Positions 1-64,000 of a stretch of 64,000 bases of DNA are shown one piece after another. Positions within the stretch are counted from its first letter, which is position 1. Each line of letters starts with the position of its first letter. The notes beneath the pieces are model-generated. The model worked only from the letters and a program-made list of their open reading frames with translations. It was not told where the DNA came from and searched no databases. This stretch comes from Streptomyces antimycoticus (lineage in GTDB: Bacteria > Actinomycetota > Actinomycetes > Streptomycetales > Streptomycetaceae), in assembly GCF_005405925.1 (NCBI RefSeq), contig NZ_BJHV01000001.1, positions 1,426,001-1,490,000 of the forward strand, in the 5' to 3' direction. A program made the translations under genes and the position numbers.

Positions 1-336
1 GGTCCGCCTGCGCACCGAGGTCACCTCGACACCGCACCGGATCGGGGCACCTATCTTCTCGGCGTAGGTGACGAAGTAGTCGGCGATCTGCTCCTTCGAG
101 GCGAAGGCGTCGGGGTGGACGTCGGGGTCGACATCGGAGAACTCCAGCCCCGGGAACCGGTCGTGCCACGCGGGCCCGTTCGCCACCAGGGAATCCCACC
201 GCTCCGAGCGCCACCGCTCGGCGATACGGTGCCGCTCCAGGACGATATGCGGCACACCGTGGGCTCCCAGGTGCTCGCTCATCGCCACGCCAGCCTGGCC
301 CGCGCCGACGACGACTACCTCAGTCTCTTCACTCAA
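1..336 (-). CDS. flavin-containing monooxygenase / FAD-NAD(P) oxidoreductase, N-terminal part (gene runs off the window)
   Basis: Reading leftwards from 336 gives an open frame of 112 codons that is still open at base 1, so only the N-terminus is present. Residues 4-15 form a Rossmann beta strand and GxGxxG nucleotide loop (VVVVGAGQAGVA). This is followed by LERHRIAERWRSERWDSL and a PAWHDRFPGLEF segment, the typical start of Baeyer-Villiger or flavin-containing monooxygenases. The start is a TTG preceded by a clean GGAGG five to seven bases upstream; no better start lies further upstream. The substrate cannot be told from this fragment. Confidence 0.8.
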   Translation of the reverse strand, partial: MSEETEVVVVGAGQAGVAMSEHLGAHGVPHIVLERHRIAERWRSERWDSLVANGPAWHDRFPGLEFSDVDPDVHPDAFASKEQIADYFVTYAEKIGAPIRCGVEVTSVRRRT

Positions 337-535
337 CGTTCAGCCTCCACTCAGGCGGTAGCGCATCCCGGTGTCGCGTCGACTGTGCTGTGGGTGCTAC
401 CGCACGAGGGATCCTTGGGCATGGCCGTAGTGCTGTCCAACAGATGTTTCCGCTGTAGGCGATCTGATTTACAGATGCGGCTGGGACTGGCGGCTGCGTG
501 CGTGCGCAGGGCGAGGGCCGGCCTGGAGGGGAAGC

Positions 536-826
536 CTCTTCTGAGTCGGCGAGTTCAGCGATCACTTCGGCGTGGCACCGCTGCGGGAGGCATCAGCATC
601 CGAGGCGGCGGCCGCGAAGATCCGGGAGGAGTGCCAGGAGATCCGGTCGGCCGAGCGGATGGGCGCGGTACTTGGCCATCACTTCTTCGCGTGTGCCATC
701 GGGCCCGGGGCGGAAGGGGCCGGCCAGCGAAGATGCCTCCAGATGCCGGCCGCCTGTGGTCATCGCCCGGCCCACGTAGACGACGTCCGCGTAGTCGGGG
801 TCGTCTCGATGGCCTTTGAGGTTCAC
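536..826 (-). pseudogene. DUF4326 protein interrupted by an in-frame TGA
   Basis: The N-terminal 77 residues from the GTG at 826 (MNLKGHRDDPDYADVVYVGRA, later GTREEVMAKYRAH and LLALLPDLRGRRLGC) match the small actinobacterial and phage DUF4326 family, whose function is unknown to me. The frame meets TGA at 593-595 exactly between two Cys codons. Beyond it the same frame continues with CLPQRCHAEVIAELADS, which is family-like. The family normally has Trp here (C-W-C), so this looks like a TGG to TGA change rather than a natural end. The gene lies just downstream of, and on the same strand as, the membrane protein ending at 863. The exact C-terminus is uncertain. Bases 337-535 hold no convincing gene. 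Confidence 0.6.
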
Positions 827-862
827 GACCGTCGTGGGGCTGATGGTGTTGCGATCACCTGG

Positions 863-1561
863 CTACGAGCCGGGTGGCAGGAGTCCGCGGGCCAGGGTGA
901 AGGCGGCCGTGGCGGTGGACAGGAGGGCGTTGATCCTTCCGAGGATGCGAGCCGTCCTGTCGGGATCCTGCGCGTCGACGGCCGCGGCCAGGTCGTCGGC
1001 GTACTCCCGTGCCCTTACCGCCTCATCGGACGTCGCCGTCTCCGCGTCCGTACGCAGGGCGTCGATCAGTTGCTGATGGGGGATGTCAGGCGCGTTCGTC
1101 CGGTTGCCGTAGCCGCCGTGGACCACCGAATGATGGCTGTTGACGTTCGCCACGACGAAGCCGCCCGGTCCAGTGGAGATGTGCACCCCTTCGCCTCCCG
1201 TCCAGATGAACTTGCCCTCGTACTCGGTCCAGCCCTTGTACGTCACGCTGTAACTGCCGAACCGCCAACCCTCCACGTCGATCAGCTTGTGCTTGAGCGG
1301 CTCGGCCAGGATGCGCATGGCGTCCGCCCGATTCCATCCTCGCTGGGCGAAGTAGTCGGTCATCATCACGCGCCGGCCCGGGTTCGCCGCCCGTCGGCAG
1401 ATCTCGCGGAACGCCTGCCCCTGATACGTCTCCAGCTGGCCCGGGGCGATCGACGGCTCCGGCAGCCGCCGCCGATGCACGATTCCGCGGATCCATACGA
1501 ACTGGGCGTAGATCAGCCAGCAGAGCAAGGCGATCACAACTAGCTTCGGTGCCAACTCCAC
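863..1561 (-). CDS. hypothetical membrane-anchored protein
   Basis: This encodes a 232-residue protein of unrecognised function. Residues 4-22 (PKLVVIALLCWLIYAQFVW) form one hydrophobic segment, followed by a basic stretch (RGIVHRRR), so the bulk is probably cytoplasmic. The middle carries a winged-helix-like segment (YFAQRGWNRADAMRILAEPLKHKLIDV). The last 60 residues are helical (RAREYADDLAAAVDAQDPDRTARILGRINALLSTATAA), a tail I associate with several uncharacterised actinobacterial accessory proteins. I prefer the GTG at 1561 because GGGGGAGG lies 9 bases upstream. An ATG at 1594 is in frame but would place that Shine-Dalgarno inside the gene. Confidence 0.6.
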   Translation of the reverse strand: MELAPKLVVIALLCWLIYAQFVWIRGIVHRRRLPEPSIAPGQLETYQGQAFREICRRAANPGRRVMMTDYFAQRGWNRADAMRILAEPLKHKLIDVEGWRFGSYSVTYKGWTEYEGKFIWTGGEGVHISTGPGGFVVANVNSHHSVVHGGYGNRTNAPDIPHQQLIDALRTDAETATSDEAVRAREYADDLAAAVDAQDPDRTARILGRINALLSTATAAFTLARGLLPPGS

Positions 1562-1638
1562 GCTCGTCACCCTCCCCCATCGGCCCCAAGCCAACCCATT
1601 TTAGGACCATTTGCTGCGCCGTGACACTGTCCTGGCGT

Positions 1639-1668
1639 GTCCCGTCCCGTCCTGTCCTGTCCTGTCCT
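1639..1668. repeat. pentanucleotide repeat (GTCCY)6
   Basis: Six tandem copies of a 5-base unit, two GTCCC followed by four GTCCT, sit in the gap between the membrane-protein gene and the 3' end of the lrp-like gene. They are non-coding in the annotation given here. Such short simple repeats are uncommon in Streptomyces and could vary in copy number. Confidence 0.8.
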
Positions 1669-1691
1669 GCAACGGGCTTCGGGACAAGCGG

Positions 1692-2144
1692 CTACTGGGG
1701 CAAGGGGCGGTCGTGGACGACGTTCTTCATGACGAGGGTGGAGTTCAGGCGCTGGACGCCCGGGAGTCTGGCCAGCCGCTGGTCGTAGAGCTGCTGGTAG
1801 GCGGCCAGGTCGGTGGTGGCGACGCGCAGCAGGTAGTCGGGATCGCCGAAGAGCCGCTGGGCCTGGATGACGTGCGGGATGGCCGCCACGGCCTCTTCGA
1901 AGGCGGTGACGGTGTCGGCGTCCTCCCAGCGCAGGGTGGCGAAGACCAGGGCCTCGAAGTCCAGGCCGACGGCGGCCGGGTCGACGACGGCACGGTAGCC
2001 GCGGATGGCGCCCTCGCGTTCGAGGTCCCGCAAGCGGCGGTGGCAGGGCGAAACGCTCAGCCCCACGCGGGTGGCCAGCTCGGTGATCGTCAGGCGGCCG
2101 TCCAACTGAAGCTCGGTAAGAATTTTCTGGTCCAGGGCGTCCAT
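1692..2144 (-). CDS. Lrp/AsnC-family transcriptional regulator
   Basis: This 150-residue protein has the standard Lrp layout. An N-terminal helix-turn-helix (residues about 5-60, LDQKILTELQLDGRLTITEL then VGLSVSPCHRRLRDLEREGAI) is followed by a RAM effector domain with the usual GDPDYLLRVAT signature. It lies divergent from the LysE-type exporter at 2257, an arrangement known for LrpA/ArgP-like control of amino-acid export, so the regulator probably senses an amino acid and controls that exporter and itself. The ATG start directly abuts a dyad that contains its own Shine-Dalgarno. Confidence 0.9.
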   Translation of the reverse strand: MDALDQKILTELQLDGRLTITELATRVGLSVSPCHRRLRDLEREGAIRGYRAVVDPAAVGLDFEALVFATLRWEDADTVTAFEEAVAAIPHVIQAQRLFGDPDYLLRVATTDLAAYQQLYDQRLARLPGVQRLNSTLVMKNVVHDRPLPQ

Positions 2145-2160
2145 GGGGAAGATTCTCCCC
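2145..2160. promoter_or_regulatory. GGGGA-N6-TCCCC dyad over the lrp ribosome binding site
   Basis: A perfect 5-bp inverted repeat with a 6-base centre ends one base before the start codon of the lrp-like gene and contains its Shine-Dalgarno. It could be an autoregulatory operator or a small hairpin masking the ribosome binding site. The evidence is positional only. Confidence 0.35.
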
Positions 2161-2256
2161 CATCCGGCCCGTTCGCGAGGCTGGAAGGCAAACACTTTCG
2201 GGCAAATCGCACGTGATCTTCCCTCTCGGAGCGCGGAATGTGAGAGGGATCGATCG

Positions 2257-2877
2257 ATGGACACGACGACGGTGGCGGCTTTTCTGGCAGTGGACCTGCT
2301 GCTGGTGTTCACTCCCGGCGCGGACTGGGCCTATGCGATCGCGGCCGGGCTGCGGGACCGTTCGGTCGTCCCGGCGGTCGCCGGGCTGATAGCCGGATAC
2401 GCGGGGTACACGCTGCTCGCCGTGGCGGGCCTGGTGGTGATCGTGGCGAGTTCGGCCACGGTCCTCACCGTGCTGACCGTCGCCGGGGCCGCCTACCTGA
2501 TGTGGCTGGGCTGGGGCGTACTGAGGCAGCCCGCCGCGTTGACCGCGTCCACGGAGACCATGGCCGCCTCACGCTGGCGGATCGCGCTCAAGGGGGCCGG
2601 TATCAACGGGCTGAACCCGAAGGCGCTGCTGCTGTACTTCTCGCTCTTCCCGCAGTTCATCCACCCCTCGGGCGGCTGGCCCGTCGCCGCGCAGACCGGG
2701 CTGCTCGGCACGGTCCACATGACGGCCTGCGCGGCCGTCTATCTCGCCGTCGGCGTCCTGGCCCGTACCGTGCTCAAGACCCGGCCCTCGGCGGCCCGGA
2801 CGGTGACCCGGGTCTCCGGTGTCATGATGATCGCCATCGGCGGTCTTCTGCTGGTGGAACGCCTGGCGGGCTCGTGA
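2257..2877 (+). CDS. LysE/RhtB-family amino-acid exporter
   Basis: This 206-residue integral membrane protein begins MDTTTVAAFLAVDLLLVFTPGAD. That matches the LysE/RhtB signature in which a TPGP-like motif follows the first membrane helix. Hydrophobic helices follow at about 40-65, 70-90, 145-170 and 185-205, and the conserved segment KGAGINGLNPKALLLYFSLFPQF spans about 110-130. The family exports amino acids or homoserine lactones using the proton gradient. The neighbouring divergent Lrp regulator supports amino-acid efflux; the exact substrate is unknown. The ATG has GAGAGGGA upstream. Confidence 0.88.
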   Translation: MDTTTVAAFLAVDLLLVFTPGADWAYAIAAGLRDRSVVPAVAGLIAGYAGYTLLAVAGLVVIVASSATVLTVLTVAGAAYLMWLGWGVLRQPAALTASTETMAASRWRIALKGAGINGLNPKALLLYFSLFPQFIHPSGGWPVAAQTGLLGTVHMTACAAVYLAVGVLARTVLKTRPSAARTVTRVSGVMMIAIGGLLLVERLAGS

Positions 2878-2977
2878 ACCCGCCCCGCCCGTACGAACCC
2901 TCGCGCCCGCCGCCGGTGACCACATCGAGGCGGTCGGGACCGTTCTGAAGTCCGGACGTACCCTGACCGTCTGCCCG

Positions 2978-3715
2978 TTGGAGGTGGCGGCGCAGGCCCT
3001 TTCCCGACGCCAACACGCTCCTGCTCCACGGGCGGCAACCCGCCCTGGCCGACAGCGGTTTCGTCGGCCACGCCGAGGAGACCGCCGCCTGGGCCCGCGC
3101 CCGTACGGGAGGCGTCACCCTGCTCGTGAACACCCTCCCCCAGACTTCGTCCGGGGGTGCCCCCAGCACTCCGGCCACATCGGCGGCAACGCCCTCCTTC
3201 AGGCCCGCGGTGCCGCCATCGCCGCCGGAGTGCCGGAAGCCGAGGCCATCGCCCGCAGGGACCCCGGCTGCTGCTCGGCCGAATACCTCGACCAGCCGGT
3301 CGCCCCATACGCGGTCGACATGCCGCTCGCCGGCGAACAGCTCCTGCGGCCGGCGACGCCGACTGGGAGGTCGTCCGCACCCCCGGGTACACCCCCGGCC
3401 ACCTGGCGCTGTGGCAGCCGGAGGAGCGGCTCCTCGTGGTCGGGGACGCGCTGTCGCATTACGACGTCGGCTGGGTGAACCTCGCCCTCGACGGCCCGGA
3501 CTCGGCCGCCACCGCGCTCACCTCCCTCAAGCGGATCGCCGACCTCGCCCCGCGCGTGATCCTGCCCTCCCACGGGCCCATCCCCACAGATCCCGGTGCG
3601 GCCTTCGCCACCGCTCTCCGCCGTGCCCGGCGCCTGGGGGCCGCCGACGCGACCGCGCTGACTCGCGGCCGGGTCGGCGGTGGTACACGCAGCCCCGCCT
3701 CCGGCCCGGCCCGTC
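2978..3715 (+). pseudogene. metallo-beta-lactamase-fold hydrolase remnant with several frameshifts
   Basis: Three reading frames must be joined to recover one MBL-fold protein. The pieces are NTLLLHGRQPALADSGFVGHAEETAAW (frame of 3000), GGNALLQARGAAIAAGVPEAEAI (frame of 2978) and DADWEVVRTPGYTPGHLALW through VILPSHGPIP (frame of 3157). The zinc-binding HxHxDH loop should follow LLVNT near 3130. There a GC-rich palindromic insertion of about 30 bp replaces it, leaving only HSGHIGG. A further single-base loss lies near 3350. The metal site is destroyed, so the product cannot be active. The frame then runs on into the aldolase gene on the other strand. Confidence 0.75.
3134..3165. repeat. short GC palindromic repeat inserted in the MBL-fold gene
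   Basis: This begins CCTCCCCCAGACTTCGTCCG and closes with GGGGG then CCCCC runs, forming a hairpin. It interrupts the MBL-fold reading frame exactly at the metal-binding motif. It closely resembles, in the opposite orientation, the insertion at about 31246-31286, and more loosely the two in-frame inserts at 41911 and 42785. Confidence 0.6.
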
Positions 3716-4775
3716 AGCGTGTGTGGCGGCGGACCGCGTCGAGGAGCTGGTCGATGTCGTCGGCGCTGTGGGTGAAGGAGGTGACGAAGCGGACCGTCCC
3801 CGGCTCCCAGCGGTCGTGGTGGAAGACGTAGCCCTCCGCGAGGAGTCCTTCGGTGACGTGCTGGGGCAGGCGGCAGAAGAGGATATTGGCCTGGGGGGTG
3901 GCCAGAAGAGCGATGTCGGGGATGGCCTTGAGACCGTCGCCGAGCCGGGTGGCCATCGCGTTGGCTCGGCGGGCGTTGTGCAACCAGAGGTCGTCGGTGA
4001 GGTAGGCGTCGATCTGGGCGGCGTGGAAGCGCATCTTGGAGGCGAGCTGGCCGGCGCGCTTGGCGCGGAAGCCGAGCTCGGTGGCGAGTTCGGGGTCGAA
4101 GGAGACGATGGCGTCGGCGGTCATCGCACCGTTCTTGGTGGCGCCGAAGGACAGCACGTCGATGCCGGCCTTCCAGGTCATCTCGGCCGGGGTGGTGCCG
4201 AGGTGGTCCAGTGCGTTGGCGAAGCGCGCGCCGTCCATGTGGACGCGCAGCCCGGCGTCCTTGGCGATGGCGGACAGGCGGCGGATCTCCGCCACGGTGT
4301 AGACGCTGCCGAGCTCGGTGGCCTGGCTGATACTCACCGCGGACGGCTGCACACTGTGCACGTCACCGGCCTTGCGGCGCACCGCCGCATCCAGCGCGTC
4401 GGGGTCGATCATGCTGTTGTCGCCGGGAACGCCGACGAGCTTGGCACCGGCGGTGAAGAACTCGGGTGCGCCGCATTCGTCGTGGTGGATGTGGCTGTCG
4501 GGGTGGGCCAGCACACTGCCCCACGGCGGGGTGAGGGCGGCCAGGCTCAGACCGTTGGCGGCGGACCCGGTGGAGACCATGAAGACATCGACGTCCCGCT
4601 CGAAGATCTCGCTCAGCCTGCGGCGGGCGCTGACGGTGAAGGGGTCGTTGCCGTATGGCAGGACCTGCCCGGCAGCCGCGTCGGCGACGGCCTGGACTAT
4701 CTCCGGGGATGCTCCGGCCATGTTGTCGCTGATGAAGGCACGGCTGGCGGGGGTGGTGGCGATGATGGTGCTCAT
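3714..4775 (-). CDS. low-specificity threonine aldolase / beta-eliminating lyase family, PLP-dependent
   Basis: This 353-residue PLP enzyme of aspartate-aminotransferase fold belongs to the threonine aldolase family, which cleaves threonine or related beta-hydroxy amino acids to glycine and an aldehyde. Visible features are YGNDPFT near residue 41, the HIHHDECGAPEFF segment (95-107), the PLP aspartate in HMDGARFANAL (179-189) and the Schiff-base lysine in SFGATKNGAM (Lys214). It is the second gene of an operon with the PhzF-like gene ending 35 bp upstream. The ATG at 4775 starts the conserved region with no competing start. Confidence 0.88.
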   Translation of the reverse strand: MSTIIATTPASRAFISDNMAGASPEIVQAVADAAAGQVLPYGNDPFTVSARRRLSEIFERDVDVFMVSTGSAANGLSLAALTPPWGSVLAHPDSHIHHDECGAPEFFTAGAKLVGVPGDNSMIDPDALDAAVRRKAGDVHSVQPSAVSISQATELGSVYTVAEIRRLSAIAKDAGLRVHMDGARFANALDHLGTTPAEMTWKAGIDVLSFGATKNGAMTADAIVSFDPELATELGFRAKRAGQLASKMRFHAAQIDAYLTDDLWLHNARRANAMATRLGDGLKAIPDIALLATPQANILFCRLPQHVTEGLLAEGYVFHHDRWEPGTVRFVTSFTHSADDIDQLLDAVRRHTR

Positions 4776-4810
4776 GAGTGGGTTTTCCTCGGTGTCAGGT
4801 TCCGAACGGG

Positions 4811-5659
4811 TCAGAGGGTGATGGTGCCGCGGATATAGCTGGTGGCGGCGCCGCCGACCCAGACGGTGCCGTCCTCGTCGACGATGACCTCGATGGTCCC
4901 GGCCCGGCCCAGGCGGGCGCCCTGGGAGACTCGGTAGGCGGACGGCACCGCACCGGTGGCGGTGAGCCACTGCCCCACGGAGGCATTCATGCTGCCGCAC
5001 ACAGGATCCTCGGCCACGCCGACGCCGGGCGCGAAGGTGCGCATCTCGAAGTCGTGCTCGGATCCCTCGGGGTGGGCACCGATCGCGCCGATCATCGCTT
5101 CCGGGATGAGGGACAGGTCGGGTTCGAGGGCGAGCACCTCCTCGGCCGTGGCTAGCCGGACCACGGCCCAGCCGGGTCCGTTGTCGACCCACTGGTGCCC
5201 GATGACACGATCCCGCTTGATACCGAACGCGGCGACGATCCGGTTCAGGTACGCGTCGTCGAGCCCGCCGTCGCGGACAAGCGGCGGGGCGGCGAACGAC
5301 AAGATGCCTTCACCGCGGCGCACGGTGACCAGGCCGGCGCCGCACTCCTGCACGATGCGGTCCGCGTGCCGTGGCGCGCCCCCGTTGTCCAGCCACGCGC
5401 GCGCGGAGCCGAGCGTGGGATGCCCGGCGAACGGCAGCTCACCTCCAGGGGTGAAGATCCGCAGCCGGTAGTCCGCCTCCGGCATGGTCGGGGGCAGGAC
5501 GAACGTGGTCTCGGACAGATTCGTCCAGCGCGCCAGGCGCCGCATCTTCTCGTCGGTGATATCCGCCCCGTCGAGGACGACGGCGACCGGGTTACCGAGG
5601 CAGGGGGTCGTGGAGAACACGTCGACCTGCATGAACGAGCGTGCGCGTGGCGTGGTCAT
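4811..5659 (-). CDS. PhzF-family isomerase/epimerase
   Basis: This 282-residue protein has the DapF/PhzF double-hotdog fold. It has VFSTTPCLGNPVAVVLDG at 13-30, the catalytic-glutamate segment NLSETTFVLPP, GELPFAGHPTLGSARA, and the second-domain motif GVAEDPVCGSMNASVG. PhzF itself isomerises trans-2,3-dihydro-3-hydroxyanthranilate, but most homologues have unknown substrates and no phenazine genes are nearby. Pairing with a threonine aldolase in one operon suggests amino-acid side-chain chemistry. The MTTPRARSFM start at 5659 is preferred; an internal Met ten residues later is possible. A second, unrelated PhzF paralogue lies at 61033. Confidence 0.85.
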   Translation of the reverse strand: MTTPRARSFMQVDVFSTTPCLGNPVAVVLDGADITDEKMRRLARWTNLSETTFVLPPTMPEADYRLRIFTPGGELPFAGHPTLGSARAWLDNGGAPRHADRIVQECGAGLVTVRRGEGILSFAAPPLVRDGGLDDAYLNRIVAAFGIKRDRVIGHQWVDNGPGWAVVRLATAEEVLALEPDLSLIPEAMIGAIGAHPEGSEHDFEMRTFAPGVGVAEDPVCGSMNASVGQWLTATGAVPSAYRVSQGARLGRAGTIEVIVDEDGTVWVGGAATSYIRGTITL

Positions 5660-6099
5660 CAAGGGCCTTTCACAGTGGCGGAAGCGACGGAAGCGGTCTT
5701 CGGGCGTCCCGTGTGTCCATGGAAGCTCCATCCCAGCGGCTGCCGGCCCGGTGGAAAACAGCCAGTCACGACCGGGTGGACTGATTGCCGGGGCTGGGAG
5801 AAGGCGGGGGCAGGACCCCGCACGATGGCGTCGCATCCCGTACCGACGCGCGCACGCCCGCCTCGACACCCACGTGCCGTGATCGCGTCCGAATACCGTC
5901 GGTGACCGGGGCAAACCCCGGGCGGGGCACGATCATCTTATCGAGTTAATGCCACCGGCTCTCCGAGGCCGAATGGGCGCACCGGCCGCTACTGTTCCCC
6001 GGGTCTGGACGGATTCCCGCATGTTTGCCCCCTCCTTTCCTCTTTGCCGGTGACACGCACGCAGGCCAGCCATCGCCCTCACGAAGGAGAGCTCGCCCG
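5660..6099. other. intergenic region upstream of the phzF and encapsulin operons
   Basis: This 440-bp non-coding stretch separates two divergent operons and must hold both promoters. A perfect hairpin (CCGGGG, four-base loop, CCCCGG) lies at 5906-5921. It is followed by the least GC-rich patch of the area at about 5931-5950, a plausible promoter core for the rightward operon. No operator of a known family is recognised. Short open frames here have no coding character. Confidence 0.5.
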
Positions 6100-7512
6100 A
6101 TGACTGTTGGTACCAGCTCGGAAGCACCTCTGGAGCCACCTCGGCAGTCCAGCCTGAGCACGGCGGCCGCCCGCAACCTCGCCACCACGACCAAGTCCGC
6201 CCCGCAGATGCAGGGGATCACCTCGCGCTGGCTGCTGCGGACGCTCCCCTGGGTGGAGGTCAAGGGCGGCGCCTACCGGGTGAACCGCCGGCTGAGCTAC
6301 ACCGTCGGCGACGGACGCATCGAGTTCGTCCAGGACGGTGGCGACGTCCGGGTGATCCCCCGCGAGCTCGGCGAACTGGCCCTGCTGCGCGGCTTCGAGG
6401 ACGTGGAGGTGCTGACCGCCATCGCCGACCGGTGCGTCCAGCGCGACTTCCGTGCGGGCGAAACGCTGGTGGAGCGCGGTAGGCCAGCCGAGGAGTTCCA
6501 TCTGATCGCCCACGGCCGCATCAGCCAGACCTCCGTCGGCCCGTACGGCGACGAGACCGCCGTCGCCGTACTGGCCGATGGCGACCGGTTCGGCGAGGGC
6601 GCTCTGCTGAACGAGGATGCCCGGTGGGACTACACCGCCACCGCCGAGACCTCCGGCACCCTGCTCACCCTGTCCCGCGCCGACTTCGCCGCCGTACTGT
6701 CCGCGGCGCCGAGCCTTCAGGCCCACCTGCGGGAGTTCAGTTCACTCCGCGGCCAGGCGCAGAACCATCGCGGCGAGGCCGAGATCGCCATGGCGGCCGG
6801 TCACACCGGCGAACCCGCGCTCCCCGGCACGTTCGTCGACTACGAACTGAAGCCGCGCGAGTACGAACTCTCCGTCGCGCAGACCGTTCTGCGGATCCAC
6901 ACACGGGTCGCCGACCTCTACAACGAGCCGATGGACCAGACCGAGGAGCAGCTCAGGCTCACCATCGAGGCGCTGCGTGAGCGCCAGGAGCACGAGCTGA
7001 TCAACAACCGGGAGTTCGGTCTGCTCCACAACGCCGACTTCAAGCAGCGCATCCAGCCCCACTCAGGCCCGCCCACCCCGGATGACCTGGACGAACTGCT
7101 GTGCCGCCGCCGCGGCTCCAAGTTCTTCCTCGCGCACCCCAGGACGATCGCGGCGATCGGGCGGGAGTTCAACTCCCGTGGGCTCTACCCGACCCATGTC
7201 GACCTGGGCGGGCAGCAGGTCCCGGCCTGGCGCGGCGTCCCGATCCTGCCCTGCAACAAGATCCCCATCACGAAGGAGAACACCAGCTCGGTCCTCGTCA
7301 TGCGCACCGGCGAGGACAACCAGGGCGTCATCGGTCTGCGTCAGACCGGTCTGCCGGAGGAGTACGAACCGGGGCTGTCGGTGCGCTTCATGGGCATCGA
7401 CGAAAAGGCGATCATCTCCTACCTCGTCAGTACGTACTACTCCGCCGCCATCCTGGTGCCGGATGCGCTCGGTGTGTTGGAGAACGTGCAGATCGCCCGC
7501 AGTCGCGACTAG
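6100..7512 (+). CDS. eshA: family 2B-type encapsulin shell protein with cyclic-nucleotide-binding domain (EshA-like)
   Basis: This 470-residue protein combines an N-terminal arm ([28 protein letters not shown], 37-64), a cyclic-nucleotide-binding domain at about 90-205 and a long C-terminal HK97-like shell domain ([35 protein letters not shown] onward). This is the EshA/family 2B encapsulin organisation, proteins that self-assemble into nanocompartments. The phosphate-binding cassette is present (FGEGALL, 164-170) but its arginine is followed by Trp-Asp-Tyr rather than the usual small residues, so the ligand may not be canonical cAMP. It heads the operon with 2-methylisoborneol synthase, the natural cargo of such shells. 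An AAGGAG lies about 11 bases before the ATG. Confidence 0.9.
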
Positions 7513-7612
7513 AGGTCCTGCCCTGCCCGGCGGCTACGAGAGCCCGGCGCTCCCGGCCGGCCGAGCATGCCCGAGATCCGGGACAGCCACCCACCCCATC
7601 GAGGAGCTATGG

Positions 7613-8920
7613 ATGCCCGCGCCCGAGCCTTCCCCTCCGCAGCAGAGCCCGCCCGCGGCTGGTTCGCACTCCGGGGCGTATGTCCTCGCTGAGGCCGCCG
7701 CCCGCGCCCGCGACATCAGGGCCGCCTTCGGCGGCGGCAGATCCCCCGCGCCGTCCTTGCCCGCACCGCCTCCCGCCGACGCCCCCACCGACGTTCCCGC
7801 CACCGACGCTCTTCCCGCCGAGGCGCCCACCGCGGGCGCCGGCCTGGGTCGGATCCTGAGTGGCCCCAGTGGTCTGGGCACAGTGGGCCTGCACCTGGCC
7901 CGGTGCGAGAGCGCGTCGGCGCCGGTGGAGCCGCCGGCGGCGGGTACCCCGGTCCCGGGCCTCTACCACCATCCGGTGCCGGAGCCCGACCCGGTGCGGG
8001 TGGAGGAGGTCAGCCGCAGGATCAAGACCTGGGCGCTGGACGAGGTCGATCTGTACCCGGAGGACTGGGAGGACCAGTTCGACGGCTTCTCCGTGGGGCG
8101 CTACATGGTCGCCTGCCATCCGGACGCTCCCACCGTCGACCACCTGATGCTCGCCACGCGCCTGATGGTCGCCGAGAACGCGGTGGACGACTGCTACTGC
8201 GAGGACCACGGAGGATCGCCCATCGGCCTCGGCGGACGCCTGCTGCTGGCGCACACCGCCCTCGACCCCTTGTACACGACGAAGGAGTACCAGCCGAGGT
8301 GGGCGGAGTCACTCCATTCGGACGCGCCCCGGCGCGCGTACCGCTCCGCGATGGAGTACTTCGTCCGAGCGGCGAGCGCCTCCCAGGCGGACCGGTACCG
8401 GCACGACATGGCCCGTCTGCACCTGGGGTACCTCGCCGAGGCCGCCTGGGCCCAGACGGACCACGTGCCCGAGGTGTGGGAGTACCTGGCGATGCGCCAG
8501 TTCAACAACTTCCGCCCCTGCCCCACCATCACGGACACCGTCGGCGGCTACGAGCTGCCGGCGGACCTGCACGCCACGCCCGCCATGCAGCGCGTCATCG
8601 CGCTCGCCGGGAACGCCACCACCATCGTGAACGACCTGTACTCGTACACCAAGGAACTCGCCTCCCCCGGGCATCACCTGAACCTCCCCGTGGTGATCGC
8701 CGAGCGTGAGGGCATCTCCGACCGCGAGGCCTATCTGAAGTCGGTCGAGGTCCACAACGACCTCATGCACGACTTCGAAGCCGCGGCCGCGGACCTGGCC
8801 GCCGCCTGCCCCGTCCCGAACGTGCAGCGCTTTCTGCGGGGCGTGGCCGCGTGGGTCGACGGCAACCACCACTGGCACCGGACCAACACCTATCGCTACA
8901 GCCTGCCCGACTTCTGGTAA
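7613..8920 (+). CDS. 2-methylisoborneol synthase (terpene cyclase, probable encapsulin cargo)
   Basis: This 435-residue class I terpene synthase cyclises 2-methylgeranyl diphosphate to 2-methylisoborneol. The metal-binding motif is DDCYCED (192-198), the NSE triad is NDLYSYTKE (340-348) and the C-terminal RY pair is at 428-429; all are intact. The first roughly 115 residues are Pro/Ala/Gly-rich and probably disordered. They are broken by two ordered islands, GAYVLAEAAARARDIRAAFG (21-40) and GLGRILSGPSGLGTVGLHLA (77-96), good candidates for cargo-loading sequences. The start at 7613 has GAGGAG 7 bases upstream. It lies 100 bp after the shell gene and 5 bp before the methyltransferase. Confidence 0.93.
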   Translation: MPAPEPSPPQQSPPAAGSHSGAYVLAEAAARARDIRAAFGGGRSPAPSLPAPPPADAPTDVPATDALPAEAPTAGAGLGRILSGPSGLGTVGLHLARCESASAPVEPPAAGTPVPGLYHHPVPEPDPVRVEEVSRRIKTWALDEVDLYPEDWEDQFDGFSVGRYMVACHPDAPTVDHLMLATRLMVAENAVDDCYCEDHGGSPIGLGGRLLLAHTALDPLYTTKEYQPRWAESLHSDAPRRAYRSAMEYFVRAASASQADRYRHDMARLHLGYLAEAAWAQTDHVPEVWEYLAMRQFNNFRPCPTITDTVGGYELPADLHATPAMQRVIALAGNATTIVNDLYSYTKELASPGHHLNLPVVIAEREGISDREAYLKSVEVHNDLMHDFEAAAADLAAACPVPNVQRFLRGVAAWVDGNHHWHRTNTYRYSLPDFW

Positions 8921-8925
8921 GAAGA

Positions 8926-9837
8926 ATGGACTTATCTGTGACCAGCACCGACCTCTCCGCCGACGCCGCCGTCTCCACCAGCGCCGCCTCCGTGTTCATC
9001 CCCGCCCCGGTGACGCCCTACCAGGGGGACATCGCCCGCTACTGGGACGGCGAGGCCAGGCCGGTGAACCTGCGTCTCGGCGATGTCGACGGCCTTTACC
9101 ACCACCACTACGGCATCGGCGCCGTCGACCGCACCGCCCTCGGCGACACCGACGACAGTGCGTACGAGAAGAGGCTGATCGCCGAACTCCACCGCCTGGA
9201 ATCGGCACAGGCCGAGCTCCTCCTGGACCACCTCGGCCCCGTGGAGCGCGACGACACGCTCGTGGACGCCGGCTGCGGCCGCGGCGGCTCGATGGTCATG
9301 GCCCACCAGCGCTTCGGGTGCCAGGTCGAGGGCGTCACCCTGTCGGCCAAGCAGGCGGACTTCGCCAACCAGCGTGCCCACGAGCTCGGCATCGAGGACC
9401 ACGTCCACGCCCGCGTCTGCAATATGCTCGGTACGCCCTTCGAGACCGGGCAGATCGCGGCCTCGTGGAACAACGAGTCGAGCATGTACGTCGACCTGCA
9501 CGACCTCTTCGCCGAACACTCCCGCATCCTCGAGGTCGGCGGTCGCTATGTGACCATCACCGGCTGCTGGAACCCCCGTTACGGCCAGCCCTCGAAGTGG
9601 GTCTCCCAGATCAACGCGCACTTCGAGTGCAACATCCACTCCCGCCGGGAGTATCTGCGCGCCATGGCCGACAATCGCCTCGTACCGCAGGCCGTCATCG
9701 ACCTGACCGCCGCGACCCTGCCGTACTGGGAGCTGCGAGCCACGTCCTCGCTGGTCACCGGCATTGAGGAAGCGTTCATCAACTCCTACAAGGACGGCTC
9801 CTTCCAGTACCTCCTGATCGCGGCCGACCGCGTCTGA
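8926..9837 (+). CDS. geranyl diphosphate 2-C-methyltransferase
   Basis: This 303-residue SAM-dependent enzyme methylates C2 of geranyl diphosphate, supplying the substrate of the preceding cyclase. Recognisable blocks are PYQGDIARYWDGEARPVNLRL (31-51), the Gly/His-rich LYHHHYGIG, SAM motif I at LVDAGCGRGGS (112-122), SWNNESSMYVDL and the SKWVSQINAHF segment. With the ATG at 8926, codon 3 is the rare leucine codon TTA, which would make translation bldA-dependent. A GTG at 8938 would exclude it. Neither start has a strong Shine-Dalgarno, consistent with coupling to the upstream gene, whose stop is five bases away. Confidence 0.92.
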   Translation: MDLSVTSTDLSADAAVSTSAASVFIPAPVTPYQGDIARYWDGEARPVNLRLGDVDGLYHHHYGIGAVDRTALGDTDDSAYEKRLIAELHRLESAQAELLLDHLGPVERDDTLVDAGCGRGGSMVMAHQRFGCQVEGVTLSAKQADFANQRAHELGIEDHVHARVCNMLGTPFETGQIAASWNNESSMYVDLHDLFAEHSRILEVGGRYVTITGCWNPRYGQPSKWVSQINAHFECNIHSRREYLRAMADNRLVPQAVIDLTAATLPYWELRATSSLVTGIEEAFINSYKDGSFQYLLIAADRV

Positions 9838-9853
9838 CCGCCTCCTGGCACCT

Positions 9854-9881
9854 CGCCCCGTCGCCCTATGGTGGCGGGGCG
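9854..9881 (+). terminator. probable terminator of the 2-MIB operon
   Basis: A GC-rich hairpin (CGCCCC and GCC on the left, GGC and GGGGCG on the right, with a 3-base bulge) starts 16 bases after the methyltransferase stop. There is no U-tract, as is usual in Streptomyces. Confidence 0.45.
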
Positions 9882-9927
9882 AAGCGCTGTCAGCCGGCTC
9901 TCGGGTTGTCTCCGTACACTGACGGGC

Positions 9928-10311
9928 ATGGCATGCCGCATCAGTGAACTGGTCCTCGATTGCGCCGACGCCGAGCGGCTCGCCGCATTCTGGAGCGAGG
10001 TGCTCGGCTACGTGGAGCTCGGCCGGGAAGACGACGGAAGCATCGAGATCGGGCCGCCCGACACCGGTTTCGGCGGTCTGCAGCCCACTCTCGTCCTCAG
10101 CCCCAGCAGCGACCCGCGGACCGGGAAGCTCCCGCTGCACATCGACGTCAACGCCACCGACCGCGACCAGGACGCCGAGCTGGAGCGGCTGCTCGCTCTC
10201 GGCGCCAGGCCCGCGGACGTCGGCCAGACCGGCAGCGAGAACTGGCACGTCCTGGCCGACCCGGAAGGCAACGTGTTCTGCCTCCTGCACGCCCGGCTCC
10301 AGCAGCCCTGA
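9928..10311 (+). CDS. VOC (glyoxalase/bleomycin-resistance-like) family protein
   Basis: This small 127-residue single-module VOC protein begins with SELVLDCADAERLAAFWSEVLGYVE (6-30) and ends with ENWHVLADPEGNVFCLLH. These are the two beta-alpha-beta-beta-beta half motifs of the glyoxalase_6-like subgroup. The aspartate/glutamate pattern of the last strand (DPEGNVFCL) is typical. The substrate is unknown. It stands alone, convergent with the monooxygenase that ends at 10355. Confidence 0.85.
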   Translation: MACRISELVLDCADAERLAAFWSEVLGYVELGREDDGSIEIGPPDTGFGGLQPTLVLSPSSDPRTGKLPLHIDVNATDRDQDAELERLLALGARPADVGQTGSENWHVLADPEGNVFCLLHARLQQP

Positions 10312-10354
10312 CCAGGGACGGACGCGGCCACTGTGGGTGCCCTGGGCCGGTGTC

Positions 10355-11488
10355 TCACGGGGTCTGCTCGTGGCCGGTCATCATGGTGATCAGGCTGTGG
10401 GGTGCGCCTGCTCCGTAGAACATCTCGTGGACCTGGACTCCTTCGGCGGCGGCCGCGGCGCTGCGGGGGAACATGGCCTGCTCGTACGCGGTGAGCGCGG
10501 CCTCGATGTCCTCGGGGTGCGCGGCGAGGGCCTCGCCCAGTTCGGCGCCGTCGTACATGGCCAGGTTGGCGCCCTCGCCGTTCGGGAGCGAGAGGTGGGC
10601 GGCGTCGCCGAGCAGGGTCACCCCCGGCTGCCGCTCCCACCGGTGCTCGATGGGCAGGGCGTAGAGGGGCCGCAGGACCGGTGCGGTGTCACCGCCGGCG
10701 AGCAGCGCGGTGAGTTCCGGTGCCCAGCCGTCGAATTCCCGCATGATCCGGGCGGTGGCCGCGGCGGGATCGGTGAAGTCGATGTTCGCGAACCAGTCCC
10801 GCGGCCGGGCCAGCATCACGTAGGCGTGCAGAGTGCCGGCCCTCTCCCGGTGAGCCAGGAATCCCTTGCCCGGCGCGAGCGCGAACAGCGACCCGCTGCC
10901 GACCGCTTTCGCGCTGTCCGGATGCCGGGTGTCGGCGTCGAACAGGGAGGTCTCGACGTACGACATGCCGATGTACTCGGGGGTCGCAGGGGACAGCAGT
11001 GGCCGGACTCGGGACCACGCGCCGTCCGCGCCGACCAGCAGGCCGGTGGTGACGGTGGTGCCGTCCGCGAAGGTCACCTCATGGCGGCCCGCGCCGAGGG
11101 CACGGGTGCCGCTCACCTTGTGGCCCCACCGGACAGTGCCGGCCGGGAGCGAGTCGAGGAGCATCTGCCGCAGCTCGCCGCGCAGCACCTCGGGGTTGCC
11201 ACCCGTACCGTCGTCGGCCTTGTCGAGCAGGACGGTCCCGGCCGGGTCGAGAACCCGTATCGCCTGGCGGCCCTCCAGGATGAGGCCACAGAACTCGTCC
11301 ATCAGACCGGCCGCCCGCAAAGCGGGCTGGCCGCTGTCCTCGTGGATGTCGAGCATCCCGCCCTGCGCACGCGCCGTCGGAGAGACCTCCGCCTCGTAGA
11401 CCGTGGCCGGGATGCCGTGGAGGTGCAGGACGCGGGCGAGCGTCAGGCCGCCGAGTCCGGCACCGATGATCGTGACGTCAGTGGTCAT
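10355..11488 (-). CDS. FAD-dependent monooxygenase, TetX / aromatic-hydroxylase type
   Basis: This 377-residue class A flavoprotein monooxygenase has the FAD dinucleotide loop (TIIGAGLGGLTLAR, 6-19) and a LVGADGAWSRVR motif. Its second FAD motif is GDAAHLSLPNGEGANLAMYDGAEL, which is the form seen in TetX-like hydroxylases. Such enzymes hydroxylate tetracyclines or other polar aromatics, but resistance cannot be claimed from the sequence. It is divergent from the phosphatase regulator at 11704; the shared 215-bp gap holds a 10-bp repeat array. The ATG at 11488 begins the first beta strand. Confidence 0.85.
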   Translation of the reverse strand: MTTDVTIIGAGLGGLTLARVLHLHGIPATVYEAEVSPTARAQGGMLDIHEDSGQPALRAAGLMDEFCGLILEGRQAIRVLDPAGTVLLDKADDGTGGNPEVLRGELRQMLLDSLPAGTVRWGHKVSGTRALGAGRHEVTFADGTTVTTGLLVGADGAWSRVRPLLSPATPEYIGMSYVETSLFDADTRHPDSAKAVGSGSLFALAPGKGFLAHRERAGTLHAYVMLARPRDWFANIDFTDPAAATARIMREFDGWAPELTALLAGGDTAPVLRPLYALPIEHRWERQPGVTLLGDAAHLSLPNGEGANLAMYDGAELGEALAAHPEDIEAALTAYEQAMFPRSAAAAAEGVQVHEMFYGAGAPHSLITMMTGHEQTP

Positions 11489-11580
11489 GGTGGTTCCCTG
11501 CTGTCGGACGCCTGCCGAATGGGCATCCGGCAGGATTTCCCGAACGGTTCCGGACCCCGCCGACACGCCACCGACAACGC

Positions 11581-11650
11581 GACCGACAGCCACCGACAGC
11601 CACCGACAGCCACCGACAGCCACCGACAGCCACCGACAGCCACCGACAAA
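11581..11650. repeat. array of about seven 10-bp direct repeats (CACCGACAGC)
   Basis: Seven consecutive 10-base units occupy this span. Five are identical CACCGACAGC; the first has G for C and the last ends AAA. A degenerate copy may precede it at about 11569-11580. The period equals one turn of B-DNA, so every unit presents the same face. The array lies between the divergent TetX-like and phosphatase-regulator genes, within 55 bp of the latter's start, which suggests a multi-site protein-binding region. It has no spacer structure and is not a CRISPR. Confidence 0.85.
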
Positions 11651-11703
11651 GAGCATGTGCGTACCGGCACCGCCGTCACCCCTGACGGGCGTAATGTGTG
11701 CAT

Positions 11704-14247
11704 ATGGGTGATGTTCGGTGCGGTTGGTGCGATGCGCCGCTACCGAATCAGGCCGGCCGCAACCGGCGGTATTGCAGTCCGGCACACCGGCAGGCGGCCT
11801 GGCGGGCGCGGTCTCGATGGCCGGCGGCGGCCGAGACGCGGCAGGCGATGGTGCTCGCGAGCGCGGATCTGCTGGACCGGGTTCAGTCGGCTGCGCGGCA
11901 GGCGAGTGAGCTGTCCCCGGCGAGGGAAGCCGCGGTGGGCTCTCACTGTGCCGCGGTGGCGGAGGTTCCCGGGCTGGCCGAGCGATTGGTGCGGTATGCG
12001 GTGCTGGCCGATCGGCAGGCCGGGGTCGGCTGGGCGCGGATCGGTGCCGCCTTCGGGATCGGCGCCGAGGCGGCCAGGCGCCGCTTCGGGCCGGTGCGGC
12101 ACGTCGCGGAGGAGGAGCAGGGGACGCGGGACGATGCCACGCCTGCCGCCGGCTCCGGTATGGCGCTGCTGGATGCGTTCCTGTGCACGGCGGTACGGGA
12201 AACGGGCGCGTCCACGGGCCTGGTGTATCTGCTGCCGCCCGGCGGACGGGTGCTGCGGCTGGCCATGATGACCGGGGTGCCACCGAAGATCGCCGAGCTC
12301 TGGGAACGGTTGCGGCTTCGGGCTTCGGGTCCGTTGGCGGACGCGGTGCGTGAGCGGCGCCTGGTGTGGCTCGCCAGCCAGGCAGAGCTGGCGCGCCGCT
12401 ACCCGAAGGCAGCCCTGGTATGGCCCTACCCGGTGGCGCTGGCCGCCGCACCGATCACATCCGGCGCCACTGCTTGGGGCGGACTGGTGCTGCTGTGGCC
12501 CGGTCCGCGCCGGCCGCACCTGAGCGCCCATGAGCGCGCCGTGATCGACTCCACCTGCGACCGGGTGGGGGCATTCTTGCGGTATGCCGCCGAGGACGGG
12601 CACCCGATAGCGCCCGAAGAGCCGCACGTGGCGGCCCCGCCGCGGGCCTGGACCGCCGGGCCGGTCCAGGCACAGGCCGCGGTGGACTTCGCCGACCGTC
12701 TCCCGGAGGGCTGTTGCGCGCTGGACGTGGCGGGCCGGATCACTTTCCTCAGCGCCACCGCCGCCGATCTGCTCGGCGGGAGCGTCCCGGATCTGCTCGG
12801 CGCACCGCTGTGGGAGGCGCTGCCGTGGCTGGACGACCCGGTCTTCGACGACGGCTACCGGGCCGCGGTGCTCGGCCGCAGGCCCACGTCCTTCACCGCC
12901 CTGCGCCCGCCGGACCGGTGGCTGTCCTTCCAGCTCTGCCCGGATGCCTCCGGTGTCAGTGTGCGCGTCTCCCCCACCGACGACACCGCCCCGATCGACC
13001 GCCCGGCGTGCGGGGCGGACATCGCCACACCGACACGGTCCGGCAGGCTGTACGACCTGATGCACCTGGCCGGCGCGCTCACCGAGGCCGTCAGCGTTCA
13101 GGACGTGGTGGAGCTGACCGCCGACCTGATCCTGCCCGCCTTCGGCGCCCAGGGCTTCGTCCTGTCCGTGGCGGAGGGCGACCGGCTGCGTGTCGTCGGC
13201 CAGCGTGGCTACCCATCCGAGGTCATCAAGCGCTTCGATCTCCCCGCGTTCCGGGACGACTCGGCCCCTACCGTGCGCGCCGTGACCACCGGAGCACCCC
13301 TGTTCTTCGCGTCCCCGCACGAGATGAATCAGCTCGCTCCCGACATCCCGCGGCTGACCAAGAGGGCGGCCTGGGCGTTTCTGCCGCTGCTGGCCTCCGG
13401 TCGCCCGGTCGGCTGTTGCGTGGTCTCCTACGACCGGCCCCACGACTTCACCCCGGACGAACGCGCCGTCCTGACCTCTCTCGCCGGACTGATCGCCCAG
13501 GCCCTCGACCGCGCCCGGCTCTACGACGCCGAACACCAACTCGCCCACGGTCTGCAGTCCGGCCTGCTCCCCGCCGCCCTCCCCACCGTGCCCGGGCTGG
13601 AGGTGGCGGCCCGCTATCTGCCCACGGCGCGCGGCATGGACATCGGCGGCGACTTCTACGACCTCATCCGCTGCGACGCCACCACCGTCGCCGCGGCCAT
13701 CGGCGACGTCCAAGGCCACAGCGTGAACGCCGCCGCCCTCATGGGACAGGTCCGCACCGCCGTCCACGCCACCGCCGGGGCACATCCCGGGGAAGTCCTC
13801 GCCCGCACCAACCGCCTGCTCACCGACCTCGACCCCGGCCTGTTCACCAGTTGCCTCTACGCCCATATCGACCTGGCACGCCACGTTGCCCACCTGGCCA
13901 CCGCCGGGCACCCGCCCCCGCTCCTGCGCCACCCCGACGGGCACACCGAGGTCCTCCATCTGCCACCCGGCCTCCTGCTGGGGATCGAACCCAACGTCGA
14001 CTACCCGGCCACCGAGATCCCCCTGCCGCCCGGCGCCGTGCTGGCCCTCTACACCGACGGCCTCGTCGAGAGTCCCGACGTCGATCTCGACGACGCGACC
14101 ACCCACCTCGCTGACCAGCTCACCCAAGCCCGTGGCCAGTCCATGGACACCCTCGCCGACACCCTCATCCACCACGACCCGCACACCGATCCCCACAGCG
14201 ATGACATCGCCCTGCTGCTGCTCCACCCGCAAGCGGTCGTCGGATGA
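11704..14247 (+). CDS. zinc finger-HTH-GAF-PAS-GAF-PP2C (SpoIIE-type) regulator
   Basis: This is an 847-residue multidomain protein. Residues 6-28 form a CxxC...CxxxH finger (Cys6, Cys9, Cys24, His28). A helix-turn-helix-like segment follows at about 100-125 (GWARIGAAFGIGAEAARRRFG), then a GAF-like domain (about 145-290), a PAS-like domain (about 325-410) and a second GAF (about 440-600). The C-terminal PP2C phosphatase domain has its metal residues in GGDFYDLI, GDVQGHSVNAAALMG, YTDGLVES and SDDIALLLL. Streptomyces has many GAF/PAS-SpoIIE phosphatases acting on anti-anti-sigma factors. The N-terminal finger plus HTH is unusual and suggests direct DNA binding. A GTG at 11698 is an alternative start. 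Confidence 0.85.
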   Translation: MGDVRCGWCDAPLPNQAGRNRRYCSPAHRQAAWRARSRWPAAAETRQAMVLASADLLDRVQSAARQASELSPAREAAVGSHCAAVAEVPGLAERLVRYAVLADRQAGVGWARIGAAFGIGAEAARRRFGPVRHVAEEEQGTRDDATPAAGSGMALLDAFLCTAVRETGASTGLVYLLPPGGRVLRLAMMTGVPPKIAELWERLRLRASGPLADAVRERRLVWLASQAELARRYPKAALVWPYPVALAAAPITSGATAWGGLVLLWPGPRRPHLSAHERAVIDSTCDRVGAFLRYAAEDGHPIAPEEPHVAAPPRAWTAGPVQAQAAVDFADRLPEGCCALDVAGRITFLSATAADLLGGSVPDLLGAPLWEALPWLDDPVFDDGYRAAVLGRRPTSFTALRPPDRWLSFQLCPDASGVSVRVSPTDDTAPIDRPACGADIATPTRSGRLYDLMHLAGALTEAVSVQDVVELTADLILPAFGAQGFVLSVAEGDRLRVVGQRGYPSEVIKRFDLPAFRDDSAPTVRAVTTGAPLFFASPHEMNQLAPDIPRLTKRAAWAFLPLLASGRPVGCCVVSYDRPHDFTPDERAVLTSLAGLIAQALDRARLYDAEHQLAHGLQSGLLPAALPTVPGLEVAARYLPTARGMDIGGDFYDLIRCDATTVAAAIGDVQGHSVNAAALMGQVRTAVHATAGAHPGEVLARTNRLLTDLDPGLFTSCLYAHIDLARHVAHLATAGHPPPLLRHPDGHTEVLHLPPGLLLGIEPNVDYPATEIPLPPGAVLALYTDGLVESPDVDLDDATTHLADQLTQARGQSMDTLADTLIHHDPHTDPHSDDIALLLLHPQAVVG

Positions 14248-14298
14248 CAGGGCCATCGCCCGGCTCGAGCCATCGCCCGGCTCGCCGAGCCCGCGCCT

Positions 14299-15351
14299 TC
14301 AGCGTCGCGCCCGCGCCCTGTGCGGTGGGACGAGGCGCTCGCCGGACACGAGCGTGCCGGCCTGCTTGATCTGCCGCAGCACAGGAGAGACCTCCATGCT
14401 CTGGAGGCCGGACAGCGACCCGATGCGGTCCGAGGTGTACTCGAACAGTTCGTCGAGGTCGCGGCAGTGCGCGACGGCTTGGAGGTTGTAGGGCCCCGAG
14501 ACGGCCGCGGCGAAGGCTATTTGGGGTTCCTGCGCGAGTGTGCGGCCGATGTCCTTGACCGCCGTCGGGTGCGCGCGGAGCCAAAGGTTCGCCCGAGCGT
14601 GATAGCCCAGTGCGGCCGGGGCGATCTCGACGTCGATGTGGACGACGCGGCGCCGGAGCAAGGCGTGAAGACGGCGTGATGCGCGCCCAGGCGTGAGGTT
14701 CGCCGCCGCGCCGAGATCGACGAGGCCGGCGCGACCGTCCACGGCGAGAAGGTCGAGCATCTTCTCGTCCTCGGGGTCGAGGTGCACGGGAACGCGAGGG
14801 ACCACCGGGGATTCGGCGAAAGGGGCGCCATCGCTCCCGAGCGTCGACTCCTGCTGTGGAGTCAGCGTGCCGCGTAGCGCGGCCCAATAGTGGCCGCGGC
14901 CTCCGACGAACTGACGCAGTATGGCGGACGCGTTGATGTCGATGACGGCCGCGGTGCGCGGAAGTCGCCGGCCGAGGAGTTCCTCGCGCTGTTCCCGCGT
15001 CCGCGACCGGACCGCGCAAGTGATCTCGGAGCCCGCGGCGGCGAGGGCCACCCAGCTGACATCGTCGCGCTGCGCGAGTGCGTCGGCGATCGCCGTGACG
15101 CTGCCGGGGCGGCACCGCAGTCGCACCAGCCACCTGCTCTGTCCCAGTGCCCCCGGATCGACGACACCGGCTACGCGGATGACGCCATCGGCGAGCAACC
15201 GGCGATAGCGGCGGCCGACGGCCCCCTCGGACAGACCGAGCACAGCGGCGATCGAGGCGAACGAGGCCCGCGGAGCCACCTGGAGTGCGCGAATGACCCG
15301 CACATCATCGGGCTGCACAGCGGCGGATTCGGCCATCAGCGCTCCTGTCAT
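14299..15351 (-). CDS. tandem (two-module) Lrp/AsnC-type regulator
   Basis: The protein has 350 residues, more than twice a normal Lrp, and contains two consecutive HTH-RAM units. The first HTH is at about 14-60 (VRVIRALQVAPRASFASIAAVLGLSEGAVGRRYRRLLADGVI). The second is at about 205-245 (EDEKMLDLLAVDGRAGLVDLGAAANLTPGRASRRLHALL). Each is followed by an effector-binding half. Such fused Lrp proteins are common in Streptomyces, and their ligands are mostly unknown. It is divergent from the SDR gene at 15492, the most likely target. A second in-frame Met at 15336 is possible as start. Confidence 0.85.
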   Translation of the reverse strand: MTGALMAESAAVQPDDVRVIRALQVAPRASFASIAAVLGLSEGAVGRRYRRLLADGVIRVAGVVDPGALGQSRWLVRLRCRPGSVTAIADALAQRDDVSWVALAAAGSEITCAVRSRTREQREELLGRRLPRTAAVIDINASAILRQFVGGRGHYWAALRGTLTPQQESTLGSDGAPFAESPVVPRVPVHLDPEDEKMLDLLAVDGRAGLVDLGAAANLTPGRASRRLHALLRRRVVHIDVEIAPAALGYHARANLWLRAHPTAVKDIGRTLAQEPQIAFAAAVSGPYNLQAVAHCRDLDELFEYTSDRIGSLSGLQSMEVSPVLRQIKQAGTLVSGERLVPPHRARARR

Positions 15352-15491
15352 GAGGGCGATCGTACAAATCCGCGCCCCGGACGTGCCCCGAGTGCGAGGG
15401 AGCGGCAAGGCTTGCAGCGCATCAGGGGTGCCCGCCCGTGGCGGTCGGCACTCCGCGACTCGAAGCAAGGGAAATAAGGGGATGACGCGGA

Positions 15492-16216
15492 ATGTCGTCA
15501 ACTGACGCGGACCGGCACCCGCCAACCGCTCTCATCGTCGGGGCGTCGCGCGGTCTCGGACACGCGATGGCGGCCGAACTCTTCGACAGGGGATGGAACG
15601 TCATCGGCACGGTACGAGACGCAACCGCTCGCACCCTGCTGCACGACCTCGCGGACCGCTCCGACGGACGCGTCAGCGTCGAGCATCTTGACATCAACGA
15701 GCCCACGCAGTTGGCGCCCCTCCATGAGCGTCTCGCCCCACGCACACTCGACGTGCTCTTCGTCAACGCGGGGACCACGAACAACGAGCCGACGCCGATC
15801 GGTGCCGTTCCGACAGCCGACTTCGTGGACGTGATGGTCACCAACGCGCTCAGCCCCATGCGCGTCATCGAAGCACTCGAAGACCTCGTCTCTCCGACCG
15901 GACTCATCGGGGCGATGTCCTCCGGGCAAGGCAGCATCACGAACAACACGACCGCATCGCGCGAGGTCTACCGGGGCAGCAAGGCAGCCCTGAACATGTT
16001 CCTGCGCGGCTTCTCGGTCCGGCAGGTCCAACAGCACGAAAGCCGACGCGCGTTCGTGCTCATGGCGCCTGGCTGGGTCGGCACCGCCCTGGGGGACCGG
16101 ACGCGCCACTCACCATCGACGAGAGCGTCCCGCGGGTGGTGGACGTTCTGCTGTCGAGGCTGGGGAAGCCCGGTCTCGCGTATCTGGATCGCTTCGGTCA
16201 GACCGTCCCATGGTGA
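15492..16216 (+). pseudogene. short-chain dehydrogenase with C-terminal frameshift
   Basis: The first 200 residues are a complete SDR core with the nucleotide loop GASRGLGHAMA (17-27), the FVNAG strand and the catalytic S...YRGSK. In the five-G run at 16091-16095 the frame is lost. The annotated frame then gives a basic nonsense tail. Moving to the next frame restores a family-like end (GPDAPLTIDESVPRVVDVLL to FGQTVPW and a stop at 16216). One missing G explains everything. This may be a sequencing error, so the protein could be intact at about 241 residues. The divergent tandem Lrp gene is its likely regulator. Confidence 0.75.
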
Positions 16217-16248
16217 ACCCCACCCCGGAGGGGACACTGGGGCACCGC

Positions 16249-19101
16249 TCAGTCCGCCCCGTTGGCGACGGCTCCCCGTTCGATCGCCAGCCGGGTCAGT
16301 TCGACTCGCGTGTTGATATCGAGCTTGGTGAAGATGTGCTTCATGTGGGTGTTGACGGTGTGCACGGACACATAGAGCCGGTCGGCGATCGCGCGGTTGG
16401 TGAGACCGTCCACGACGAGCGGGATCAGCTTCCGCTCGGATTCGGTCAGGGTCCCCCACCCCGGGGGGCCGGTCGTGTGGTGGCGCGGGGCGCCGGTGCG
16501 CACACCGAGCCGGCGAAGGCGCCGCCAAATCCGTTCGTGATCGCGCAGGGCTCCTGAGGCCGACACCAGCTCAGCCGCCTCTTCGAAGTGCGGGATCGCC
16601 GCCGTCGTATCGGCCGAGGTGGCCAGGAGTTCGCCGAGGTCCTCGCAGGCCGCGGCCAGGGCCAGCGGCCTGTCACCGCTCCGGTAGGCGGTGATCGCGG
16701 ACGCCAGTGCGCGGGGGTCGCGGTGGAGCAGGCCGTCCACATGGGCGCGGACCGCCCCGATGATCTGCTGGCTGTCGTCCCGCGCGATCAGGGACCGCAG
16801 TGCGTCGGACACGTCCCGCGCGGCCGACGAGTCGGCGCCACGGAGCGCGATGCGCACGATCCCGGGCCAGTGGGACGGGCCCACCGTGAGCAGCCGCGTC
16901 GGCTCACCGTCCCCGAAGGCGCCCGTGAGTGCCGCCGCCGCGGCGCCGTCCTGGCCCTCCGCGTCCGCCAGGCAGGCGCGCGCGAGCACCGCCCACAGGC
17001 CGTACCGCTGCGTATGGGTGCCGGAATCGGCTTCGGCGGCGCGGAGATGGTCCCTGGCCTTGACGAGGTCACCGCGTCTGATCTCCACCAGTGCCCGTAC
17101 GGAGTGGGCTCGCGGATTCGGGCGGGTGATCTCGAGTTCGTCCGCCACCATCAGGCTGGCCTCGGCCTCCACGGCCGCGTCGTCCAGCGCTCCCTGTTCG
17201 AGGAGTGCGCAGGCGCGGGCGGCATGCCAGTGGGGAAGCGACCAGCCCAGGCCCCGCGCCTCCGCTTCGCGCTGTCCGTCCCGCAGGATCCGCTCGGTGT
17301 CCGCGAGCCGGTCGGTGGCGGTCAGCGCCATGGCCAACCACAGCGCCGGAATCCGCGGGGGCCGCAGGTAGAACCCGGCGGATTCGGTGCCGGCGTGTCC
17401 GGCGGCCGCCTCCGCGAGTTCGAGGGCGCGGGCAAGGCGGCCGCGGTAGAAGGAGGTCTGCGACTGGAACACCATGGCACTGACGACGACGGCCGGATCG
17501 TCGCTGCGGTAGGCCTCCTCGACCAGCCCGGTGTCGGTCTGCTCGGCGGCGGTGATGTCCCCGAGGTACACCTGGCCCGTGGCCTTGGTCTTCAGCAGCC
17601 GGACGCGCACGTCGGGCGGCAGCTCGGGCAGGTCCAAGGCCCGCTGGAGGTGGGTCATCGCGGCGGCGTCGTCGCCCGCCGCCTGGTGGATCTCGGCGGC
17701 CGCCAGGCGCAGACATGCTTCCTGCAGCGGCTCGGGACCGTCCGACAGGGTGGCGTCGACCAAGCCGAGCGCCTCGTGAATCCGGCGGGTCCGGCCGAGG
17801 TATTCGGCGGCGTCGGTCAGCAGGGCGATACGACGCCGGTCGTGCGGGTGCAGCAGTGAGGCGATGCGCTGGGCCAGGTCCGCGGCCGCGTCGGGGGCGG
17901 ACGGCGACAGTTCCTGTACGGCGGTGGTCAGCGTGGTCACGGCGTCGTCGTCGACCGGGCCGCCCGCCATGACGACGTGCCAGGCCACCTCGGCCGATCG
18001 GGCCCCGATGCCCCGCAGACTGTCGGCCGCCTCCCCGTGCAGAGCGGTCCGCACCGCCCGGGGCAGGTTCTCCTGCAGAGCCTGCCGGATGAGGTCGTGG
18101 CGAAAGGCGAGTCGCGGGCCGTCGGCCGAGAGCAGACCGGCACTCAGGGCGGCCTCGACGCCCGACAGCAGGCTGCCGACGCGCCTGCCGAGCATGCGGG
18201 CGGCCGTGCCGAGGTCGAATTCGCGGCCGAGGACGGAGCCGATCTGGAGCAGCCGCACGGCGTCCTCCGGGAGCCGGTCCAGACGCGCGGCGACACTGCG
18301 CCGGAAACCGGCGGGGATACCGGGGTGCGGGAGGGTCGCCACGCCCGCCTCCCCTGTCCCGGCGTCCGCGTCGGCGAAGGCGCGCACCAGTTCCAGCGCC
18401 AGGAACGGATTGCCCGCGACGCCACGCAGGAGCCGGGCCAGACCGGGTGACGGCCTCGTCCCGAGGACATCGGCCGCGATATGCAGCAGCTCCTGCTGTG
18501 GCAGGGGACCGAGGGTCAGCCAGCGGGCACCGAGGTGTTCGAGGTCCTCCCGCACCCGGGCCACGGTCGGCCGCTCGGCTTCCGACCGCACCGCCAGCAC
18601 CCACAGGATCCGCGAGGCGGCCAGCCGTCCGGGCAGGGTACGGAGGACGAAGAGGGTGGCCGGATCCGCCCACTGCGCGTCGTCCACGACCACGGCCACC
18701 GGGGCGCGCTGGGCCCGGGACTCCAGAGCGTCCGCGATGCCGTCCAGCAGCCAGAGCCGCTGGTCATCGGTGGCCGCGACGGCTTGGTGGGCGTCGCCGG
18801 AGGACTGCAGGGCGGACTGCAGGGCGGCGCCGGCCGCGTACTGGTCGAGTTCGTCGGCCCGTACGGACACCACGTCGAACCCGAACCGCCGTGCCATCTC
18901 GTCCAGCTCCGCCAGCAGCCGGCTCTTGCCGACGCCGGGCGCGCCCTCCACGACGACGTAGGCACCCCGTCCGCCACGCACCGTCTCCAGGTCCTCACGG
19001 ACAGCGGCCATCTCGTGGTCGCGTCCTCTGAGGGGCAGTCCGGCCGAGGCCCCCTTGCCGCGCCCACGCGCCCGGTCGCCCGCGGGGTCTGTGCTGCGCA
19101 T
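16249..19101 (-). CDS. LAL-type LuxR regulator (AAA ATPase, TPR-like, LuxR HTH)
   Basis: This 950-residue protein has an N-terminal AAA/STAND ATPase with Walker A EGAPGVGKSR at about 50-59 and Walker B AVVVDDAQWAD. A long helical repeat region follows, and the C-terminal LuxR helix-turn-helix is LTESERKLIPLVVDGLTNRAIADRLYVSVHTVNTHMKHIFTKL (cut here for length). LAL proteins are ligand- and ATP-dependent activators. It is divergent from the HpaB-type monooxygenase at 19260, with a perfect 12-bp palindrome between them, so it probably activates ring hydroxylation. The ATG at 19101 is chosen; upstream codons lack homology-like character. Confidence 0.88.
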   Translation of the reverse strand: MRSTDPAGDRARGRGKGASAGLPLRGRDHEMAAVREDLETVRGGRGAYVVVEGAPGVGKSRLLAELDEMARRFGFDVVSVRADELDQYAAGAALQSALQSSGDAHQAVAATDDQRLWLLDGIADALESRAQRAPVAVVVDDAQWADPATLFVLRTLPGRLAASRILWVLAVRSEAERPTVARVREDLEHLGARWLTLGPLPQQELLHIAADVLGTRPSPGLARLLRGVAGNPFLALELVRAFADADAGTGEAGVATLPHPGIPAGFRRSVAARLDRLPEDAVRLLQIGSVLGREFDLGTAARMLGRRVGSLLSGVEAALSAGLLSADGPRLAFRHDLIRQALQENLPRAVRTALHGEAADSLRGIGARSAEVAWHVVMAGGPVDDDAVTTLTTAVQELSPSAPDAAADLAQRIASLLHPHDRRRIALLTDAAEYLGRTRRIHEALGLVDATLSDGPEPLQEACLRLAAAEIHQAAGDDAAAMTHLQRALDLPELPPDVRVRLLKTKATGQVYLGDITAAEQTDTGLVEEAYRSDDPAVVVSAMVFQSQTSFYRGRLARALELAEAAAGHAGTESAGFYLRPPRIPALWLAMALTATDRLADTERILRDGQREAEARGLGWSLPHWHAARACALLEQGALDDAAVEAEASLMVADELEITRPNPRAHSVRALVEIRRGDLVKARDHLRAAEADSGTHTQRYGLWAVLARACLADAEGQDGAAAAALTGAFGDGEPTRLLTVGPSHWPGIVRIALRGADSSAARDVSDALRSLIARDDSQQIIGAVRAHVDGLLHRDPRALASAITAYRSGDRPLALAAACEDLGELLATSADTTAAIPHFEEAAELVSASGALRDHERIWRRLRRLGVRTGAPRHHTTGPPGWGTLTESERKLIPLVVDGLTNRAIADRLYVSVHTVNTHMKHIFTKLDINTRVELTRLAIERGAVANGAD

Positions 19102-19162
19102 GGGGCAAGCATGCCGCACGGCCACAGCGCCCTCAACGCCGGTGCCTCCGTGATCGATTCTT

Positions 19163-19174
19163 TCACCCGGGTGA
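19163..19174. promoter_or_regulatory. perfect 12-bp palindrome TCACCCGGGTGA between LAL regulator and monooxygenase
   Basis: The palindrome sits 62 bp from the LAL start codon and 86 bp from the monooxygenase start, in the middle of the divergent promoter region. It is a candidate binding site for the LAL regulator. No experimental motif is known to me for this protein. Confidence 0.4.
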
Positions 19175-19259
19175 TTCCCGCTGCCGCGCCGTCCCGTCAC
19201 CCCACCGCGACGCATGCTCCGAACCGTCCAGATCTCTTGCCCCTGGAGAGGAGCACGAC

Positions 19260-20795
19260 GTGCGTACAGGCAAGGAATACCTGGCGGCGCTGAACGACGG
19301 CCGCACGGTATGGGTGGGTGACGAACTCGTCGAGAACGTGGCCACGCACCCCAAGACCCGGGCGTATGCCCGCAGGCTCGCGGACTTCTACGACCTGCAC
19401 CACCGCCCGGAGCTCCAGGACGCCATGACGTTCGTGGACGAAGAGGGCGTCAGGCGGTCCATGACGTGGTTCCAACACCGCTCCAAGGAGGACCTGCAGC
19501 GCAAGCGGCGCTACATGGAGACGGTGCTGCGGGAGCTCGGCGGCGGCGCGACGCCGCGCACCCCGGACGTCAACAACTACGTCCTGCTGACCTACGTGGA
19601 CGACCCGGAGCCCTGGAGCAGCCAGTCCGTCGGCACCGATGGCAGGGACCTGACCGAGGGGATCCTCGACTTCTGGCACGAGGTGCGGGAGGGCGACCTC
19701 AATACGACGCCGGCCTTCGTCGACCCGCAGACGGACCGCTCGCGCGATGCCGCACAGGCCGATTCCCCGGCCCTTCAGGTAGTCGGCACCTCGGACGAGG
19801 GCATCACCGTGCGGGGTGTGAAGGCGATCAGCACCGGCGCGGCCTTCGGCGACTGGATCCACATCGGCGTCTTCTACCGGCCGGGTATTCTGCCGGAACA
19901 GATCATCTTCGGGGCGGTGAAGCCCAACACCCCCGGGGTCACCATCGTCTGCCGGGAGAGCAACGTCCGGGACGGCGAGGACATCGAGCACCCGCTCGCC
20001 TCCCAGGGGGACGAGCTGGACAGCGTCATCGTGTTCGAGGATGTGCTCATCCCCTGGAGCCGGGTGTTCCACATCGGTAACCCCAAGCACGCTTCGCTGT
20101 ACCCGCAGCGCGTCTTCGACTGGCTGCACTACCAGGCGCTGGTGCGCCAGATGGTGCGCGCCGAGCTGATGCTCGGTCTGGTGCTGCTGATCACCGAGCA
20201 CATCGGCACCTACCAACTGCCGCCGGTGCAGACCCGTATCGCCCGGTTCGCCGGCTTCCACCAGACGATCAAGGCGCATGTGATCGCCTCGGAGGACGAG
20301 GGCTTCACCACGCCGGGCGGCCTCTACAAGCCGAACGTCCTGATGTTCGACTTCGGGCGGGCGTTCTACCTCGAGAACATCGCGGGCATGGTGCACGAGG
20401 TCGTCGACCTGGCCGGTCGTGCCTCGCTCATCTTCCCGACCGAGGGCCAGTGGCAGCGGCCCGAACTGCGGCCGTGGCTGGAGGCGCTGCAGACGGGACC
20501 GGTCGGCAGGCCGCACGACCGGCTGAAGATCAGCCGCGTGATCCGCGACCTGTTCCTGTCCGACTGGGGCGACCGCATCAGCACCTTCGAGAACTTCAAC
20601 GGCACGCCCCTGCTGGCGATTCGCACCCTCACCATGAAGCGCGCCGAGATGTCCCCGGGCGGCAGCATGGCGGACCTCGCACGCAAGGTCTGCGGCATCG
20701 AGCTGGTGAGCGACGCCGAGGAGAAGGAGACCGCGTACACGGCTCAGGCGGACTACGCCCGGCGCCAGGACGCTTCCCGCAAGGACGCCTCCTAG
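19260..20795 (+). CDS. HpaB-type flavin-dependent aromatic monooxygenase, large component
   Basis: This 511-residue protein belongs to the 4-hydroxyphenylacetate 3-hydroxylase / chlorophenol monooxygenase family. Those two-component enzymes use FADH2 from a separate reductase to hydroxylate phenols. Conserved blocks include MRTGKEYLAALNDGRTVWVGDE at the start, VGTSDEGITVRGVKAISTGAAFGDWIHIGVF, FEDVLIPWSRVF and GLYKPNVLMFDFGRAFYLENIAGMVHEVVDLAGR. The probable reductase is at 23171 and the ring-cleavage enzyme is a hydroxyquinol dioxygenase. The product is therefore probably hydroxyquinol, made from resorcinol, a nitrophenol or a chlorophenol. The GTG start has GGAGAGGAG 6-8 bases upstream. Confidence 0.9.
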   Translation: MRTGKEYLAALNDGRTVWVGDELVENVATHPKTRAYARRLADFYDLHHRPELQDAMTFVDEEGVRRSMTWFQHRSKEDLQRKRRYMETVLRELGGGATPRTPDVNNYVLLTYVDDPEPWSSQSVGTDGRDLTEGILDFWHEVREGDLNTTPAFVDPQTDRSRDAAQADSPALQVVGTSDEGITVRGVKAISTGAAFGDWIHIGVFYRPGILPEQIIFGAVKPNTPGVTIVCRESNVRDGEDIEHPLASQGDELDSVIVFEDVLIPWSRVFHIGNPKHASLYPQRVFDWLHYQALVRQMVRAELMLGLVLLITEHIGTYQLPPVQTRIARFAGFHQTIKAHVIASEDEGFTTPGGLYKPNVLMFDFGRAFYLENIAGMVHEVVDLAGRASLIFPTEGQWQRPELRPWLEALQTGPVGRPHDRLKISRVIRDLFLSDWGDRISTFENFNGTPLLAIRTLTMKRAEMSPGGSMADLARKVCGIELVSDAEEKETAYTAQADYARRQDASRKDAS

Positions 20796-20801
20796 CGGAA
20801 T

Positions 20802-20844
20802 GCCAGGGCCCGGATCAGAGCACACCGCACTCCCGGGCCCTGGC
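20802..20844. terminator. bidirectional terminator between the monooxygenase and luxR genes
   Basis: A perfect 12-bp inverted repeat (GCCAGGGCCCGG and its complement) has a 19-base loop. It begins 6 bp after the monooxygenase stop and overlaps the last codons of the convergent LuxR-type gene. Confidence 0.75.
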
Positions 20845-23033
20845 GATCGCTCCGCTCCTGTCGTGCGCGTCGAGTTTGCGGAAGATCGCCCGTACCTGTG
20901 TCTTGACGGTGTTGTGGGACACATAGAGCTCGGAGGCGATCTCCCGCAGGGTCAGCGGGCCGCACAGGGCGCGGAGCACTCGGCGCTCCCCCAGCGACAG
21001 GTCCTGGGGCCGGGCACGGCGGGCGGCGCGACCGCCTCGCCGCCGACTCGCCTCAGCAGATCCGTCAGGACGCCGGGTGACTCACACCGGTCCGCCGCCC
21101 GCTCGGCCGCCTCGCGGGCCTCCCGCGAGGCGTCCGCGTCGTGCCGCGCGTTCTCCAATCGCGCCCACATGACGTGGTACAGCGCGCGTACATGGGGTTC
21201 GCTGCCGGACCGGGGCGAGCCCGCCGGCGCCGCCTCCGCGTCGGCCAGAACCCGTTCGGCCTCCTCGATCCGCCCCTCTTCGAGGAGGAGGCCGGCCCGG
21301 CAGATATGAGCGGGGACGGCAACGAAGTGCCGGCTCAGACCGGCCGTCGCGGCCGCTTCCAGGGCCTCGTCGCTCAGAATGCGCGCGGGCTCCTGCCGCC
21401 CGGCCATCAGCGCGCACAGCGCCCGCAGTCCCAGTGCGCGTACGAGCGCCAGACCGTGACCCGCGGCGTGCGCGTCACGGGTCGCCTCGCCGAGCACCAC
21501 CTCCGCTTGCTCGTACCGGGCGGTCCACAGCAGCGCGGCGCCACGGGCCGTACAGCCCAGGGCGCGCCAGGAAGTGAGCGGCATGGCGCCGGCGACGGCG
21601 GATTCGCCGAGCCGGTCGGCGGTCAGCACCTCCCCCTTCAGACAGCAGGCCACGGCCTGGGCGACGGCGGCCGCGTCGGACACCGTGCTGCCTTCACCGA
21701 CCGTCTCGGGTCCCGTCGCTCGGAGCTGTGCCACGTCCAGCCAGCGCCGGGCCGTCTCCGGGGCACCCCCTGACAGGGCCGCCATCGCCGCCACGACGCA
21801 CAGGCGCGCGTCGGTGGCGACCGTGCGGGGCGGCAGGAGGCCCAGCCACTGCGAGACCCGCGCACTACGGCCCGCCGAGATCGTCTTCTCCCAGGCGCCG
21901 AGGATCGAGGTGACGGCCGCCGGCTCATCGCCGCCCAGCACCCAGTGCCGTACGGCCGCGGTGGTCTCTCCCTGCCGCGCGTACCACTGGGCCGCGGTCC
22001 GGTGCAGGGACACCACGGTGTCCGGCCCTTCGGAGGTGAGGGCGTCGGACAGCAGCGGAGCCAGTGCCCGGTGGTGCCGGTACGCGGACGGATCGGCGGC
22101 CACGGGCACCAGTAGTCGCACGGTCCGGGCGAGCTCGCGCAGCAGTAGGCCCGCCCGGTCCCCGGCGAGTGCCTGGCACGACCCGGTGCTCAGCTCGTCG
22201 AGCACACTGGTGCGCAGCAGGAACTGGCGCTGTTCCGTGGTGAGCCGGAAGAGCACCTCGGTGGCCAGATACTCGGCCACCGCCTGCCTGCCGTGCGCCA
22301 CGTTCCCCTCCGTGTCGGCCGGGTTGGCCGAGCGGGCGAGGGTGCGGCCCATGATGCACAGTCCCGCCGCCCATCCCTCGGTGGCCTCGTACAGCGCGCC
22401 GGCGATGTCCACGGCCGGAGCGGACCCGAGCAGGCCGGTGAGCACCTCTTGTGCTTCGCCGGGGGTGAAGGCCAGGTCGTGCTGGTCGAGTTCGGCGATC
22501 AGGCCCCGGGCGCGCAGAGTGGGAACGGGCCGTCCGGGAACGTGCCGGGTCGAGAGCACGACCCGGAAGCCCTGGGGCAGCCGGGTCAGGAAGTCCGCCA
22601 GGCTGCCGACCGCGTCCGCGTCCGTGATCGCTTCCAGTCCGTCGAGGATCAGCGTGAGCGGTCCCTCGCCGCCCAGTCCGGCCACCAGGCTCGGCAGGAT
22701 CTCCTCGAGCCATGCGTCGAGCGTCCACTCATCGCTGTCGAGGCGGACGGGCAGCTCCGGCCGAACGTCCCGCAGCGCCCGCAGGATGCCGGCCCAGAGC
22801 CGGCCCGGGGCGTTGTCGTACCCGTCCAGGCCGAGCCAGGCGCACTCTCCCCGGGCGGCGGGGCCACGGGACCATTCGGTCAGGAGCACCGTCTTGCCCG
22901 CCCCGGCCGGCGCGGACACCACCACCACGGGCTCGGTCATCGCGTCGAGGCGGCGCAGCAGACGCGGGCGGGTCAGCAGATGCGGGGGCTGGACCGGGGG
23001 ATGCAGCTTGAAGGCCGGCACGGAGTTGGTCAT
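20815..23033 (-). pseudogene. MalT/LuxR-type large regulator, HTH displaced by a frameshift
   Basis: From MTNSVPAFKL at 23033 the frame encodes about 690 residues of MalT-like regulator with Walker A VVVSAPAGAGKTVLLTEWS, a WLGLDGYDN segment and long helical repeats. It ends at 20952 without a DNA-binding domain. The missing LuxR HTH (LTLREIASELYVSHNTVKTQVRAIFRKLDAHDRS, ending at 20815) is present immediately downstream in another frame. A single-base change between about 21010 and 21045 accounts for the break. Unless this is a sequencing error, the regulator cannot bind DNA. It is the last gene of the leftward catabolic operon that includes the flavin reductase. Confidence 0.8.
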
Positions 23034-23170
23034 GGCACCTTTGCGTGGGGTCGTCGGGACGGGCTGAGCCCCCGACGTCCCTGGCTGGCCTCGTGAGAGC
23101 CGGACATCGGGGGCGGCGGGGCCGGTCACGGGCCCCTCGGCGGCCTCCTTTCGGGCCGCTGCCATACGCG

Positions 23171-23659
23171 CTAGTGGGGAGCCCTGAGCGTGCCGAAGCC
23201 GCCCGCGAAGTGGAGCAGCGGCCGGCACTCCGTCCGGTGGTCGCAGTAGCGGACGTCACCCACGAAGATGGTGTGATCGCCGCCGGGGAGCGCCTCGGCG
23301 ACATCGCACACGATCACCGCGATGGCGTCCTTGAGTACGGGCACACCGTGGTCGTCGAAGGTCTCGACGCCCGCGAACTTGTCCGGCTTGGAGGCGGCGA
23401 AGTTGCGTGCGAGGGCCTCGCTGTCCTCGCCGAGGACATTGACGGCGAAGCGGCCGTGCTCGGCGATCGCGGTCCGGGTGTACAGATGGTTGGCGATGCA
23501 CACGAGCAGCTGGAGCGGGTCCAGGGAGAGGGCGGATACGGCGCTGGCCGTCATGCCGATGGGCGTGTCTCCTGAGCGTGTGGTGATCACGCTGACGCCC
23601 GTGGCGAGCCGGCTCATCGTGGCTCGGAAACCGACCGTGATGTCGAGGGTTTCAGTCAT
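23171..23659 (-). CDS. flavin reductase (HpaC-like) component
   Basis: This 162-residue flavin-reductase-domain protein has MSRLATGVSVITTRSGDTPIGMTASAVSALSLDPLQLLVC (split-barrel FMN/FAD site, 15-54), the GRFAVNVLGED strand and the closing HTIFVGDVRYCD. It would reduce FAD with NAD(P)H and hand it to the HpaB-type oxygenase at 19260, giving a two-component phenol hydroxylase. It lies between the LuxR-type and BTAD-type regulators in one leftward run. The ATG is preceded by GGAGG. Confidence 0.88.
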   Translation of the reverse strand: MTETLDITVGFRATMSRLATGVSVITTRSGDTPIGMTASAVSALSLDPLQLLVCIANHLYTRTAIAEHGRFAVNVLGEDSEALARNFAASKPDKFAGVETFDDHGVPVLKDAIAVIVCDVAEALPGGDHTIFVGDVRYCDHRTECRPLLHFAGGFGTLRAPH

Positions 23660-23786
23660 CGGGGGACCTCCGTGAGAGTGGGGCTGGACCCTGGTGCCTG
23701 CCATGCAGTGTGTGTCGCGGGCTGTTAACACCGGCGAAATCGGCTCGTGGGCCGCAGGCCACCGGGCGGCCACGCGGGCTGCCCGC

Positions 23787-26700
23787 TCATCGGCGCAGCC
23801 GGTCGACCAGGCGTCTGAGATCCGCGGACGGCGCCACGCCCAACTCCTCCATGACGCGCAGATAACCTCGGTACAGGTCGAGCAGTTCATCGTCCGAGCC
23901 GGCCGCCTCGGCGGCGCACAGGGCGACCCGCCAGGCCTGTTCCCGGTAGGGATCGCTGTCCAGCACATGGCGTGCCAGCCGACGGGCCTCCCGGACGCGG
24001 CCGAGGTGCAGCGCCACGGTCGCCGCGTCCACGCGGGCCTGCAGGAGGGCGGCGTCGAGTTCGGCGCGCCGTGTGTCCAGCCATTGCGTCGAGAGGGAGT
24101 CGAAGTAGGAGCCGCGTTCGGCGATCTCCAGGGCGCGCCCCAGGGTGTCCCACCGGTGCTCGCCGTCCTGCCGTGCGGCTTCCGCCAGCAGCCGCTGGAG
24201 GGTTCCCGAGGTGCTGATGACGGCGGATGCCGGTGTCAGCCGGTACACATCACCGTCCTGGAGGAGCTGCAGCCCGTCGGGCAGCACCTCGCGCAGCCGG
24301 TAGACGGCCTGCCGGAGGTAGCTGCGCCCGGTGGTGTCGCTCCGCCCGGGGAACAGCGCCTCCACCAGCACCCGGCGCCTGGCGCCGGCCGCGGGCTGGT
24401 GTAGCAGATAGGCGAGCAATTCGACACTCTTGGCCAGCCGCGGGTGGACCTCCCGCCCGTCGAGGGCCAGCCGCACCGGGCCGAAGTCCTCGAGCGTCAG
24501 CCGGGGTACGGCGCCCCCGGTCACCGGTCTCGCGGTGGCGAGCGCGGACACGAGCTCATGCCAGCGTGAGGAGTGTGTGGGTTCCGCGTCGGCCCGCCGC
24601 ACGGCGACGGAGGGCATGTCCTCCAGCGCCTGCACCAGCAGATTGCGGGGTCCCTGGGTGGTGGCCACCTCCAGCGCCAGATCGGCGGCGGCATCCGCGC
24701 CGTCCTCGTCGCCGGTGCGCCACAGCGCCTCGCTCAAGTAGACGGCCGCGGTGGGGAGTTCCACCCGTCTGCCGCCCGTGCGCATGGTGGAGACCGCGGT
24801 GGTGAGGTGGGGCACGGCGTCGTGGTCGCGGCCGGCCAGCAGCAGCTCCAGGCCTCGCCAGGTGCCCGCCAGTTCCGCGGTGAACGCGTAGCGCGCGCAC
24901 CCCCGACGCTCCGCCTCGGCCAGGGCCCGGGCCGCTCGTGGCAGATCACGGTCCAGGCGCAGGGCCAGCTTCGCCTCCAGGAGCAGGCTGAGGATCTCGT
25001 ACACCCGGGATCCGGTCGAGGCGATTCGCTGTCGCCCGGCCAGCAGTGCGGGCCACGCCTCGTCCCGGCGTCCGAGGTCCGCCATCAGCTCGGCGGCCTC
25101 GAAGGCCGCCAGCCAGACGGGCCCCGGCGCGTCTCCCACCGCCGCGTACGCCTCCTCCGCCTGGGAGATACGTCCTTCGGCGCGCAGCGCCGCGACCGTC
25201 CATGACGTGCCCGCCACCTTCCGCCAGGCGCCGGACATGCTGTCCCGCAGTTCGCGCAGGTGCCCGGAGCGGTAGGCGATGCGCATCACCATGGCTTCGA
25301 GGGGGCCCGTGACCCGGTCGAGGAGGTCCGGGGCGAGCTGGGGTGTGCTGTTGTCCGCCAGGGCCAGCACGGCCGCCGCGATGTCGCGAGGGTGCCCCGG
25401 CGGCATGACGCCCAGGATCTCGCGCGCCCCGTCGATCCTCCCGGCGTGCCACAAGCACCACACCAGCAGGGCCAAGTCCTCGTCGCCGCCCGGCTGTTCG
25501 GCGAGCGCGCCCCACCACGCACGACCGTGGTGGTCGGCCAGCTGCACGCCTCGCCAGCACTGTTCGAGCCCCAAGGCGACGCGGAGCGCCGCCGGGGCCA
25601 GGCTCGGGGTGGGCGCCGGGCGCATGCGGTCGAGCCAGCTCTCGGCGGTCGTCAGGTCGAATCGCCCCAGGACTTCGGGCAGGGCCCGTTCCGCCACGTC
25701 CCGGGCGGCGGCGGTGTCGCCGCTCATGAGCAGCTCGGACACCGCGTCCTCGTGCCGCCCCCTGCCCTGGAGCAAGGTGGCGTACCCCCGGCGCAACACC
25801 CGCAGTGTGTCCGCGTCCAGGCCCTCGATCTCACGCTGGAGATAGTGGCGGAACCGCGGCAGGGCGACCATCCGGCTCCCGTCGGAGGACCAGCTCAGCG
25901 GCAGCCGCCGGCCGCGGAGGGTGGCCAACGTCCGGTCCGGCGAGGCCAGTCCGAGGGCGTTCGCCTGCTCGGCCGTCACGCCGTCGTCCAGCAGGCTGGT
26001 GCGCACGAGCAGTGCTGTCTCCGCGGGCGTGAGCTGGGTCAAAAGGTCGGCCGCGAGACACCCGTGCTGGACGGCGGAGGCCGAGGGGTCGGCGCCCCAC
26101 CAGTCGTACAGGACTCCGCTGACCCACCCGCCCGTCGCCTCGACCAGCCGGGACGGGTCGTCGGCCCGGTCGACGGCCCGCAGGGCTTCGGTGGCCTCGG
26201 CCACGTCGAAGGCCAGGTCCCGGTCCTCGAGGAAGGCGACGCGATGGACATCGCCGAGACCTCCTCCGAGGCCCGGGGGCAGATCCACGCGCGAGATCAG
26301 GACCAGCCGCGGCCCGTCCGGCAGGCTCCCGGCCAGGGCGTCGAGCAGCCCCTGCGCACCGGGAAGCCCGCCGATCGTCTCCACGCGGTCGAGCACCAGC
26401 ACCAGTTCCGTGCCGGCCAGCGCCCGGGCGAGCAGGACGCCGATCTCCGACGCCGGGAGTCCCCGCGCCGGCGCGTCGGTGAGTGCGGCCGCCGCGGCCG
26501 GCACATGGGGCTCGACGGCCGTCCGCAGACGGCGCGTCAGCGCCTCGGCCCCGGGATCGAGATGGCCGGGCAGCCCGGCGAGCGATACCCAGGCGACCGG
26601 CCCGGACAGCGCCTCGGCGGCCTGGACCGCGGCGGTCGTCTTGCCCGACCCCGCCGAGGCGGCCATGACGAGTACCGGGTACTGGTCCAGCAACCGATGG

Positions 26701-26789
26701 ACGCTCCGGACCAGCCTCGGCCGGGGTATGACATGGCCGGGCAGCCGAGGCAGGCCGCCACCCGCCTCGCCCGGATCGCCACTCCTCAT
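23787..26789 (-). CDS. ATPase-TPR regulator with C-terminal winged helix and BTAD domain
   Basis: This protein has 1000 residues. The N-terminal third is a MalT-like ATPase (Walker A AASAGSGKTTAAVQ at about 43-56, sensor segment LVLVLDRVE), followed by helical repeats. The C-terminal part from about residue 755 is an OmpR-like winged helix (LTLEDFGPVRLALDGREVHPRLAKSVELLAYLL, SYLRQAVYRLREVL). A bacterial transcriptional activator domain (BTAD, WRVALCAAEAAGSDDELLDLYRGYL) ends the protein. In typical SARP/AfsR proteins the winged helix and BTAD are N-terminal, so the order is reversed here. Position directly downstream of the dioxygenase gene (38-bp gap) implies a role in the catabolic cluster. 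Confidence 0.85.
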   Translation of the reverse strand: MRSGDPGEAGGGLPRLPGHVIPRPRLVRSVHRLLDQYPVLVMAASAGSGKTTAAVQAAEALSGPVAWVSLAGLPGHLDPGAEALTRRLRTAVEPHVPAAAAALTDAPARGLPASEIGVLLARALAGTELVLVLDRVETIGGLPGAQGLLDALAGSLPDGPRLVLISRVDLPPGLGGGLGDVHRVAFLEDRDLAFDVAEATEALRAVDRADDPSRLVEATGGWVSGVLYDWWGADPSASAVQHGCLAADLLTQLTPAETALLVRTSLLDDGVTAEQANALGLASPDRTLATLRGRRLPLSWSSDGSRMVALPRFRHYLQREIEGLDADTLRVLRRGYATLLQGRGRHEDAVSELLMSGDTAAARDVAERALPEVLGRFDLTTAESWLDRMRPAPTPSLAPAALRVALGLEQCWRGVQLADHHGRAWWGALAEQPGGDEDLALLVWCLWHAGRIDGAREILGVMPPGHPRDIAAAVLALADNSTPQLAPDLLDRVTGPLEAMVMRIAYRSGHLRELRDSMSGAWRKVAGTSWTVAALRAEGRISQAEEAYAAVGDAPGPVWLAAFEAAELMADLGRRDEAWPALLAGRQRIASTGSRVYEILSLLLEAKLALRLDRDLPRAARALAEAERRGCARYAFTAELAGTWRGLELLLAGRDHDAVPHLTTAVSTMRTGGRRVELPTAAVYLSEALWRTGDEDGADAAADLALEVATTQGPRNLLVQALEDMPSVAVRRADAEPTHSSRWHELVSALATARPVTGGAVPRLTLEDFGPVRLALDGREVHPRLAKSVELLAYLLHQPAAGARRRVLVEALFPGRSDTTGRSYLRQAVYRLREVLPDGLQLLQDGDVYRLTPASAVISTSGTLQRLLAEAARQDGEHRWDTLGRALEIAERGSYFDSLSTQWLDTRRAELDAALLQARVDAATVALHLGRVREARRLARHVLDSDPYREQAWRVALCAAEAAGSDDELLDLYRGYLRVMEELGVAPSADLRRLVDRLRR

Positions 26790-26827
26790 GGATGACCGCC
26801 TCTCGACGGTGTGCCCGCTCGTAGAAA

Positions 26828-27696
26828 TCAGTCCGCCGGGCGGGGTTCGAGAACGAAGGTGTGCCGCAGCAGGGTGTACGGCTCGTCGGTCAGCTCGCTG
26901 CAGGGCCCGGCGCCGGCCGCATAGGTGTCATAGGACTCGACCAGCGACTCCTTGACCCCGAACACCGGATCCGCGTCCAGGTACGGGTCGTCCGACGGGA
27001 AGAGCATGGTGGTCACGCGCTGGAATCCCGGAGCCTCGATCAGCAGGTGCACATGGGCGGGACGCATGAGCGACCTGCCGGTCGCGCTCATGAGTTCGCC
27101 GACCGGGCCGTCACCGGGGATCGGGTAGCTGGACGGGCGAATGGAGCGGAAGCCGAAGTGTCCGCTCTCGTCGGTCCGGAACAGGGCGCGCATGGCGGGG
27201 TCGACCTGGCCGGGCACATCCACGTCGTAGTGGCCGTCCGCGTCACTGTGCCAGACGTCCACCGCGGCGCCCTCCACCGGCGCTCCCGTACGGTCCACGA
27301 CCCGTCCCTCGAAGAACAGCGGGGTGCCGGGCAGACCGCCGGAGATGTCGGCGGCGTCGGCGTGCTGTGGCCGGTCCTCCCGGAAGAAGGGGCCCAGGAC
27401 GCTGTTCTGGGTGGCTTCGGTGGGGCGCTGATTGCTCAGGGCGTCGACCAGCATGGTGATGCCCAGCACGTCGGACAGCAGGATGAACTCCTGGCGTGTG
27501 GACGTGCACTTCTGCCCGGTGCGCGTCAGGAAGTCCACTCCGCGGGCCCACTCCTCCTCCGTCAGGTCGACATCACGGACGAAGGCATGGAGGTGGCGCA
27601 CCAGTGATTCCAGGATCTCGGCGACGCGGGGTCCTTGGTGTCCCGCATGGTCGAGATCATGGCCTCGGTGATGGTGTCGCTCGTCAGATCACGCAT
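26828..27696 (-). pseudogene. hydroxyquinol 1,2-dioxygenase (intradiol), N-terminus out of frame
   Basis: The frame from 27601 down gives most of an intradiol dioxygenase. It has LTRTGQKCTSTRQEFILLSDVLG, NSVLGPFFRED, the first iron tyrosine in HYDVDVPGQ, the second in SSYPIPGDGP and the histidine pair in RPAHVHLLIEAPG. The natural N-terminus (MRDLTSDTITEAMISTMRDTKDP, start at 27696) lies in another frame and joins after the GGGG run at 27628-27631 if one base is restored. A start at 27601 has no Shine-Dalgarno and would lack the linker helices. The enzyme opens hydroxyquinol between its hydroxyls to maleylacetate. Adjacent maleylacetate reductase strongly supports this identity. Confidence 0.85.
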
Positions 27697-27766
27697 GCGC
27701 GCTCCCGTAGTGGTTGAGTGTTCGCTGACGGAGTGGGTCGCGGGGTTGTTCGTCGCCGGGTGACGT

Positions 27767-28822
27767 TCATGGCGCCTCGCCGGCCCAGGCGCGGGTCAGG
27801 AGGGCGCGTACCGCGTCCCGTTCCACCGGTCGCGGATTCCAGTAGCCGTCCCGCACGATGAGGTCGGCCGCCTGCTCGATCCCCGATTCCGGCATGCCGA
27901 GGTCGCGCAGCGCCCTGGGGGCGCCGAGCCTTCCGGCGAAGTCGAAGAGGCCGCTCGCGGCGTCGTCCCACGCCAGCGCCCACGCGATGCGTGCCATGGC
28001 CTGGGGGGCCGCCGACCGGTTGTAGGCGACCACATGCGGCAGGACGACCGTGTGGGTTTCGGCGTGCGAAAGCCCGAAGGTGCCGCCCAGTACGTGGCAC
28101 ACCTTGTGGTGCAGGGCCATGCCCACCGTGCCGAGGCAGGTGCCGGCCAGCCACGCCCCGTACAACGCATCCGCCCGCGCCTCGGCGTCGTCCGGACGCC
28201 ACGCGACGACTGGAAGGGATCGCGTGAGGGAATCGAGCGCCTCGCCGGCCATCAGGAAGGCGACCGGGTCGCGGTCCTGTGCGTAGAGGGCCTCCACGGC
28301 GTGCGCCATCGCGTTGATGCCGCTGACCACCGATATCGCCGCGGGAAACGTGAGCGTCAGGTCGACGTCGTACACCACCGTCTTGACCAGCACTTCCGGC
28401 AGTCGGCGGGTGGTCTTCTTGTGGCCTTCGGTCTCTCCGAGAATCGGCGTCATCTCGGAACCCGCATAGGTCGTGGGCAGTGCCAGCTGCGGAAGACCGG
28501 TCCGTACGGCGATCGCCTTGCCGAGACCGATGGTCGACCCGCCACCGATCGCGAGCACGCAGTCCGCTCCCACGGATTCGGCGTACGCGACCGCCTTCTC
28601 GGTGACCTCGACAGGGGTGTGCGGTGCCGCTTCGGTGAACGTGCCCACCGCCGCGGCGCCGAGCAGCTCGCGGATCTCCGATGCCTGGTCCACTTGGCCA
28701 GGGGTGCACAAAACGAGCACCCGACCGCGTCCGAGGGCATCGACCTCCTCAGGGATACGGCTGCGCGTACCGCTGCCGAAAACCACCTTGGTGATCTGTC
28801 CCCGATGCACGAATGTCTTCAT
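27767..28822 (-). CDS. maleylacetate reductase (iron-type alcohol dehydrogenase fold)
   Basis: This 351-residue protein reduces maleylacetate to 3-oxoadipate with NAD(P)H. Family marks are VVFGSGTRSRIPEEV (14-28), the nucleotide loop AIGGGSTIGLGKAIA, LPTTYAGSEMTPI and the His-rich region HAVEALYA / MALHHKVCHVLGGTFGLSHAETHTVVLPHV. The last region is the maleylacetate-reductase version of the Fe-ADH metal region. It is the first gene of the leftward operon (reductase, dioxygenase, BTAD regulator, flavin reductase, LuxR). It is divergent from the CoA-transferase genes that take 3-oxoadipate further. Confidence 0.92.
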   Translation of the reverse strand: MKTFVHRGQITKVVFGSGTRSRIPEEVDALGRGRVLVLCTPGQVDQASEIRELLGAAAVGTFTEAAPHTPVEVTEKAVAYAESVGADCVLAIGGGSTIGLGKAIAVRTGLPQLALPTTYAGSEMTPILGETEGHKKTTRRLPEVLVKTVVYDVDLTLTFPAAISVVSGINAMAHAVEALYAQDRDPVAFLMAGEALDSLTRSLPVVAWRPDDAEARADALYGAWLAGTCLGTVGMALHHKVCHVLGGTFGLSHAETHTVVLPHVVAYNRSAAPQAMARIAWALAWDDAASGLFDFAGRLGAPRALRDLGMPESGIEQAADLIVRDGYWNPRPVERDAVRALLTRAWAGEAP

Positions 28823-29093
28823 CAGAATTTCCTCGGTCCCGCCGCTCCTCGATTTATGGATAAAGCCTCGGCACTGGGATCTCGCACGTCAATGGATTCG
28901 GTGAGCGATAGCGGGAAGCAGCGTGGAAATACCGTGTTCACGCGACCGGTACCGACACCATGGCCGCGGCATCCTGACCGATATCACCCATCTGCGGGAT
29001 GTCCGGGACCCGCCGCCCCGGCCGAATACTTGAGATTGCCTTTCGGTAGCAGCGTCCGATGGATCCATATTGGCCAAGGGTGGAGTAGAAAAG
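28823..29093. promoter_or_regulatory. divergent promoter region of the two catabolic operons
   Basis: This 271-bp gap separates the maleylacetate reductase start (leftward) from the CoA-transferase start (rightward) and is less GC-rich than its surroundings. An inverted repeat TTTAT-GG-ATAAA lies at 28853-28864, 31-42 bp before the reductase start. It is a candidate operator or part of the promoter. I see no other convincing operator. Confidence 0.45.
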
Positions 29094-29876
29094 ATGGATA
29101 AAGTGGTCGCCACGGCCCTGGAGGCGGTGGCGGATGTGCCCGATGGCGCGTCGTTGGCGGTGGGGGGATTCGGTTTGAGCGGTGTGCCGAACGTGTTGAT
29201 CCAGGCGCTGTTCGAGCGGCGCGTCGGCGGCCTGTCGGTCGTCTCGAACAACTGCGGGGCGATGGAGTCGGGTCTGGCCGTGCTGCTGGCGGCGGGCCGG
29301 ATCGGGCGGGTGACGGGCTCGTACATCGGGGCGAACAAGGAGTTCGCGCGGCAGTATCTGGCCGGGGAGCTGGAGGTGGAGATGATTCCGCAGGGCACCC
29401 TGGCCGAACGGCTGCGGGCCGGCGGTGCGGGAATCCCCGCCTTCTACACCCCGGCCGGGGTCGGCACTCAGGTCGCGGAGGGCGGACTGCCCTGGCGGTA
29501 TGACGGCTCGGGCGGAGTGGCGCTGGCCTCACCGGCCAAGGAGGTGCGGACCTTCGACGGGGTCGCCTATGTGCTGGAGCGCGGAATCCGTACCGACTTC
29601 GCGCTGGTACGGGCGGCGAAGGGGGACCGGCACGGCAACCTGCTCTTCAGCAAGTCCGCCCGCAACTTCAACCCGCTGGCCGCGATGGCGGGCAAGGTGA
29701 CCATCGCGGAGGTGGAGGAGCTGGTGGAGCCGGGCGCGATCGATCCCGACGCGGTGCATCTGCCGGGGATATTCGTGCAGCGGGTGGTGGCCCTCACCGC
29801 GGAGCAGGCGGCGGACAAGAAGATCGAGCGGCGCACGGTGTCCGTGCCCGCGACACGAGGGTCGGTGAGCGGCTGA
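29094..29876 (+). CDS. pcaI: 3-oxoacid (3-oxoadipate) CoA-transferase subunit A
   Basis: This 260-residue alpha subunit of a heterodimeric family I CoA-transferase has [23 protein letters not shown] near the N-terminus. [39 protein letters not shown] and [16 protein letters not shown] follow. With subunit B it moves CoA from succinyl-CoA to 3-oxoadipate. Specificity is inferred from the maleylacetate reductase and thiolase genes alongside; SCOT-type acetoacetate transferases look very similar. The ATG at 29094 is preferred. The stop overlaps the next start (TGATG). Confidence 0.88.
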
Positions 29877-30520
29877 TGGCCTGGAACCGTGAGGAGATGG
29901 CCGCCCGGGCCGCGGGTGAGCTGGCGGACGGCCAGTACGTCAATCTCGGCATCGGGCTGCCGACGCTGATCCCCAACCATCTGCCCGAGGGCGTGGAAGT
30001 GATCCTGGAGTCGGAGAACGGGATCCTGGGCACCGGCCCCTACCCCGGCGAGGAGCAGGTCGACCCCGACCTGATCAACGCGGGCAAGGAGACCGTGACG
30101 GTGCTGCCGGGCGCCTCCTTCTTCGACTCGGCGCTGTCGTTCTCGATGATCCGCGGCGGCCATATCGATGTGGCGGTGCTGGGTGCGATGCAGGTCTCCG
30201 CGCGGGGGGACCTGGCGAACTGGGCGATCCCCGGGAAGATGATCACCGGGATCGGCGGGGCGATGGACCTGGTGCACGGCGCCCGCACGGTCATCGTCGT
30301 GATGACGCACACCGCCAAGGACGGCTCGCCGAAGATCCTTACCGAGTGCGCACTGCCGCTGACCGGGCAGCGCTGCGTGAACCGGATCATCACCGACCTC
30401 GGCGTCCTCGACATCACCGACGAGGGCCTGGTGCTGATCGAGTGCGCCCCGGGCGTCGCCGTCGAGGAGATCATCGCCAAGACCGGCGCCGAACTGACCG
30501 TCACGGAGGGCCTGAAGTGA
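29876..30520 (+). CDS. pcaJ: 3-oxoacid (3-oxoadipate) CoA-transferase subunit B
   Basis: This 214-residue beta subunit carries the catalytic glutamate in [15 protein letters not shown], which forms the glutamyl-CoA intermediate. Further blocks are [49 protein letters not shown] and [20 protein letters not shown]. It is translationally coupled on both sides, overlapping the A subunit by one base and the thiolase start by four. All catalytic features are intact. Confidence 0.9.
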
Positions 30521-31757
30521 GGAACGTATACATCGTCGACGCCGTGCGCACGCCGACCGGGCGCTACAACGGCGGCCTGGCCTCGGTACGCCCCGACGAT
30601 CTGGCGGCCCACGCCATCCGTGAACTCCTCCTCCGCACACCTCAGTTGGACCCCGCGCGCATCGCGGACGTGTACCTCGGCAACGCCAACGGCGCCGGCG
30701 AGGAGAACCGCAACGTCGGCCGCATGGCCGCGCTGCTGGCCGGTCTGCCCACCTCCGTACCGGGCGTGACGGTCAACCGGCTGTGTGCCTCCGGTCTGGA
30801 GGCGGTCATTCAGGCCGCCCGTGCCATCGCCGTCGGCGACGCGTCCATCGCGGTCGCCGGTGGCGTGGAGTCGATGACCCGGGCTCCGTATGTGCTGCCC
30901 AAGAACGACCGGCCGTTCCCGGCCGGCCACGCCGAACTGCACTCGACCACCCTGGGCTGGCGCATGGTCAATCCGGAGATGCCCCCGCAGTGGACCATCC
31001 CGCTCGGGGAGTCGGCCGAACTCATCGCCGACAAGCACACGATCAGCCGCGCGCGGCAGGACGAGTTCGCCCTGGGCAGCCACCGCAAGGCCGCCCGAGC
31101 CCAGGCCCAGGGGCTGTTCGACGCCGAACTCACCCCCGTGCCGATCCGGCAGCGCAAGGGCGACCCGCGGCTGTTCGCGGCCGACGAGTGTGTCCGCCCG
31201 GATGCCTCCCTGGAGGCGATGGCCAAGCTGAAGCCGTCCTTCCGCGGCGGGAGCGAAGCGAGAGGGGGGTCCCCCGGCCGGAGGCTGGGGGAGGCACGGT
31301 GACCGCGGGCAACGCCTCACCGCTCAACGACGGGGCGGCCGCCCTGCTCCTGGCCGACGAGGAGGGCCTGAAGGCCACCGGCCGCGAACCGCTGGCCCGG
31401 GTCTCGGCCACCGGAGTGTCCGCGATCGACCCGGACTACTTCGGCCTCGCCCCCGTCGAAGCCGTCCACCGGGCCCTGGCCAAGGCCGACCGGACCTTCG
31501 CCGATCTCGATGTGCTGGAGCTGAACGAGGCCTTCGCCGCACAGGTCCTCGGATGCGTGGCCGAATGGCCCGAGTTCGACCCGGCGATCCTCAACCCACA
31601 GGGCGGCGCCATCGCCCTCGGGCACCCACTCGGCGCCTCCGGTGCCCGCCTCGCGGGAACTGTCGCCCATCAACTGGCCCGCCGCGGCTCCGGCACCGGC
31701 ATAGCGACCCTGTGCATCGGCGTGGGCCAGGGCCTCGCCCTGGTCCTCGAACGCTGA
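30517..31757 (+). pseudogene. pcaF: 3-oxoadipyl-CoA thiolase interrupted by a palindromic repeat
   Basis: The gene starts at the overlapping GTG and encodes a normal thiolase N-terminal half with the acyl-enzyme cysteine in VNRLCASGLEAV and GGVESMTRAPYV. After LKPSFR at about 31245 a GC-rich insertion of roughly 40 bp shifts the frame, and translation stops at 31302. The second half is otherwise intact in another frame: GTVTAGNASPLNDGAAALLLAD, LELNEAFAAQVL, GGAIALGHPLGASGARL and the catalytic cysteine in TLCIGVGQGLALVLER. As given, no functional thiolase is made, which would block the last step to succinyl-CoA and acetyl-CoA. Confidence 0.8.
31246..31286. repeat. GC palindromic repeat inserted in the thiolase gene
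   Basis: It contains GGGGGG/TCCCCC and CCCCC/GGGGG self-complementary runs. On the minus strand it reads CCTCCCCCAGCCTCCGGCCG then GGGGG and CCCCC, nearly the same as the copy at 3134-3165. It splits the thiolase between FR and GTVTAGN. The exact insertion borders are uncertain by a few bases. Confidence 0.65.
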
Positions 31758-31818
31758 CCCGGATCCGCCCGCCTCTCCGTCGCCCCCGCCGCGCGTCCAT
31801 GCCGCGCACGTGGCTTTC

Positions 31819-31884
31819 TTGACAGCGCGGCTGCGCGTCACCACGATGGAAACTATGGAAACGAATCGAGTTTCTGAAGTTTCC
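31819..31884 (+). promoter_or_regulatory. tetR promoter and concentric operator covering the start codon
   Basis: A TTGACA -35-like hexamer lies at 31819-31824. Two inverted repeats share one centre at 31866: outer arms GGAAACT (31848-31854) and AGTTTCC (31878-31884), and inner arms GAAAC (31858-31862) and GTTTC (31870-31874). The operator therefore overlaps the start codon region of the TetR gene. There is no Shine-Dalgarno, suggesting a leaderless, autorepressed message. Confidence 0.6.
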
Positions 31885-32538
31885 GAGCGCGCTTCCCAGC
31901 GCGACGAGCAGCGTGCCGAGGTGATCGTGGAGGCGGCCGGCCGGCTGTTCTTCGCGCCGGGCTTCGCGCGGGTGAGCATGGACGATCTCGCTCGTGAGCT
32001 CGGGATGAGCAAGAAGACGATCTACCGTCACTTCCCGGACAGGCGCAGCCTGGTGGCCGCGGTGCTGGATCGGCAGTTCGCGGCGGTGGAGAGCACGCTG
32101 GTGGTCGCCGAGGACTCACCGGGGCAGCCGTTCGAGGTGCGGGTACAACGGTTCCTGATCGCGGCGGGCACGGAGCTCGCCCGGATCGGAGCGGCCCAGC
32201 TCGCGACCGGGCGGGGCGACGCGATGCTGCGCCAGTACGTGGAGCAGCGGGTGGACGCGGTGATCTACCGGCGGCTCGACGAGCTGTTCCGGGACGGGCA
32301 CCGGCGGGGACTGCTGGCGACGCCGCCCGAGCTGCTGAGTGAGATCACCCGCGGCGCGCTGGAACGGCTGCTCACCTCGCGATTGCCGCATGAACTCGAC
32401 TGGACCGCGGGCGATCTGCTGCGGGCGACCGTCGACACCGTCCTGCATGGGGCGATCCGCTCAGCGCCCCCTGGCACCGGCGAGGAACAACCCCGGATGG
32501 TGCCCCCGACAGACCGCGACGAGAAGGAGGGTTCATGA
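31846..32538 (+). CDS. TetR-family regulator
   Basis: This protein of about 230 residues has the TetR DNA-binding domain at about 25-75 (AEVIVEAAGRLFFAPGFARVSMDDLARELGMSKKTIYRHFPDRRSLV). A helical ligand domain follows with a TetR_C-like end (LLRATVDTVLHG). Start candidates are ATG at 31846 or 31855, both inside the operator dyad; neither has a ribosome binding site. The stop overlaps the ATG of the following SDR (ATGA). TetR and SDR thus form one operon downstream of the catabolic genes, and the repressor probably responds to a pathway-related ligand. Confidence 0.88.
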   Translation: METMETNRVSEVSERASQRDEQRAEVIVEAAGRLFFAPGFARVSMDDLARELGMSKKTIYRHFPDRRSLVAAVLDRQFAAVESTLVVAEDSPGQPFEVRVQRFLIAAGTELARIGAAQLATGRGDAMLRQYVEQRVDAVIYRRLDELFRDGHRRGLLATPPELLSEITRGALERLLTSRLPHELDWTAGDLLRATVDTVLHGAIRSAPPGTGEEQPRMVPPTDRDEKEGS

Positions 32539-33290
32539 CCGAGGCGACCGGCAGGGTGGCATTGGTGACCGGAGCCAGCAGCGGAATCGGAGCGGCCACC
32601 GCGCGCCTTCTGGCCGCGCGAGGGATGCGCGTGGTGGTCAACTACCTCCGCAGCGAAACGGCGGCCGAGGAGGTCGTGGCCGACATCGAGGCATCGGGCG
32701 GCCGGGCCATGGCCGTGCGGGCCGATGTGCGCGAGGCGGCCGCCATCGAGAGCATGGTCGAGCAGGTCCAGGCGGCATGGGGCGGCATTGACGTGCTCGT
32801 GCACAACGCGCTCATCCCGTATGCGGTGAAGTCGTTCCACGACATGACGTGGGAGGAACTGGGCGGCAAGCTCGACGCCGAGATGCATGCGGCGTTCGCG
32901 GTCACCAAAGCCGTCCTGCCCGCCATGACCGAACAGGGCTGGGGACGCATCGTCTATCTCAGCACCGGCCTCAGCCGCAGGCCCCGGGAGGGCATGATCG
33001 CGCTGGGCACGTCCAAGGCCGCCCTGGAGCAGTTCGCCCGGTACCTCGCCCAGGAGTTGGGCCCGCAGGGCATTACGGTCAACATCGTCGCGCCCGGTCC
33101 GGTGGAGGACACCCGCATGGCGGATGTGTTCGACGATGCGCACAAGCGGCGGCAGGTGGCCGCCACCCCGCTGGGCCGCCTGGCACACCCGGCCGACGTC
33201 GCCCAAGCGGTCGCCTTCTACACCGGCGAGGACAACGCCTTCATGACCGGCACCACGGCCGCGGTCAATGGCGGAATGTCCATGTACTGA
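32535..33290 (+). CDS. SDR-family protein lacking the catalytic tyrosine
   Basis: The protein has 251 residues. The Rossmann start (VALVTGASSGIGAATARLLAARG, 8-30), NAL/NALIPY strand and GPQGITVNIVAPGPVEDTRM are those of FabG-like classical SDRs. The catalytic YxxxK motif is replaced: where Tyr is expected the sequence reads ALGTSKAALEQF, so Lys is kept but Tyr is Leu. The catalytic Ser appears as STGLS. It may be an enzymatically altered or non-catalytic SDR. It is coupled to the TetR gene and followed 56 bp later by a binding-protein gene. Confidence 0.82.
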   Translation: MTEATGRVALVTGASSGIGAATARLLAARGMRVVVNYLRSETAAEEVVADIEASGGRAMAVRADVREAAAIESMVEQVQAAWGGIDVLVHNALIPYAVKSFHDMTWEELGGKLDAEMHAAFAVTKAVLPAMTEQGWGRIVYLSTGLSRRPREGMIALGTSKAALEQFARYLAQELGPQGITVNIVAPGPVEDTRMADVFDDAHKRRQVAATPLGRLAHPADVAQAVAFYTGEDNAFMTGTTAAVNGGMSMY

Positions 33291-33346
33291 CCGCGCCCGC
33301 GGCACGCGCCGCCGCATGGCGGTGACACGATCAAGGAAAGGCGTTC

Positions 33347-34225
33347 ATGCACACCATCGATCTCGCCTACGTCGGGCGGGGCCTGCACGAAGAACTGGCC
33401 GCCTACATCGCCGACCAGCAGGACTACTACGCCGATGAGGGTGTCCATGTCGCGCTGCGCGACGGCTGCGCCTGGGACGAAGAGCGGCTGCGCCGCGGCG
33501 CCACCATCGGGCTCGGCCGGGCGCTGCTGTCCCGCCTGACCGACGGCACGCCCTGGGTCGCGCTCAACGTCAACACCCACCGCCCGCTGTTCTGGTTCCT
33601 GGCCCGCCCCGGCCTGACCTCCCTCGCCGACCTGGCAGGCCGACGGCTGGCGGTACACGCCCCCCGCACCGCACCCGGGTGCTTCGCCCGGATCGTGCTG
33701 CGCCAGGCGGGCCTCGACCCCGACCGCGACCTCCAGACCGTCGTCCGCCCGCCCGGCGACTACGGTCTGGACCTGCGGGCGCTGCACGACGGCAGCATCG
33801 ACGCCGCCTACGTCGGCAGCACCATGGCGCCGGAGGCGGTAGCCGCCGAGCACGGCTGGCAGGTGCTGGCCTGGGTCGGCGACCACTTCCAGATCCCCAC
33901 CGTCGGCGTGGCCGTCGACCCCACGCACATCCCGCCGGACGACCCCGCGGTCCAGGCCGTCGTACGAGCCCACCGGCGCGCGCTGAAGGTGATCCGCGAG
34001 GACCCCGACACCACGGTGCGGCACATGCAGACGTTCCTCGGCGGACAGACCGCGGAGGAAGCCCGAGCCCACTACGAGTCGTTCATCGCGCCGTATTTCA
34101 CCACCGACGGCCAAGCCGACCTGTCCATCGGCGCCACCGCGATCACCGCGGTCGCCGCCGAACTCGGCGTCCCGGCCACCGTCACCGCGTCCGAGTTCTA
34201 CCGCGCCGCGGCCACCGCAGCCTAG
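33347..34225 (+). CDS. NMT1/SsuA-like substrate-binding-domain protein without signal peptide
   Basis: This 292-residue protein has the periplasmic-binding-protein type II fold of the NMT1/THI5/SsuA group. It begins IDLAYVGRGLHEELAAYIADQQDYYADEGV, continues LTSLADLAGRRLAVHAPRTAPGCFARIVLRQAGLDPDRDL and has a DGSIDAAYVG hinge. There is no signal peptide or lipobox and no ABC permease nearby. It is probably cytoplasmic and may act as an enzyme or ligand sensor, as 4,5-dihydroxyphthalate decarboxylase-like and THI5-like proteins do. The ATG has AAGGAAAGG upstream. Last gene of the rightward run. Confidence 0.75.
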   Translation: MHTIDLAYVGRGLHEELAAYIADQQDYYADEGVHVALRDGCAWDEERLRRGATIGLGRALLSRLTDGTPWVALNVNTHRPLFWFLARPGLTSLADLAGRRLAVHAPRTAPGCFARIVLRQAGLDPDRDLQTVVRPPGDYGLDLRALHDGSIDAAYVGSTMAPEAVAAEHGWQVLAWVGDHFQIPTVGVAVDPTHIPPDDPAVQAVVRAHRRALKVIREDPDTTVRHMQTFLGGQTAEEARAHYESFIAPYFTTDGQADLSIGATAITAVAAELGVPATVTASEFYRAAATAA

Positions 34226-34280
34226 GAGCCGCGGACATCGGCGCGCCGCGGGCGGCGCACGGGTCTCGGGTTACCCGCCG

Positions 34281-34311
34281 ACACCGCCACGGCCAGGGGC
34301 CATGGCGGTGT
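34281..34311. terminator. bidirectional terminator
   Basis: A 14-bp stem with one mismatch (ACACCGCCA then GGCC on the left, complemented on the right) and a 3-base loop lies between the convergent binding-protein and carboxymuconolactone-family genes. Confidence 0.8.
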
Positions 34312-34360
34312 GCGGCAGCGGATCGACTCCGCTGCGGAGATATACCGCGGAGGCCCCGGC

Positions 34361-34834
34361 TCAGCCGAACTGGCCGACCTTGTAATCGCCGGCCGGCTGC
34401 TGGTTGATGATGTTGATGCGGTTGTAGCAGTTGATGATGGCGATGAGAGTGATCAGCGCGGCGAGCTGGTCCTCATCGAAGTGCTTGGCCGCGTTCGCCC
34501 AGGCCTCGTCCGTGACCCCACCGGCCGCGTCCGCGACCCGGGTGCCCTGCTCGGCCAGCTCCAGTGCGGCACGCTCGGCCTCGGTGAAGAGCGTCGCCTC
34601 CCGCCAGGCGGCGACCAGGTTGAGCCGTATCGAGGTCTCGCCGGCGTTGGCCGCTTCCTTGGTGTGCATGTCGGTGCAGAAGCCACAGCCGTTGATCTGG
34701 CTGGCGCGGATCTCCACCAGGCTCTGAATGGTGTGCGGCAGCGTCGAGTCCGCCAGCACCTTGCTGACCGAGGCGAAGCCCTTCATCGCCTTGGCCGCGA
34801 GGCCATTGCCGTAGTAATGGATACGGGGATCCAT
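34361..34834 (-). CDS. carboxymuconolactone decarboxylase / AhpD-like protein
   Basis: This 157-residue helical protein has the AhpD-like redox motif CGFC in IRASQINGCGFCTDMHTKEA, followed by LNLVAAWREATLFTEAERAALELAE and the C-terminal LIAIINCYNRINI. Such proteins act as alkylhydroperoxidase-like thiol reductants or decarboxylases. It lies 23 bp downstream of the SigJ-like sigma gene, a partnership characteristic of ECF41 sigma factors. It also has its own TGTCACA-N16-GGTC promoter inside the sigma gene's 3' end. A perfect AGGAGG precedes the ATG. Confidence 0.92.
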   Translation of the reverse strand: MDPRIHYYGNGLAAKAMKGFASVSKVLADSTLPHTIQSLVEIRASQINGCGFCTDMHTKEAANAGETSIRLNLVAAWREATLFTEAERAALELAEQGTRVADAAGGVTDEAWANAAKHFDEDQLAALITLIAIINCYNRINIINQQPAGDYKVGQFG

Positions 34835-34857
34835 GGGTCCTCCTAGCAGAATTGCCG

Positions 34858-35865
34858 TTACGCACTCATGACCGGGCAGCCCGGCGAGGTGTGACACCCA
34901 TGGCCGTGTGAGGTGGGTCTCCGCGGCCGTGTCATCGCCGTACCGTCCGGGCGACCGGAGGCGGCCGCGCAGCGGGAGCGCGAAGCGAGGAATGCGGCGA
35001 TCTTGCTCGGGCTGAACACCCACATCACCTTGTGGATGCCGTCCTTCGAGGCGGCCACCGTCAGGAACGCCGCGGGCTCGCCATCCCGGTAACACACCAC
35101 GCCCGTAAGGCCGTTGGCCTCGACCAACCTGGGCTCCGCGTCCCGCCAGAGCCGCGGATAGGTCGCCAGTTTGGCGATACGCGCAGGGCCCAGCACCGGG
35201 ATACGCGCGCAGGCCCGCAGACCGTTGCCGTCGGACAGACTGGTGGCATCGGGGGCGAGAAGGGCCTCCAGCGATGCCACGTCCCCGGTTCGAGCCGCGG
35301 AGACGAAGGCGTTCAGCAGGCGCCGGTGCTCCGCCGTGTCCACGCTCTCCCGCTGCTCGTCCGACAGATGCTTGCGGGCACGGCTGACGATCTTCCGCAC
35401 GTAGACAGGGCTGATGTGCAGCATGTCGGCGATCTCGGGGTAGCCGTAGTCGAACGCCTCACGCAGCACATACGCGGCGCGCTCGACGGGGCTCAGCTTC
35501 TCCAGCACCAGCAGCAGGGCCAGTTCCAGTGCCTCCGCGCGCTGCGCGCCCACCTCCGGATCCGCGCTGGTGTCGATGGGCTCGGGCAGCCACGGCCCGA
35601 TGTAGGTCTCCCGGCGTACACGCGCCGATTGGGCCACGTTGATGGCCAACCGGGTCGTGGTGCTCGAGAGGAAGGCCACCGGGCTCAGCACCGCGGAGCG
35701 GTCCGTCTTCTGCCAGCGCAGCCACACCTCCTGGACCACGTCCTCGGCCTCGACCACGCTGCCGAGCACGCGGTAGGCGATGCCGAACAGCCGCCCCCGG
35801 TGCCGCACGAAGACAGAGACGGCCTCTTCAAGGTCCCCTGCCCAGGGACGCGGTTCGAGATCCAT
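34858..35865 (-). CDS. SigJ/ECF41-like sigma factor with NTF2-like C-terminal domain (copy 1)
   Basis: This 335-residue protein has sigma-2 (RHRGRLFGIAYRVLGSVVEAEDVVQEVWLRW, 22-52) and sigma-4 (AAYVLREAFDYGYPEIADMLHISPVYVRKIVSRARKHL). It carries the WLPEP linker motif (about 91) typical of ECF41. A SnoaL/NTF2-like tail, which in this group regulates sigma activity instead of an anti-sigma factor, follows. Its tail motifs are degenerate: DGNGL for the usual DGGGK, and SPSKI for NPDKL. The last 45 residues are an Arg/Pro-rich extension that overlaps the promoter of the downstream CMD gene. I see no TGTCACA promoter upstream of this gene itself. Confidence 0.88.
   Translation of the reverse strand: MDLEPRPWAGDLEEAVSVFVRHRGRLFGIAYRVLGSVVEAEDVVQEVWLRWQKTDRSAVLSPVAFLSSTTTRLAINVAQSARVRRETYIGPWLPEPIDTSADPEVGAQRAEALELALLLVLEKLSPVERAAYVLREAFDYGYPEIADMLHISPVYVRKIVSRARKHLSDEQRESVDTAEHRRLLNAFVSAARTGDVASLEALLAPDATSLSDGNGLRACARIPVLGPARIAKLATYPRLWRDAEPRLVEANGLTGVVCYRDGEPAAFLTVAASKDGIHKVMWVFSPSKIAAFLASRSRCAAASGRPDGTAMTRPRRPTSHGHGCHTSPGCPVMSA
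34870..34896 (-). promoter_or_regulatory. ECF41-type promoter TGTCACA-N16-GGTC upstream of the CMD gene
   Basis: On the minus strand TGTCACA (34896-34890) is followed by exactly 16 bases and GGTC (34873-34870). The CMD start codon is 36 bases downstream. The element lies within the 3' end of the sigma gene. It is one of five identical -35/-10 pairs between 34.8 and 41.2 kb. Confidence 0.75.
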
Positions 35866-36061
35866 GATCCTGCGGTCATACCTCTGAGTAGTAAGCCGTG
35901 TGCGTTCCTACCTGGCCACACTGGATCGGGACGGTCCTGAATCGCATCGCATAAACGAGTGATTCGAGCCGGTTGCCGCTTCGCGCACCCCGCCATCACC
36001 CAGCGCGGCAGGCCGTCGCTTTGCGTACCGCCCGCCCCGTACAGCCGGCCGATGTGGCCCG

Positions 36062-36559
36062 CTACGAGGCCAGCGTGATGGTGGTCGCCGTTCCCTGCCG
36101 GGCCATCTTCGCGTAGGGGCTCAGCGCACCGGCCTTCTGCAGGAGCGGGGCGGCGACGGCGGGATCGATGCCCGGCCACATGACGGAGAGGTCGACGCGC
36201 AATACGTAGCCACCGTCTTCCGGGTCCCGCCCAAAGGCCACGGACGCCGCCACGGAGATCGCGGCGGGGTCGAGCGCGGCCTGTCGTGCCACCAGACTCA
36301 GCGCCCCGTGAAAACATGCGGCGAGGCCGGCGGCGAACAACTGCTCGGGATTCGTCCCCTGACCGTCTCCTCCCAGCTCCGCGGGCATGCGCAGAGGGAG
36401 ATCCAGGACTCCGTCGGCCGACCGGGCTCTCCCCGAGGCCCGCCCGTGGCGCGCGATCCCACCGCTCACCGTCACGGTCGTCGTGTAGATCGGGGCGAAG
36501 GACTCTCCGTCGAAGTCATGGTCGGTGGACAGCCGGGGCAACCGGATCTGCTCGGTCAT
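36062..36559 (-). CDS. OsmC/Ohr-like protein missing the second redox cysteine
   Basis: This 165-residue OsmC-fold protein has IYTTTVTVSGGIARHGRASGRARS at the N-terminus, GTNPEQLFAAGLAACFHGALSL with the first cysteine, and a C-terminal ALSPYAKMARQGTATTITL. In Ohr/OsmC peroxidases the last region reads CPY; here it is SPY, so the canonical two-cysteine peroxidase site is incomplete. The protein may use another partner or have lost peroxidase activity. Expression is probably from the TGTCACA-type promoter 52 bp upstream, back to back with that of the flavoprotein gene. Confidence 0.85.
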   Translation of the reverse strand: MTEQIRLPRLSTDHDFDGESFAPIYTTTVTVSGGIARHGRASGRARSADGVLDLPLRMPAELGGDGQGTNPEQLFAAGLAACFHGALSLVARQAALDPAAISVAASVAFGRDPEDGGYVLRVDLSVMWPGIDPAVAAPLLQKAGALSPYAKMARQGTATTITLAS

Positions 36560-36610
36560 TGCGTCACTCCGTCGACGTTGCGGCATACGGCCGGGCGCGA
36601 ACACCGAGTT

Positions 36611-36637
36611 GACCGGCGAGCCACGCGTGTTGTGACA
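36611..36637 (-). promoter_or_regulatory. ECF41-type promoter TGTCACA-N16-GGTC upstream of osmC-like gene
   Basis: On the minus strand TGTCACA occupies 36637-36631 and GGTC 36614-36611, with a 16-base spacer. The gene's start codon is at 36559. The opposite-facing copy for the flavoprotein begins 48 bp away. Confidence 0.78.
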
Positions 36638-36684
36638 GTCCCTGGTCAATCACCACCCACCACGGGACCGGCGGGAACGAAAGG

Positions 36685-36711
36685 TGTCACATATCCTGGG
36701 ACGGTCTGGTC
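36685..36711 (+). promoter_or_regulatory. ECF41-type promoter TGTCACA-N16-GGTC upstream of the flavoprotein gene
   Basis: TGTCACA at 36685-36691 is followed by 16 bases and GGTC at 36708-36711. The ATG at 36749 with its GGAG ribosome binding site is 37 bases downstream, consistent with a short leader. Confidence 0.78.
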
Positions 36712-36748
36712 GTAGTGAGTGGCAACCTCTCGACGATCGGAGCAGACC

Positions 36749-38479
36749 ATGGCTATCACCGAACGACGTCTTTCCACCATGGTGCTGGTGATCGGCACCG
36801 GAGGGGCCGGGCTGCGGGCGGCGATCGAACTGGCCGAGGCCGGTGTCGACGTCCTCGCGGTCGGCAAGCGCCCCAAGGAGGACGCCCATACCGCCCTCGC
36901 CGCCGGAGGGATCAACGCCGCCCTGGGCACCATGGATCCCGAGGACAGCTGGCAGCAGCACGCCGCCGACACGCTCAAAGAGAGCTATCTGCTGGCCGAT
37001 CCCCGCACGGTCCAGATCGTCACCCAGGGCGCCGCCCGGGGAATCGACGACCTGGAACGCTACGGCGTGGCCTTCGCCAGGGAAGAGGACGGGCGGATCT
37101 CCCAGCGCTTCTTCGGCGCGCACAAATTCCGGCGCACCGCCTTCGCCGGTGACTACACCGGCCTGGAGATCCAGCGCACCCTCATCAGACGCGCGGAGCA
37201 GCTCGACATCCCCGTGCTCGACGGCGTGTACATCACCCGGCTCCTGGTCCATGACGGGGCCGTTTTCGGCGCGTACGGCTTCGACCTCACGCATGGAACG
37301 CGCTATCTGATCCACGCCGACGCCGTCATTCTCGCGGCGGGTGGCCATACCCGTATCTGGCGCCGCACCTCCTCACGGCGCGACGAGAACACGGGCGACT
37401 CCTTCCGCCTGGCCGTGGAGGCCGGAGCCCGGCTGCGCGACCCCGAGCTGGTGCAGTTCCATCCCTCCGGGATCATCGAGCCGGAGAACGCGGCCGGCAC
37501 CCTCGTCAGCGAGGCCGCACGGGGTGAGGGCGGCACGCTGCGCAATGCGCTCGGGGAACGGTTCATGACCCGCTACGACCCGGCGCGTATGGAGCTGTCC
37601 ACCCGCGATCGCGTGGCCCTGGCCTCCTACACGGAGATCAAGGAAGGGCGCGGGACTCCCAACGGCGGAGTGTGGCTCGACGTCTCCCATCTGCCACGGC
37701 ACACGATCATGACGAGGCTCCCCCGCGTCTATCAGACGCTGCTGGACCTCCAGATGCTGGACATCACCCGCGATCCGATCGAGATCGCGCCCACGGCGCA
37801 CTACTCGATGGGTGGGGTGTGGGTGCGTCCCGAGGACCACAGCACCGACGTCCGCGGTCTGTACGCCATCGGTGAGGCGTCGAGCGGGCTGCACGGCGCC
37901 AACCGCCTCGGCGGGAACAGCCTCATCGAGCTGCTGGTCTTCGGCCGCATCACGGGCCAGGCGGCCGCCGCCTACTCGGCGTCCCTGACCGCCCAGCCAC
38001 GGTCCGCCTCGGCCGTCGCGGCGGCCCGCGCGGAGATCGACGATCTTCTCGCGGCCGACGGCCGGGAGAATGTCCGCGCCCTGCAGCGCGCCATCCGCAA
38101 CACCATGACCGAGCATGCGGGAGTCGTACGCGACGAGGAAGGGCTGCGCGCCGGGCTGGTGGAGCTCGCGCTGATCGAGAAGAGGATGCAGGACGTCGGC
38201 GTGCACCCGGACATCGCCGGCTTCCAGGACCTCGCGCACGCCTTCGATCTCAAGTCCGCCGCCCTGTCGGCCCGGGCCACCCTCGAAGCGGCGCTGGAGC
38301 GGCGCGAGACCCGCGGCTGCCACAACCGCAGCGACTACCCCGACCTCGATCCCGCTCTGCGGGTCAACCTCGTGTGGTCCCCCACGACCGGTATCACCCA
38401 CGAGAGCATCCCGGCCGCACCGGACGAGATCTCCTCGCTGATGGAGGAGGTCTCGACCGAGGGAAAGCTCGCCGAATGA
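36749..38479 (+). CDS. fumarate reductase / succinate dehydrogenase-type flavoprotein without partner subunits
   Basis: This 576-residue protein is of the SdhA/FrdA/NadB family. It has the FAD loop VLVIGTGGAGLRAAIELAEAGVDVL (11-35), AGGINAALG, the active-site HPSGI and LVSEAARGEGG, the catalytic-arginine region RDRVALASYTEI, and the SMGGVWV and GLHGANRLGGNSLIELLVFGR blocks. An SdhA-type C-terminal helical domain follows. No iron-sulfur or membrane subunit gene lies nearby, so it is probably a soluble L-aspartate- or fumarate-type oxidoreductase, or works with a remote partner. It has a TGTCACA-N16-GGTC promoter. A GTG at 36719 is possible, but the ATG has GGAG at the right distance. Confidence 0.88.
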   Translation: MAITERRLSTMVLVIGTGGAGLRAAIELAEAGVDVLAVGKRPKEDAHTALAAGGINAALGTMDPEDSWQQHAADTLKESYLLADPRTVQIVTQGAARGIDDLERYGVAFAREEDGRISQRFFGAHKFRRTAFAGDYTGLEIQRTLIRRAEQLDIPVLDGVYITRLLVHDGAVFGAYGFDLTHGTRYLIHADAVILAAGGHTRIWRRTSSRRDENTGDSFRLAVEAGARLRDPELVQFHPSGIIEPENAAGTLVSEAARGEGGTLRNALGERFMTRYDPARMELSTRDRVALASYTEIKEGRGTPNGGVWLDVSHLPRHTIMTRLPRVYQTLLDLQMLDITRDPIEIAPTAHYSMGGVWVRPEDHSTDVRGLYAIGEASSGLHGANRLGGNSLIELLVFGRITGQAAAAYSASLTAQPRSASAVAAARAEIDDLLAADGRENVRALQRAIRNTMTEHAGVVRDEEGLRAGLVELALIEKRMQDVGVHPDIAGFQDLAHAFDLKSAALSARATLEAALERRETRGCHNRSDYPDLDPALRVNLVWSPTTGITHESIPAAPDEISSLMEEVSTEGKLAE

Positions 38480-38609
38480 CCTCTTACAACACTGCGAATA
38501 CCACTGCGAACAACGCTGCGAAACGCAGACCGGGGGCGCCGCTTCGGCGTCCGCGAGGAGCTCATCGCAGGAGCACCCCGCGCCATGAAATCCGAGAGAG
38601 GAATCCGTT

Positions 38610-39356
38610 ATGAAGATCGTAGTGATCGGTGGAACGGGGCTCATCGGCTCGAAGCTGGTCGGCAAGCTCAACGCACAGGGGCACGAGGCGGTCGCGGCGG
38701 CCCCCAACACCGGGGTCAACACGCTGACCGGCGAGGGTCTGGCCGAGGTCCTGGAGGGCGCGTCGGTCGTGGTCGACGTGTCCAACTCCCCCTCGTTCGA
38801 GGACGAGCCCGTCATGGACTTCTTCCGCACCTCCACCACCAACCTCCTGGCGGCGGAGGCCGAGGCCGGTGTGGCGCACCATGTGGTGCTGTCCGTGGTC
38901 GGCACCGACCGGCTCCAGGGCAGTGGCTACTTCCGGGCCAAGCAGGTGCAGGAGGACCTGATCAAGGCGTCCGGGATCCCGTACTCCATCGTCCACGCCA
39001 CCCAGTTCTTCGAGTTCATGAGCAGGCTGACGGATGCGGCGACCGAGGGCGACACCGTTCATCTGGCCCACGTCAAGATCCGGCCCATCTACTCCGACGA
39101 CTTGGCCACGGCCGTGGACCGCGCCGCGCTCGGTACCCCGACCAACGACGTGGTGGAGGTCGCGGGCCCCGATGAGTTCGAGCTCGACCAGCTCATCCGC
39201 GACATGCTCGCCGCCAAGAACGACCCCCGCCAGGTCGTCGCGGACCCGGGCGCGAAGTACTTCGATGTCGAGCTGCAGGAAACCTCGCTGCTGCCGGGTC
39301 CAGACGCGGAGATCACCGAGACCAAGTTCAACGATTGGCTGGTGCAGCAGCGCTAG
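38610..39356 (+). CDS. NmrA-like NAD(P)-binding oxidoreductase/epimerase
   Basis: This 248-residue atypical SDR has the extended Rossmann loop IVVIGGTGLIGSKLV (3-17), an HHVVLSVVGTDRLQGSGYFRAKQVQEDLI core and a C-terminal VAGPDEFELDQLIRDMLAA block. Such oxidoreductases/epimerases are the third classical partner class of ECF41 sigma factors. It may be cotranscribed with the flavoprotein (130-bp gap) since no TGTCACA site lies in the gap. The degraded gene at 40844 is a paralogue of its C-terminal part. The ATG at 38610 has GAGAGGA upstream. Confidence 0.88.
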   Translation: MKIVVIGGTGLIGSKLVGKLNAQGHEAVAAAPNTGVNTLTGEGLAEVLEGASVVVDVSNSPSFEDEPVMDFFRTSTTNLLAAEAEAGVAHHVVLSVVGTDRLQGSGYFRAKQVQEDLIKASGIPYSIVHATQFFEFMSRLTDAATEGDTVHLAHVKIRPIYSDDLATAVDRAALGTPTNDVVEVAGPDEFELDQLIRDMLAAKNDPRQVVADPGAKYFDVELQETSLLPGPDAEITETKFNDWLVQQR

Positions 39357-39373
39357 CCACCGGGCGGCCGCAC

Positions 39374-39419
39374 GGCGCCCGTCGGCGGAAGGGACCGGCC
39401 GTCCCCCGCCACGGGCGCC
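39374..39419 (+). terminator. terminator after the NmrA-like gene
   Basis: A long stem (GGCGCCCGT then GGCGG, complemented at 39406-39419 with one bulged base) encloses a second hairpin GGGAC/GTCCC. Confidence 0.7.
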
Positions 39420-39473
39420 TTCGCCTGCCCGGCGGAAGAGTGGCACAAAGGTGCCGCGCTACCGGTCCCCAGG

Positions 39474-39500
39474 TGTCACAAGTCGGAGTGCCATCTGGTC
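39474..39500 (+). promoter_or_regulatory. ECF41-type promoter TGTCACA-N16-GGTC upstream of the second sigma gene
   Basis: TGTCACA at 39474-39480 and GGTC at 39497-39500 have a 16-base spacer. It would drive the 107-residue unknown at 39600 and the sigma gene at 39960, giving autoregulation. The leader to 39600 is about 100 bases, with no further gene recognised in it. Confidence 0.78.
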
Positions 39501-39599
39501 ACGCAGGTAGAACAGCGAATCGTCTCACCCGTACCCGTACCTCGACGGCAGGCCGCGCCACCGGCGCGATCGCCCGAGTCGGAATGGAGATGACACAGC

Positions 39600-39923
39600 A
39601 TGCGGCACCATACGGACTCTGATTGCGGCGGGCGTGTTGCTGCGGAGGTCGAGCGTCTTCCCTGCGGCTCCGACCTCGGACTTCATGGCAAGTGGCTGGT
39701 GGGCCTGCAGTTCCACACCGCCGACTTCCAGCGGTTTTGGCTGTACTACGTGGTGGACGGGGCCTGCGATGCGTCTCACGCGGTGTGCCGGGCCCTGCGG
39801 TGTGCCGACCGTGACCCGGACCGCGTGGCCCGCAGTGGGGTCCAGGCCGAAGCCGATCAGATCCAGGTCCAGCAGATCCTTCGGGACGCTCTCGGGTCCT
39901 TCAGCCTGACCCGTTCCTTCTGA
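39600..39923 (+). CDS. hypothetical small protein upstream of sigma factor copy 2
   Basis: This is a 107-residue protein I do not recognise. It contains HGKWLVGLQFHTADFQRFWLYYVVDGACDASHAVCRALRCADRDP and a helical C-terminus (VQAEADQIQVQQILRDALGS), and has five cysteines. Codon use is coding-like and it ends 36 bp before the sigma gene, so it is probably the first gene of that operon. The start has no strong Shine-Dalgarno. Confidence 0.5.
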   Translation: MRHHTDSDCGGRVAAEVERLPCGSDLGLHGKWLVGLQFHTADFQRFWLYYVVDGACDASHAVCRALRCADRDPDRVARSGVQAEADQIQVQQILRDALGSFSLTRSF

Positions 39924-39959
39924 CCGTTGGGCCTTCTGACCCGTTAGGGAGGTTGCCGT

Positions 39960-40853
39960 ATGGAGCCCGCTGACGCGGTGCCGATCGCGGAGCTGCTCGA
40001 CGAGCGCCGGTATCTGCTGGACGTCGCCTACTGGATGCTGGGCGGCCTCCGTGAGGCGGAGAAGGTCGTCGATGAGACCTATCGGCGGTGGTACGGGCTG
40101 TCCGACGCGGAGCGCCGGCAGATCACCGCGGCCCGGTCCTGGCTCGCGAAGACCGCGGGCGGGATCTGTCTGAGCCGGCTCACCCACCCCGACCGGGGTG
40201 CGACCGGCCGGACGGAGGATCACCGCACGGAGACCGGAGACGCCGAGGGGGCACCGGCGAGGCTGGTGGCGGAGGTCAGCCGGGTTCTGCTGAACGCACT
40301 GGACTCTCTGCCACCGCCCGAGCGGGCGGTGTTCGTGCTCCATGACGCCTTCGGCATGGCCCCCGATACGGTCGCCGACATCGTGGGGCGCACCGAGCCG
40401 GAGTGCGCCGAACTCGCCGACCGGGCCCGCCACTGCCTCCGGATGCAGCGCCCACACCCCACGACGCCGGAAGAGCACGATGCCCTCGTCCGCGCCGTCC
40501 GCCGGGCCTGTGCGAGCGAGGACGCCGAGCTGCTGGCGTCGCTGCTGTGTCCGGACGCCACGGCGTTCTTCGACGGCGGTGGCAAGGTCCGGACGCTGAT
40601 CAGGCCCGCACACGGCAGCCGACGGGTCGCCCACAGCCTGCTGACCCTCCTGGCCCACCGCCCGCGCACCACGCTGACCACCCACTCCGTCAACGGGCGC
40701 ACCGGCCTCGTCGCCCGCTACGACCGCCAGGTCGCCGCCGTCATCAGCCTCGATGTCACCGACCACCGCGTCGCACAGGTCTGGGTCGTCCTCAACCCCG
40801 AGAAACTGCGCTCCTGGAACCGGCCCCCCGCCCCCGGTTTCGATCACCTGTGA
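39960..40853 (+). CDS. SigJ/ECF41-like sigma factor with NTF2-like C-terminal domain (copy 2)
   Basis: This protein has 297 residues. The sigma-2 region (RRYLLDVAYWMLGGLREAEKVVDETYRRWYG) and sigma-4 region (ERAVFVLHDAFGMAPDTVADIVGRTEPECAELADRARHCL) are diverged. The tail keeps the ECF41 signatures that copy 1 has lost: DGGGK in FFDGGGKVRTLIRPAHG and NPEKL near the end. Copy 2 lacks the WLPEP linker. GGGAGG precedes the ATG. A TGTCACA promoter 460 bp upstream suggests positive autoregulation. Its 3' end overlaps the remnant NmrA gene on the other strand by 10 bp. Confidence 0.85.
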   Translation: MEPADAVPIAELLDERRYLLDVAYWMLGGLREAEKVVDETYRRWYGLSDAERRQITAARSWLAKTAGGICLSRLTHPDRGATGRTEDHRTETGDAEGAPARLVAEVSRVLLNALDSLPPPERAVFVLHDAFGMAPDTVADIVGRTEPECAELADRARHCLRMQRPHPTTPEEHDALVRAVRRACASEDAELLASLLCPDATAFFDGGGKVRTLIRPAHGSRRVAHSLLTLLAHRPRTTLTTHSVNGRTGLVARYDRQVAAVISLDVTDHRVAQVWVVLNPEKLRSWNRPPAPGFDHL

Positions 40854-41165
40854 GCGCCGGCGTGCCCGTCCAGCCAGTCGCCGTAGCGAGTGGGCGCGAT
40901 ATGAGCGTCGGCGCCGGGGAGGAGATCACCGGGCTTGAGACCGGCGCCGAAGTAGGGGCTGCGGGAGTCGATGAACACCCGGCGGTGCTCCCCGGCGTCG
41001 GTGAGGACGGCACGTACGAACGCGTCGAGCGGGATCTGGGCGGGGCCGGCGATCTCATGGACGCCGAGGAGAGGGCGGGAGCAGGCGGTGTGAGCGACCA
41101 GCGTCGCGACGTCGGCGCAGGACACCGGCTGGATCGACCGGGTAGTGCGCCCGTCTGTGACAGGT
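40844..41165 (-). pseudogene. C-terminal remnant of an NmrA-like oxidoreductase
   Basis: The leftward frame encodes about 105 residues: IQPVSCADVATLVAHTAC, GVHEIAGPAQIPLDAFVRAVLTDAG, and GLKPGDLLPGADAHIAPTRYGDWLDGH. This aligns by eye with the last third of the NmrA-like protein at 38610, including VEVAGPDEFELDQLIRDML and the final FNDWL. The Rossmann domain is absent, so it is a truncated gene. It sits directly beside sigma factor copy 2, the usual place for an ECF41 partner gene. Confidence 0.7.
41136..41162 (-). promoter_or_regulatory. TGTCACA-N16-GGTC match at the truncated NmrA gene
   Basis: On the minus strand TGTCACA is at 41162-41156 and GGTC at 41139-41136, with a 16-base spacer. 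It falls at the 5' edge of the NmrA remnant and partly overlaps its frame. It may be a relic promoter fused to the fragment, or a chance match. Confidence 0.5.
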
Positions 41166-41269
41166 GCCGCTGACGGCAGGGCGGTCCGCTGACGGCTCGC
41201 GGGCGGCGGGGGCAGAAGGACGGCTCACCCGCACTCGTCCACGGGCGCCAAAAAAAGTTCCGCCGGCGA

Positions 41270-41296
41270 TGTCGAGAACCCGCGACCGGCTCCGTC
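41270..41296 (+). promoter_or_regulatory. candidate ECF42-type promoter TGTCGA-N17-CGTC
   Basis: TGTCGA at 41270-41275 and CGTC at 41293-41296 precede the DGPF/YCII gene by about 50 bp. This resembles the promoter motif reported for ECF42 sigma factors, whose genes usually control such a DGPF operon. Confidence 0.5.
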
Positions 41297-41348
41297 CCTG
41301 GGGTGAACGCGACCACAATGGGTCGCATCCGCATCAAGGAGAACCACG

Positions 41349-41768
41349 ATGGCCAAGTACCTGCTGCTGAAGCACTACCGCAGTGCCCCGGCTCCGGTGA
41401 ACAACGTGCCGATGGACCAGTGGACGCCCGAGGAGATCTCGGCGCACGTGCAGTACATGAACGACTTCGCGGCCCGGCTGGAGAAGACCGGCGAGTTCGT
41501 CGACGGTCAGGCGCTCGCCCCTGAGGGGTCGTGGGTGCGGTACGACGGTGAGGGGCGGCCGCCGGTCACCGACGGTCCGTTCGCCGAGACCAAGGACCTC
41601 ATCGCGGGCTGGATGGTGATCGACGTCGACAGCCACGAGCGCGCCGTCGAGCTGGCCGGTGAGCTGTCGGCCGCACCGGGGAAGGACGGGAAGCCGATCC
41701 ACGAGTGGCTGGAGGTGCGTCCGTTCCTGGCCGCCAAGCCCAGCACCACGGAGTGCACTTTCAAGTGA
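41349..41768 (+). CDS. YCII/DGPF-family protein
   Basis: This 139-residue ferredoxin-like-fold protein starts MAKYLLLKHYRSAPAP. It has the WTPEEISAHVQYMNDFAARLEKTGEFVDGQAL block and the family signature VTDGPFAETKDLIAGWMVIDVDSHERAVELAGELSAAPG. DGPF proteins are the near-invariant partners of ECF42 sigma factors; their biochemical role is unknown. The stop codon overlaps a possible GTG start of the sigma gene. AAGGAG lies upstream of the ATG. Confidence 0.93.
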   Translation: MAKYLLLKHYRSAPAPVNNVPMDQWTPEEISAHVQYMNDFAARLEKTGEFVDGQALAPEGSWVRYDGEGRPPVTDGPFAETKDLIAGWMVIDVDSHERAVELAGELSAAPGKDGKPIHEWLEVRPFLAAKPSTTECTFK

Positions 41769-41773
41769 CACAG

Positions 41774-42979
41774 ATGAACGAGGCCCTGATCAGGAGCCTC
41801 ACGCCGGGCGTGCTCGGAGTCCTCGTCCGCCGCGGAGCCGATTTCGCGGCGGCCGAGGACGCCGTGCAGGAGGCGCTCATCGAGGCGGTCCGCGTGTGGC
41901 CGGCCGATCCTTCCCCAAGCTCTTCGAGCAGGGGAGGCCCCATGAGGGACCCCAAGGGCTGGCTGGTCACCGTGGCCTGGCGCAAGTTCCTCGACGCCAC
42001 CCGCTCGGATGCCGCCCGCCGCCTGCGTGAGGACCGTGTCGACCAGGAGCCGGCGCCCGGGCCCGCGCCCGCGGTGGACGACACGCTCCAGCTCTACTTC
42101 CTGTGCGCCCACCCGTCGCTGACGCCGTCGTCCGCGGTCGCGCTCACCCTGCGCGCCGTGGGCGGGCTGACCACCCGCCAGATCGCCGAGGCCTACCTGG
42201 TGCCCGAGGCGACCATGGCGCAGCGCATCAGCCGGGCCAAGCGCACCGTCTCCGATGTGCGATTCGACCAGCCCGGCGACGTCGCCACCGTGCTGCGCGT
42301 CCTCTACCTGGTCTTCAACGAGGGCTACTCCGGCGACGTCGACCTCTCCTCCGAGGCCATCCGGCTCACCCGGCAGCTCGCGGCCCAGATCGACCACCCC
42401 GAGGTGGCGGGGTTGCTCGCCCTCATGCTGCTCCACCACGCCCGGCGCGCCACCCGGACCGCGCCGGACGGCAGTCTGGTGCCGCTCGCCGAGCAGGACC
42501 GCGGCCGGTGGGACACCGCGTCGATCGCCGAGGGCGTGGTGATCCTGCAGGCGGCCCTCGCCCGCGACCGGCTGGGCGAGTTCCAGGCCCAGGCCGCCAT
42601 CGCGGCACTCCACGCCGACGCGCCCACCGTCGAGGAGACCGACTGGGTGCAGATCCTGGAGTGGTACGACGAGCTCGTGCGCCTGACCGACAGCCCGGTC
42701 GTCCGGCTCAACCGCGCGGTGGCCGTCGGCGAGGCCGACGGCCCGCGGGCCGGCCTGGCGGCGCTCGCGGAGCTGGACGACGCGTCCCCGACCTCTTCGG
42801 GCAAGGGACACCCCATGCCCCGTCGTACCGCGGTGGCGGCGTACCTCCACGAACGCGACGGCGACCTGGCGACGGCGGCACGGCTGTACGCCGAGGCGGC
42901 CCACCAGGCACCCAACCTCGCCGAGCGCGACTATCTGACCCGCCAGGCCGCCCGGCTCAACACCCGTCGGCGCGGCTGA
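41774..42979 (+). CDS. ECF42-type RNA polymerase sigma factor with long C-terminal helical domain
   Basis: This 401-residue protein has sigma-2 (GVLGVLVRRGADFAAAEDAVQEALIEAVRVWP), sigma-4 (SSAVALTLRAVGGLTTRQIAEAYLVPEATMAQRISRAKRTV) and the ECF42 tail of TPR-like helices (FNEGYSGDVDLSSEAIRLTRQLA to LYAEAAHQAPNLAERDYLTRQAARL). It uniquely carries two 11-residue in-frame inserts, SPSSSSRGGPM after WPAD-P and SPTSSGKGHPM before PRRTAVAAYL, each encoded by a related GC palindrome. The inserts lie between conserved blocks, in the sigma-2/4 region and the tail. ATG at 41774 or the overlapping GTG at 41765 may be the start. Confidence 0.9.
   Translation: MNEALIRSLTPGVLGVLVRRGADFAAAEDAVQEALIEAVRVWPADPSPSSSSRGGPMRDPKGWLVTVAWRKFLDATRSDAARRLREDRVDQEPAPGPAPAVDDTLQLYFLCAHPSLTPSSAVALTLRAVGGLTTRQIAEAYLVPEATMAQRISRAKRTVSDVRFDQPGDVATVLRVLYLVFNEGYSGDVDLSSEAIRLTRQLAAQIDHPEVAGLLALMLLHHARRATRTAPDGSLVPLAEQDRGRWDTASIAEGVVILQAALARDRLGEFQAQAAIAALHADAPTVEETDWVQILEWYDELVRLTDSPVVRLNRAVAVGEADGPRAGLAALAELDDASPTSSGKGHPMPRRTAVAAYLHERDGDLATAARLYAEAAHQAPNLAERDYLTRQAARLNTRRRG
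41911..41944. repeat. in-frame palindromic repeat in the ECF42 gene (first)
   Basis: This begins TTCCCCAAGCTCTTCGAGCA and ends GGGGAGGCCCCATG. It adds eleven codons between WPADP and RDPKGW, which are contiguous in family members. Hairpin arms are the CCCC and GGGG runs with an inner AGCTC...GAGC-like loop. Confidence 0.65.
42785..42816. repeat. in-frame palindromic repeat in the ECF42 gene (second)
   Basis: This begins TCCCCGACCTCTTCGGGCAA and ends GGGACACCCCATG. It matches the first insert at most positions, in the same orientation and the same reading frame, giving SPTSSGKGHPM. Confidence 0.65.
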
Positions 42980-42990
42980 CGAGTCGCGCC

Positions 42991-43062
42991 CGGCGGCCCG
43001 GCACCGTGCGGGCTCGGCGGCCCGGCACCGTGCGCGCCCGGCGGCCCGGCTCCGTGCGGGCT
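42991..43062. repeat. three tandem copies of a 24-bp repeat
   Basis: The 24-base unit starting CGGCGGCCCGGCACCGTGCG occurs three times with three or four differences. It is immediately after the ECF42 stop, in the 197-bp gap before the DUF899 gene. It can fold into GC-rich hairpins and may terminate transcription. Confidence 0.75.
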
Positions 43063-43176
43063 CGGCCGAGTGCGCGCGGTGCCGCGATGAGTTCCGGCCG
43101 GGACGCGAGTCTGTTCTGGTGACCGTCGTAGGACGCCGTACGACGCTGCCCGGTACGAGACACCTCGGAGGACACC

Positions 43177-43992
43177 ATGACGACCGCACCGGACAACCCG
43201 ACCACCGCGCTGCCCGGCCGCCCGCCCATCGTCGACCCGGCCACCTGGCAGGCCGCCCGTGACGAGCTGCTGGTCCGCGAGAAGGCCCACACCCGCGAGG
43301 GTGACGCCATCGCCGCGGCCCGCCGCCGGCTGCCGATGGTGGAGTTCGACGGGACGGTCGAGGTCGTCGGGCCGGATGGCCCGGTCCCGTTCCTGGACCT
43401 GTTCCAGGGCCGCGACGAGCTCGTGGTCTACAAGCACATGTGGTACGACGCCGCGCCGCACCAGGGGCAGTGCGAGGGCTGCACCACCACGGCCTGGCAC
43501 CTGAAGGACGCCGTGTACCTCAACGCCCGCGGTGTCTCGTTCGCCATCGTGACCACGGGCCGGTGGGACGAGGTGGCCTCCTTCGTCGACTTCATGGGCT
43601 ACACCCAGCCCTGGTACTCGGTGCGCGACGTGGCCGCGCCGGTCGGCGGAGACATGGGTTACCTCACCTGCTTCCTGCGCGACGGCGACCGCGTGTTCCT
43701 CACCTACTCCACGACCGCCCGTGGCAATGAGCCGGCCAACGGGTCCCTCGGTCTGCTCGACATGACGCCCTACGGCCGCCGCGAGGCGTGGGAGGACGAC
43801 CCCGAGGGCTGGCCCGAGGCCCCTCAGGCCGGTGCGCCGGTCGGCGGGCATGGCGCGCCGATCTGCTGGTACTGGCGCACGGACGCGGACGGGAACGCCA
43901 CCTGGGGCCCGACCGGCCGCCCCGTACCGCAGTGGACCCGCCCCGGCGCGACCCCGGTGGAAACCCTCGGCCGGCAGGGCCACCACTGCTGA
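43177..43992 (+). CDS. DUF899 family thioredoxin-fold protein
   Basis: This 271-residue protein has the DUF899 layout. There is an N-terminal WQAARDELLVREKAHTREGDAIAAARRRLPMVEF, a DLFQGRDELVVYKHMWYDA strand and the CEGC redox-like pair in GQCEGCTTTAWHLKDAVYLN. A C-terminal ICWYWRTDADGNATWGPTGRPVPQWTRPG follows. The family is related to thioredoxin-like and DGPF-associated proteins and is often encoded beside ECF42 operons. GGAGGA precedes the ATG. Function is unknown. Confidence 0.9.
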   Translation: MTTAPDNPTTALPGRPPIVDPATWQAARDELLVREKAHTREGDAIAAARRRLPMVEFDGTVEVVGPDGPVPFLDLFQGRDELVVYKHMWYDAAPHQGQCEGCTTTAWHLKDAVYLNARGVSFAIVTTGRWDEVASFVDFMGYTQPWYSVRDVAAPVGGDMGYLTCFLRDGDRVFLTYSTTARGNEPANGSLGLLDMTPYGRREAWEDDPEGWPEAPQAGAPVGGHGAPICWYWRTDADGNATWGPTGRPVPQWTRPGATPVETLGRQGHHC

Positions 43993-44048
43993 CACGCCTT
44001 CGCCGACGGCGTCGGCAAGGGCATCAGACGCCCGCGCGCTCGGTCGGT

Positions 44049-44078
44049 GGGCGGCCCCTGGTGAGAGACGGGCCGCCC
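44049..44078. terminator. bidirectional terminator
   Basis: A perfect 9-bp stem (GGGCGGCCC / GGGCCGCCC) with a 12-base loop lies between the convergent DUF899 and LysR genes. Confidence 0.75.
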
Positions 44079-44109
44079 AGGCTTGCCACTCCCCCAGGGC
44101 CGACCCGGT

Positions 44110-45024
44110 CTACCGCTTGTACGGATCCCCGTCGGGGAGCCATGCGTCCGGCGCGTGGATGCCGAAGTCGCCGACGCCTTCCGTCAGGGCGTCGACGGTG
44201 CTCAGTACGGCCGGGCGGAGTTCGTCCCGGCGCCAGACGAGAGACCAGGTCCAGTAGAGCTTCGGCCCGGCCACGGGGCGTGCGGCCAGATCGGGCGGCA
44301 GCGATGCGGTCTGGCCCTTGGGCGAGTTGAGAATGGGCCGCCCGCTTCGACGCACATGGTCGAAGAACACGGGACCGGTGATGCCGCCGTCCGTGATGCG
44401 CGCCACCGGGACGCCGGTCTCTTCGGCCAGTCGCCTCGCGTAGTCGTTCCAGGACAGCCATGTGGTGGTGTCGTCGTCCAGCAGGGCGACGGTGTCCTGG
44501 GCGCGGACCTCGCCGGTGTCCTGCCCGGCCGAGACGGCGTAGAGCCGCTCCGCGCCGATCAGTCTGGCGCTGAGTCCGAGCTTCTCCAGGTCGTCGTTGC
44601 GGATCCAGCACACCGCGAGGTCGAGGCCGCCGTCCGCGACGCGGGCGGCCTGGGCGTGGGAGGGCGCGACCCATGCGTCGATGTGCAGGCGCGCCACGGA
44701 CGAGGCGCGGGCGGTCACGTCCGAGGGCAGCCAGTTGACGTAGCCGAGCCGGACCGGTTCCGAGCCCGCGATCCTGGCGGCGCGGTTGCGGAGGTCGTCA
44801 GCGCGCTCGAGCAGGGCCCGGGTGTGCGGGAGCAGGGCCGCTCCGGCCGGAGTGAGGGCCACCGAACGGCGGTCGCGGTCGAAGAGCCGGACGCCGAGAT
44901 CCCGTTCCAGCGACTTGATCTGCTGGGAGAGGGAGGGGCCGGCGATCAGGAGCCGCTCCGCGGCCCGGCCGAAGTTCAGCTCCTCGGCTACAGCGACGAA
45001 ATACCGCAACTGGCGCAGTTCCAC
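44110..45024 (-). CDS. LysR-family regulator
   Basis: This 304-residue protein has a canonical N-terminal winged HTH (MELRQLRYFVAVAEELNFGRAAERLLIAGPSLSQQIKSLERDLGVRLFDRD) followed by a PBP-fold effector domain. It is divergent from the SDR gene at 45312. The 287-bp gap holds a strong-looking promoter with an 8-bp inverted repeat, so the SDR is its likely target. The effector is unknown. Confidence 0.9.
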   Translation of the reverse strand: MELRQLRYFVAVAEELNFGRAAERLLIAGPSLSQQIKSLERDLGVRLFDRDRRSVALTPAGAALLPHTRALLERADDLRNRAARIAGSEPVRLGYVNWLPSDVTARASSVARLHIDAWVAPSHAQAARVADGGLDLAVCWIRNDDLEKLGLSARLIGAERLYAVSAGQDTGEVRAQDTVALLDDDTTTWLSWNDYARRLAEETGVPVARITDGGITGPVFFDHVRRSGRPILNSPKGQTASLPPDLAARPVAGPKLYWTWSLVWRRDELRPAVLSTVDALTEGVGDFGIHAPDAWLPDGDPYKR

Positions 45025-45225
45025 GCCCGCAATGCTACCCGCGGCCGGAGCCCCGGCCGGTCGCGCCCTCGCCCCCCGTGCCCGCCCGCCCAGTGGCCCC
45101 GACGCGCGGGCGGGGCGGTCTCTTATAGGGGGCGTTCATGTGACCGGCTTCCTCCCATCTGATAGGCGCTGCCTCCCACCGCAGGTCACAGCGGTGCCGG
45201 GGCGGGTTGGAGGTTCTCGCCCTCC

Positions 45226-45277
45226 TTGGCTTTTTGTCGACCGGTCGTCTATGTTCATGGAGAGCCGGTCATGAACA
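45226..45277 (+). promoter_or_regulatory. promoter and operator of the SDR gene
   Basis: TTGGCT (45226-45231), an 18-base spacer and TATGTT (45250-45255) form a good housekeeping promoter. The palindrome GACCGGTC (45239-45246) lies between them. An inverted repeat TGTTCATG-N10-CATGAACA (45252-45277) overlaps the -10, a plausible LysR or other repressor site. Confidence 0.6.
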
Positions 45278-45311
45278 CCGGTCCGGACAACCCCCACTGG
45301 AGACAGTCACC

Positions 45312-46025
45312 ATGAGCACTCCTGACCAGAAGGTCGCCATCATCACCGGTGCCTCCCAGGGCATCGGCGCGGGCCTGGTCGAGGCCTACCGGAAGCTCGG
45401 CTACGCCGTCGTCGCGACCTCGCGCGGGATCGCTCCCTCATCGGATCCGCAGGTCCTCACCGTCCAGGGCGACATCGCCGACCCCGCCACCGCCGAGCGG
45501 GTGGCCGGCGCCGCGATAGAGCGCTTCGGCCGCATCGACACGCTGGTCAACAACGCCGGCATCTTCGTCGCCAAGCCGTTCACGGAGTACACGCAGCAGG
45601 ACTACGACACGGTCACCGGCGTCAACCTGAGCGGTTTCTTCCGCATCACCCAGCTCGCGGTCGAGCAGATGCTCCGTCAGGGCGGCGGGCACGTCGTCCA
45701 GATCACCACCAGCCTGGTCGACCACGCCCACTCCGCGGTCGCCTCCGTACTGGCCTCCCTGACCAAGGGCGGACTCCAGTCGGCGACCAAGGCCCTGGCC
45801 ATCGAATACGCGACCCGCGGGGTGCGCAGCAACGCCGTGTCGCTGGGCATCATCAAGACGCCGATGCACCCGGCGGAGTACCACGACACCCTCGCCGCCC
45901 TCCACCCGGTCGGCCGGATGGGAGAGATCAGCGACATCGTCGACGCCGTCACCTACCTGGAGAACGCCCCCTTCGTCACCGGCGAGATCCTCCACGTCGA
46001 CGGCGGCCAGAGCGCCGGCCACTGA
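45312..46025 (+). CDS. SDR-family protein without the classical catalytic tyrosine
   Basis: This 237-residue protein has the nucleotide motif AIITGASQGIGAGLVEAYRKLG (8-29), the NNAG strand (LVNNAGIFVAKPF) and the C-terminal FVTGEILHVDGGQSAGH of classical SDRs. The expected YxxxK is replaced by VLASLTKGGLQSATKALAIEYA, with Lys but no Tyr. The gene is preceded by a strong promoter, is divergent from the LysR regulator and is followed by a terminator hairpin. Confidence 0.85.
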   Translation: MSTPDQKVAIITGASQGIGAGLVEAYRKLGYAVVATSRGIAPSSDPQVLTVQGDIADPATAERVAGAAIERFGRIDTLVNNAGIFVAKPFTEYTQQDYDTVTGVNLSGFFRITQLAVEQMLRQGGGHVVQITTSLVDHAHSAVASVLASLTKGGLQSATKALAIEYATRGVRSNAVSLGIIKTPMHPAEYHDTLAALHPVGRMGEISDIVDAVTYLENAPFVTGEILHVDGGQSAGH

Positions 46026-46035
46026 CCCCCACACC

Positions 46036-46063
46036 GCCCGGGCGCCGCACCCGCCGCCCGGGC
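46036..46063 (+). terminator. terminator of the SDR gene
   Basis: A perfect 9-bp stem (GCCCGGGCG / CGCCCGGGC) with a 10-base loop starts 10 bases after the stop codon. Confidence 0.75.
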
Positions 46064-46145
46064 ACCCCCTTCTCAAACCGTGACCCTCAGGCGTCGGCTC
46101 TCCGGCAGGCGGGCGACGCCTCACCCCCCTGCTGGAGCTGACACC

Positions 46146-46526
46146 ATGAGTACTGATTCGCTGGACGACCCCCTGCACGAGGTGCTGAGCCGCTGGCAGG
46201 CCGCTTTCGACGGCCACCAGACGGACGCGATGGCCGACCTGTTCACGCCCGATGCCCTCTTCCAGGGGTTCGGGCCCGAGACGATCTCCGGCCGGGAGGC
46301 GGTGCGCGGCTATTACGCGGCCGTTCCGGACTACCGCAGGGCCCATCTGGGGAACGTCCAGGGCTACCGGATCGGCGAACACGTGGCCGGGGGCTTCGCC
46401 GACGTCACCTTCCGGGATCCGACGGGCTGGGAGGCCGCGGTGCATCTGTCGCTGGTCCTGCAGCGCGAGGGCGGCGGTTGGCGGATCCGTCAGTACCACG
46501 TCTCCCGGATCGCCGCTGATCACTGA
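46146..46526 (+). CDS. SnoaL/DUF4440-like NTF2-fold protein
   Basis: This 126-residue cone-shaped NTF2-fold protein has LHEVLSRWQAAFDGHQTDAMADLFTPDALFQGFGPETISGREAVRGYYAA near the N-terminus and LSLVLQREGGGWRIRQYHVSRI at the end, typical of the SgcJ/EcaC ketosteroid-isomerase-like group. The substrate is unknown. It is probably independent of the MFS gene that follows 85 bp later. Confidence 0.85.
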   Translation: MSTDSLDDPLHEVLSRWQAAFDGHQTDAMADLFTPDALFQGFGPETISGREAVRGYYAAVPDYRRAHLGNVQGYRIGEHVAGGFADVTFRDPTGWEAAVHLSLVLQREGGGWRIRQYHVSRIAADH

Positions 46527-46611
46527 GGCGGTGCCCGTAAGAGGCTGTGCCTACCAGCAGTGAGGAAGCCGATCCTGGCATTCGCCCTGGTGGCGGGCGC
46601 AGCCTGGGGCC

Positions 46612-47895
46612 ATGCAGCAGCACGTCACCGACTCCCGAGGCGGACGCCACTCACCCTGGGGCCATGTCGTACAGGCCGCCGCCGCGCTGGGAGCGGGCAT
46701 GGGTGTGGGCCGTTTCGTCTACACCCCGATTCTTCCCCTGATGCACGCTCAGGCCGGGCTGTCCGCCGCGACGGGGGCGAATCTCGCCACCGCCAACTAC
46801 GTCGGCTATCTGCTCGGCGCGCTCGCCGGAACCTTCCTGCCCCGGCTGGTGCGTTCCCCGGCCGTGCTGCGGGGTTGCCTGGTGGTGCTGGCGGTGTCCC
46901 TGGCAGCGATGCCCGTGACCCACTCCCCCGGTGTATGGCTGGTGCTCCGGCTGTGTGCGGGCGTGGCCAGTGCGCTGATCTTCGTCATCGCCGCCAGCTC
47001 CCTGCTCAGCCATCTGCGCGACCACCCCGCGCACTTGCCCGGGTGGGCCTTCGGCGGAGTCGGGGCCGGTATCGCCCTGTCCGGGCTGCTCGTCCTCGCC
47101 CTGCGCACCATCGCCGACTGGCAGGCCGCGTGGTGGGCCTCCGCCGCGCTGACCGCGCTGCTCGCCCTTCCGGCATGGTTCCTGCGACCGGAACCCGCGC
47201 CCCCGTCGGCGTCCGCCACGCCCGGCGCGGAGCAGCGGGCGACCGGTCCGCGCGCCCATCGGTGGTTCACCGCTCGGTGGTTCACCGCGCTCCTCGCGTC
47301 CTACACGCTGGAGGGCATCGGCTACATCATCGCGGGCACCTTCCTGGTGGCCGCGATCGAGCAGAGTTCTCCCGGCTGGATCGGCAGTGGTGCCTGGGTG
47401 CTGGTCGGCCTGGCGGCCATCCCTTCCTCCGCGCTGTGGGCGGGGCTGGGCCGGCGCTGGTCCCGCCCGGGCCTCCTGTTGGCCGCCCTGGCCGTCCAGG
47501 CCGTCGGCATCGCCCTGCCCGCGCTGATCGGTGGCGTCGCCGCCGCGCTGCTCTCCGCGGTGCTCTTCGGCGCCACGTTCATCGGCGTCAGCACGCTCGC
47601 GCTCGCGACCGGCGCGCATCTGCGCTTCCCCCGCGCGGTCGCCGTGCTGACGGCCGGATACTCGGTGGGCCAGATCCTCGGCCCGCTGGTCGCCACCCCG
47701 CTGCTGCGCCACGGGTACCACCAGGCCCTGGTCCTCGCGGCCGCCGTCGTCCTGGCGGCCGCCGTCGCGGCAGCCCTCCTCCGGATCGGTTTCCCCCACC
47801 ACATGCCCACACCCGGCCACCCGGTCGCGCGCTCGGAACCCGCACCGGGCGGGCAGCCCACGGCCGTCGACACCGCGCGGGCGCAGGCGGACTGA
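46612..47895 (+). CDS. MFS transporter, YbfB/YjiJ family
   Basis: This 427-residue membrane protein has 12 predicted helices and the family opening ALGAGMGVGRFVYTPILPLM, where the GxGRFxYxPxLP motif is diagnostic of YbfB/YjiJ-type major facilitators. There is a TANYVGYLLGALAG second helix and a central cytoplasmic loop (PEPAPPSASATPGAEQRATG). Substrates of the family are not established. It may be cotranscribed with the upstream SnoaL-like gene. Confidence 0.88.
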   Translation: MQQHVTDSRGGRHSPWGHVVQAAAALGAGMGVGRFVYTPILPLMHAQAGLSAATGANLATANYVGYLLGALAGTFLPRLVRSPAVLRGCLVVLAVSLAAMPVTHSPGVWLVLRLCAGVASALIFVIAASSLLSHLRDHPAHLPGWAFGGVGAGIALSGLLVLALRTIADWQAAWWASAALTALLALPAWFLRPEPAPPSASATPGAEQRATGPRAHRWFTARWFTALLASYTLEGIGYIIAGTFLVAAIEQSSPGWIGSGAWVLVGLAAIPSSALWAGLGRRWSRPGLLLAALAVQAVGIALPALIGGVAAALLSAVLFGATFIGVSTLALATGAHLRFPRAVAVLTAGYSVGQILGPLVATPLLRHGYHQALVLAAAVVLAAAVAAALLRIGFPHHMPTPGHPVARSEPAPGGQPTAVDTARAQAD

Positions 47896-48009
47896 CCTCC
47901 ACAGGAGCCCCGCCGTCGTGGGCGGCACGCCCCTTATCCGGATCCGGGCATCCCCGCCCCGCCGGGCCAAGCCATCTCGATGTCCGTACCCCGTGCTATC
48001 CAGGTTCGT

Positions 48010-48569
48010 ATGACGGATGCGACGTACTCCGAATTGCTCGGCGCCATCGATGAGTTCGCCGGAAGACTGGACCCGCATGAGCAGGTGGCCTGCCTCTACG
48101 GCCTGATCGCTCCCCTGCTCGACCGGGTTGAGCAGGAGGACGAGGAGCTGAGCGATGAGCCCGTGCTCTCGACCCCGGAGGCGGTGCGGGGCATCCGCAA
48201 GGCCGCCGCGGGCGAGCCGACGACGTCGACGCGGTCCATGAGCAGCTGACCGAAGTGGGTCTGTGCTATTCCGAGGACCAGGACCCGGAGCGGCATGTCG
48301 TGTCGCAGTCGGCCTATGCGGCGGCGGCGTGGCTGCGCCTGCTGGCGGGGCGGAAGTTGCGGACGACGCGATACCTCGACGGCGAGGATGAGGGTCTGAT
48401 CCCGCCGTTCGCTCCGTCGACGTTCACCCAGATCGTCGATCTCCTGGCCTGGACTCGATCGGGCCAGGTGTACGCCCACTGGGACGATGCCCTCGCCTCC
48501 CCCGAGTGGTGCGATCTTCCGGCCGCGACCGGCGAGCTGCAGGCGATACATCTGAAGATCACCGTCTGA
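48010..48569 (+). pseudogene. hypothetical protein with one frameshift
   Basis: Two frames join into one coherent protein of about 185 residues that I do not recognise. The first is TYSELLGAIDEFAGRLDPHEQVACLYGLIAPLLDRVEQ to RGIRKAAAGEP. The second is DDVDAVHEQLTEVGLCYSEDQDPERHVVSQSAYAAAAWLRLLAG to a stop at 48569. The switch is at about 48213-48220 and fits one missing base. The start is uncertain; no clear Shine-Dalgarno is present. Confidence 0.6.
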
Positions 48570-48598
48570 AGGCCATCCCTCGGAAGGGGGATCGGCGG

Positions 48599-49825
48599 GT
48601 GCACAGTGGAAGAGATGGGTTTCGTCGGCGGCTGACGGATCTGATGAGGCCATGGCAACCGGGACACGCCTTGGTGGCGATCCCCGTCGGGCTGATTCTG
48701 GTGATCACCTGTGTGGACAGGTGACCCCGACCCAGGTCCATCTGGGCCCCCTGCTGGTGGTCGCCCCGGCCCTCACCCCCTCGTTCGCCGGGCCCCGGGT
48801 CACCGCACTGATCGGCGCGCTGGCGGTGGTCGCCCAGGTGGTCATCGCGGCGCTGCGCGGTGGCTTCACCGTCAATCACCAGGTGCAGATCGCGGCCGTC
48901 GCGGTGATCTCGCTGCTCATCGTGGCCTACGCCCAGGAGCAGCGGCGGCGCCACCATGAGCTGGCCCGGGTGCGGTCGGTGTCCGAGGCCACGCAGCGGG
49001 TCGTGCTGCGGCCGTTGCCGCACCGGCTGGGCCCGCTGCGGGTCGCCTCGCTGTACATGGCGGCCGAGGACGAGGCGCAGATCGGCGGGGCCTGTACGCG
49101 GCGACCCGGGTCAAGGACTCCACCCGGATGATCATCGGGGATGTCCGGGGCGAGGCACTGACCTCCATCAGCGACGCGTCGGTGCTGATGGGCGCCTTCC
49201 GGGAGGCCGCCCATTTCAGCCCCGGCCTGCTGGAGCTCGCCGATGTGCTGGAGCGCAGCGTCTGCCGGCATCTGGCCGAGCACACCACCATCGCGCACGG
49301 CGAGCGCGGCGGTGCCGCCGAGCCGCTCGCCGGGGAGGCGGAGCTCAGTGAGCACTTCATCACCGCCCTGCTGGTCGACATCCCGGACGAGGGCACCGTG
49401 GCGTACATGGCCAACTGCGGGCATCCGCCGCCCCTGCTGCTGCACGAGCGGGGCGAGGTGACCACTCTGCCCGCGGCCCAGCCCGCCCCGCCCTGGGCAT
49501 GTGCGGACTCCCGAACGGCTCGAGCGCCGCCGGCCCGCCCGACACCTTCGCCTTCGAGGACGGCGACACGCTGCTGCTCTACACGGACGGGGTGATCGAG
49601 GCCCGCGCCCCCGACGGGTCCTTCTATCCGCTGGCCCAACGGGTCGGGCAGTGGAGGTGCTCCGGTCCCGAAGGGCTGCTGCACCACCTCCGCCGCGATC
49701 TGCTGGACCATGTCGGCGGGCGGCTGGGCGACGACGCCGCCATGGTGGTCATCCAGCGCTCGCCCGCCCTCCACCCGGTCCAGCAGCTGAAGAAGATGGT
49801 GCCGGTCAACGGCGCCCACCGTTGA
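48599..49825 (+). pseudogene. membrane-linked PP2C (SpoIIE-type) phosphatase with three frameshifts
   Basis: Four pieces in successive frames rebuild a typical Streptomyces membrane phosphatase. Membrane helices come first (LVAIPVGLILVITCV, then LLVVAPALTPSFAGPRVTALIGALAVVAQVVIAAL and VAVISLLIVAYAQEQ). The catalytic core (GG-LYAATRVKDSTRMIIGDVRGEAL, NCGHPPPLLL, LLLYTDGVIEARAPDGSFYPL, GDDAAMVVIQRS) follows. Breaks lie near 48715, 49090 (an Asp codon in GGD has lost a base beside GGGG) and 49490 (CCC run). Each is explained by one missing base. Corrected, the protein would be about 400 residues and probably active. Confidence 0.8.
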
Positions 49826-49889
49826 TCCGTGGCGTTCCGGCCCATCGTGCGGATCCGGCGGAACGCCGCCCGGCCAGCGGACCGCCCGG

Positions 49890-51509
49890 CTAGCGGACCC
49901 GGTCGACGCGGCGTTCGTCCCAGACCGGCTCCGCCGTCTCGCGGACGACACCGTCCGCGCCGAAGACCAGGAAGCGGTCGAAGGACCGCGCGAACCAGCG
50001 GTCATGGGTGACCGCCAGCACCGTCCCGTCATAGGCGCCGAGCCCGTCCTGCAGCGCTTCGGCCGACTCCAGGTCCAGGTTGTCCGTGGGCTCGTCCAGC
50101 AGCAGCGCGGTCGTCCCGGCCAGTTCGAGCAGCAGGATCTGGAACCGGGCCTGCTGACCGCCCGAGAGCCGGTCGAAGGTCTGGTCGCCCTGGCGGTCGA
50201 GCTCATAGCGCCGTAGCGCGCTCATCGCGCGGCCCCGGTCCCGGGCGTGCTCGGTCCACAGGATGTCGACCAGCGTGCGCCCGAAGAGCTCCGGATGGGC
50301 GTGGGTCTGGGCGAAGTGACCGGGTACGACCCGCGCGCCCAGCTTCCACTCCCCCCGGTGGTCGACGCTCTGGCCCGCCAGGAGCCGCAGGAAGTGGGAC
50401 TTGCCCGAGCCGTTGGACCCCAGGACGGCCACCCGCTCACCGTAGAAGACCTCCAGGTCGAAGGGGCGCATCAGCCCCTCCAGCTCCAGCGCCCGGCAGG
50501 TCAGCGCCCGCACCCCGGTGCGTCCGCCCGCGAGCCGCATGGTGATGTCCTGTTTGCGCGGGGGCTCCGGTGGCGGGCCGGCCTCCTCGAACTTCCGCAG
50601 CCGGGTCTTGGCGGCCTGGTAGCGGGAGGCCATCTCATCGCTGCGGGCGGCGTACCGCTGCATGTCCAGCACCAGCCGTTTGAGCTGGGCATGTTTCTCG
50701 TCCCAGCGCCGCCGGAGCTCCTCGAAGCGCTCGAACCGCTCCTCGCGGGCGTCGTGGTAAGTGGCGAAACCGGCGCCGTGCACCCACACATCGCTGCCCG
50801 CCGGGCTCGGCTCGACGCTGACGATCCGGTCGGCCGCGCGGGCCAGCAGTTCCCGGTCGTGGCTGATGAACAGCACCGTCTTACGGGTCTCGCGCAGCCG
50901 CTCCTCCAGCCACTGCTTGCCCGGCACGTCGAGGTAGTTGTCCGGCTCGTCCAGCAGCAGCACATCGTCGGGCCCGCGCAGCAGCGCCTCCAGCACCAGC
51001 CGCTTCTGCTCGCCGCCGCTGAGGGTGCGCACCTGGCGCCACTGGGCCCGTTCGTACGGCACTCCGAGCGCCGCCGTGGTGCACATGTCCCATACCGTCT
51101 CGGCCTCGTAGCCACGTGCCTCGGCCCAGTCGCTCAGGCTCTGGGCGTAGGCCATCTGGGCGGCCTCGTCGTCCCGTTCCATGATCGCCAGCTCGGCCTC
51201 GTCGACCGCGCGGGCGGCCTCGCGGACCCGGGGCTGGGCCACCGACACCAGCAGGTCGCGCACCGTCCGCTCATCGCGCACGGAGCCGATGAACTGCGGC
51301 ATCACCCCGAGCGAACCGCTGACCGTGACCGTGCCGCCGTGCGGCTCCACCTCGCCGGAGACCAGCCGCAGCAGCGTGGTCTTGCCCGCCCCATTGGGCC
51401 CGACCAGGGCGGCCACCGTGCCCTCCGCGACGCGGAACGACACATCGCCCAGCAGCAGCCGTCCGTCGGGCAGGAAAAAGGCGAGGTGCGCGGCCTCCAG
51501 ATGTCCCAT
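49890..51509 (-). CDS. ABC-F ATPase (ribosome-associated / antibiotic-resistance type)
   Basis: This 539-residue protein has two ABC cassettes and no membrane domain. Cassette 1 has Walker A GPNGAGKTTLL, signature LSGGEQKRL and Walker B LLLDEPDNYLD. Cassette 2 has GSNGSGKSHFL, LSGGQQARF and LLLDEPTDNLD. A charged linker joins them (FERFEELRRRWDEKHAQLKRLV). ABC-F proteins act on the ribosome, some giving antibiotic resistance. Cassette 2 has Ser-His where Thr is usual after the Walker lysine, and both D-loops are intact. It is divergent from the Rieske gene. Confidence 0.92.
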   Translation of the reverse strand: MGHLEAAHLAFFLPDGRLLLGDVSFRVAEGTVAALVGPNGAGKTTLLRLVSGEVEPHGGTVTVSGSLGVMPQFIGSVRDERTVRDLLVSVAQPRVREAARAVDEAELAIMERDDEAAQMAYAQSLSDWAEARGYEAETVWDMCTTAALGVPYERAQWRQVRTLSGGEQKRLVLEALLRGPDDVLLLDEPDNYLDVPGKQWLEERLRETRKTVLFISHDRELLARAADRIVSVEPSPAGSDVWVHGAGFATYHDAREERFERFEELRRRWDEKHAQLKRLVLDMQRYAARSDEMASRYQAAKTRLRKFEEAGPPPEPPRKQDITMRLAGGRTGVRALTCRALELEGLMRPFDLEVFYGERVAVLGSNGSGKSHFLRLLAGQSVDHRGEWKLGARVVPGHFAQTHAHPELFGRTLVDILWTEHARDRGRAMSALRRYELDRQGDQTFDRLSGGQQARFQILLLELAGTTALLLDEPTDNLDLESAEALQDGLGAYDGTVLAVTHDRWFARSFDRFLVFGADGVVRETAEPVWDERRVDRVR

Positions 51510-51650
51510 GGTCCGGCATTCTCACGGCCCGGCCGCCCCGTCGGCAAAGCGATTTCCCAAACCGGGCCCGAGGACGCCCGCATATGGCTGAACGCGGGGG
51601 CCCCGCCATCCGTATGGGAGAGAAACGTCCCCTGATCAGGAGGCACCACC

Positions 51651-52145
51651 ATGACGCAGTCGGCAATCAACGGGCAGGGCACCACCCGCCGCGCCGTCGT
51701 CACCGCGGCGGGAGTGGCCGGGCTGGCCGCCACGCTTGCCGCATGCGGCAAGGACGACAGCGGCGATTCGGACAGCGGCAGCGCGGGCAGCGCCCAGGAC
51801 GCCGGGGGTTCGCAGCCGTCGCAGAGCGCGGAGGGCGGCCAGTCGGCCGGCGGGGACGGCATGGAACTGGCCAAGACCTCCCAGATCCCCGAGGGCGGCG
51901 GCATGGTCTTCAAGGACCACAAGGTCGTGGTGACCCAGCCCAAGGCGGGCGAGTTCAAGGCGTTCTCGTCAATCTGTACGCACCAGGGCTGCTCGGTCGG
52001 CGATGTGACCGGCGGCACCATCAACTGCCCGTGCCACCAGAGCAAGTTCGACATCACCGACGGCAGCGTGAAGGGCGGACCGGCGCAGAAGCCGCTGCCG
52101 GGCGCGCAGATCAAGGTGCAGGGAAGCTCGATCTGGATGGCGTGA
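51651..52145 (+). CDS. Tat-exported Rieske [2Fe-2S] lipoprotein
   Basis: This 164-residue protein has twin arginines (TTRRAVV, 11-17) and a hydrophobic signal ending in the lipobox LAAC with Cys32, so it should be exported folded and lipid-anchored. A Gly/Ser/Asp-rich linker follows (about 33-75). The Rieske fold has both cluster motifs, CTHQGC and CPCHQSKF. These small Rieske proteins are common in Streptomyces; their electron partners are unknown. AGGAGG precedes the ATG. Its 3' end overlaps the convergent hydrolase gene by 35 bp. Confidence 0.93.
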   Translation: MTQSAINGQGTTRRAVVTAAGVAGLAATLAACGKDDSGDSDSGSAGSAQDAGGSQPSQSAEGGQSAGGDGMELAKTSQIPEGGGMVFKDHKVVVTQPKAGEFKAFSSICTHQGCSVGDVTGGTINCPCHQSKFDITDGSVKGGPAQKPLPGAQIKVQGSSIWMA

Positions 52146-52815
52146 CGGCCGTCCTCCGCCAGCAGGCGACCACCTCGTCGGCCGTGGTGACGGCGGCCAC
52201 GAGGGCGAGGGTGTGGCGGACCATCGCCGGGGTGTACGAGGCGGGCACCCCGGCGATCGCGTCCTCGGGCACCACGGCCGTGTAGCCGAGGTTGACGGCG
52301 TCGAAGACGGCGGCCGGGATCGCCACATTGGCCGACACGCCGGTGATGACCAGCGTGCGGCAGCCCAGATTGCGCAGCAGCGCGTCCACCTCGGTCCCGG
52401 CGATCGGCGAGAGGCCGTGCAGCCGCCGTACGATCAGGTCCTCGGCGGCCACCGGAACCGGTTCGGCGATCTCCACCGCCGCGCTTCCGGTGAGCTGCCG
52501 GACCGGCAGCCGCTCGACGGCCCGGAACAGCGGGGCGTTGCGGTTCGCACCGCGTCCGTCGGCGCGCCGCTCGGCCACCGCGTGCAGCACCTGGACGCCC
52601 GTGTCGTGGGCGGCCGCCACCAGCTGGGCGACACGCCCGAGCGCACCGGACTCCTGGGCCACGGCCGCCAGTTCGGGCAGCGCGCTGTCCGGGCCCACCA
52701 CACCGCGCTGGCATTCGACGGTGAGCAGGGCGCAGCCTTCCGGCCGGAGCAGTTCCACCAGGTCTTCGCGGGGGCTCGGGGTCACGGCGCGGGAGAGTAG
52801 CGTCCCTTGCGTCAT
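52111..52815 (-). CDS. isochorismatase-like hydrolase family protein lacking the nucleophile cysteine
   Basis: This 234-residue cysteine-hydrolase-fold protein has the first strand CALLTVECQRGVVG, LVAAAHDTGVQVLHAVAERRADG and the TLVITGVSANVAIPAAVFDAVNLGYTAVVPEDAIAG core. In active members the motif is TGVxxxxCV. Here the position of the cysteine is Ala (SANVAIP) and the first Asp is Glu, so classical hydrolase chemistry is doubtful. Many actinobacterial members share this pattern. It is divergent from the flavin-binding protein at 52873; the intergenic gap is only 57 bp. Confidence 0.82.
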   Translation of the reverse strand: MTQGTLLSRAVTPSPREDLVELLRPEGCALLTVECQRGVVGPDSALPELAAVAQESGALGRVAQLVAAAHDTGVQVLHAVAERRADGRGANRNAPLFRAVERLPVRQLTGSAAVEIAEPVPVAAEDLIVRRLHGLSPIAGTEVDALLRNLGCRTLVITGVSANVAIPAAVFDAVNLGYTAVVPEDAIAGVPASYTPAMVRHTLALVAAVTTADEVVACWRRTAVTPSRSSFPAP

Positions 52816-52872
52816 CAAGGAAGAGCCATCATCCTGTGCCGCACATCCAGTTACCGGGAGGTACAGGGTCGG

Positions 52873-53340
52873 ATGACCGTCACCCAGCGGCGGGGACGCC
52901 GCATCATGATGGCCCAGGACGAGCTGGACGCCTTCCTCGCCGAACAGCGCACCTGCCGGGTGGCGACCGTCGCCGCGGACGGGCGGCCGCATGTCAGCCC
53001 GTTGTGGTTCTGCTGGGACGGCGCCGCCCTGTGGCTGTACTCCCTGACCCGCAGCCGCCGCTGGGCCGAGGTGCGCCGCGATCCGCGGATCGCCGTGGTG
53101 ATCGACGACGGGCACGACTACGGCGAACTGCGCGGAGTGGAGCTCTCCGGCGAGGCGGTCCTGGTCGGCGAGGCGCCACGCACCGGCGTGTCGTGCCCCG
53201 AACTCGACACGCCCGAGCGGATGTTCGCGGCGAAGTACTTCGGCCTGGACGCCATGCCGCACGACGGGCGCCATGCATGGCTGCGCCTGGCCCCCGAGGC
53301 GATCCGCTCCTGGGACTTCCGCAAGATGCCGCAGGGCTGA
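52873..53340 (+). CDS. pyridoxamine-5'-phosphate-oxidase-fold protein (F420/FMN-binding type)
   Basis: This 155-residue split-barrel protein has LDAFLAEQRTCRVATVAADGRPHVSPLWFCWDGAALWLYSLTRSRRWAEVRRDPRIAVVIDDG. This is typical of the actinobacterial PPOX class that binds F420, FMN or heme. The C-terminal segment ERMFAAKYFGLDAMPHDGRHAWLRLAPEAIRSWDFRKM closes the fold. The substrate is unknown. The ATG at 52873 follows GGTCGG, a weak site; no better start is seen. Confidence 0.85.
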   Translation: MTVTQRRGRRIMMAQDELDAFLAEQRTCRVATVAADGRPHVSPLWFCWDGAALWLYSLTRSRRWAEVRRDPRIAVVIDDGHDYGELRGVELSGEAVLVGEAPRTGVSCPELDTPERMFAAKYFGLDAMPHDGRHAWLRLAPEAIRSWDFRKMPQG

Positions 53341-53377
53341 CCCGGCCCCCGGGCGGGGGCTCCGGGTCGGTCGGCGG

Positions 53378-54289
53378 TCAGTCGATGATCTTCTCGCCGA
53401 CAGACCGCAGCACCTCGACCGCCGCCCGGATCGAGGGCCTGCGATCGGCGTCCGCGCGCCAGATCGCGTAGATGTGCCGCCGCATCGTGGGCTGGCTGAC
53501 GGGCACCATCCGCACCCCCTCGGGCACCGGGCCTCGGCCCAGCCGGGGCACCACGGCGATGCCCAGCCCGGCGGCGATCAGCGAGAGCTGGGTGTGGTGC
53601 TCATGCGCGGTGTGCCGGATCCTCGGCTCGATGCCCTTGCCGCGCAGGGTCACCATCAGCCAGTCGTAGCAGAACCCGCCCTTGGGCCAGGAGACCCACT
53701 CGTCGTCCACGAAGTCCTCCGGCTCGACCGCGTGCCGGTCGGCGAGGGGGTGGTCGGCGGGCATCGCCACATCCACCGGGTCGTCCAGCAGGGCGGCCTT
53801 CACCAGCCCGCCGGGCATCGGCAGGGGCTTGTTGTACCAGTCCAGGACCACGGCCAGATCGATGTCGCCGCGCACCACCGAGGGCACCGACTCATCGGGC
53901 TCCATCTCCTGCAGCCGCACATTCAGCTGCGGATGCTCGGTGCGCAGCCGGCCCAGCGCTTCGGGAAAGAGACCGCGGACGGCGGTCGGAAACGCGCCCA
54001 GCAGCAGCTCGCCGACGGCATGGCCACGCTGCGCCTCCAGATCCGCCTGGGCCAGCTCCACCTGGGAGAGGATGCGCGCCGCGTGGTCGGAGAGCAGCCG
54101 CCCGGCGTCGGTGAGCCGGATCCCGCGCCCGTTCTTGGCGAGCAGCTGCTGACCGGTCTCCCGCTCCAGCTTGGCGAGTTGCTGGGAGACGGCGGAGGTG
54201 GTGACGTGCAGCCCCTCGGCGGCGCCGCTCACGGAGCCGTGGCGGGCCACGGCGTGCAACGTCCGTAGGCGATCCAGGTTCAACAACAT
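53378..54289 (-). CDS. LysR-family regulator of the adjacent EamA exporter
   Basis: This 303-residue LysR protein has the HTH at MLLNLDRLRTLHAVARHGSVSGAAEGLHVTTSAVSQQLAKLERETGQQLL and a PBP-like effector domain (GELLLGAFPTAVRGLFPEALGRL, DIDLAVVLDW). It is divergent from the EamA-family transporter at 54363 with a 73-bp gap, the arrangement of a local regulator. The ATG at 54289 starts directly on the HTH. Confidence 0.9.
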   Translation of the reverse strand: MLLNLDRLRTLHAVARHGSVSGAAEGLHVTTSAVSQQLAKLERETGQQLLAKNGRGIRLTDAGRLLSDHAARILSQVELAQADLEAQRGHAVGELLLGAFPTAVRGLFPEALGRLRTEHPQLNVRLQEMEPDESVPSVVRGDIDLAVVLDWYNKPLPMPGGLVKAALLDDPVDVAMPADHPLADRHAVEPEDFVDDEWVSWPKGGFCYDWLMVTLRGKGIEPRIRHTAHEHHTQLSLIAAGLGIAVVPRLGRGPVPEGVRMVPVSQPTMRRHIYAIWRADADRRPSIRAAVEVLRSVGEKIID

Positions 54290-54362
54290 GTAAGGAATCC
54301 TACGCGATACCGCGAATGAAATCTCGCTTGTCCTAAGAGGTTGCAGCCCACATCGTAAGGGC

Positions 54363-55316
54363 ATGACCTCAGCGACCGCCTCGGCACCCCGTGCCGCCGC
54401 CTCCACCGCGGAGACCTCCTCCTCCCCCGCCCGCAGACCGCTCCTCGACTGGCGGATCCGCTTCGGCGTGCTCTCCCTGATCTGGGGTTTCAGCTTTCTC
54501 TTCATCAAGGTGGGCAATGAGGCGTTCGCCCCCTTGTATGTCACGCTCGGGCGGATGCTGTTCGGCACCGCCGTGCTGCTCGTGACGCTGGTGGTGCAGC
54601 GGGAGCGGCTGCCGCGCGGGGCGCGGGTCTGGGGCCATCTGGCGGTCGCCGCGTTCTTCCTCAACGCGCTGCCGTTCTCGCTGTTCGCCTACGCCGAGCT
54701 GACCATCCCCTCCACCCTGGCCGGTATCTGCAATGCCGCCTCGCCGCTGTGGGGGATGCTGCTCGCGGTGGTCGTGGTCTCCGACGACCGGCCGAGCCGT
54801 CAGCGTGTCGCGGGTCTCGGGCTCGGCTTCATCGGCGTGTTGATCGTGCTGGGCGCCTGGCAGGGCTTCTCCGGCCAGGACCCGCTGGGCACGGTGCTGG
54901 CGCTGATCGCCTCGGCCAGCTACGCGGTCGGCTGGCAGTACGTCCGGCGCACGCTGAGCGACACGGGCCACTCCCATCTGTCGATGTCCGGCGGCCAGCT
55001 GCTGCTCGGCACGGTGCAACTCGCCCTCGTCGCACCGGTGTTCGCGACGACGCCCACCTCCTTCCCCCTGCTGCCCGTGCTCTCCGTGCTCGCCCTGGGC
55101 GCGCTGGGCACCGGCGTGGCGTTCCTGATCCAGTACGGGCTCGTCGACGAGGTCGGCCCGACGACGGCGATGATGGTCACCTACTTCGTCCCGGTGATCG
55201 CCACCACCGCGGGCGTGGCGATCCTCGGGGAACACCTCACCTGGAACACGCCGGTGGGCGCGGCCGTCGTCCTCGTCGGCGCGGCCCTGACCCAGCGGCG
55301 CTCCACTGCCCGATAG
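54363..55316 (+). CDS. EamA/DMT-family exporter
   Basis: This 317-residue protein has ten hydrophobic helices in two EamA repeats. The first begins LIWGFSFLFIKVGNEAFAPLYVTLGRM and the second LGTVLALIASASYAVGWQYVRRTL. The end is VVLVGAALTQRRS. Drug/metabolite transporters of this type export amino acids or small toxins. The divergent LysR is its probable regulator. A palindromic terminator follows 18 bp after the stop. Confidence 0.9.
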   Translation: MTSATASAPRAAASTAETSSSPARRPLLDWRIRFGVLSLIWGFSFLFIKVGNEAFAPLYVTLGRMLFGTAVLLVTLVVQRERLPRGARVWGHLAVAAFFLNALPFSLFAYAELTIPSTLAGICNAASPLWGMLLAVVVVSDDRPSRQRVAGLGLGFIGVLIVLGAWQGFSGQDPLGTVLALIASASYAVGWQYVRRTLSDTGHSHLSMSGGQLLLGTVQLALVAPVFATTPTSFPLLPVLSVLALGALGTGVAFLIQYGLVDEVGPTTAMMVTYFVPVIATTAGVAILGEHLTWNTPVGAAVVLVGAALTQRRSTAR

Positions 55317-55334
55317 CCGCCCCGCCGCCCGATA

Positions 55335-55363
55335 GCCGGTCGGCTGCCCGTGGGCCGACCGGC
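55335..55363 (+). terminator. terminator of the EamA gene
   Basis: A perfect 10-bp stem (GCCGGTCGGC / GCCGACCGGC) with a 9-base loop lies in the 170-bp gap between convergent genes; related GCCCGATAGCCG repeats surround it. Confidence 0.75.
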
Positions 55364-55486
55364 CGCCCGTCGGCCGATCGAGGGCACCGGCCATCACCTC
55401 AGCTCGTCGAACACCAGGACAGGGCCGCGCCTGCCGGTTGGCGTTGAGCCCGCGCCCTCGGTGGTCGGTGTGCGGAATCCCGGGCA

Positions 55487-56815
55487 CTAGTCCAGCCGTC
55501 CCGAGACCGTCGCCCCCGCCGCCGCGGCCACCGCGGCGGCGACCGTCTCGATCTCGTCGGAAGCCAGTGGCGAGACCGTCAGCCGGATCCCCGGTGGCGA
55601 GGCCACGCGGAAGCGCGCCCCGGGGGCGACGGCCCAGCCCGAGGCCAGCAGCCGGGCGACCGCGCCGGTCTCATCGGGGACCGGCACCCACACATTCATC
55701 CCGCTCCGCCCGTGCGCGGCGATCCCCCGCACCCGCAGCGCCCGCACCAGCGCGGCACGCCGCGTGTCGTACGACGCCGCCACCGCCGCCGCGTCGACCG
55801 CGCCCGTCCGCCACAGCCCGCCGACCGTGTCCTGCAGCAGATGGCTGACCCAGCCCGGCCCCAGCCGCTGGCGGCCGCGCACCCGGTCCAGGGTGACGGG
55901 GTCGCCGGTGAGCACGGCGAGCCGCAGATCCGGGCCGTACGCCTTGGCGGTGGAGCGGACCAGCGCCCAGTGGTCCGTACCCCCGGCCAGGGGGCGCAGC
56001 GGGAGGTCCACGATGCCGTGCCCGTGGTCGTCCTCGATCAGCAGCACGGAAGGGTGGGCGGCGAGCACGGTGCGCAGCTCGCGAGCGCGTGTCGCGCTCA
56101 CCACCGCGCCGGTCGGGTTCTGCGCCCGGTCGGTGACCACCAGCGCTCGCGCCCCCTGGATCAGCGCCTGCTCCACCCGCTCGGGCAGCGGTCCGTCGTC
56201 GTCGACTCCGACCGGGACGGCACGCAGCCCGAGCGCCGGGATCAGGTCGAGCAGACTGCCCCAGCCGGGGTCCTCGACCGCGACCGCGTCACCGGGACGC
56301 AGATGCGCGGCCAGTACTCGCTCGATCGCGTCGAGCGCGCCGGAGGTGACGGCGACCGGCCCGGTCGGCACCCCGTCCGCGTCGAGCGCGGCCCGGGCGA
56401 GCTCGGCGACCTCGGGGACGACGTCCGGCGCGCCGTACAGCGTGGGGCGCTCCGCCGCCCGGGCCGCGGCCGCCGCGAGCGGCGCGCCGAGCGGGGGCAG
56501 CAGCGCGGGGTCGGGGTTGCCGCTCGACAGGTCGCGCGCCCCGGTGGCATCGACGCCGATCCACTCGCGGGGCGTACTGGAGGGGCGGGAGCGCACCCGG
56601 CTCCCCCGGCGCCCCGCCGTTTCGATCACGCCCCGTTCGCGCAGCACGCGATAGGCGGCCGCGACCGTATTGGGATTCACGCTCAGCCGCTGCGCCAACT
56701 CCCGCAAGGGTGGCAGCAGTTGACCCGGCGGCAGCTCACCGGCGCCGACCGCGCGCTCCACACTGGCCGCGATCTCGGCTGCGCGTCGGCCGACGATCGG
56801 ATATTCTCCTAGCAC
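55487..56815 (-). CDS. MocR-type regulator (GntR HTH fused to aminotransferase)
   Basis: This 442-residue protein begins with a GntR winged helix (ERAVGAGELPPGQLLPPLRELAQRLSVNPNTVAAAYRVLRERGVI, 20-63). It continues as an aminotransferase-like PLP domain (YGAPDVVPEVAELARAAL, the substrate-proximal RAQNPTGAV, the Asp of LLIEDDHGHG, and STAKAYGPDLRLA with the PLP lysine). MocR/PdxR proteins often control vitamin B6 genes. The gene is divergent from a PPOX-type protein at 56852, 36 bp away, and a palindrome lies between. The start is GTG. Confidence 0.9.
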   Translation of the reverse strand: MLGEYPIVGRRAAEIAASVERAVGAGELPPGQLLPPLRELAQRLSVNPNTVAAAYRVLRERGVIETAGRRGSRVRSRPSSTPREWIGVDATGARDLSSGNPDPALLPPLGAPLAAAAARAAERPTLYGAPDVVPEVAELARAALDADGVPTGPVAVTSGALDAIERVLAAHLRPGDAVAVEDPGWGSLLDLIPALGLRAVPVGVDDDGPLPERVEQALIQGARALVVTDRAQNPTGAVVSATRARELRTVLAAHPSVLLIEDDHGHGIVDLPLRPLAGGTDHWALVRSTAKAYGPDLRLAVLTGDPVTLDRVRGRQRLGPGWVSHLLQDTVGGLWRTGAVDAAAVAASYDTRRAALVRALRVRGIAAHGRSGMNVWVPVPDETGAVARLLASGWAVAPGARFRVASPPGIRLTVSPLASDEIETVAAAVAAAAGATVSGRLD

Positions 56816-56825
56816 AAACGCTATT

Positions 56826-56839
56826 TTGCACTAATGCAA
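56826..56839. promoter_or_regulatory. palindrome TTGCA-N4-TGCAA between mocR and the PPOX gene
   Basis: A perfect 5-bp inverted repeat lies in the 36-bp gap of a divergent gene pair. It overlaps the potential but less likely ATG at 56834. It is the best candidate MocR operator here. Confidence 0.5.
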
Positions 56840-56851
56840 TGGAGGACGCAA

Positions 56852-57553
56852 ATGCCCGCCCCGGACGCCACCGCCGCGACCAACGCGCCCGACAACGCCT
56901 ACGCACCGACCGACCGCACCGTGCCCACCCGCTCCCGCGAGCGCGCGTCGTACGACCGGGAGGTGGTGCACGCGATCCTCGACGAGGGCTACGTCTGCCA
57001 TCTGGGCTTCCTACGCGATGGCGCCCCCGTCGTCCTGCCGACCCTCTACGGCCGGGTCGGGGAGCGGCTGTACCTCCACGGCTCGACGGGCGCGCGCCCC
57101 CTGCGCATGGCGGGCGCGCCGGGCGGCGAGGAGCCGGGGCTGCCGGTGTGTCTCACCGTCACCCATGTCGACGGGCTGGTCCTGGCCCGCTCGGCGTTCC
57201 ACCACTCCATCAACTACCGCTCGGTGGTGGTGCACGGCATCGCCCGCCCGGTGACCGATCCGGCCGAGCGCACCGCGGCCCTGGACGCCCTGGTGGACCA
57301 TGTGGTGCCGGGCCGCGCCGCCGACTCCCGGCCCGCCAACGCCAAGGAGCTGGCCGCCACCGCCGTGCTCAGCCTCGACCTCGAAGAGGTCTCCGCGAAG
57401 ATCCGCACCGGCGGGCCCAGCGACGACGCCGAGGATCTGGGGCTCCCCCACTGGAGCGGCGTGGTGCCCGTCGCCCGCGCCTACGGCGCGCCGGAGCCCG
57501 CCGAGGACCTCGCGCCCGACACGCCGGTGCCCGGCTACCTCACCCGGCTCTGA
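56852..57553 (+). CDS. pyridoxamine-5'-phosphate-oxidase-family protein (NimA-like split barrel)
   Basis: This 233-residue FMN-binding split-barrel protein has YDREVVHAILDEGYVCHLGFLRDGAPVVLPTLYGRVGERLYLHGSTGAR near residue 45. The HVDGLVLARSAFHHSINYRSVVVHGIARPVTDPAERTAALDALVDHVVPGRA core typical of the NimA-like group follows. The start at 56852 is chosen because GGAGG sits 7 bases upstream. An ATG at 56834 lies within the palindrome and lacks a ribosome binding site. It is probably controlled by the divergent MocR protein. Confidence 0.88.
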   Translation: MPAPDATAATNAPDNAYAPTDRTVPTRSRERASYDREVVHAILDEGYVCHLGFLRDGAPVVLPTLYGRVGERLYLHGSTGARPLRMAGAPGGEEPGLPVCLTVTHVDGLVLARSAFHHSINYRSVVVHGIARPVTDPAERTAALDALVDHVVPGRAADSRPANAKELAATAVLSLDLEEVSAKIRTGGPSDDAEDLGLPHWSGVVPVARAYGAPEPAEDLAPDTPVPGYLTRL

Positions 57554-57605
57554 CCGGGGACGCCTCGCCGCCCTCCGGGTCGTCGTACGCCGGGAACGGG
57601 GGCGG

Positions 57606-58595
57606 TCACCCTCCCGTCGTGTACTCCCGCTCCCCCTCGACCGGCGCCGAGGCCGCCACCGGCTCGGCGGCGGCGGCCTTCGGGGTGGAGGTCTGGGCGA
57701 TCAGTGCGCCGGCCAGCACCACCACACCGCCGACGACCTGCGCCAGGCCCAGGTGCTCATCCAGCAGCACCCACGCCAGGACGGTCGCGATGACCGCCTC
57801 CAGACAGGCGAGCACCCCGGCCACCTGCGGTGAGAGCCGGCGCACCGACAGCACCCCGGTGAGATACGCGATCACCGTCGCCACCAGCACGATCCAGGCG
57901 AGCAGCACCAGGGCGGGAACGCGGGCGCCCGCCAGGTCGGCGCCGCCTGTGAGGACCGTCCAGTCCATGCCCCAGGGACGGCCGACCACGGTCAGCGCGA
58001 CGGCTCCGATCAGCAGTCCGTAGGCGATGACACCGAGCGGATCCGCCGGGTCCTGGCCGTCGCTGCCGTGGTCGGAGAGGACGAAGTAGCCCACCTGGCA
58101 GAAGGCCGCGCCGAAGGCGAGCAGCAGTCCGAGGGCGTTGAAGCTCAGCCCGGACCAGACCTCCACCACACACGCGAGTCCGCCGACGGCCAGGACGACG
58201 CCGATCGCCGCGGCCCGGCTCACCGGCCGACGCTGGACGAACCGCACCCACCCCAGCACCAGCGCGGGCGCCAGGTATTCGACGAGCAGCGCGACGCCGA
58301 CGGGGATCCGAGAGAGCGCCGCGAAGTAGCAGGCCTGCACTCCCGCGACGGCCAGCAGGCCGAACCCCACCAGCAGGGCGGGGCGGCGGGTCAGCAGCCG
58401 GCGATGGCGCCAGGCCAGGGGCAGCAGGATCAGGGCCGCGCCGGTCACCCGCAGCCAGGTGACCTCGAGCGGCGCGAGCCCCGCCTCGATCAGCGGTTTG
58501 GCGGCGACACCCGATCCGCCGAACGTGAGCGCCGACACCAGGGCGAGCCCCAGGCCGACCTTCCTTTGCCGTGAGTGGCCTCCGGATACCTGCAC
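57606..58595 (-). CDS. EamA/RhtA-family exporter
   Basis: This 329-residue, ten-helix DMT transporter has helix 1 VGLGLALVSALTFGGSGVAAKPLIEAGLAPLEVTWLRV and helix 4 VALLVEYLAPALVLGWV. The second EamA repeat is LGLLLAFGAAFCQVGYFVLSD, with an end repeat LSPQVAGVLACLEAVIATVLAWVLLDEHLG. This resembles RhtA-type threonine/homoserine exporters. The C-terminal 25 residues are polar and cytoplasmic. The start codon is GTG at 58595. Confidence 0.88.
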   Translation of the reverse strand: MQVSGGHSRQRKVGLGLALVSALTFGGSGVAAKPLIEAGLAPLEVTWLRVTGAALILLPLAWRHRRLLTRRPALLVGFGLLAVAGVQACYFAALSRIPVGVALLVEYLAPALVLGWVRFVQRRPVSRAAAIGVVLAVGGLACVVEVWSGLSFNALGLLLAFGAAFCQVGYFVLSDHGSDGQDPADPLGVIAYGLLIGAVALTVVGRPWGMDWTVLTGGADLAGARVPALVLLAWIVLVATVIAYLTGVLSVRRLSPQVAGVLACLEAVIATVLAWVLLDEHLGLAQVVGGVVVLAGALIAQTSTPKAAAAEPVAASAPVEGEREYTTGG

Positions 58596-58626
58596 CGGGC
58601 CATCATGTCAGCTCGCGTCAGCACCG

Positions 58627-59154
58627 TCATCCCGTTGACTGCTGGCAGGTCTCCACGGCCAGGGCGGTGACCAGCGGTTCGACGGCGACGCCCGCGCGCC
58701 GCAGCACCTCCATGGCGCGACACTCCCGGTCGCGGACGAACGCGGCGAGGAGATCCAGGCCACCGGCCCGGGACCCGCCACGGGAGGCGGCGCGGCGGAC
58801 CGCCGCATCGAGGGCGGCCGTCGCGGCGGGCGACCACCCGGCCAGCCCGCTCCCCGCCGACGGCGCCGCCCCCGAGACCTCGACGGTGCCGCTCCACCGG
58901 AGCCCGTAGCCGATGACGCGCTGCACCAGATACCCCAGCAGCCGTATCACCTGGGGCGTGCCGCCGGGAAACACCTCGCGCACATCCGGGTCGGACTCCA
59001 GGAGGCCGTGCAGCAGATGGGCGGTGTCGATCTGCGCGTCACCATCGCGTACGGCGCGCCGGCGAGCTCCCGCGATCACGGTGGCCACCACTTCGCTGAC
59101 CCGGTCCTCGCATCCGGCGTCGTCCGGGCCGGCGGAAAGGGTACGACCTCGCAC
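58627..59154 (-). CDS. Clp N-terminal-domain protein
   Basis: This 175-residue protein is made of two Clp_N (Clp repeat) helical modules without any ATPase domain. The first is SEVVATVIAGARRRAVRDGDAQIDTAHLLHGLLESDPDVREVF and the second is LDAAVRRAASRGGSRAGGLDLLAAFVRDRECRAMEVLRRAGV. Stand-alone Clp_N proteins are frequent in actinomycetes and may act as adaptors. It is the gene upstream of the EamA exporter on the same strand, with 31 bp between. Confidence 0.85.
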   Translation of the reverse strand: MRGRTLSAGPDDAGCEDRVSEVVATVIAGARRRAVRDGDAQIDTAHLLHGLLESDPDVREVFPGGTPQVIRLLGYLVQRVIGYGLRWSGTVEVSGAAPSAGSGLAGWSPAATAALDAAVRRAASRGGSRAGGLDLLAAFVRDRECRAMEVLRRAGVAVEPLVTALAVETCQQSTG

Positions 59155-59379
59155 GCTCTCACCCCATCAGTCCCTTGAGGCCGGAGCATCCTCGCCGGGA
59201 AGCATGTGCGCATCCCACCGTGGTTGTGCGCGGATGACCGGTTCTCATCCTCGGGGAGGAGAGGAAGGGGAAACACCGGAACTGACGACTCGTCAGTATT
59301 GAATGTTCCGGACCCCGGGGCTACGTTGCCCGGCACCGTCGCACCACACACCGCAGGAACCCGCCGAAGGGACTCCTCC

Positions 59380-59808
59380 ATGGCCGAGGTCAGCGCGCAG
59401 ACACGCATCGAGGCACCGGCCGAGAAGGTCTGGGCCCGGCTGACGGACTTCTCCACATACGGCGACTGGAACGCCACCCACACCAGCTTTCCGCGGGGCG
59501 GCCCGGCCACTCTGGAAGTGGCGGCGACCTATGAGGAGAACATGAAACTGATGGGCTTTCCGGCCGAGGTGACCTGGACCGTCGAGGAGTGCGAACCCGC
59601 CCGGCTGCTGGCCACCCGGGGCAAGGGCCCGATGGGTGTGAACCTCGCCATGCGCTATTCGCTCACACCGGACGGCGATGCCACGACGGTGCGCGTGGAC
59701 GGGGAGTTCACGGGGGCGGCGGTTTCCTTGATGGCCGGGAAGCTGAAGGACTCGGCGACCGGCGCGCTCAATGAGTCACTGCGCAAGCTGAGCGCGCTGG
59801 TCGTCTGA
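59380..59808 (+). CDS. SRPBCC / polyketide-cyclase-like protein
   Basis: This 142-residue START-like fold protein opens AEVSAQTRIEAPAEKVWARLTDFSTYGDWNATHTSF (2-37) and ends with the long C-terminal helix AGKLKDSATGALNESLRKLSALV. This group binds hydrophobic ligands and includes cyclases. It stands alone between the Clp_N and PadR genes. The ATG at 59380 is preceded by GAAGGGACTCC, a weak ribosome binding site. Confidence 0.88.
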   Translation: MAEVSAQTRIEAPAEKVWARLTDFSTYGDWNATHTSFPRGGPATLEVAATYEENMKLMGFPAEVTWTVEECEPARLLATRGKGPMGVNLAMRYSLTPDGDATTVRVDGEFTGAAVSLMAGKLKDSATGALNESLRKLSALVV

Positions 59809-59874
59809 CGCCCAACAGGCACCGGGCCCCCCGCCCCGCCGCCCCCGTGCGGCCGTACCCCCGTCCGATCGGGC

Positions 59875-60531
59875 TCAGCTCCCGCCGCCCCGCTCGGCGC
59901 CGCCCTGCTCCTCGTCCTGCTCGGCGAGGATGAGATACAGCCGCTTGCGCGACTCGTTGATGACGGAGACGGCCTTCTGCCGCTGCTCCGCGCTGCCGGT
60001 GCGCCAGACCTGGGAAAACGCCTCCATCAGCCCGAAGCCCGCCTGACGGACCTCCTGCATGGCCTCCCAGTCGATGCCGCGCCCGGCCTCCTCCCACGGG
60101 GCCGCGGGCCCCGCCTCGGCCTCGGTGCGGCCGGCGTCGGTGAGCGCGAACAGCTTCTTGCCGCCCTCGCTCTCGCTGCCGATCAGCCCCTCGTCCTCGA
60201 GCATCTGAAGCGTGGGATACACCGAGCCGGGGCTGGGCCGCCAGGCTCCCCCGCTGCGCTCGGCGATCTCCTGGATCATCTCGTAGCCGTGCATCGGGCG
60301 GTCCTTCAGCAGGGCCAGGATCGAGGCGCGCACATCGCCGCGCCGCGCCCGCCCACGCGGCCCGCGACCACCGGGGCCGCCGCGGCCTCGGCCGCCGAAC
60401 GGGGGCCCACCGAAGGGCGGGCCGTCGAAACCGGGGCCGAACGGGCCGAATGCCGCGCGCCGCCCCTCACCCTCGCCCCGGCCGCGGTGGCCGGGTCCGC
60501 AGTGTTCACGTCCATGTCCATGGGAACGCAT
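59875..60531 (-). CDS. PadR-family regulator with Gly/Pro/Phe-rich N-terminal extension
   Basis: This protein has 218 residues. About 65 N-terminal residues are His/Gly/Pro/Phe-rich low complexity (GPFGPGFDGPPFGGPPFGGRG and similar). The PadR winged helix follows (VRASILALLKDRPMHGYEMIQEIAERSGGAWRPSPGSVYPTLQMLEDEGLI), then a C-terminal helical dimerisation region. A perfect ACGATATATCGT palindrome lies 42 bp upstream of the start, typical of PadR autorepression. The extension is common among Streptomyces PadR proteins but unexplained. Confidence 0.9.
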   Translation of the reverse strand: MRSHGHGREHCGPGHRGRGEGEGRRAAFGPFGPGFDGPPFGGPPFGGRGRGGPGGRGPRGRARRGDVRASILALLKDRPMHGYEMIQEIAERSGGAWRPSPGSVYPTLQMLEDEGLIGSESEGGKKLFALTDAGRTEAEAGPAAPWEEAGRGIDWEAMQEVRQAGFGLMEAFSQVWRTGSAEQRQKAVSVINESRKRLYLILAEQDEEQGGAERGGGS

Positions 60532-60572
60532 CGTGACGCTCCTTTCTATCGTCGATCCATCACGACACGTCA

Positions 60573-60584
60573 ACGATATATCGT
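60573..60584. promoter_or_regulatory. PadR-type operator palindrome ACGATATATCGT
   Basis: A perfect 12-bp palindrome, strikingly AT-rich for this genome, lies 42 bp before the padR start codon. PadR operators are typically AT-rich palindromes built on ATATAT-like cores, so autorepression is likely. Confidence 0.7.
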
Positions 60585-60695
60585 AACCGATCGGAAGCCA
60601 ACCCCTTGGCTCGCCGGCTTGTGTGAAGCCGGTTGTCGTCCCAGGGCTCGACTACGGGGTTCTTCCTGGCCGCGCCGTTTCCTAGACTCACGGCA

Positions 60696-60920
60696 TGAAG
60701 AACAACACGTGCACCCACTGCGGCACCGTCGGCCTGGCGGAAGGTTTCATCGAGGACGCCGGTGAGCACTCGCGCGGGTACGCGCGCTGGATCGAGGGGC
60801 GATGGAGCGGGGACTCTTCGGGGGCGCCAAGCGGATCGGCCGTCCCCGGCGGAAGATAGTGGCGTTCCGCTGCCCTGAGTGCGGGCACCTCGAGCTGTTC
60901 GCCGCCGACGAGGGGTAGCC
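60696..60920 (+). pseudogene. small zinc-ribbon protein with a frameshift
   Basis: The first frame gives MKNNTCTHCGTVGLAEGFIEDAGEHSRGYARWIEG and then nonsense. Moving one frame after the GGGG run at about 60795 restores AMERGLFGGAKRIGRPRRKIVAFRCPECGHLELFAADEG and a stop at 60920. Together these form a 74-residue protein with two CxxC knuckles (CTHC, CPEC), a zinc ribbon of unknown role. One missing G explains the break, so it may be an assembly error. Confidence 0.75.
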
Positions 60921-60960
60921 GGCCCTCGCTCCCCGCACCACCGGCCAGGGCCGACACCAC

Positions 60961-60992
60961 CGCCCCCAGGGGGTGCCACGGCTGGGGGATTG
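60961..60992. repeat. possible intergenic copy of the GC palindromic repeat family
   Basis: It contains CCCCCAGGGGG and, on the minus strand, TCCCCCAGCCGTGGCACCCC. That resembles the CTCCCCCAG core of the copies at 3134 and 31246. It lies in the gap before the PhzF gene and could also serve as a terminator. Confidence 0.4.
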
Positions 60993-61006
60993 GCCATGGC
61001 CGCCCC

Positions 61007-61036
61007 GCATACCGCCGCCTACGGTCGGCGGTATGC
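61007..61036. promoter_or_regulatory. perfect 11-bp inverted repeat that includes the phzF-like start codon
   Basis: GCATACCGCCG (61007-61017) and its exact complement (61026-61036) are separated by 8 bases. The right arm contains the ATG at 61033. As RNA it would form a very stable hairpin hiding the start; as DNA it is a good operator. Confidence 0.7.
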
Positions 61037-61857
61037 GGATACGTATCGTCGATGCCTTCACCGAGCACCCCTTCGCCGGCAACCCGGCCGGGGTCGTCCT
61101 TCTCGACACCGACTCCTTCCCGGACGACGGCCGGCTGCAGCAGGTCGCCGCCGAGGTCAATCTCGCCGAGACCGCCTTCGCCCACCCGCTCCCGCAGACC
61201 GCGGAGGCGGACTGGGCGCTGCGCTGGTTCACCCCGGTCACCGAGGCGCCCATGTGCGGCCATGCCACGCTCGCCACCGCCCATGTCCTGAAGACCACGG
61301 GGGCCGCGACCGGCACGGTCCGCTTCGCCACCCTCAGCGGGGTCCTGTCGGCGACGGCCGACGACGGCGGCTCCATCACGCTGGACTTCCCCACGGCCTC
61401 ACTGACCGCGCTGCCGGTCTCCCAGAAGACGGCCGAGGTCGCCGGAGCGCTCGGCGCCGAGATCGTGTCCGCCCATCACGCCGGCCCGCATATCGACGAT
61501 CTGCTGATCGAGCTGGCCGACGAGAAGACCGTGCGCGCCCTGGCCCCCGACCTCGCCTCACTCAAGCGGATCAGCCACCGGGGCGTCATCGTGACCGCGG
61601 CCGCCGAGGACCCCACGCGCGGCTACGACTTCGTCTCGCGGATGTTCGCCCCAGCCGTCGGCATCGACGAGGACCCGGTCACCGGCAGCGCCCACACCGC
61701 GCTCGCGCCCTACTGGTCGGCCTGGTTCGGCCGCGACGAGCTGACCGGGCTGCAGGCGTCCGCGCGCACCGGCCTGGTCCGCACCGCGCTGCGCGGCGAC
61801 CGTACGCTGCTGACGGGCGGCGCCGTCACCGTCATCGACGGCGAATTGCTGGCCTGA
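61033..61857 (+). CDS. PhzF-family isomerase (second paralogue)
   Basis: This 274-residue DapF/PhzF-fold protein has IVDAFTEHPFAGNPAGVVLLD (5-25), the catalytic-glutamate segment AAEVNLAETAFAHPL, the WFTPVTEAPMCGHATLATAHVL motif and the second-half motif GIDEDPVTGSAHTALAPYW. It is a complete family member of unknown substrate. It differs clearly from the paralogue at 4811 (EDPVCGSMNASVG there). No Shine-Dalgarno is visible before the ATG, and the start lies inside an 11-bp inverted repeat, so expression may be translationally gated or leaderless. Confidence 0.88.
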   Translation: MRIRIVDAFTEHPFAGNPAGVVLLDTDSFPDDGRLQQVAAEVNLAETAFAHPLPQTAEADWALRWFTPVTEAPMCGHATLATAHVLKTTGAATGTVRFATLSGVLSATADDGGSITLDFPTASLTALPVSQKTAEVAGALGAEIVSAHHAGPHIDDLLIELADEKTVRALAPDLASLKRISHRGVIVTAAAEDPTRGYDFVSRMFAPAVGIDEDPVTGSAHTALAPYWSAWFGRDELTGLQASARTGLVRTALRGDRTLLTGGAVTVIDGELLA

Positions 61858-61884
61858 GACCCATCGGTCGCGGCGGATGGCGGG

Positions 61885-62694
61885 TCAGGCCGTGGGCAGC
61901 CAGTCCACCCGGCCCGCCAGCAGGGCGTATCCGACGAAGGCCACGATGTCGATCAACGCATGCGCGGCGACCAGCGGCCCGACCCGCCCCCAGCGGCGGT
62001 AGAGCACCACGAAGATCACGCCCATCGCCAGGTTGCCGAAGAAGCCGCCGATCCCCTGGTAGAGGTGGTACGAACCGCGCAGCACCGAGCTGGCCAGCAG
62101 GGCGGCCATCGGGGTCCAGCCCAACTGCCCGAGCCTGCGCAGCAGATAGCCGACCACGATCACCTCCTCCAGCACCGCGTTCTGCACGGCGGAGGCGATC
62201 AGTACGGGGATCTTCCACCACACATCGGGCAGCGACTCGGGCACCACCGTCAGATTGCCCCCGGCCGCCCGCGCCCCCAGATACAGCAGCAGCCCGGTGC
62301 CGCCGATCGCGGCCGCGACCGCGGCGCCCCACGCCAGGTCGAACCGCGGCCGGTCGCGGTCGAAGCCGATCGCCCGCAGCCCGGCGCCCTCGCGCAGCAG
62401 CAGATGGGCCACGAGCGCGACCGGCACCAGCGCGGTCGAGATGCCGAACAGCTGCCAGGCGAGATCCAGCCAGGGCCGACCCGGCGCGGCGGAGGAGTTG
62501 AGATGGGCCGCCTGGTCCTTGAGCCCGCCCGGTTTGGTCACCGAGCCGATAAAGCTGATCAGTGCGGAGAGCCCGCTCGCGCCGAGGGACAGCGCCAGCA
62601 CGAGCAGCGTCTCAGTGCGCAGCATGCGCCGCGAGAGCCCGTCCTCGACCGGGGCATCCACGCCCCGCGCCTGTGACCGCACTCCTGTCCCCAC
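61885..62694 (-). CDS. CPBP-family intramembrane protease-like protein
   Basis: This 269-residue membrane protein has about eight helices. The CPBP/Abi motif 1 appears as NAVLEEVIVVGYLLRRL, with the diglutamate but lacking the usual following arginine. Motif 2 is SYHLYQG and a third His is in VAAHALIDI. The family includes CAAX-type proteases and bacteriocin-immunity proteins. Activity is plausible but not certain with the altered motif 1. The start is GTG at 62694. It is convergent with the PhzF gene, with 27 bp between stops. Confidence 0.85.
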   Translation of the reverse strand: MGTGVRSQARGVDAPVEDGLSRRMLRTETLLVLALSLGASGLSALISFIGSVTKPGGLKDQAAHLNSSAAPGRPWLDLAWQLFGISTALVPVALVAHLLLREGAGLRAIGFDRDRPRFDLAWGAAVAAAIGGTGLLLYLGARAAGGNLTVVPESLPDVWWKIPVLIASAVQNAVLEEVIVVGYLLRRLGQLGWTPMAALLASSVLRGSYHLYQGIGGFFGNLAMGVIFVVLYRRWGRVGPLVAAHALIDIVAFVGYALLAGRVDWLPTA

Positions 62695-62770
62695 TTCCGC
62701 TTGTCCGCCTCATCGGGTGCGTCCGCCCCGCTCACCGGACAATACGGTGTCATGGTCGCCGGTGTGGGCG

Positions 62771-64000
62771 TCACCCGGAGAGATCGGTGGGCCAGGTGTG
62801 CACCGGCGCGTCGGTCCGCATCAGGGCGCAGTAGCGGCGGGTCATGGCCGCGAGGGCGGCGTCCCGGTCCAGCCCGCCGGCCAGCGCCCGGTGGTAGGTG
62901 GCCGTCTGCCAGGACGCCCCGTTGACCCGCAGCTTGCAGCGCTCCTCGATCACGCCGAGATAGCGGTCGCGGTCGGCGGGCTCCACGCCCCAGGAGTCGA
63001 GGCCGGACGCGGCGAGCGGCAGCAGCTCCTCGCGGACCAGCCGTACGGCGGAGGTGCGGGCCAGGGAGGCCGACCGGCCGGATTTGGGCCACTGCAGGAC
63101 CGCGTCGATGCCGTGCCGGCAGGCCGCGTCGAAGTTGGCGGCGGCGGCCGCGAACGGCAGCCGGGTCCACACCGGGCGGGGCTCCTCGGCGAGCGCCCTG
63201 ACCAGTCCGTAGTAGAAGGCGGCGTTGGCGATGACATCGGTGACGGTGGGCCCCGCCGGAAGCACACGGTTCTCCACGCGCAGATGCGGAACACCGTCCA
63301 CGACGTCGTAGACGGGCCGGTTCCAGCGGTAGATCGTGCCGTTGTGCAGCGCCAGTTCCTGGAGCTCGGGCACCCCGCCCTCGTCCAGCACCCGCAGCGG
63401 GTCCTCGTCCTCGCCGGTGGAGAGCAGGGGCGGGAAATAGCGCAGGTTCTCCTCGAACAGCTCGTAGGCGGAACCGATCCAGCGCTCGCCGAACCAGGTG
63501 CGCGGGCGCGTCCCCTGGGCGGCGATCTCCGGCGGACGCACATCGGTGGCCTGAAGGAACAGCGGCGGCCGGGATTCGCGCCATGCCTCATGGCCGAAGA
63601 CGAAGGGGGAGTTGGCGCCGATCGCGATCTGTACGGCGGCCACCGCCTGCGCCGCGTTCCACGCGTCCGCGAAGCGCCCCGGGGTGACCTGGAGATGGAG
63701 CTGGACGGAGGTGCAGGCCGCCTCGGGGGCGATGGAGGCGCTGGCGTAGGTGAACCGCTCACGGCCCTCGATGTCGATGAGGAAATCCTCGCCGCGGGCG
63801 GCCAGCATCTGTTCGTTGAGGAGTTTGTAACGGTCGTCATAGGAGAGACTCGTGGATCCCAGATCGTCCGCGGCGAGGGTCGGCAGAATTCCGATCATCA
63901 CGATCTCGGAGGACACTTCCCGCGCCTTGCGATCGGCATATGACAAACCGGTTCGGAGCTCTTCCGAGAGCTGATCGAGAACGCGTCCGCGCAAACGGTG
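62771..64000 (-). CDS. GCS2-type carboxylate-amine ligase, 5' end outside the window
   Basis: The leftward frame is open from base 64000 to the stop at 62771 (409 codons). It encodes most of a glutamate-cysteine-ligase family 2 protein. Seen are SSEIVMIGILPTLAADDLG, FLIDIEGRERFTYASASIAPEAACTSVQLHLQVTP, a W-rich RTWFGERWIGSAYELFEENLRYFPPLL and VPHLRVENRVLPAGPTVTDVIANAAFYYGL. The length and blocks match the actinobacterial glutamate--cysteine ligase-like subgroup, not the mycothiol enzyme. The N-terminal substrate-binding strands lie beyond the window, so the start is unknown. Confidence 0.85.
   Translation of the reverse strand, partial: HRLRGRVLDQLSEELRTGLSYADRKAREVSSEIVMIGILPTLAADDLGSTSLSYDDRYKLLNEQMLAARGEDFLIDIEGRERFTYASASIAPEAACTSVQLHLQVTPGRFADAWNAAQAVAAVQIAIGANSPFVFGHEAWRESRPPLFLQATDVRPPEIAAQGTRPRTWFGERWIGSAYELFEENLRYFPPLLSTGEDEDPLRVLDEGGVPELQELALHNGTIYRWNRPVYDVVDGVPHLRVENRVLPAGPTVTDVIANAAFYYGLVRALAEEPRPVWTRLPFAAAAANFDAACRHGIDAVLQWPKSGRSASLARTSAVRLVREELLPLAASGLDSWGVEPADRDRYLGVIEERCKLRVNGASWQTATYHRALAGGLDRDAALAAMTRRYCALMRTDAPVHTWPTDLSG

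Follow-up and report, generated by a model that had tools for sequence, protein, structure and literature searches.

The window analysed in this work (viz. the entire stretch of 64,000 nucleotides from Streptomyces antimycoticus) contains five sites of the form TGTCACA-N16-GGTC, and it is probable that these are the promoters of one GGTC-reading regulon under the control of a single ECF41-like sigma factor, referred to here as sigma 1. Judged from the comparison of related sequences, GGTC identifies a distinct class of promoters, which has a sigma clade of its own. The sequence-only reading of this DNA had regarded GGTC as a slight variant of the CGTC-type -10 element; this description is replaced here. 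Its broader proposal, that of a co-regulated SigJ/ECF41-like set larger than a sigma factor with one partner, is supported by the rarity of the motif in the genome, its conservation in orthologous loci, and its presence or absence at the flavoprotein gene. The features of the set are as follows (window coordinates, strand, description; the promoters are predicted).

34361..34834, minus: CMD / AhpD-core protein, 157 aa, CxxC motif CGFC; PF02627, 71 bits
34858..35865, minus: sigma 1 (ECF41-like, GGTC clade, RLAINVAQSARVRRETYIGPWLPEP), proposed reader of the five promoters
34870..34896, minus: promoter 1, TGTCACA-N16-GGTC; CMD start codon 35 bases downstream
36062..36559, minus: Ohr/OsmC-family organic hydroperoxide reductase, 165 aa; its PDB relatives are Ohr
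36611..36637, minus: promoter 2, TGTCACA-N16-GGTC; Ohr ATG 51 bases downstream
36685..36711, plus: promoter 3, TGTCACA-N16-GGTC; flavoprotein downstream; divergent from promoter 2
36749..38479, plus: SdhA/fumarate-reductase-like FAD flavoprotein, 576 aa; PF00890, PF02910; frame open from 36719
38610..39356, plus: NmrA/SDR-like protein, 248 aa; PF13460, PF05368; downstream of the flavoprotein
39441..39467, plus: degenerate promoter copy, TGGCACA-N16-GGTC, one mismatch
39474..39500, plus: promoter 4, TGTCACA-N16-GGTC; small ORF and pseudo-sigma downstream
39600..39923, plus: small ORF, 107 aa
39960..40853, plus: pseudo-sigma (sigma copy 2); SnoaL/NTF2 domain kept with DGGGK and NPEKL, region 2.4 and YVGPWLPEP linker gone
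40844..41170, minus: NmrA remnant, matching just residues ~141-244 of intact NmrA proteins
41136..41162, minus: promoter 5, TGTCACA-N16-GGTC; overlaps the edge of the NmrA remnant

Occurrence of the five sites and the genes they precede

Each of the five TGTCACA heptamers in the window has GGTC after a spacer of 16 bases. The coordinates and strands previously noted for them were correct, as was the observation that four of the sites precede the genes for CMD, Ohr/OsmC, the flavoprotein, and the small ORF with sigma copy 2, the fifth being located at the NmrA remnant. The number of heptamers in the window, considered by itself, was rejected as an unusual feature, since five are reached in 35 of 100 shuffles. 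The full TGTCACA-N16-GGTC pattern is, by contrast with this, far above chance: about 0.0004 sites are expected per 6.3 kb, based on the rate of the reversed pattern (85 matches in 150 genomes). A count over the whole 11.17 Mb genome, covering the GGTC and CGTC forms (TGTCACA-N16-SGTC), gave 12 sites versus 2 for the reversed control. Every one of the five GGTC sites of the genome is inside the same 6.3 kb of the window, while the seven sites of the CGTC form, which is canonical for ECF41, are all located outside the window. The genome scan that had been suggested as a check was thus in agreement with the proposal, and the motif was not found to be frequent inside genes lacking a link to a sigma factor. 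A TGTC-form site was also seen beside another sigma factor of the same genome.

Promoter 1 shares bases with the 3' end of the frame that encodes sigma 1, and transcription from promoter 2 may read on into sigma 1. Promoter 5 is located at a gene relic and probably drives no working gene. The CMD protein scores 54.7 bits against TIGR00778, above the cut-off of 27.8, and the Ohr protein passes NCBIfam TIGR03561 (114.1 bits, cut-off 88.85). For the flavoprotein, the ATG at 36749 is more likely to be the start codon than the GTG at 36719, since several orthologues begin at the former position (MAITEQRLSTMV or MA[AVT]TE...); the GTG is only 7 bases after the -10 element of promoter 3. The best 80 orthologues of this protein show 83-95% identity. 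Against the best 25 of 53 NCBIfam families, it falls under every cut-off, so that it does not qualify as a succinate dehydrogenase, fumarate reductase or L-aspartate oxidase (top score 501.1 bits, cut-off 718), and no SdhB-like gene is present among the annotated genes of the window cluster. The full-length NmrA gene (38610-39356) had been missed in the sequence-only reading. This gene is probably co-transcribed with the flavoprotein; in relatives, 45 of 68 NmrA family members have a GGTC or TGTC promoter of their own. The small ORF showed no family match in profile searches, and among the clustered proteins of related loci it has a single relative (L064, 81 aa).

Conservation of the GGTC promoter in related loci

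The related loci were selected via the flavoprotein or via the GGTC pattern, and their genes were called by a simple codon-usage finder; L080, L074 and L096 were removed as repeats of G020, G131 and G132, and the set of 34 "isolated" sites is a hand-picked part of the site list. In 80 loci containing a flavoprotein orthologue, with 412 occurrences of TGTCACA, the element found at a spacer of 16 is GGTC in 282 cases, TGTC in 45, AGTC in 5 and CGTC in 3. At every other spacer from 8 to 25, GGTC is found only 0-7 times, and the reversed-pattern control gave no match in these loci. A second peak at spacer 11 (TGTC 30, CGTC 17) was rejected as representing distinct sites, since in 44 of these 47 a GGTC or TGTC is present at spacer 16 as well. 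In 85 regions, 337 of the 342 GGTC sites are intergenic, though intergenic DNA makes up 20% of the sequence, versus 48 of 98 for other TGTCACA occurrences; three intergenic CGTC sites in the same regions indicate that this form is rare here rather than absent.

Of 54 loci of Streptomyces or similar type, 47 have the motif TGTCACA-N16-NGTC at the flavoprotein gene, namely 36 of the 39 that also contain a GGTC-type sigma or pseudo-sigma and 11 of the 15 that do not. In Microbacteriaceae it was found in none of 22 loci, and none of these has a GGTC-type sigma or pseudo-sigma.

Sigma 1 and its clade

Sigma 1 contains regions 2 and 4 (PF04542, 40.9 bits; PF08281, 48.9 bits) and a C-terminal SnoaL-like extension, the protein being matched by TIGR02957 (SigX4) over residues 18-291 with 320.3 bits (cut-off 323.25) and by SigJ PRK09636 with 254.7 bits (cut-off 271); the Pfam SnoaL domain gave no match. 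Its closest solved structure is SigJ of Mycobacterium tuberculosis (PDB 5xe7; E 7.1e-38, residues 16-234). The linker is YIGPWLPEP, and a linker of this YVGPWLPEP type is found in 21 of 21 sigB (sigma 1-type) rows and 48 of 49 sigA rows. The extension motifs NPDKL and DGGG are absent from sigma 1, which has SPSKI and SDGNG instead, and the acidic NP[DE]K is kept in 2 of the 21 sigB rows. Some genomes occur twice in these row sets (G049/L072, G111/L082), as do about five CGTC loci in the acidic-NP[DE]K set.

The genome encodes 11 ECF41-like sigma matches (pseudo-sigma included), and sigma 1 is the only one whose region 2.4 shows the signature N..Q instead of D..R; three D-type sigmas of this genome adjoin CGTC sites. 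In the alignment, the region-2.4 residue that is N in the GGTC clade is D in SigJ 5xe7. Of 163 sigmas, 46 without a motif within 1.8 kb were set aside, and among the remaining 117 those of the N..Q type have 61 G, 4 T and no C in the nearby motif, versus 24 C and 1 G for the D type; in the family-search loci alone the corresponding numbers are 3 G and 17 C. Rows shorter than 260 aa were removed (144 to 114). In a tree of 77 sigmas (the 117 minus 40 that were dropped), all of the G-linked sequences form part of one clade (SH-aLRT 98). A statistical claim for the match of D-to-N with C-to-G was dropped, as it represents one phylogenetic transition, with too few independent pairs. The less selected family search showed GGTC only beside L261, L283 and L303 (N..Q) and L299 (N..D); the N..Q sigmas L242 and L264 have no motif nearby, and in L263 and L301 GGTC occurs at spacer 17, adjoining sigmas of another type. 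Because the -10 element is GGTC and not CGTC at all five sites, sigma 1 is described here as belonging to an ECF41-like sister clade.

Islands of GGTC promoters in Streptomyces

A sigma of the sigma 1 type is located in such islands in many Streptomyces. The eight islands that were examined contain 8-19 GGTC promoters each, over 14-89 kb, which serve genes for ferredoxin, ferredoxin reductase, an NDH-2-like enzyme, cytochrome b, cupins, OsmC and WhiB-like proteins. A second pyruvate dehydrogenase and YceI are also located inside the islands, seldom with a promoter of their own (AceE 1/7, YceI 2/7; for Ohr, 1/6). The smallest GGTC units have an ordinary sigma in the centre, together with CMD and NmrA, and the window set is best read as a small, reduced member of this family of regulon islands. 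The SCO7095-7154 region of S. coelicolor may be one such island. G075 (7 sites) was rejected as an island, four of its sites being spaced repeats (C6:518811-518957).

Pseudo-sigma and alternative interpretations

The earlier statement that two SigJ/ECF41-type sigma genes are present holds for sigma 1, but sigma copy 2 is degenerate, without region 2.4 and the linker. That this copy is itself an active sigma reading the five promoters, or a part of them, is very unlikely, although it has its own GGTC promoter, a Pfam region-4 match, and an island relative with a weak region-2 match (26.2 bits). Genomes carrying a pseudo-sigma also average 12.0 GGTC sites (24 genomes, among the matches listed) versus 1.64 for the 126 without it; carriers were defined by an identity of at least 50% and number at least 24 of 150, with three partial matches, the counts being compiled by hand. 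However, the window protein has no match to Pfam sigma region 2, the YVGPWLPEP linker is found in none of 120 homologues, and residues 63 to 182 contain no invariant column among 24 sequences (16 are nearly invariant). Further, at the threshold used, GGTC units without a pseudo-sigma exist (G019, G149, G105), so the ordinary sigma appears to be enough; a requirement of the GGTC class for pseudo-sigma was rejected on account of G019 and G149. Pseudo-sigma very probably lacks sigma activity, and most likely it is a regulator rather than a reader of promoters. The top fold match of its predicted structure is SigJ 5xe7. Its homologues retain NP[DE]KL in 116 of 120 cases and DGGGK in 116 of 120, and the TGTCACA motif is upstream of 18 of 30 genes of the family. 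Because pseudo-sigma keeps the sensor and plug without the linker, and sigmas of the sigma 1 type keep the linker, mostly without the acidic plug residue, we tentatively suggest, while regarding it as doubtful, that the intramolecular contact of ECF41 sigmas, between NPDKL of the SnoaL domain and the YVGPWLPEP linker, is now divided over two proteins, pseudo-sigma being a trans-acting, ligand-gated feedback regulator, i.e. a sigma turned anti-sigma. If so, pseudo-sigma, itself expressed from a GGTC promoter, would feed back on the island regulon.

It is also unlikely, if less so than the activity of copy 2, that at least one canonical CGTC-type ECF41 sigma drives the five promoters as well, so that the regulon is not separate. 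The -35 element TGTCACA is identical in both classes and ten further ECF41-like sigma matches are present in the genome, pseudo-sigma among them, but GGTC and CGTC are strictly divided in this genome, no CGTC site occurs in the eight large islands, and the D-type sigmas are paired with C in 24 of 25 cases. LuxR-LAL-like genes, named as such from their translations, are common in the islands, six of the eight having 14 copies between them, and one could suppose that a regulator of this kind, or for example a WhiB-like protein, binds the box, which would then not be a sigma promoter. This is extremely improbable, as the box is asymmetric with a spacer fixed at 16 bases, lies a median of 63.5 bases before start codons in relatives, and resembles the ECF41 promoters described by Wecke et al. 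2012 (PMC3426412), and the smallest units are built round an ordinary sigma, alongside genes for CMD and NmrA.

Proposed regulon and comparison with known systems

In the preferred reading, that of a GGTC regulon under sigma 1, the first -10 base recognised by the sigma 1 clade would have changed from C to G, giving TGTCACA-N15-Y-GGTC, and this change would separate the regulon from the CGTC-type ECF41 units of the genome. From transcription start sites predicted downstream of these boxes, sigma 1 would turn on Ohr, CMD, the flavoprotein and NmrA as one pair, and the small ORF and pseudo-sigma as another, and transcripts running on past Ohr may provide feedback on sigma 1. From the gene content alone, we infer that the regulon probably serves organic-peroxide or redox stress, where detoxification and substitute electron-transfer enzymes would aid in surviving organic hydroperoxide and redox damage.

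The ECF41 sigmas have a TGTCACA -35 element, a 16-base spacer, a CGTC -10 element and a YxGPWLPEP linker, and their promoter-bearing partners are of three "COE" classes (CMD, FAD/NAD oxidoreductase and NmrA epimerase), as set out in the available text of Wecke et al. 2012 (PMC3426412); by the same source, Bacillus subtilis lacks an ECF41 sigma. The window shares with that account the -35 element, spacer, linker, SigJ-like architecture and promoter-bearing COE-class partners, but differs from it in the Y-GGTC -10 element, the degenerate DGGG/NPDKL motifs of sigma 1, and the adjoining pseudo-sigma. By its description, SigG1 (ECF56) of Streptomyces tsukubaensis is similarly a SnoaL-bearing sigma with a second protein, its cognate antagonist RsfG, as regulator, at least four targets, and a redox/metal stress role; however, RsfG is nowhere likened to a pseudo-sigma in the available parts of that paper (PMC7730460). 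In the S. coelicolor iModulons, SigJ is reported as apparently controlling a group of genes that cluster at a single locus, and as a potential regulator of SCO7104; the accessible portion of this work describes no GGTC promoter class (PMC11538686). Nor was a description of this class found in the open-access literature searched.

These results point to a sigma clade with a promoter letter of its own, which in Streptomyces has expanded to form islands that hold as many as 19 promoters and vary in gene order, and they suggest, as a concrete hypothesis, a way in which sigma paralogues of two sets are kept separate inside one genome. A family of at least 120 proteins, most of which carry a sigma-factor annotation, is very unlikely to have sigma activity. 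The loci also provide a natural series for following regulon growth, from a sigma with one neighbouring target (L283, L299) to 3 promoters (G019), 5 promoters (the window) and 19 promoters (G111). The island core was also found on a linear plasmid.

Promoter sites and genes of the window cluster

The sequence-only reading had placed five TGTCACA heptamers in the window, each followed by 16 bases and GGTC (a GGTC site; CGTC, TGTC and AGTC sites are named likewise by their -10 tetramer), and this is borne out for all five (5/5) in the window sequence. The heptamer count alone is unremarkable, as 35 of 100 shuffles contain at least five TGTCACA, but the complete TGTCACA-N16-GGTC pattern is striking. 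The whole-genome scan for TGTCACA-N16-SGTC that the same reading had proposed was carried out on the 11.17 Mb Streptomyces antimycoticus genome, in which the window occupies C1:1426001-1490000, and gave 12 sites, versus 2 for the reversed control. Five of these are GGTC sites, every one located inside the 6.3-kb cluster and preceded by a pyrimidine (5/5), and seven are CGTC sites, all outside this cluster. Five of the seven CGTC sites are upstream of genes typical for ECF41 units (viz. two CMD-like, one sigma and two quinone-reductase/alcohol-dehydrogenase-like, as named from reading of the translations), and the remaining two look like chance occurrences.

Genes of the cluster (window positions)
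34361-34834, CMD
34858-35865, ECF41-like sigma factor (sigma 1)
36062-36559, Ohr
36749-38479, flavoprotein
38610-39356, NmrA
107-aa ORF, no family match
39960-40853, second sigma-like gene (pseudo-sigma)
NmrA remnant, also part of the cluster

As CMD, FAD_binding_2 and NmrA proteins belong to the three partner classes in the published ECF41 scheme (PMC3426412), the cluster has all of these classes plus Ohr; the terms "OsmC" and "GGTC" are absent from the text of that paper. At the CPY[AT] position shared by 21 of the 22 Ohr family members the window protein reads SPYA, with serine in place of the CPY cysteine (1/22). The residue replaced is the second Ohr cysteine, and lacking it the window Ohr would be unusual or inactive as a two-cysteine enzyme. 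Directly adjoining the cluster (41349-42979) are a YCII-domain gene and then a DUF6596-bearing ECF sigma, an arrangement known for ECF42. Further, the stretch 27767-31757 of the window holds one gene resembling maleylacetate reductase and two resembling 3-oxoacid CoA-transferase, besides a thiolase-like frame seemingly split near 31300 (names again from the translations).

The GGTC class in related genomes

The GGTC promoter class is real and widespread. In 80 loci sampled around flavoprotein orthologues of 83-95% identity (the best 80 of at least 574 relatives), 412 TGTCACA had enough sequence following them, and at spacer 16 these showed GGTC 282, TGTC 45, AGTC 5 and CGTC 3 times, whereas at every other spacer from 8 to 25 GGTC was seen 0-7 times each and the reversed control gave 0 matches. 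A lesser peak at spacer 11 (TGTC 30, CGTC 17) stems from these very sites, as YGTC-C-GGTC is a frequent reading among them. By taxon, 265 of the GGTC sites are in 53 Streptomyces loci, 17 in five other loci (Actinacidiphila, Nocardiopsis, two Catenulispora and Micromonospora) and 0 in 22 Microbacteriaceae loci; with any first -10 base, the motif is found at the flavoprotein in 47/54 non-Microbacteriaceae versus 0/22 Microbacteriaceae loci. When seven stretches from islands (Streptomyces gene clusters with many GGTC sites) and the window were added and three repeat loci removed, the resulting 85 regions had GGTC 337/342, TGTC 58/59, AGTC 7/7 and CGTC 3/3 in intergenic positions, compared with 48/98 for other TGTCACA and 20% of the sequence overall. 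In these regions either C (0.85) or T (0.15) directly precedes GGTC, and a pyrimidine stands there in 164/166 island sites and in 23/34 GGTC sites that lie isolated in other genomes.

Across the 150 genomes compared within the genus, the 24 with the pseudo-sigma have a mean of 12.0 GGTC sites (3-25), and the 126 without it a mean of 1.64 (median 1, maximum 11), the reversed control averaging 0.57 per genome; for CGTC the means are 4.1 versus 3.1. GGTC units in which no pseudo-sigma was matched at the threshold used for these counts (identity of at least 50%) occur in G105 (7 sites, one island) and in G019 and G149 (3 clustered sites each), and the smallest have an ordinary sigma at the centre, where CMD and NmrA are the genes that carry GGTC promoters. 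The GGTC class is a variant of the ECF41 systems, sharing with them the architecture, the -35 element, the linker (the YVGPWLPEP-type motif) and the partners, but it departs from the CGTC -10, the single target and the NPDKL/DGGG motifs of ECF41. No description of this class was found in searches of an open-access library of papers.

Sigma factors linked to the GGTC sites

In region 2.4 the canonical ECF41 sigmas have 'RISIDVLRSARVRRE'-like sequences (D signature) and the island sigmas 'RLAINxAQSARVRRE' (N..Q signature). Of 163 distinct sigmas examined, 117 had TGTCACA-N16-NGTC within 1.8 kb. The first -10 base near N..Q sigmas was G 61, T 4 and C 0 times; near D sigmas it was C 24 times and G once, for a divergent copy that belongs to the G087 island; and near sigmas with N but without Q it was T 13, G 5 and C 2 times. 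Of these five G cases, four are sigmas within or next to islands and one is locus L299. A less selected family search with 42 motif-linked sigmas gave D with C in 17/17 and N..Q with G in 3/3. In a tree built from 77 of these 117 sigmas, every G-linked row falls in one clade (SH-aLRT 98), which also includes four T-linked rows. The clade takes in L283, L299 and L303 from other families; GGTC neighbours NmrA at L283 and L299, and both a hydrolase and a sigma at L303. As the tree contains one transition, the match of residue and base should be regarded as a hypothesis and not as a proven code. In S. antimycoticus 11 ECF41-like sigmas were found, of which only sigma 1 has N..Q; three D sigmas adjoin CGTC, one LNRLT sigma adjoins TGTC, and the remainder without N..Q comprise one RQALN and one HALTQ sigma, three more distant D types and the pseudo-sigma.

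According to PMC6372665, many ECF holoenzymes favour C-14 G-13, the bases immediately preceding the -10, and these could be touched by the helix at the C-terminal end of sigma region 2. The base changed in the GGTC class would be this C-14, and we infer that the region 2.4 residues compared here map on that helix. A third ECF41-like class (region 2.4 RQALNRLR/RLALNRLR-like) adjoins TGTCACA-N16-TGTC in 13 loci (L224, L244, L245, L247, L248, L251, L254, L265, L270, L271, L280, L294 and L298) and CGTC in further loci, so that a third promoter letter may exist.

The pseudo-sigma

The window pseudo-sigma has a Pfam match to region 4 only. An alignment of 24 members has 36 invariant columns, with 11 in residues 15-62, 0 in 63-182 (where 16 further columns are nearly invariant) and 25 in 183-287. 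Among the best 120 of 1015 database matches, in which all organism-named entries are Streptomyces, the linker was found in 0/120, DGGGK in 116/120 and NPDKL or NPEKL in 116/120. Sigmas of the sigma 1 type show the opposite pattern, with the linker in 21/21 and the acidic NP[DE]K of the SnoaL-like extension in 2/21; the latter is present in 18/57 of the sigA type and 71/83 other ECF41-like sigmas. The predicted structure of the pseudo-sigma (mean pLDDT 81.5, pTM 0.54; residues 79-96 below 50) has helical sigma-like parts and a mixed helix/strand domain. Its closest folds are SigJ 5xe7 and SigG1 7qh5 (TM 0.38-0.40 of query), followed by NTF2-like proteins, and since the rmsd to SigJ/SigG1 exceeds 14, the domain arrangement either differs or is unsure.

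Target genes, islands and proposed role

A called-gene start codon lies at most 350 bases from 368 of the 401 GGTC/TGTC sites (median distance 63.5). Eight large islands, 14-89 kb in length, each contain 8-19 GGTC, 0-10 TGTC and 0 CGTC sites; gene order differs between islands.

Motif-bearing members of each family; after the semicolon, members with their own promoter in the eight islands (NDH-2 and ferredoxin reductase labels are our reading of Pyr_redox_2 proteins)
Flavoprotein, 56/85 (22 of the 85 from Microbacteriaceae); 11/11
NmrA, 45/68; 18/23
Cupin, 20/27
CMD, 18/26
Pseudo-sigma, 18/30; 7/11
NDH-2-like, 16/21
Ferredoxin, 16/17; 5/6
Ferredoxin reductase, 15/16; 5/5
Ohr, 13/22; 1/6
Methyltransferase, 13/18
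Ordinary sigma, 13/73; 4/26
WhiB-like, 10/11
Cytochrome b, 8/14; 6/6
AceE, 3/12; 1/7
YceI, 1/16; 2/7
LuxR-LAL-like, islands only; 0/14

As AceE, YceI, Ohr, the ordinary sigma and the LuxR-LAL-like genes mostly lack their own promoter in the islands, they are either read from upstream genes or outside the regulon. Most likely, sigma 1 is freed by some ligand or partner and recruits polymerase to the GGTC sites; organic peroxides would then be removed by Ohr and by CMD with its CxxC, and the flavoprotein, joined in larger islands by ferredoxin, reductase, the NDH-2-like enzyme and cytochrome b, would replace damaged steps. The gene content suggests such a peroxide/redox role; however, the serine in place of the CPY cysteine in the window Ohr speaks against it.

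Streptomyces sp. NBC_00841 carries a core with 4 GGTC and 2 TGTC sites on a linear plasmid of 1.5 Mb whose typing result is mobilizable; the genes of this core are cupin, sigma, Ohr, ferredoxin, flavoprotein and NmrA. Two genomes have two separate GGTC islands each, viz. G068 (C1, 7.95 Mb and 11.36 Mb) and G141 (C2, 0.23 Mb and 2.96 Mb). Four GGTC matches in G075 (C6:518811-518957), spaced by 30-60 bases, resemble a tandem repeat more than promoters. Two conserved island proteins without a Pfam match, of 83 aa (fam16, own promoter in 14/15) and ~190 aa (fam10), recur in islands L042, L203-L206, L207-L211 and others.
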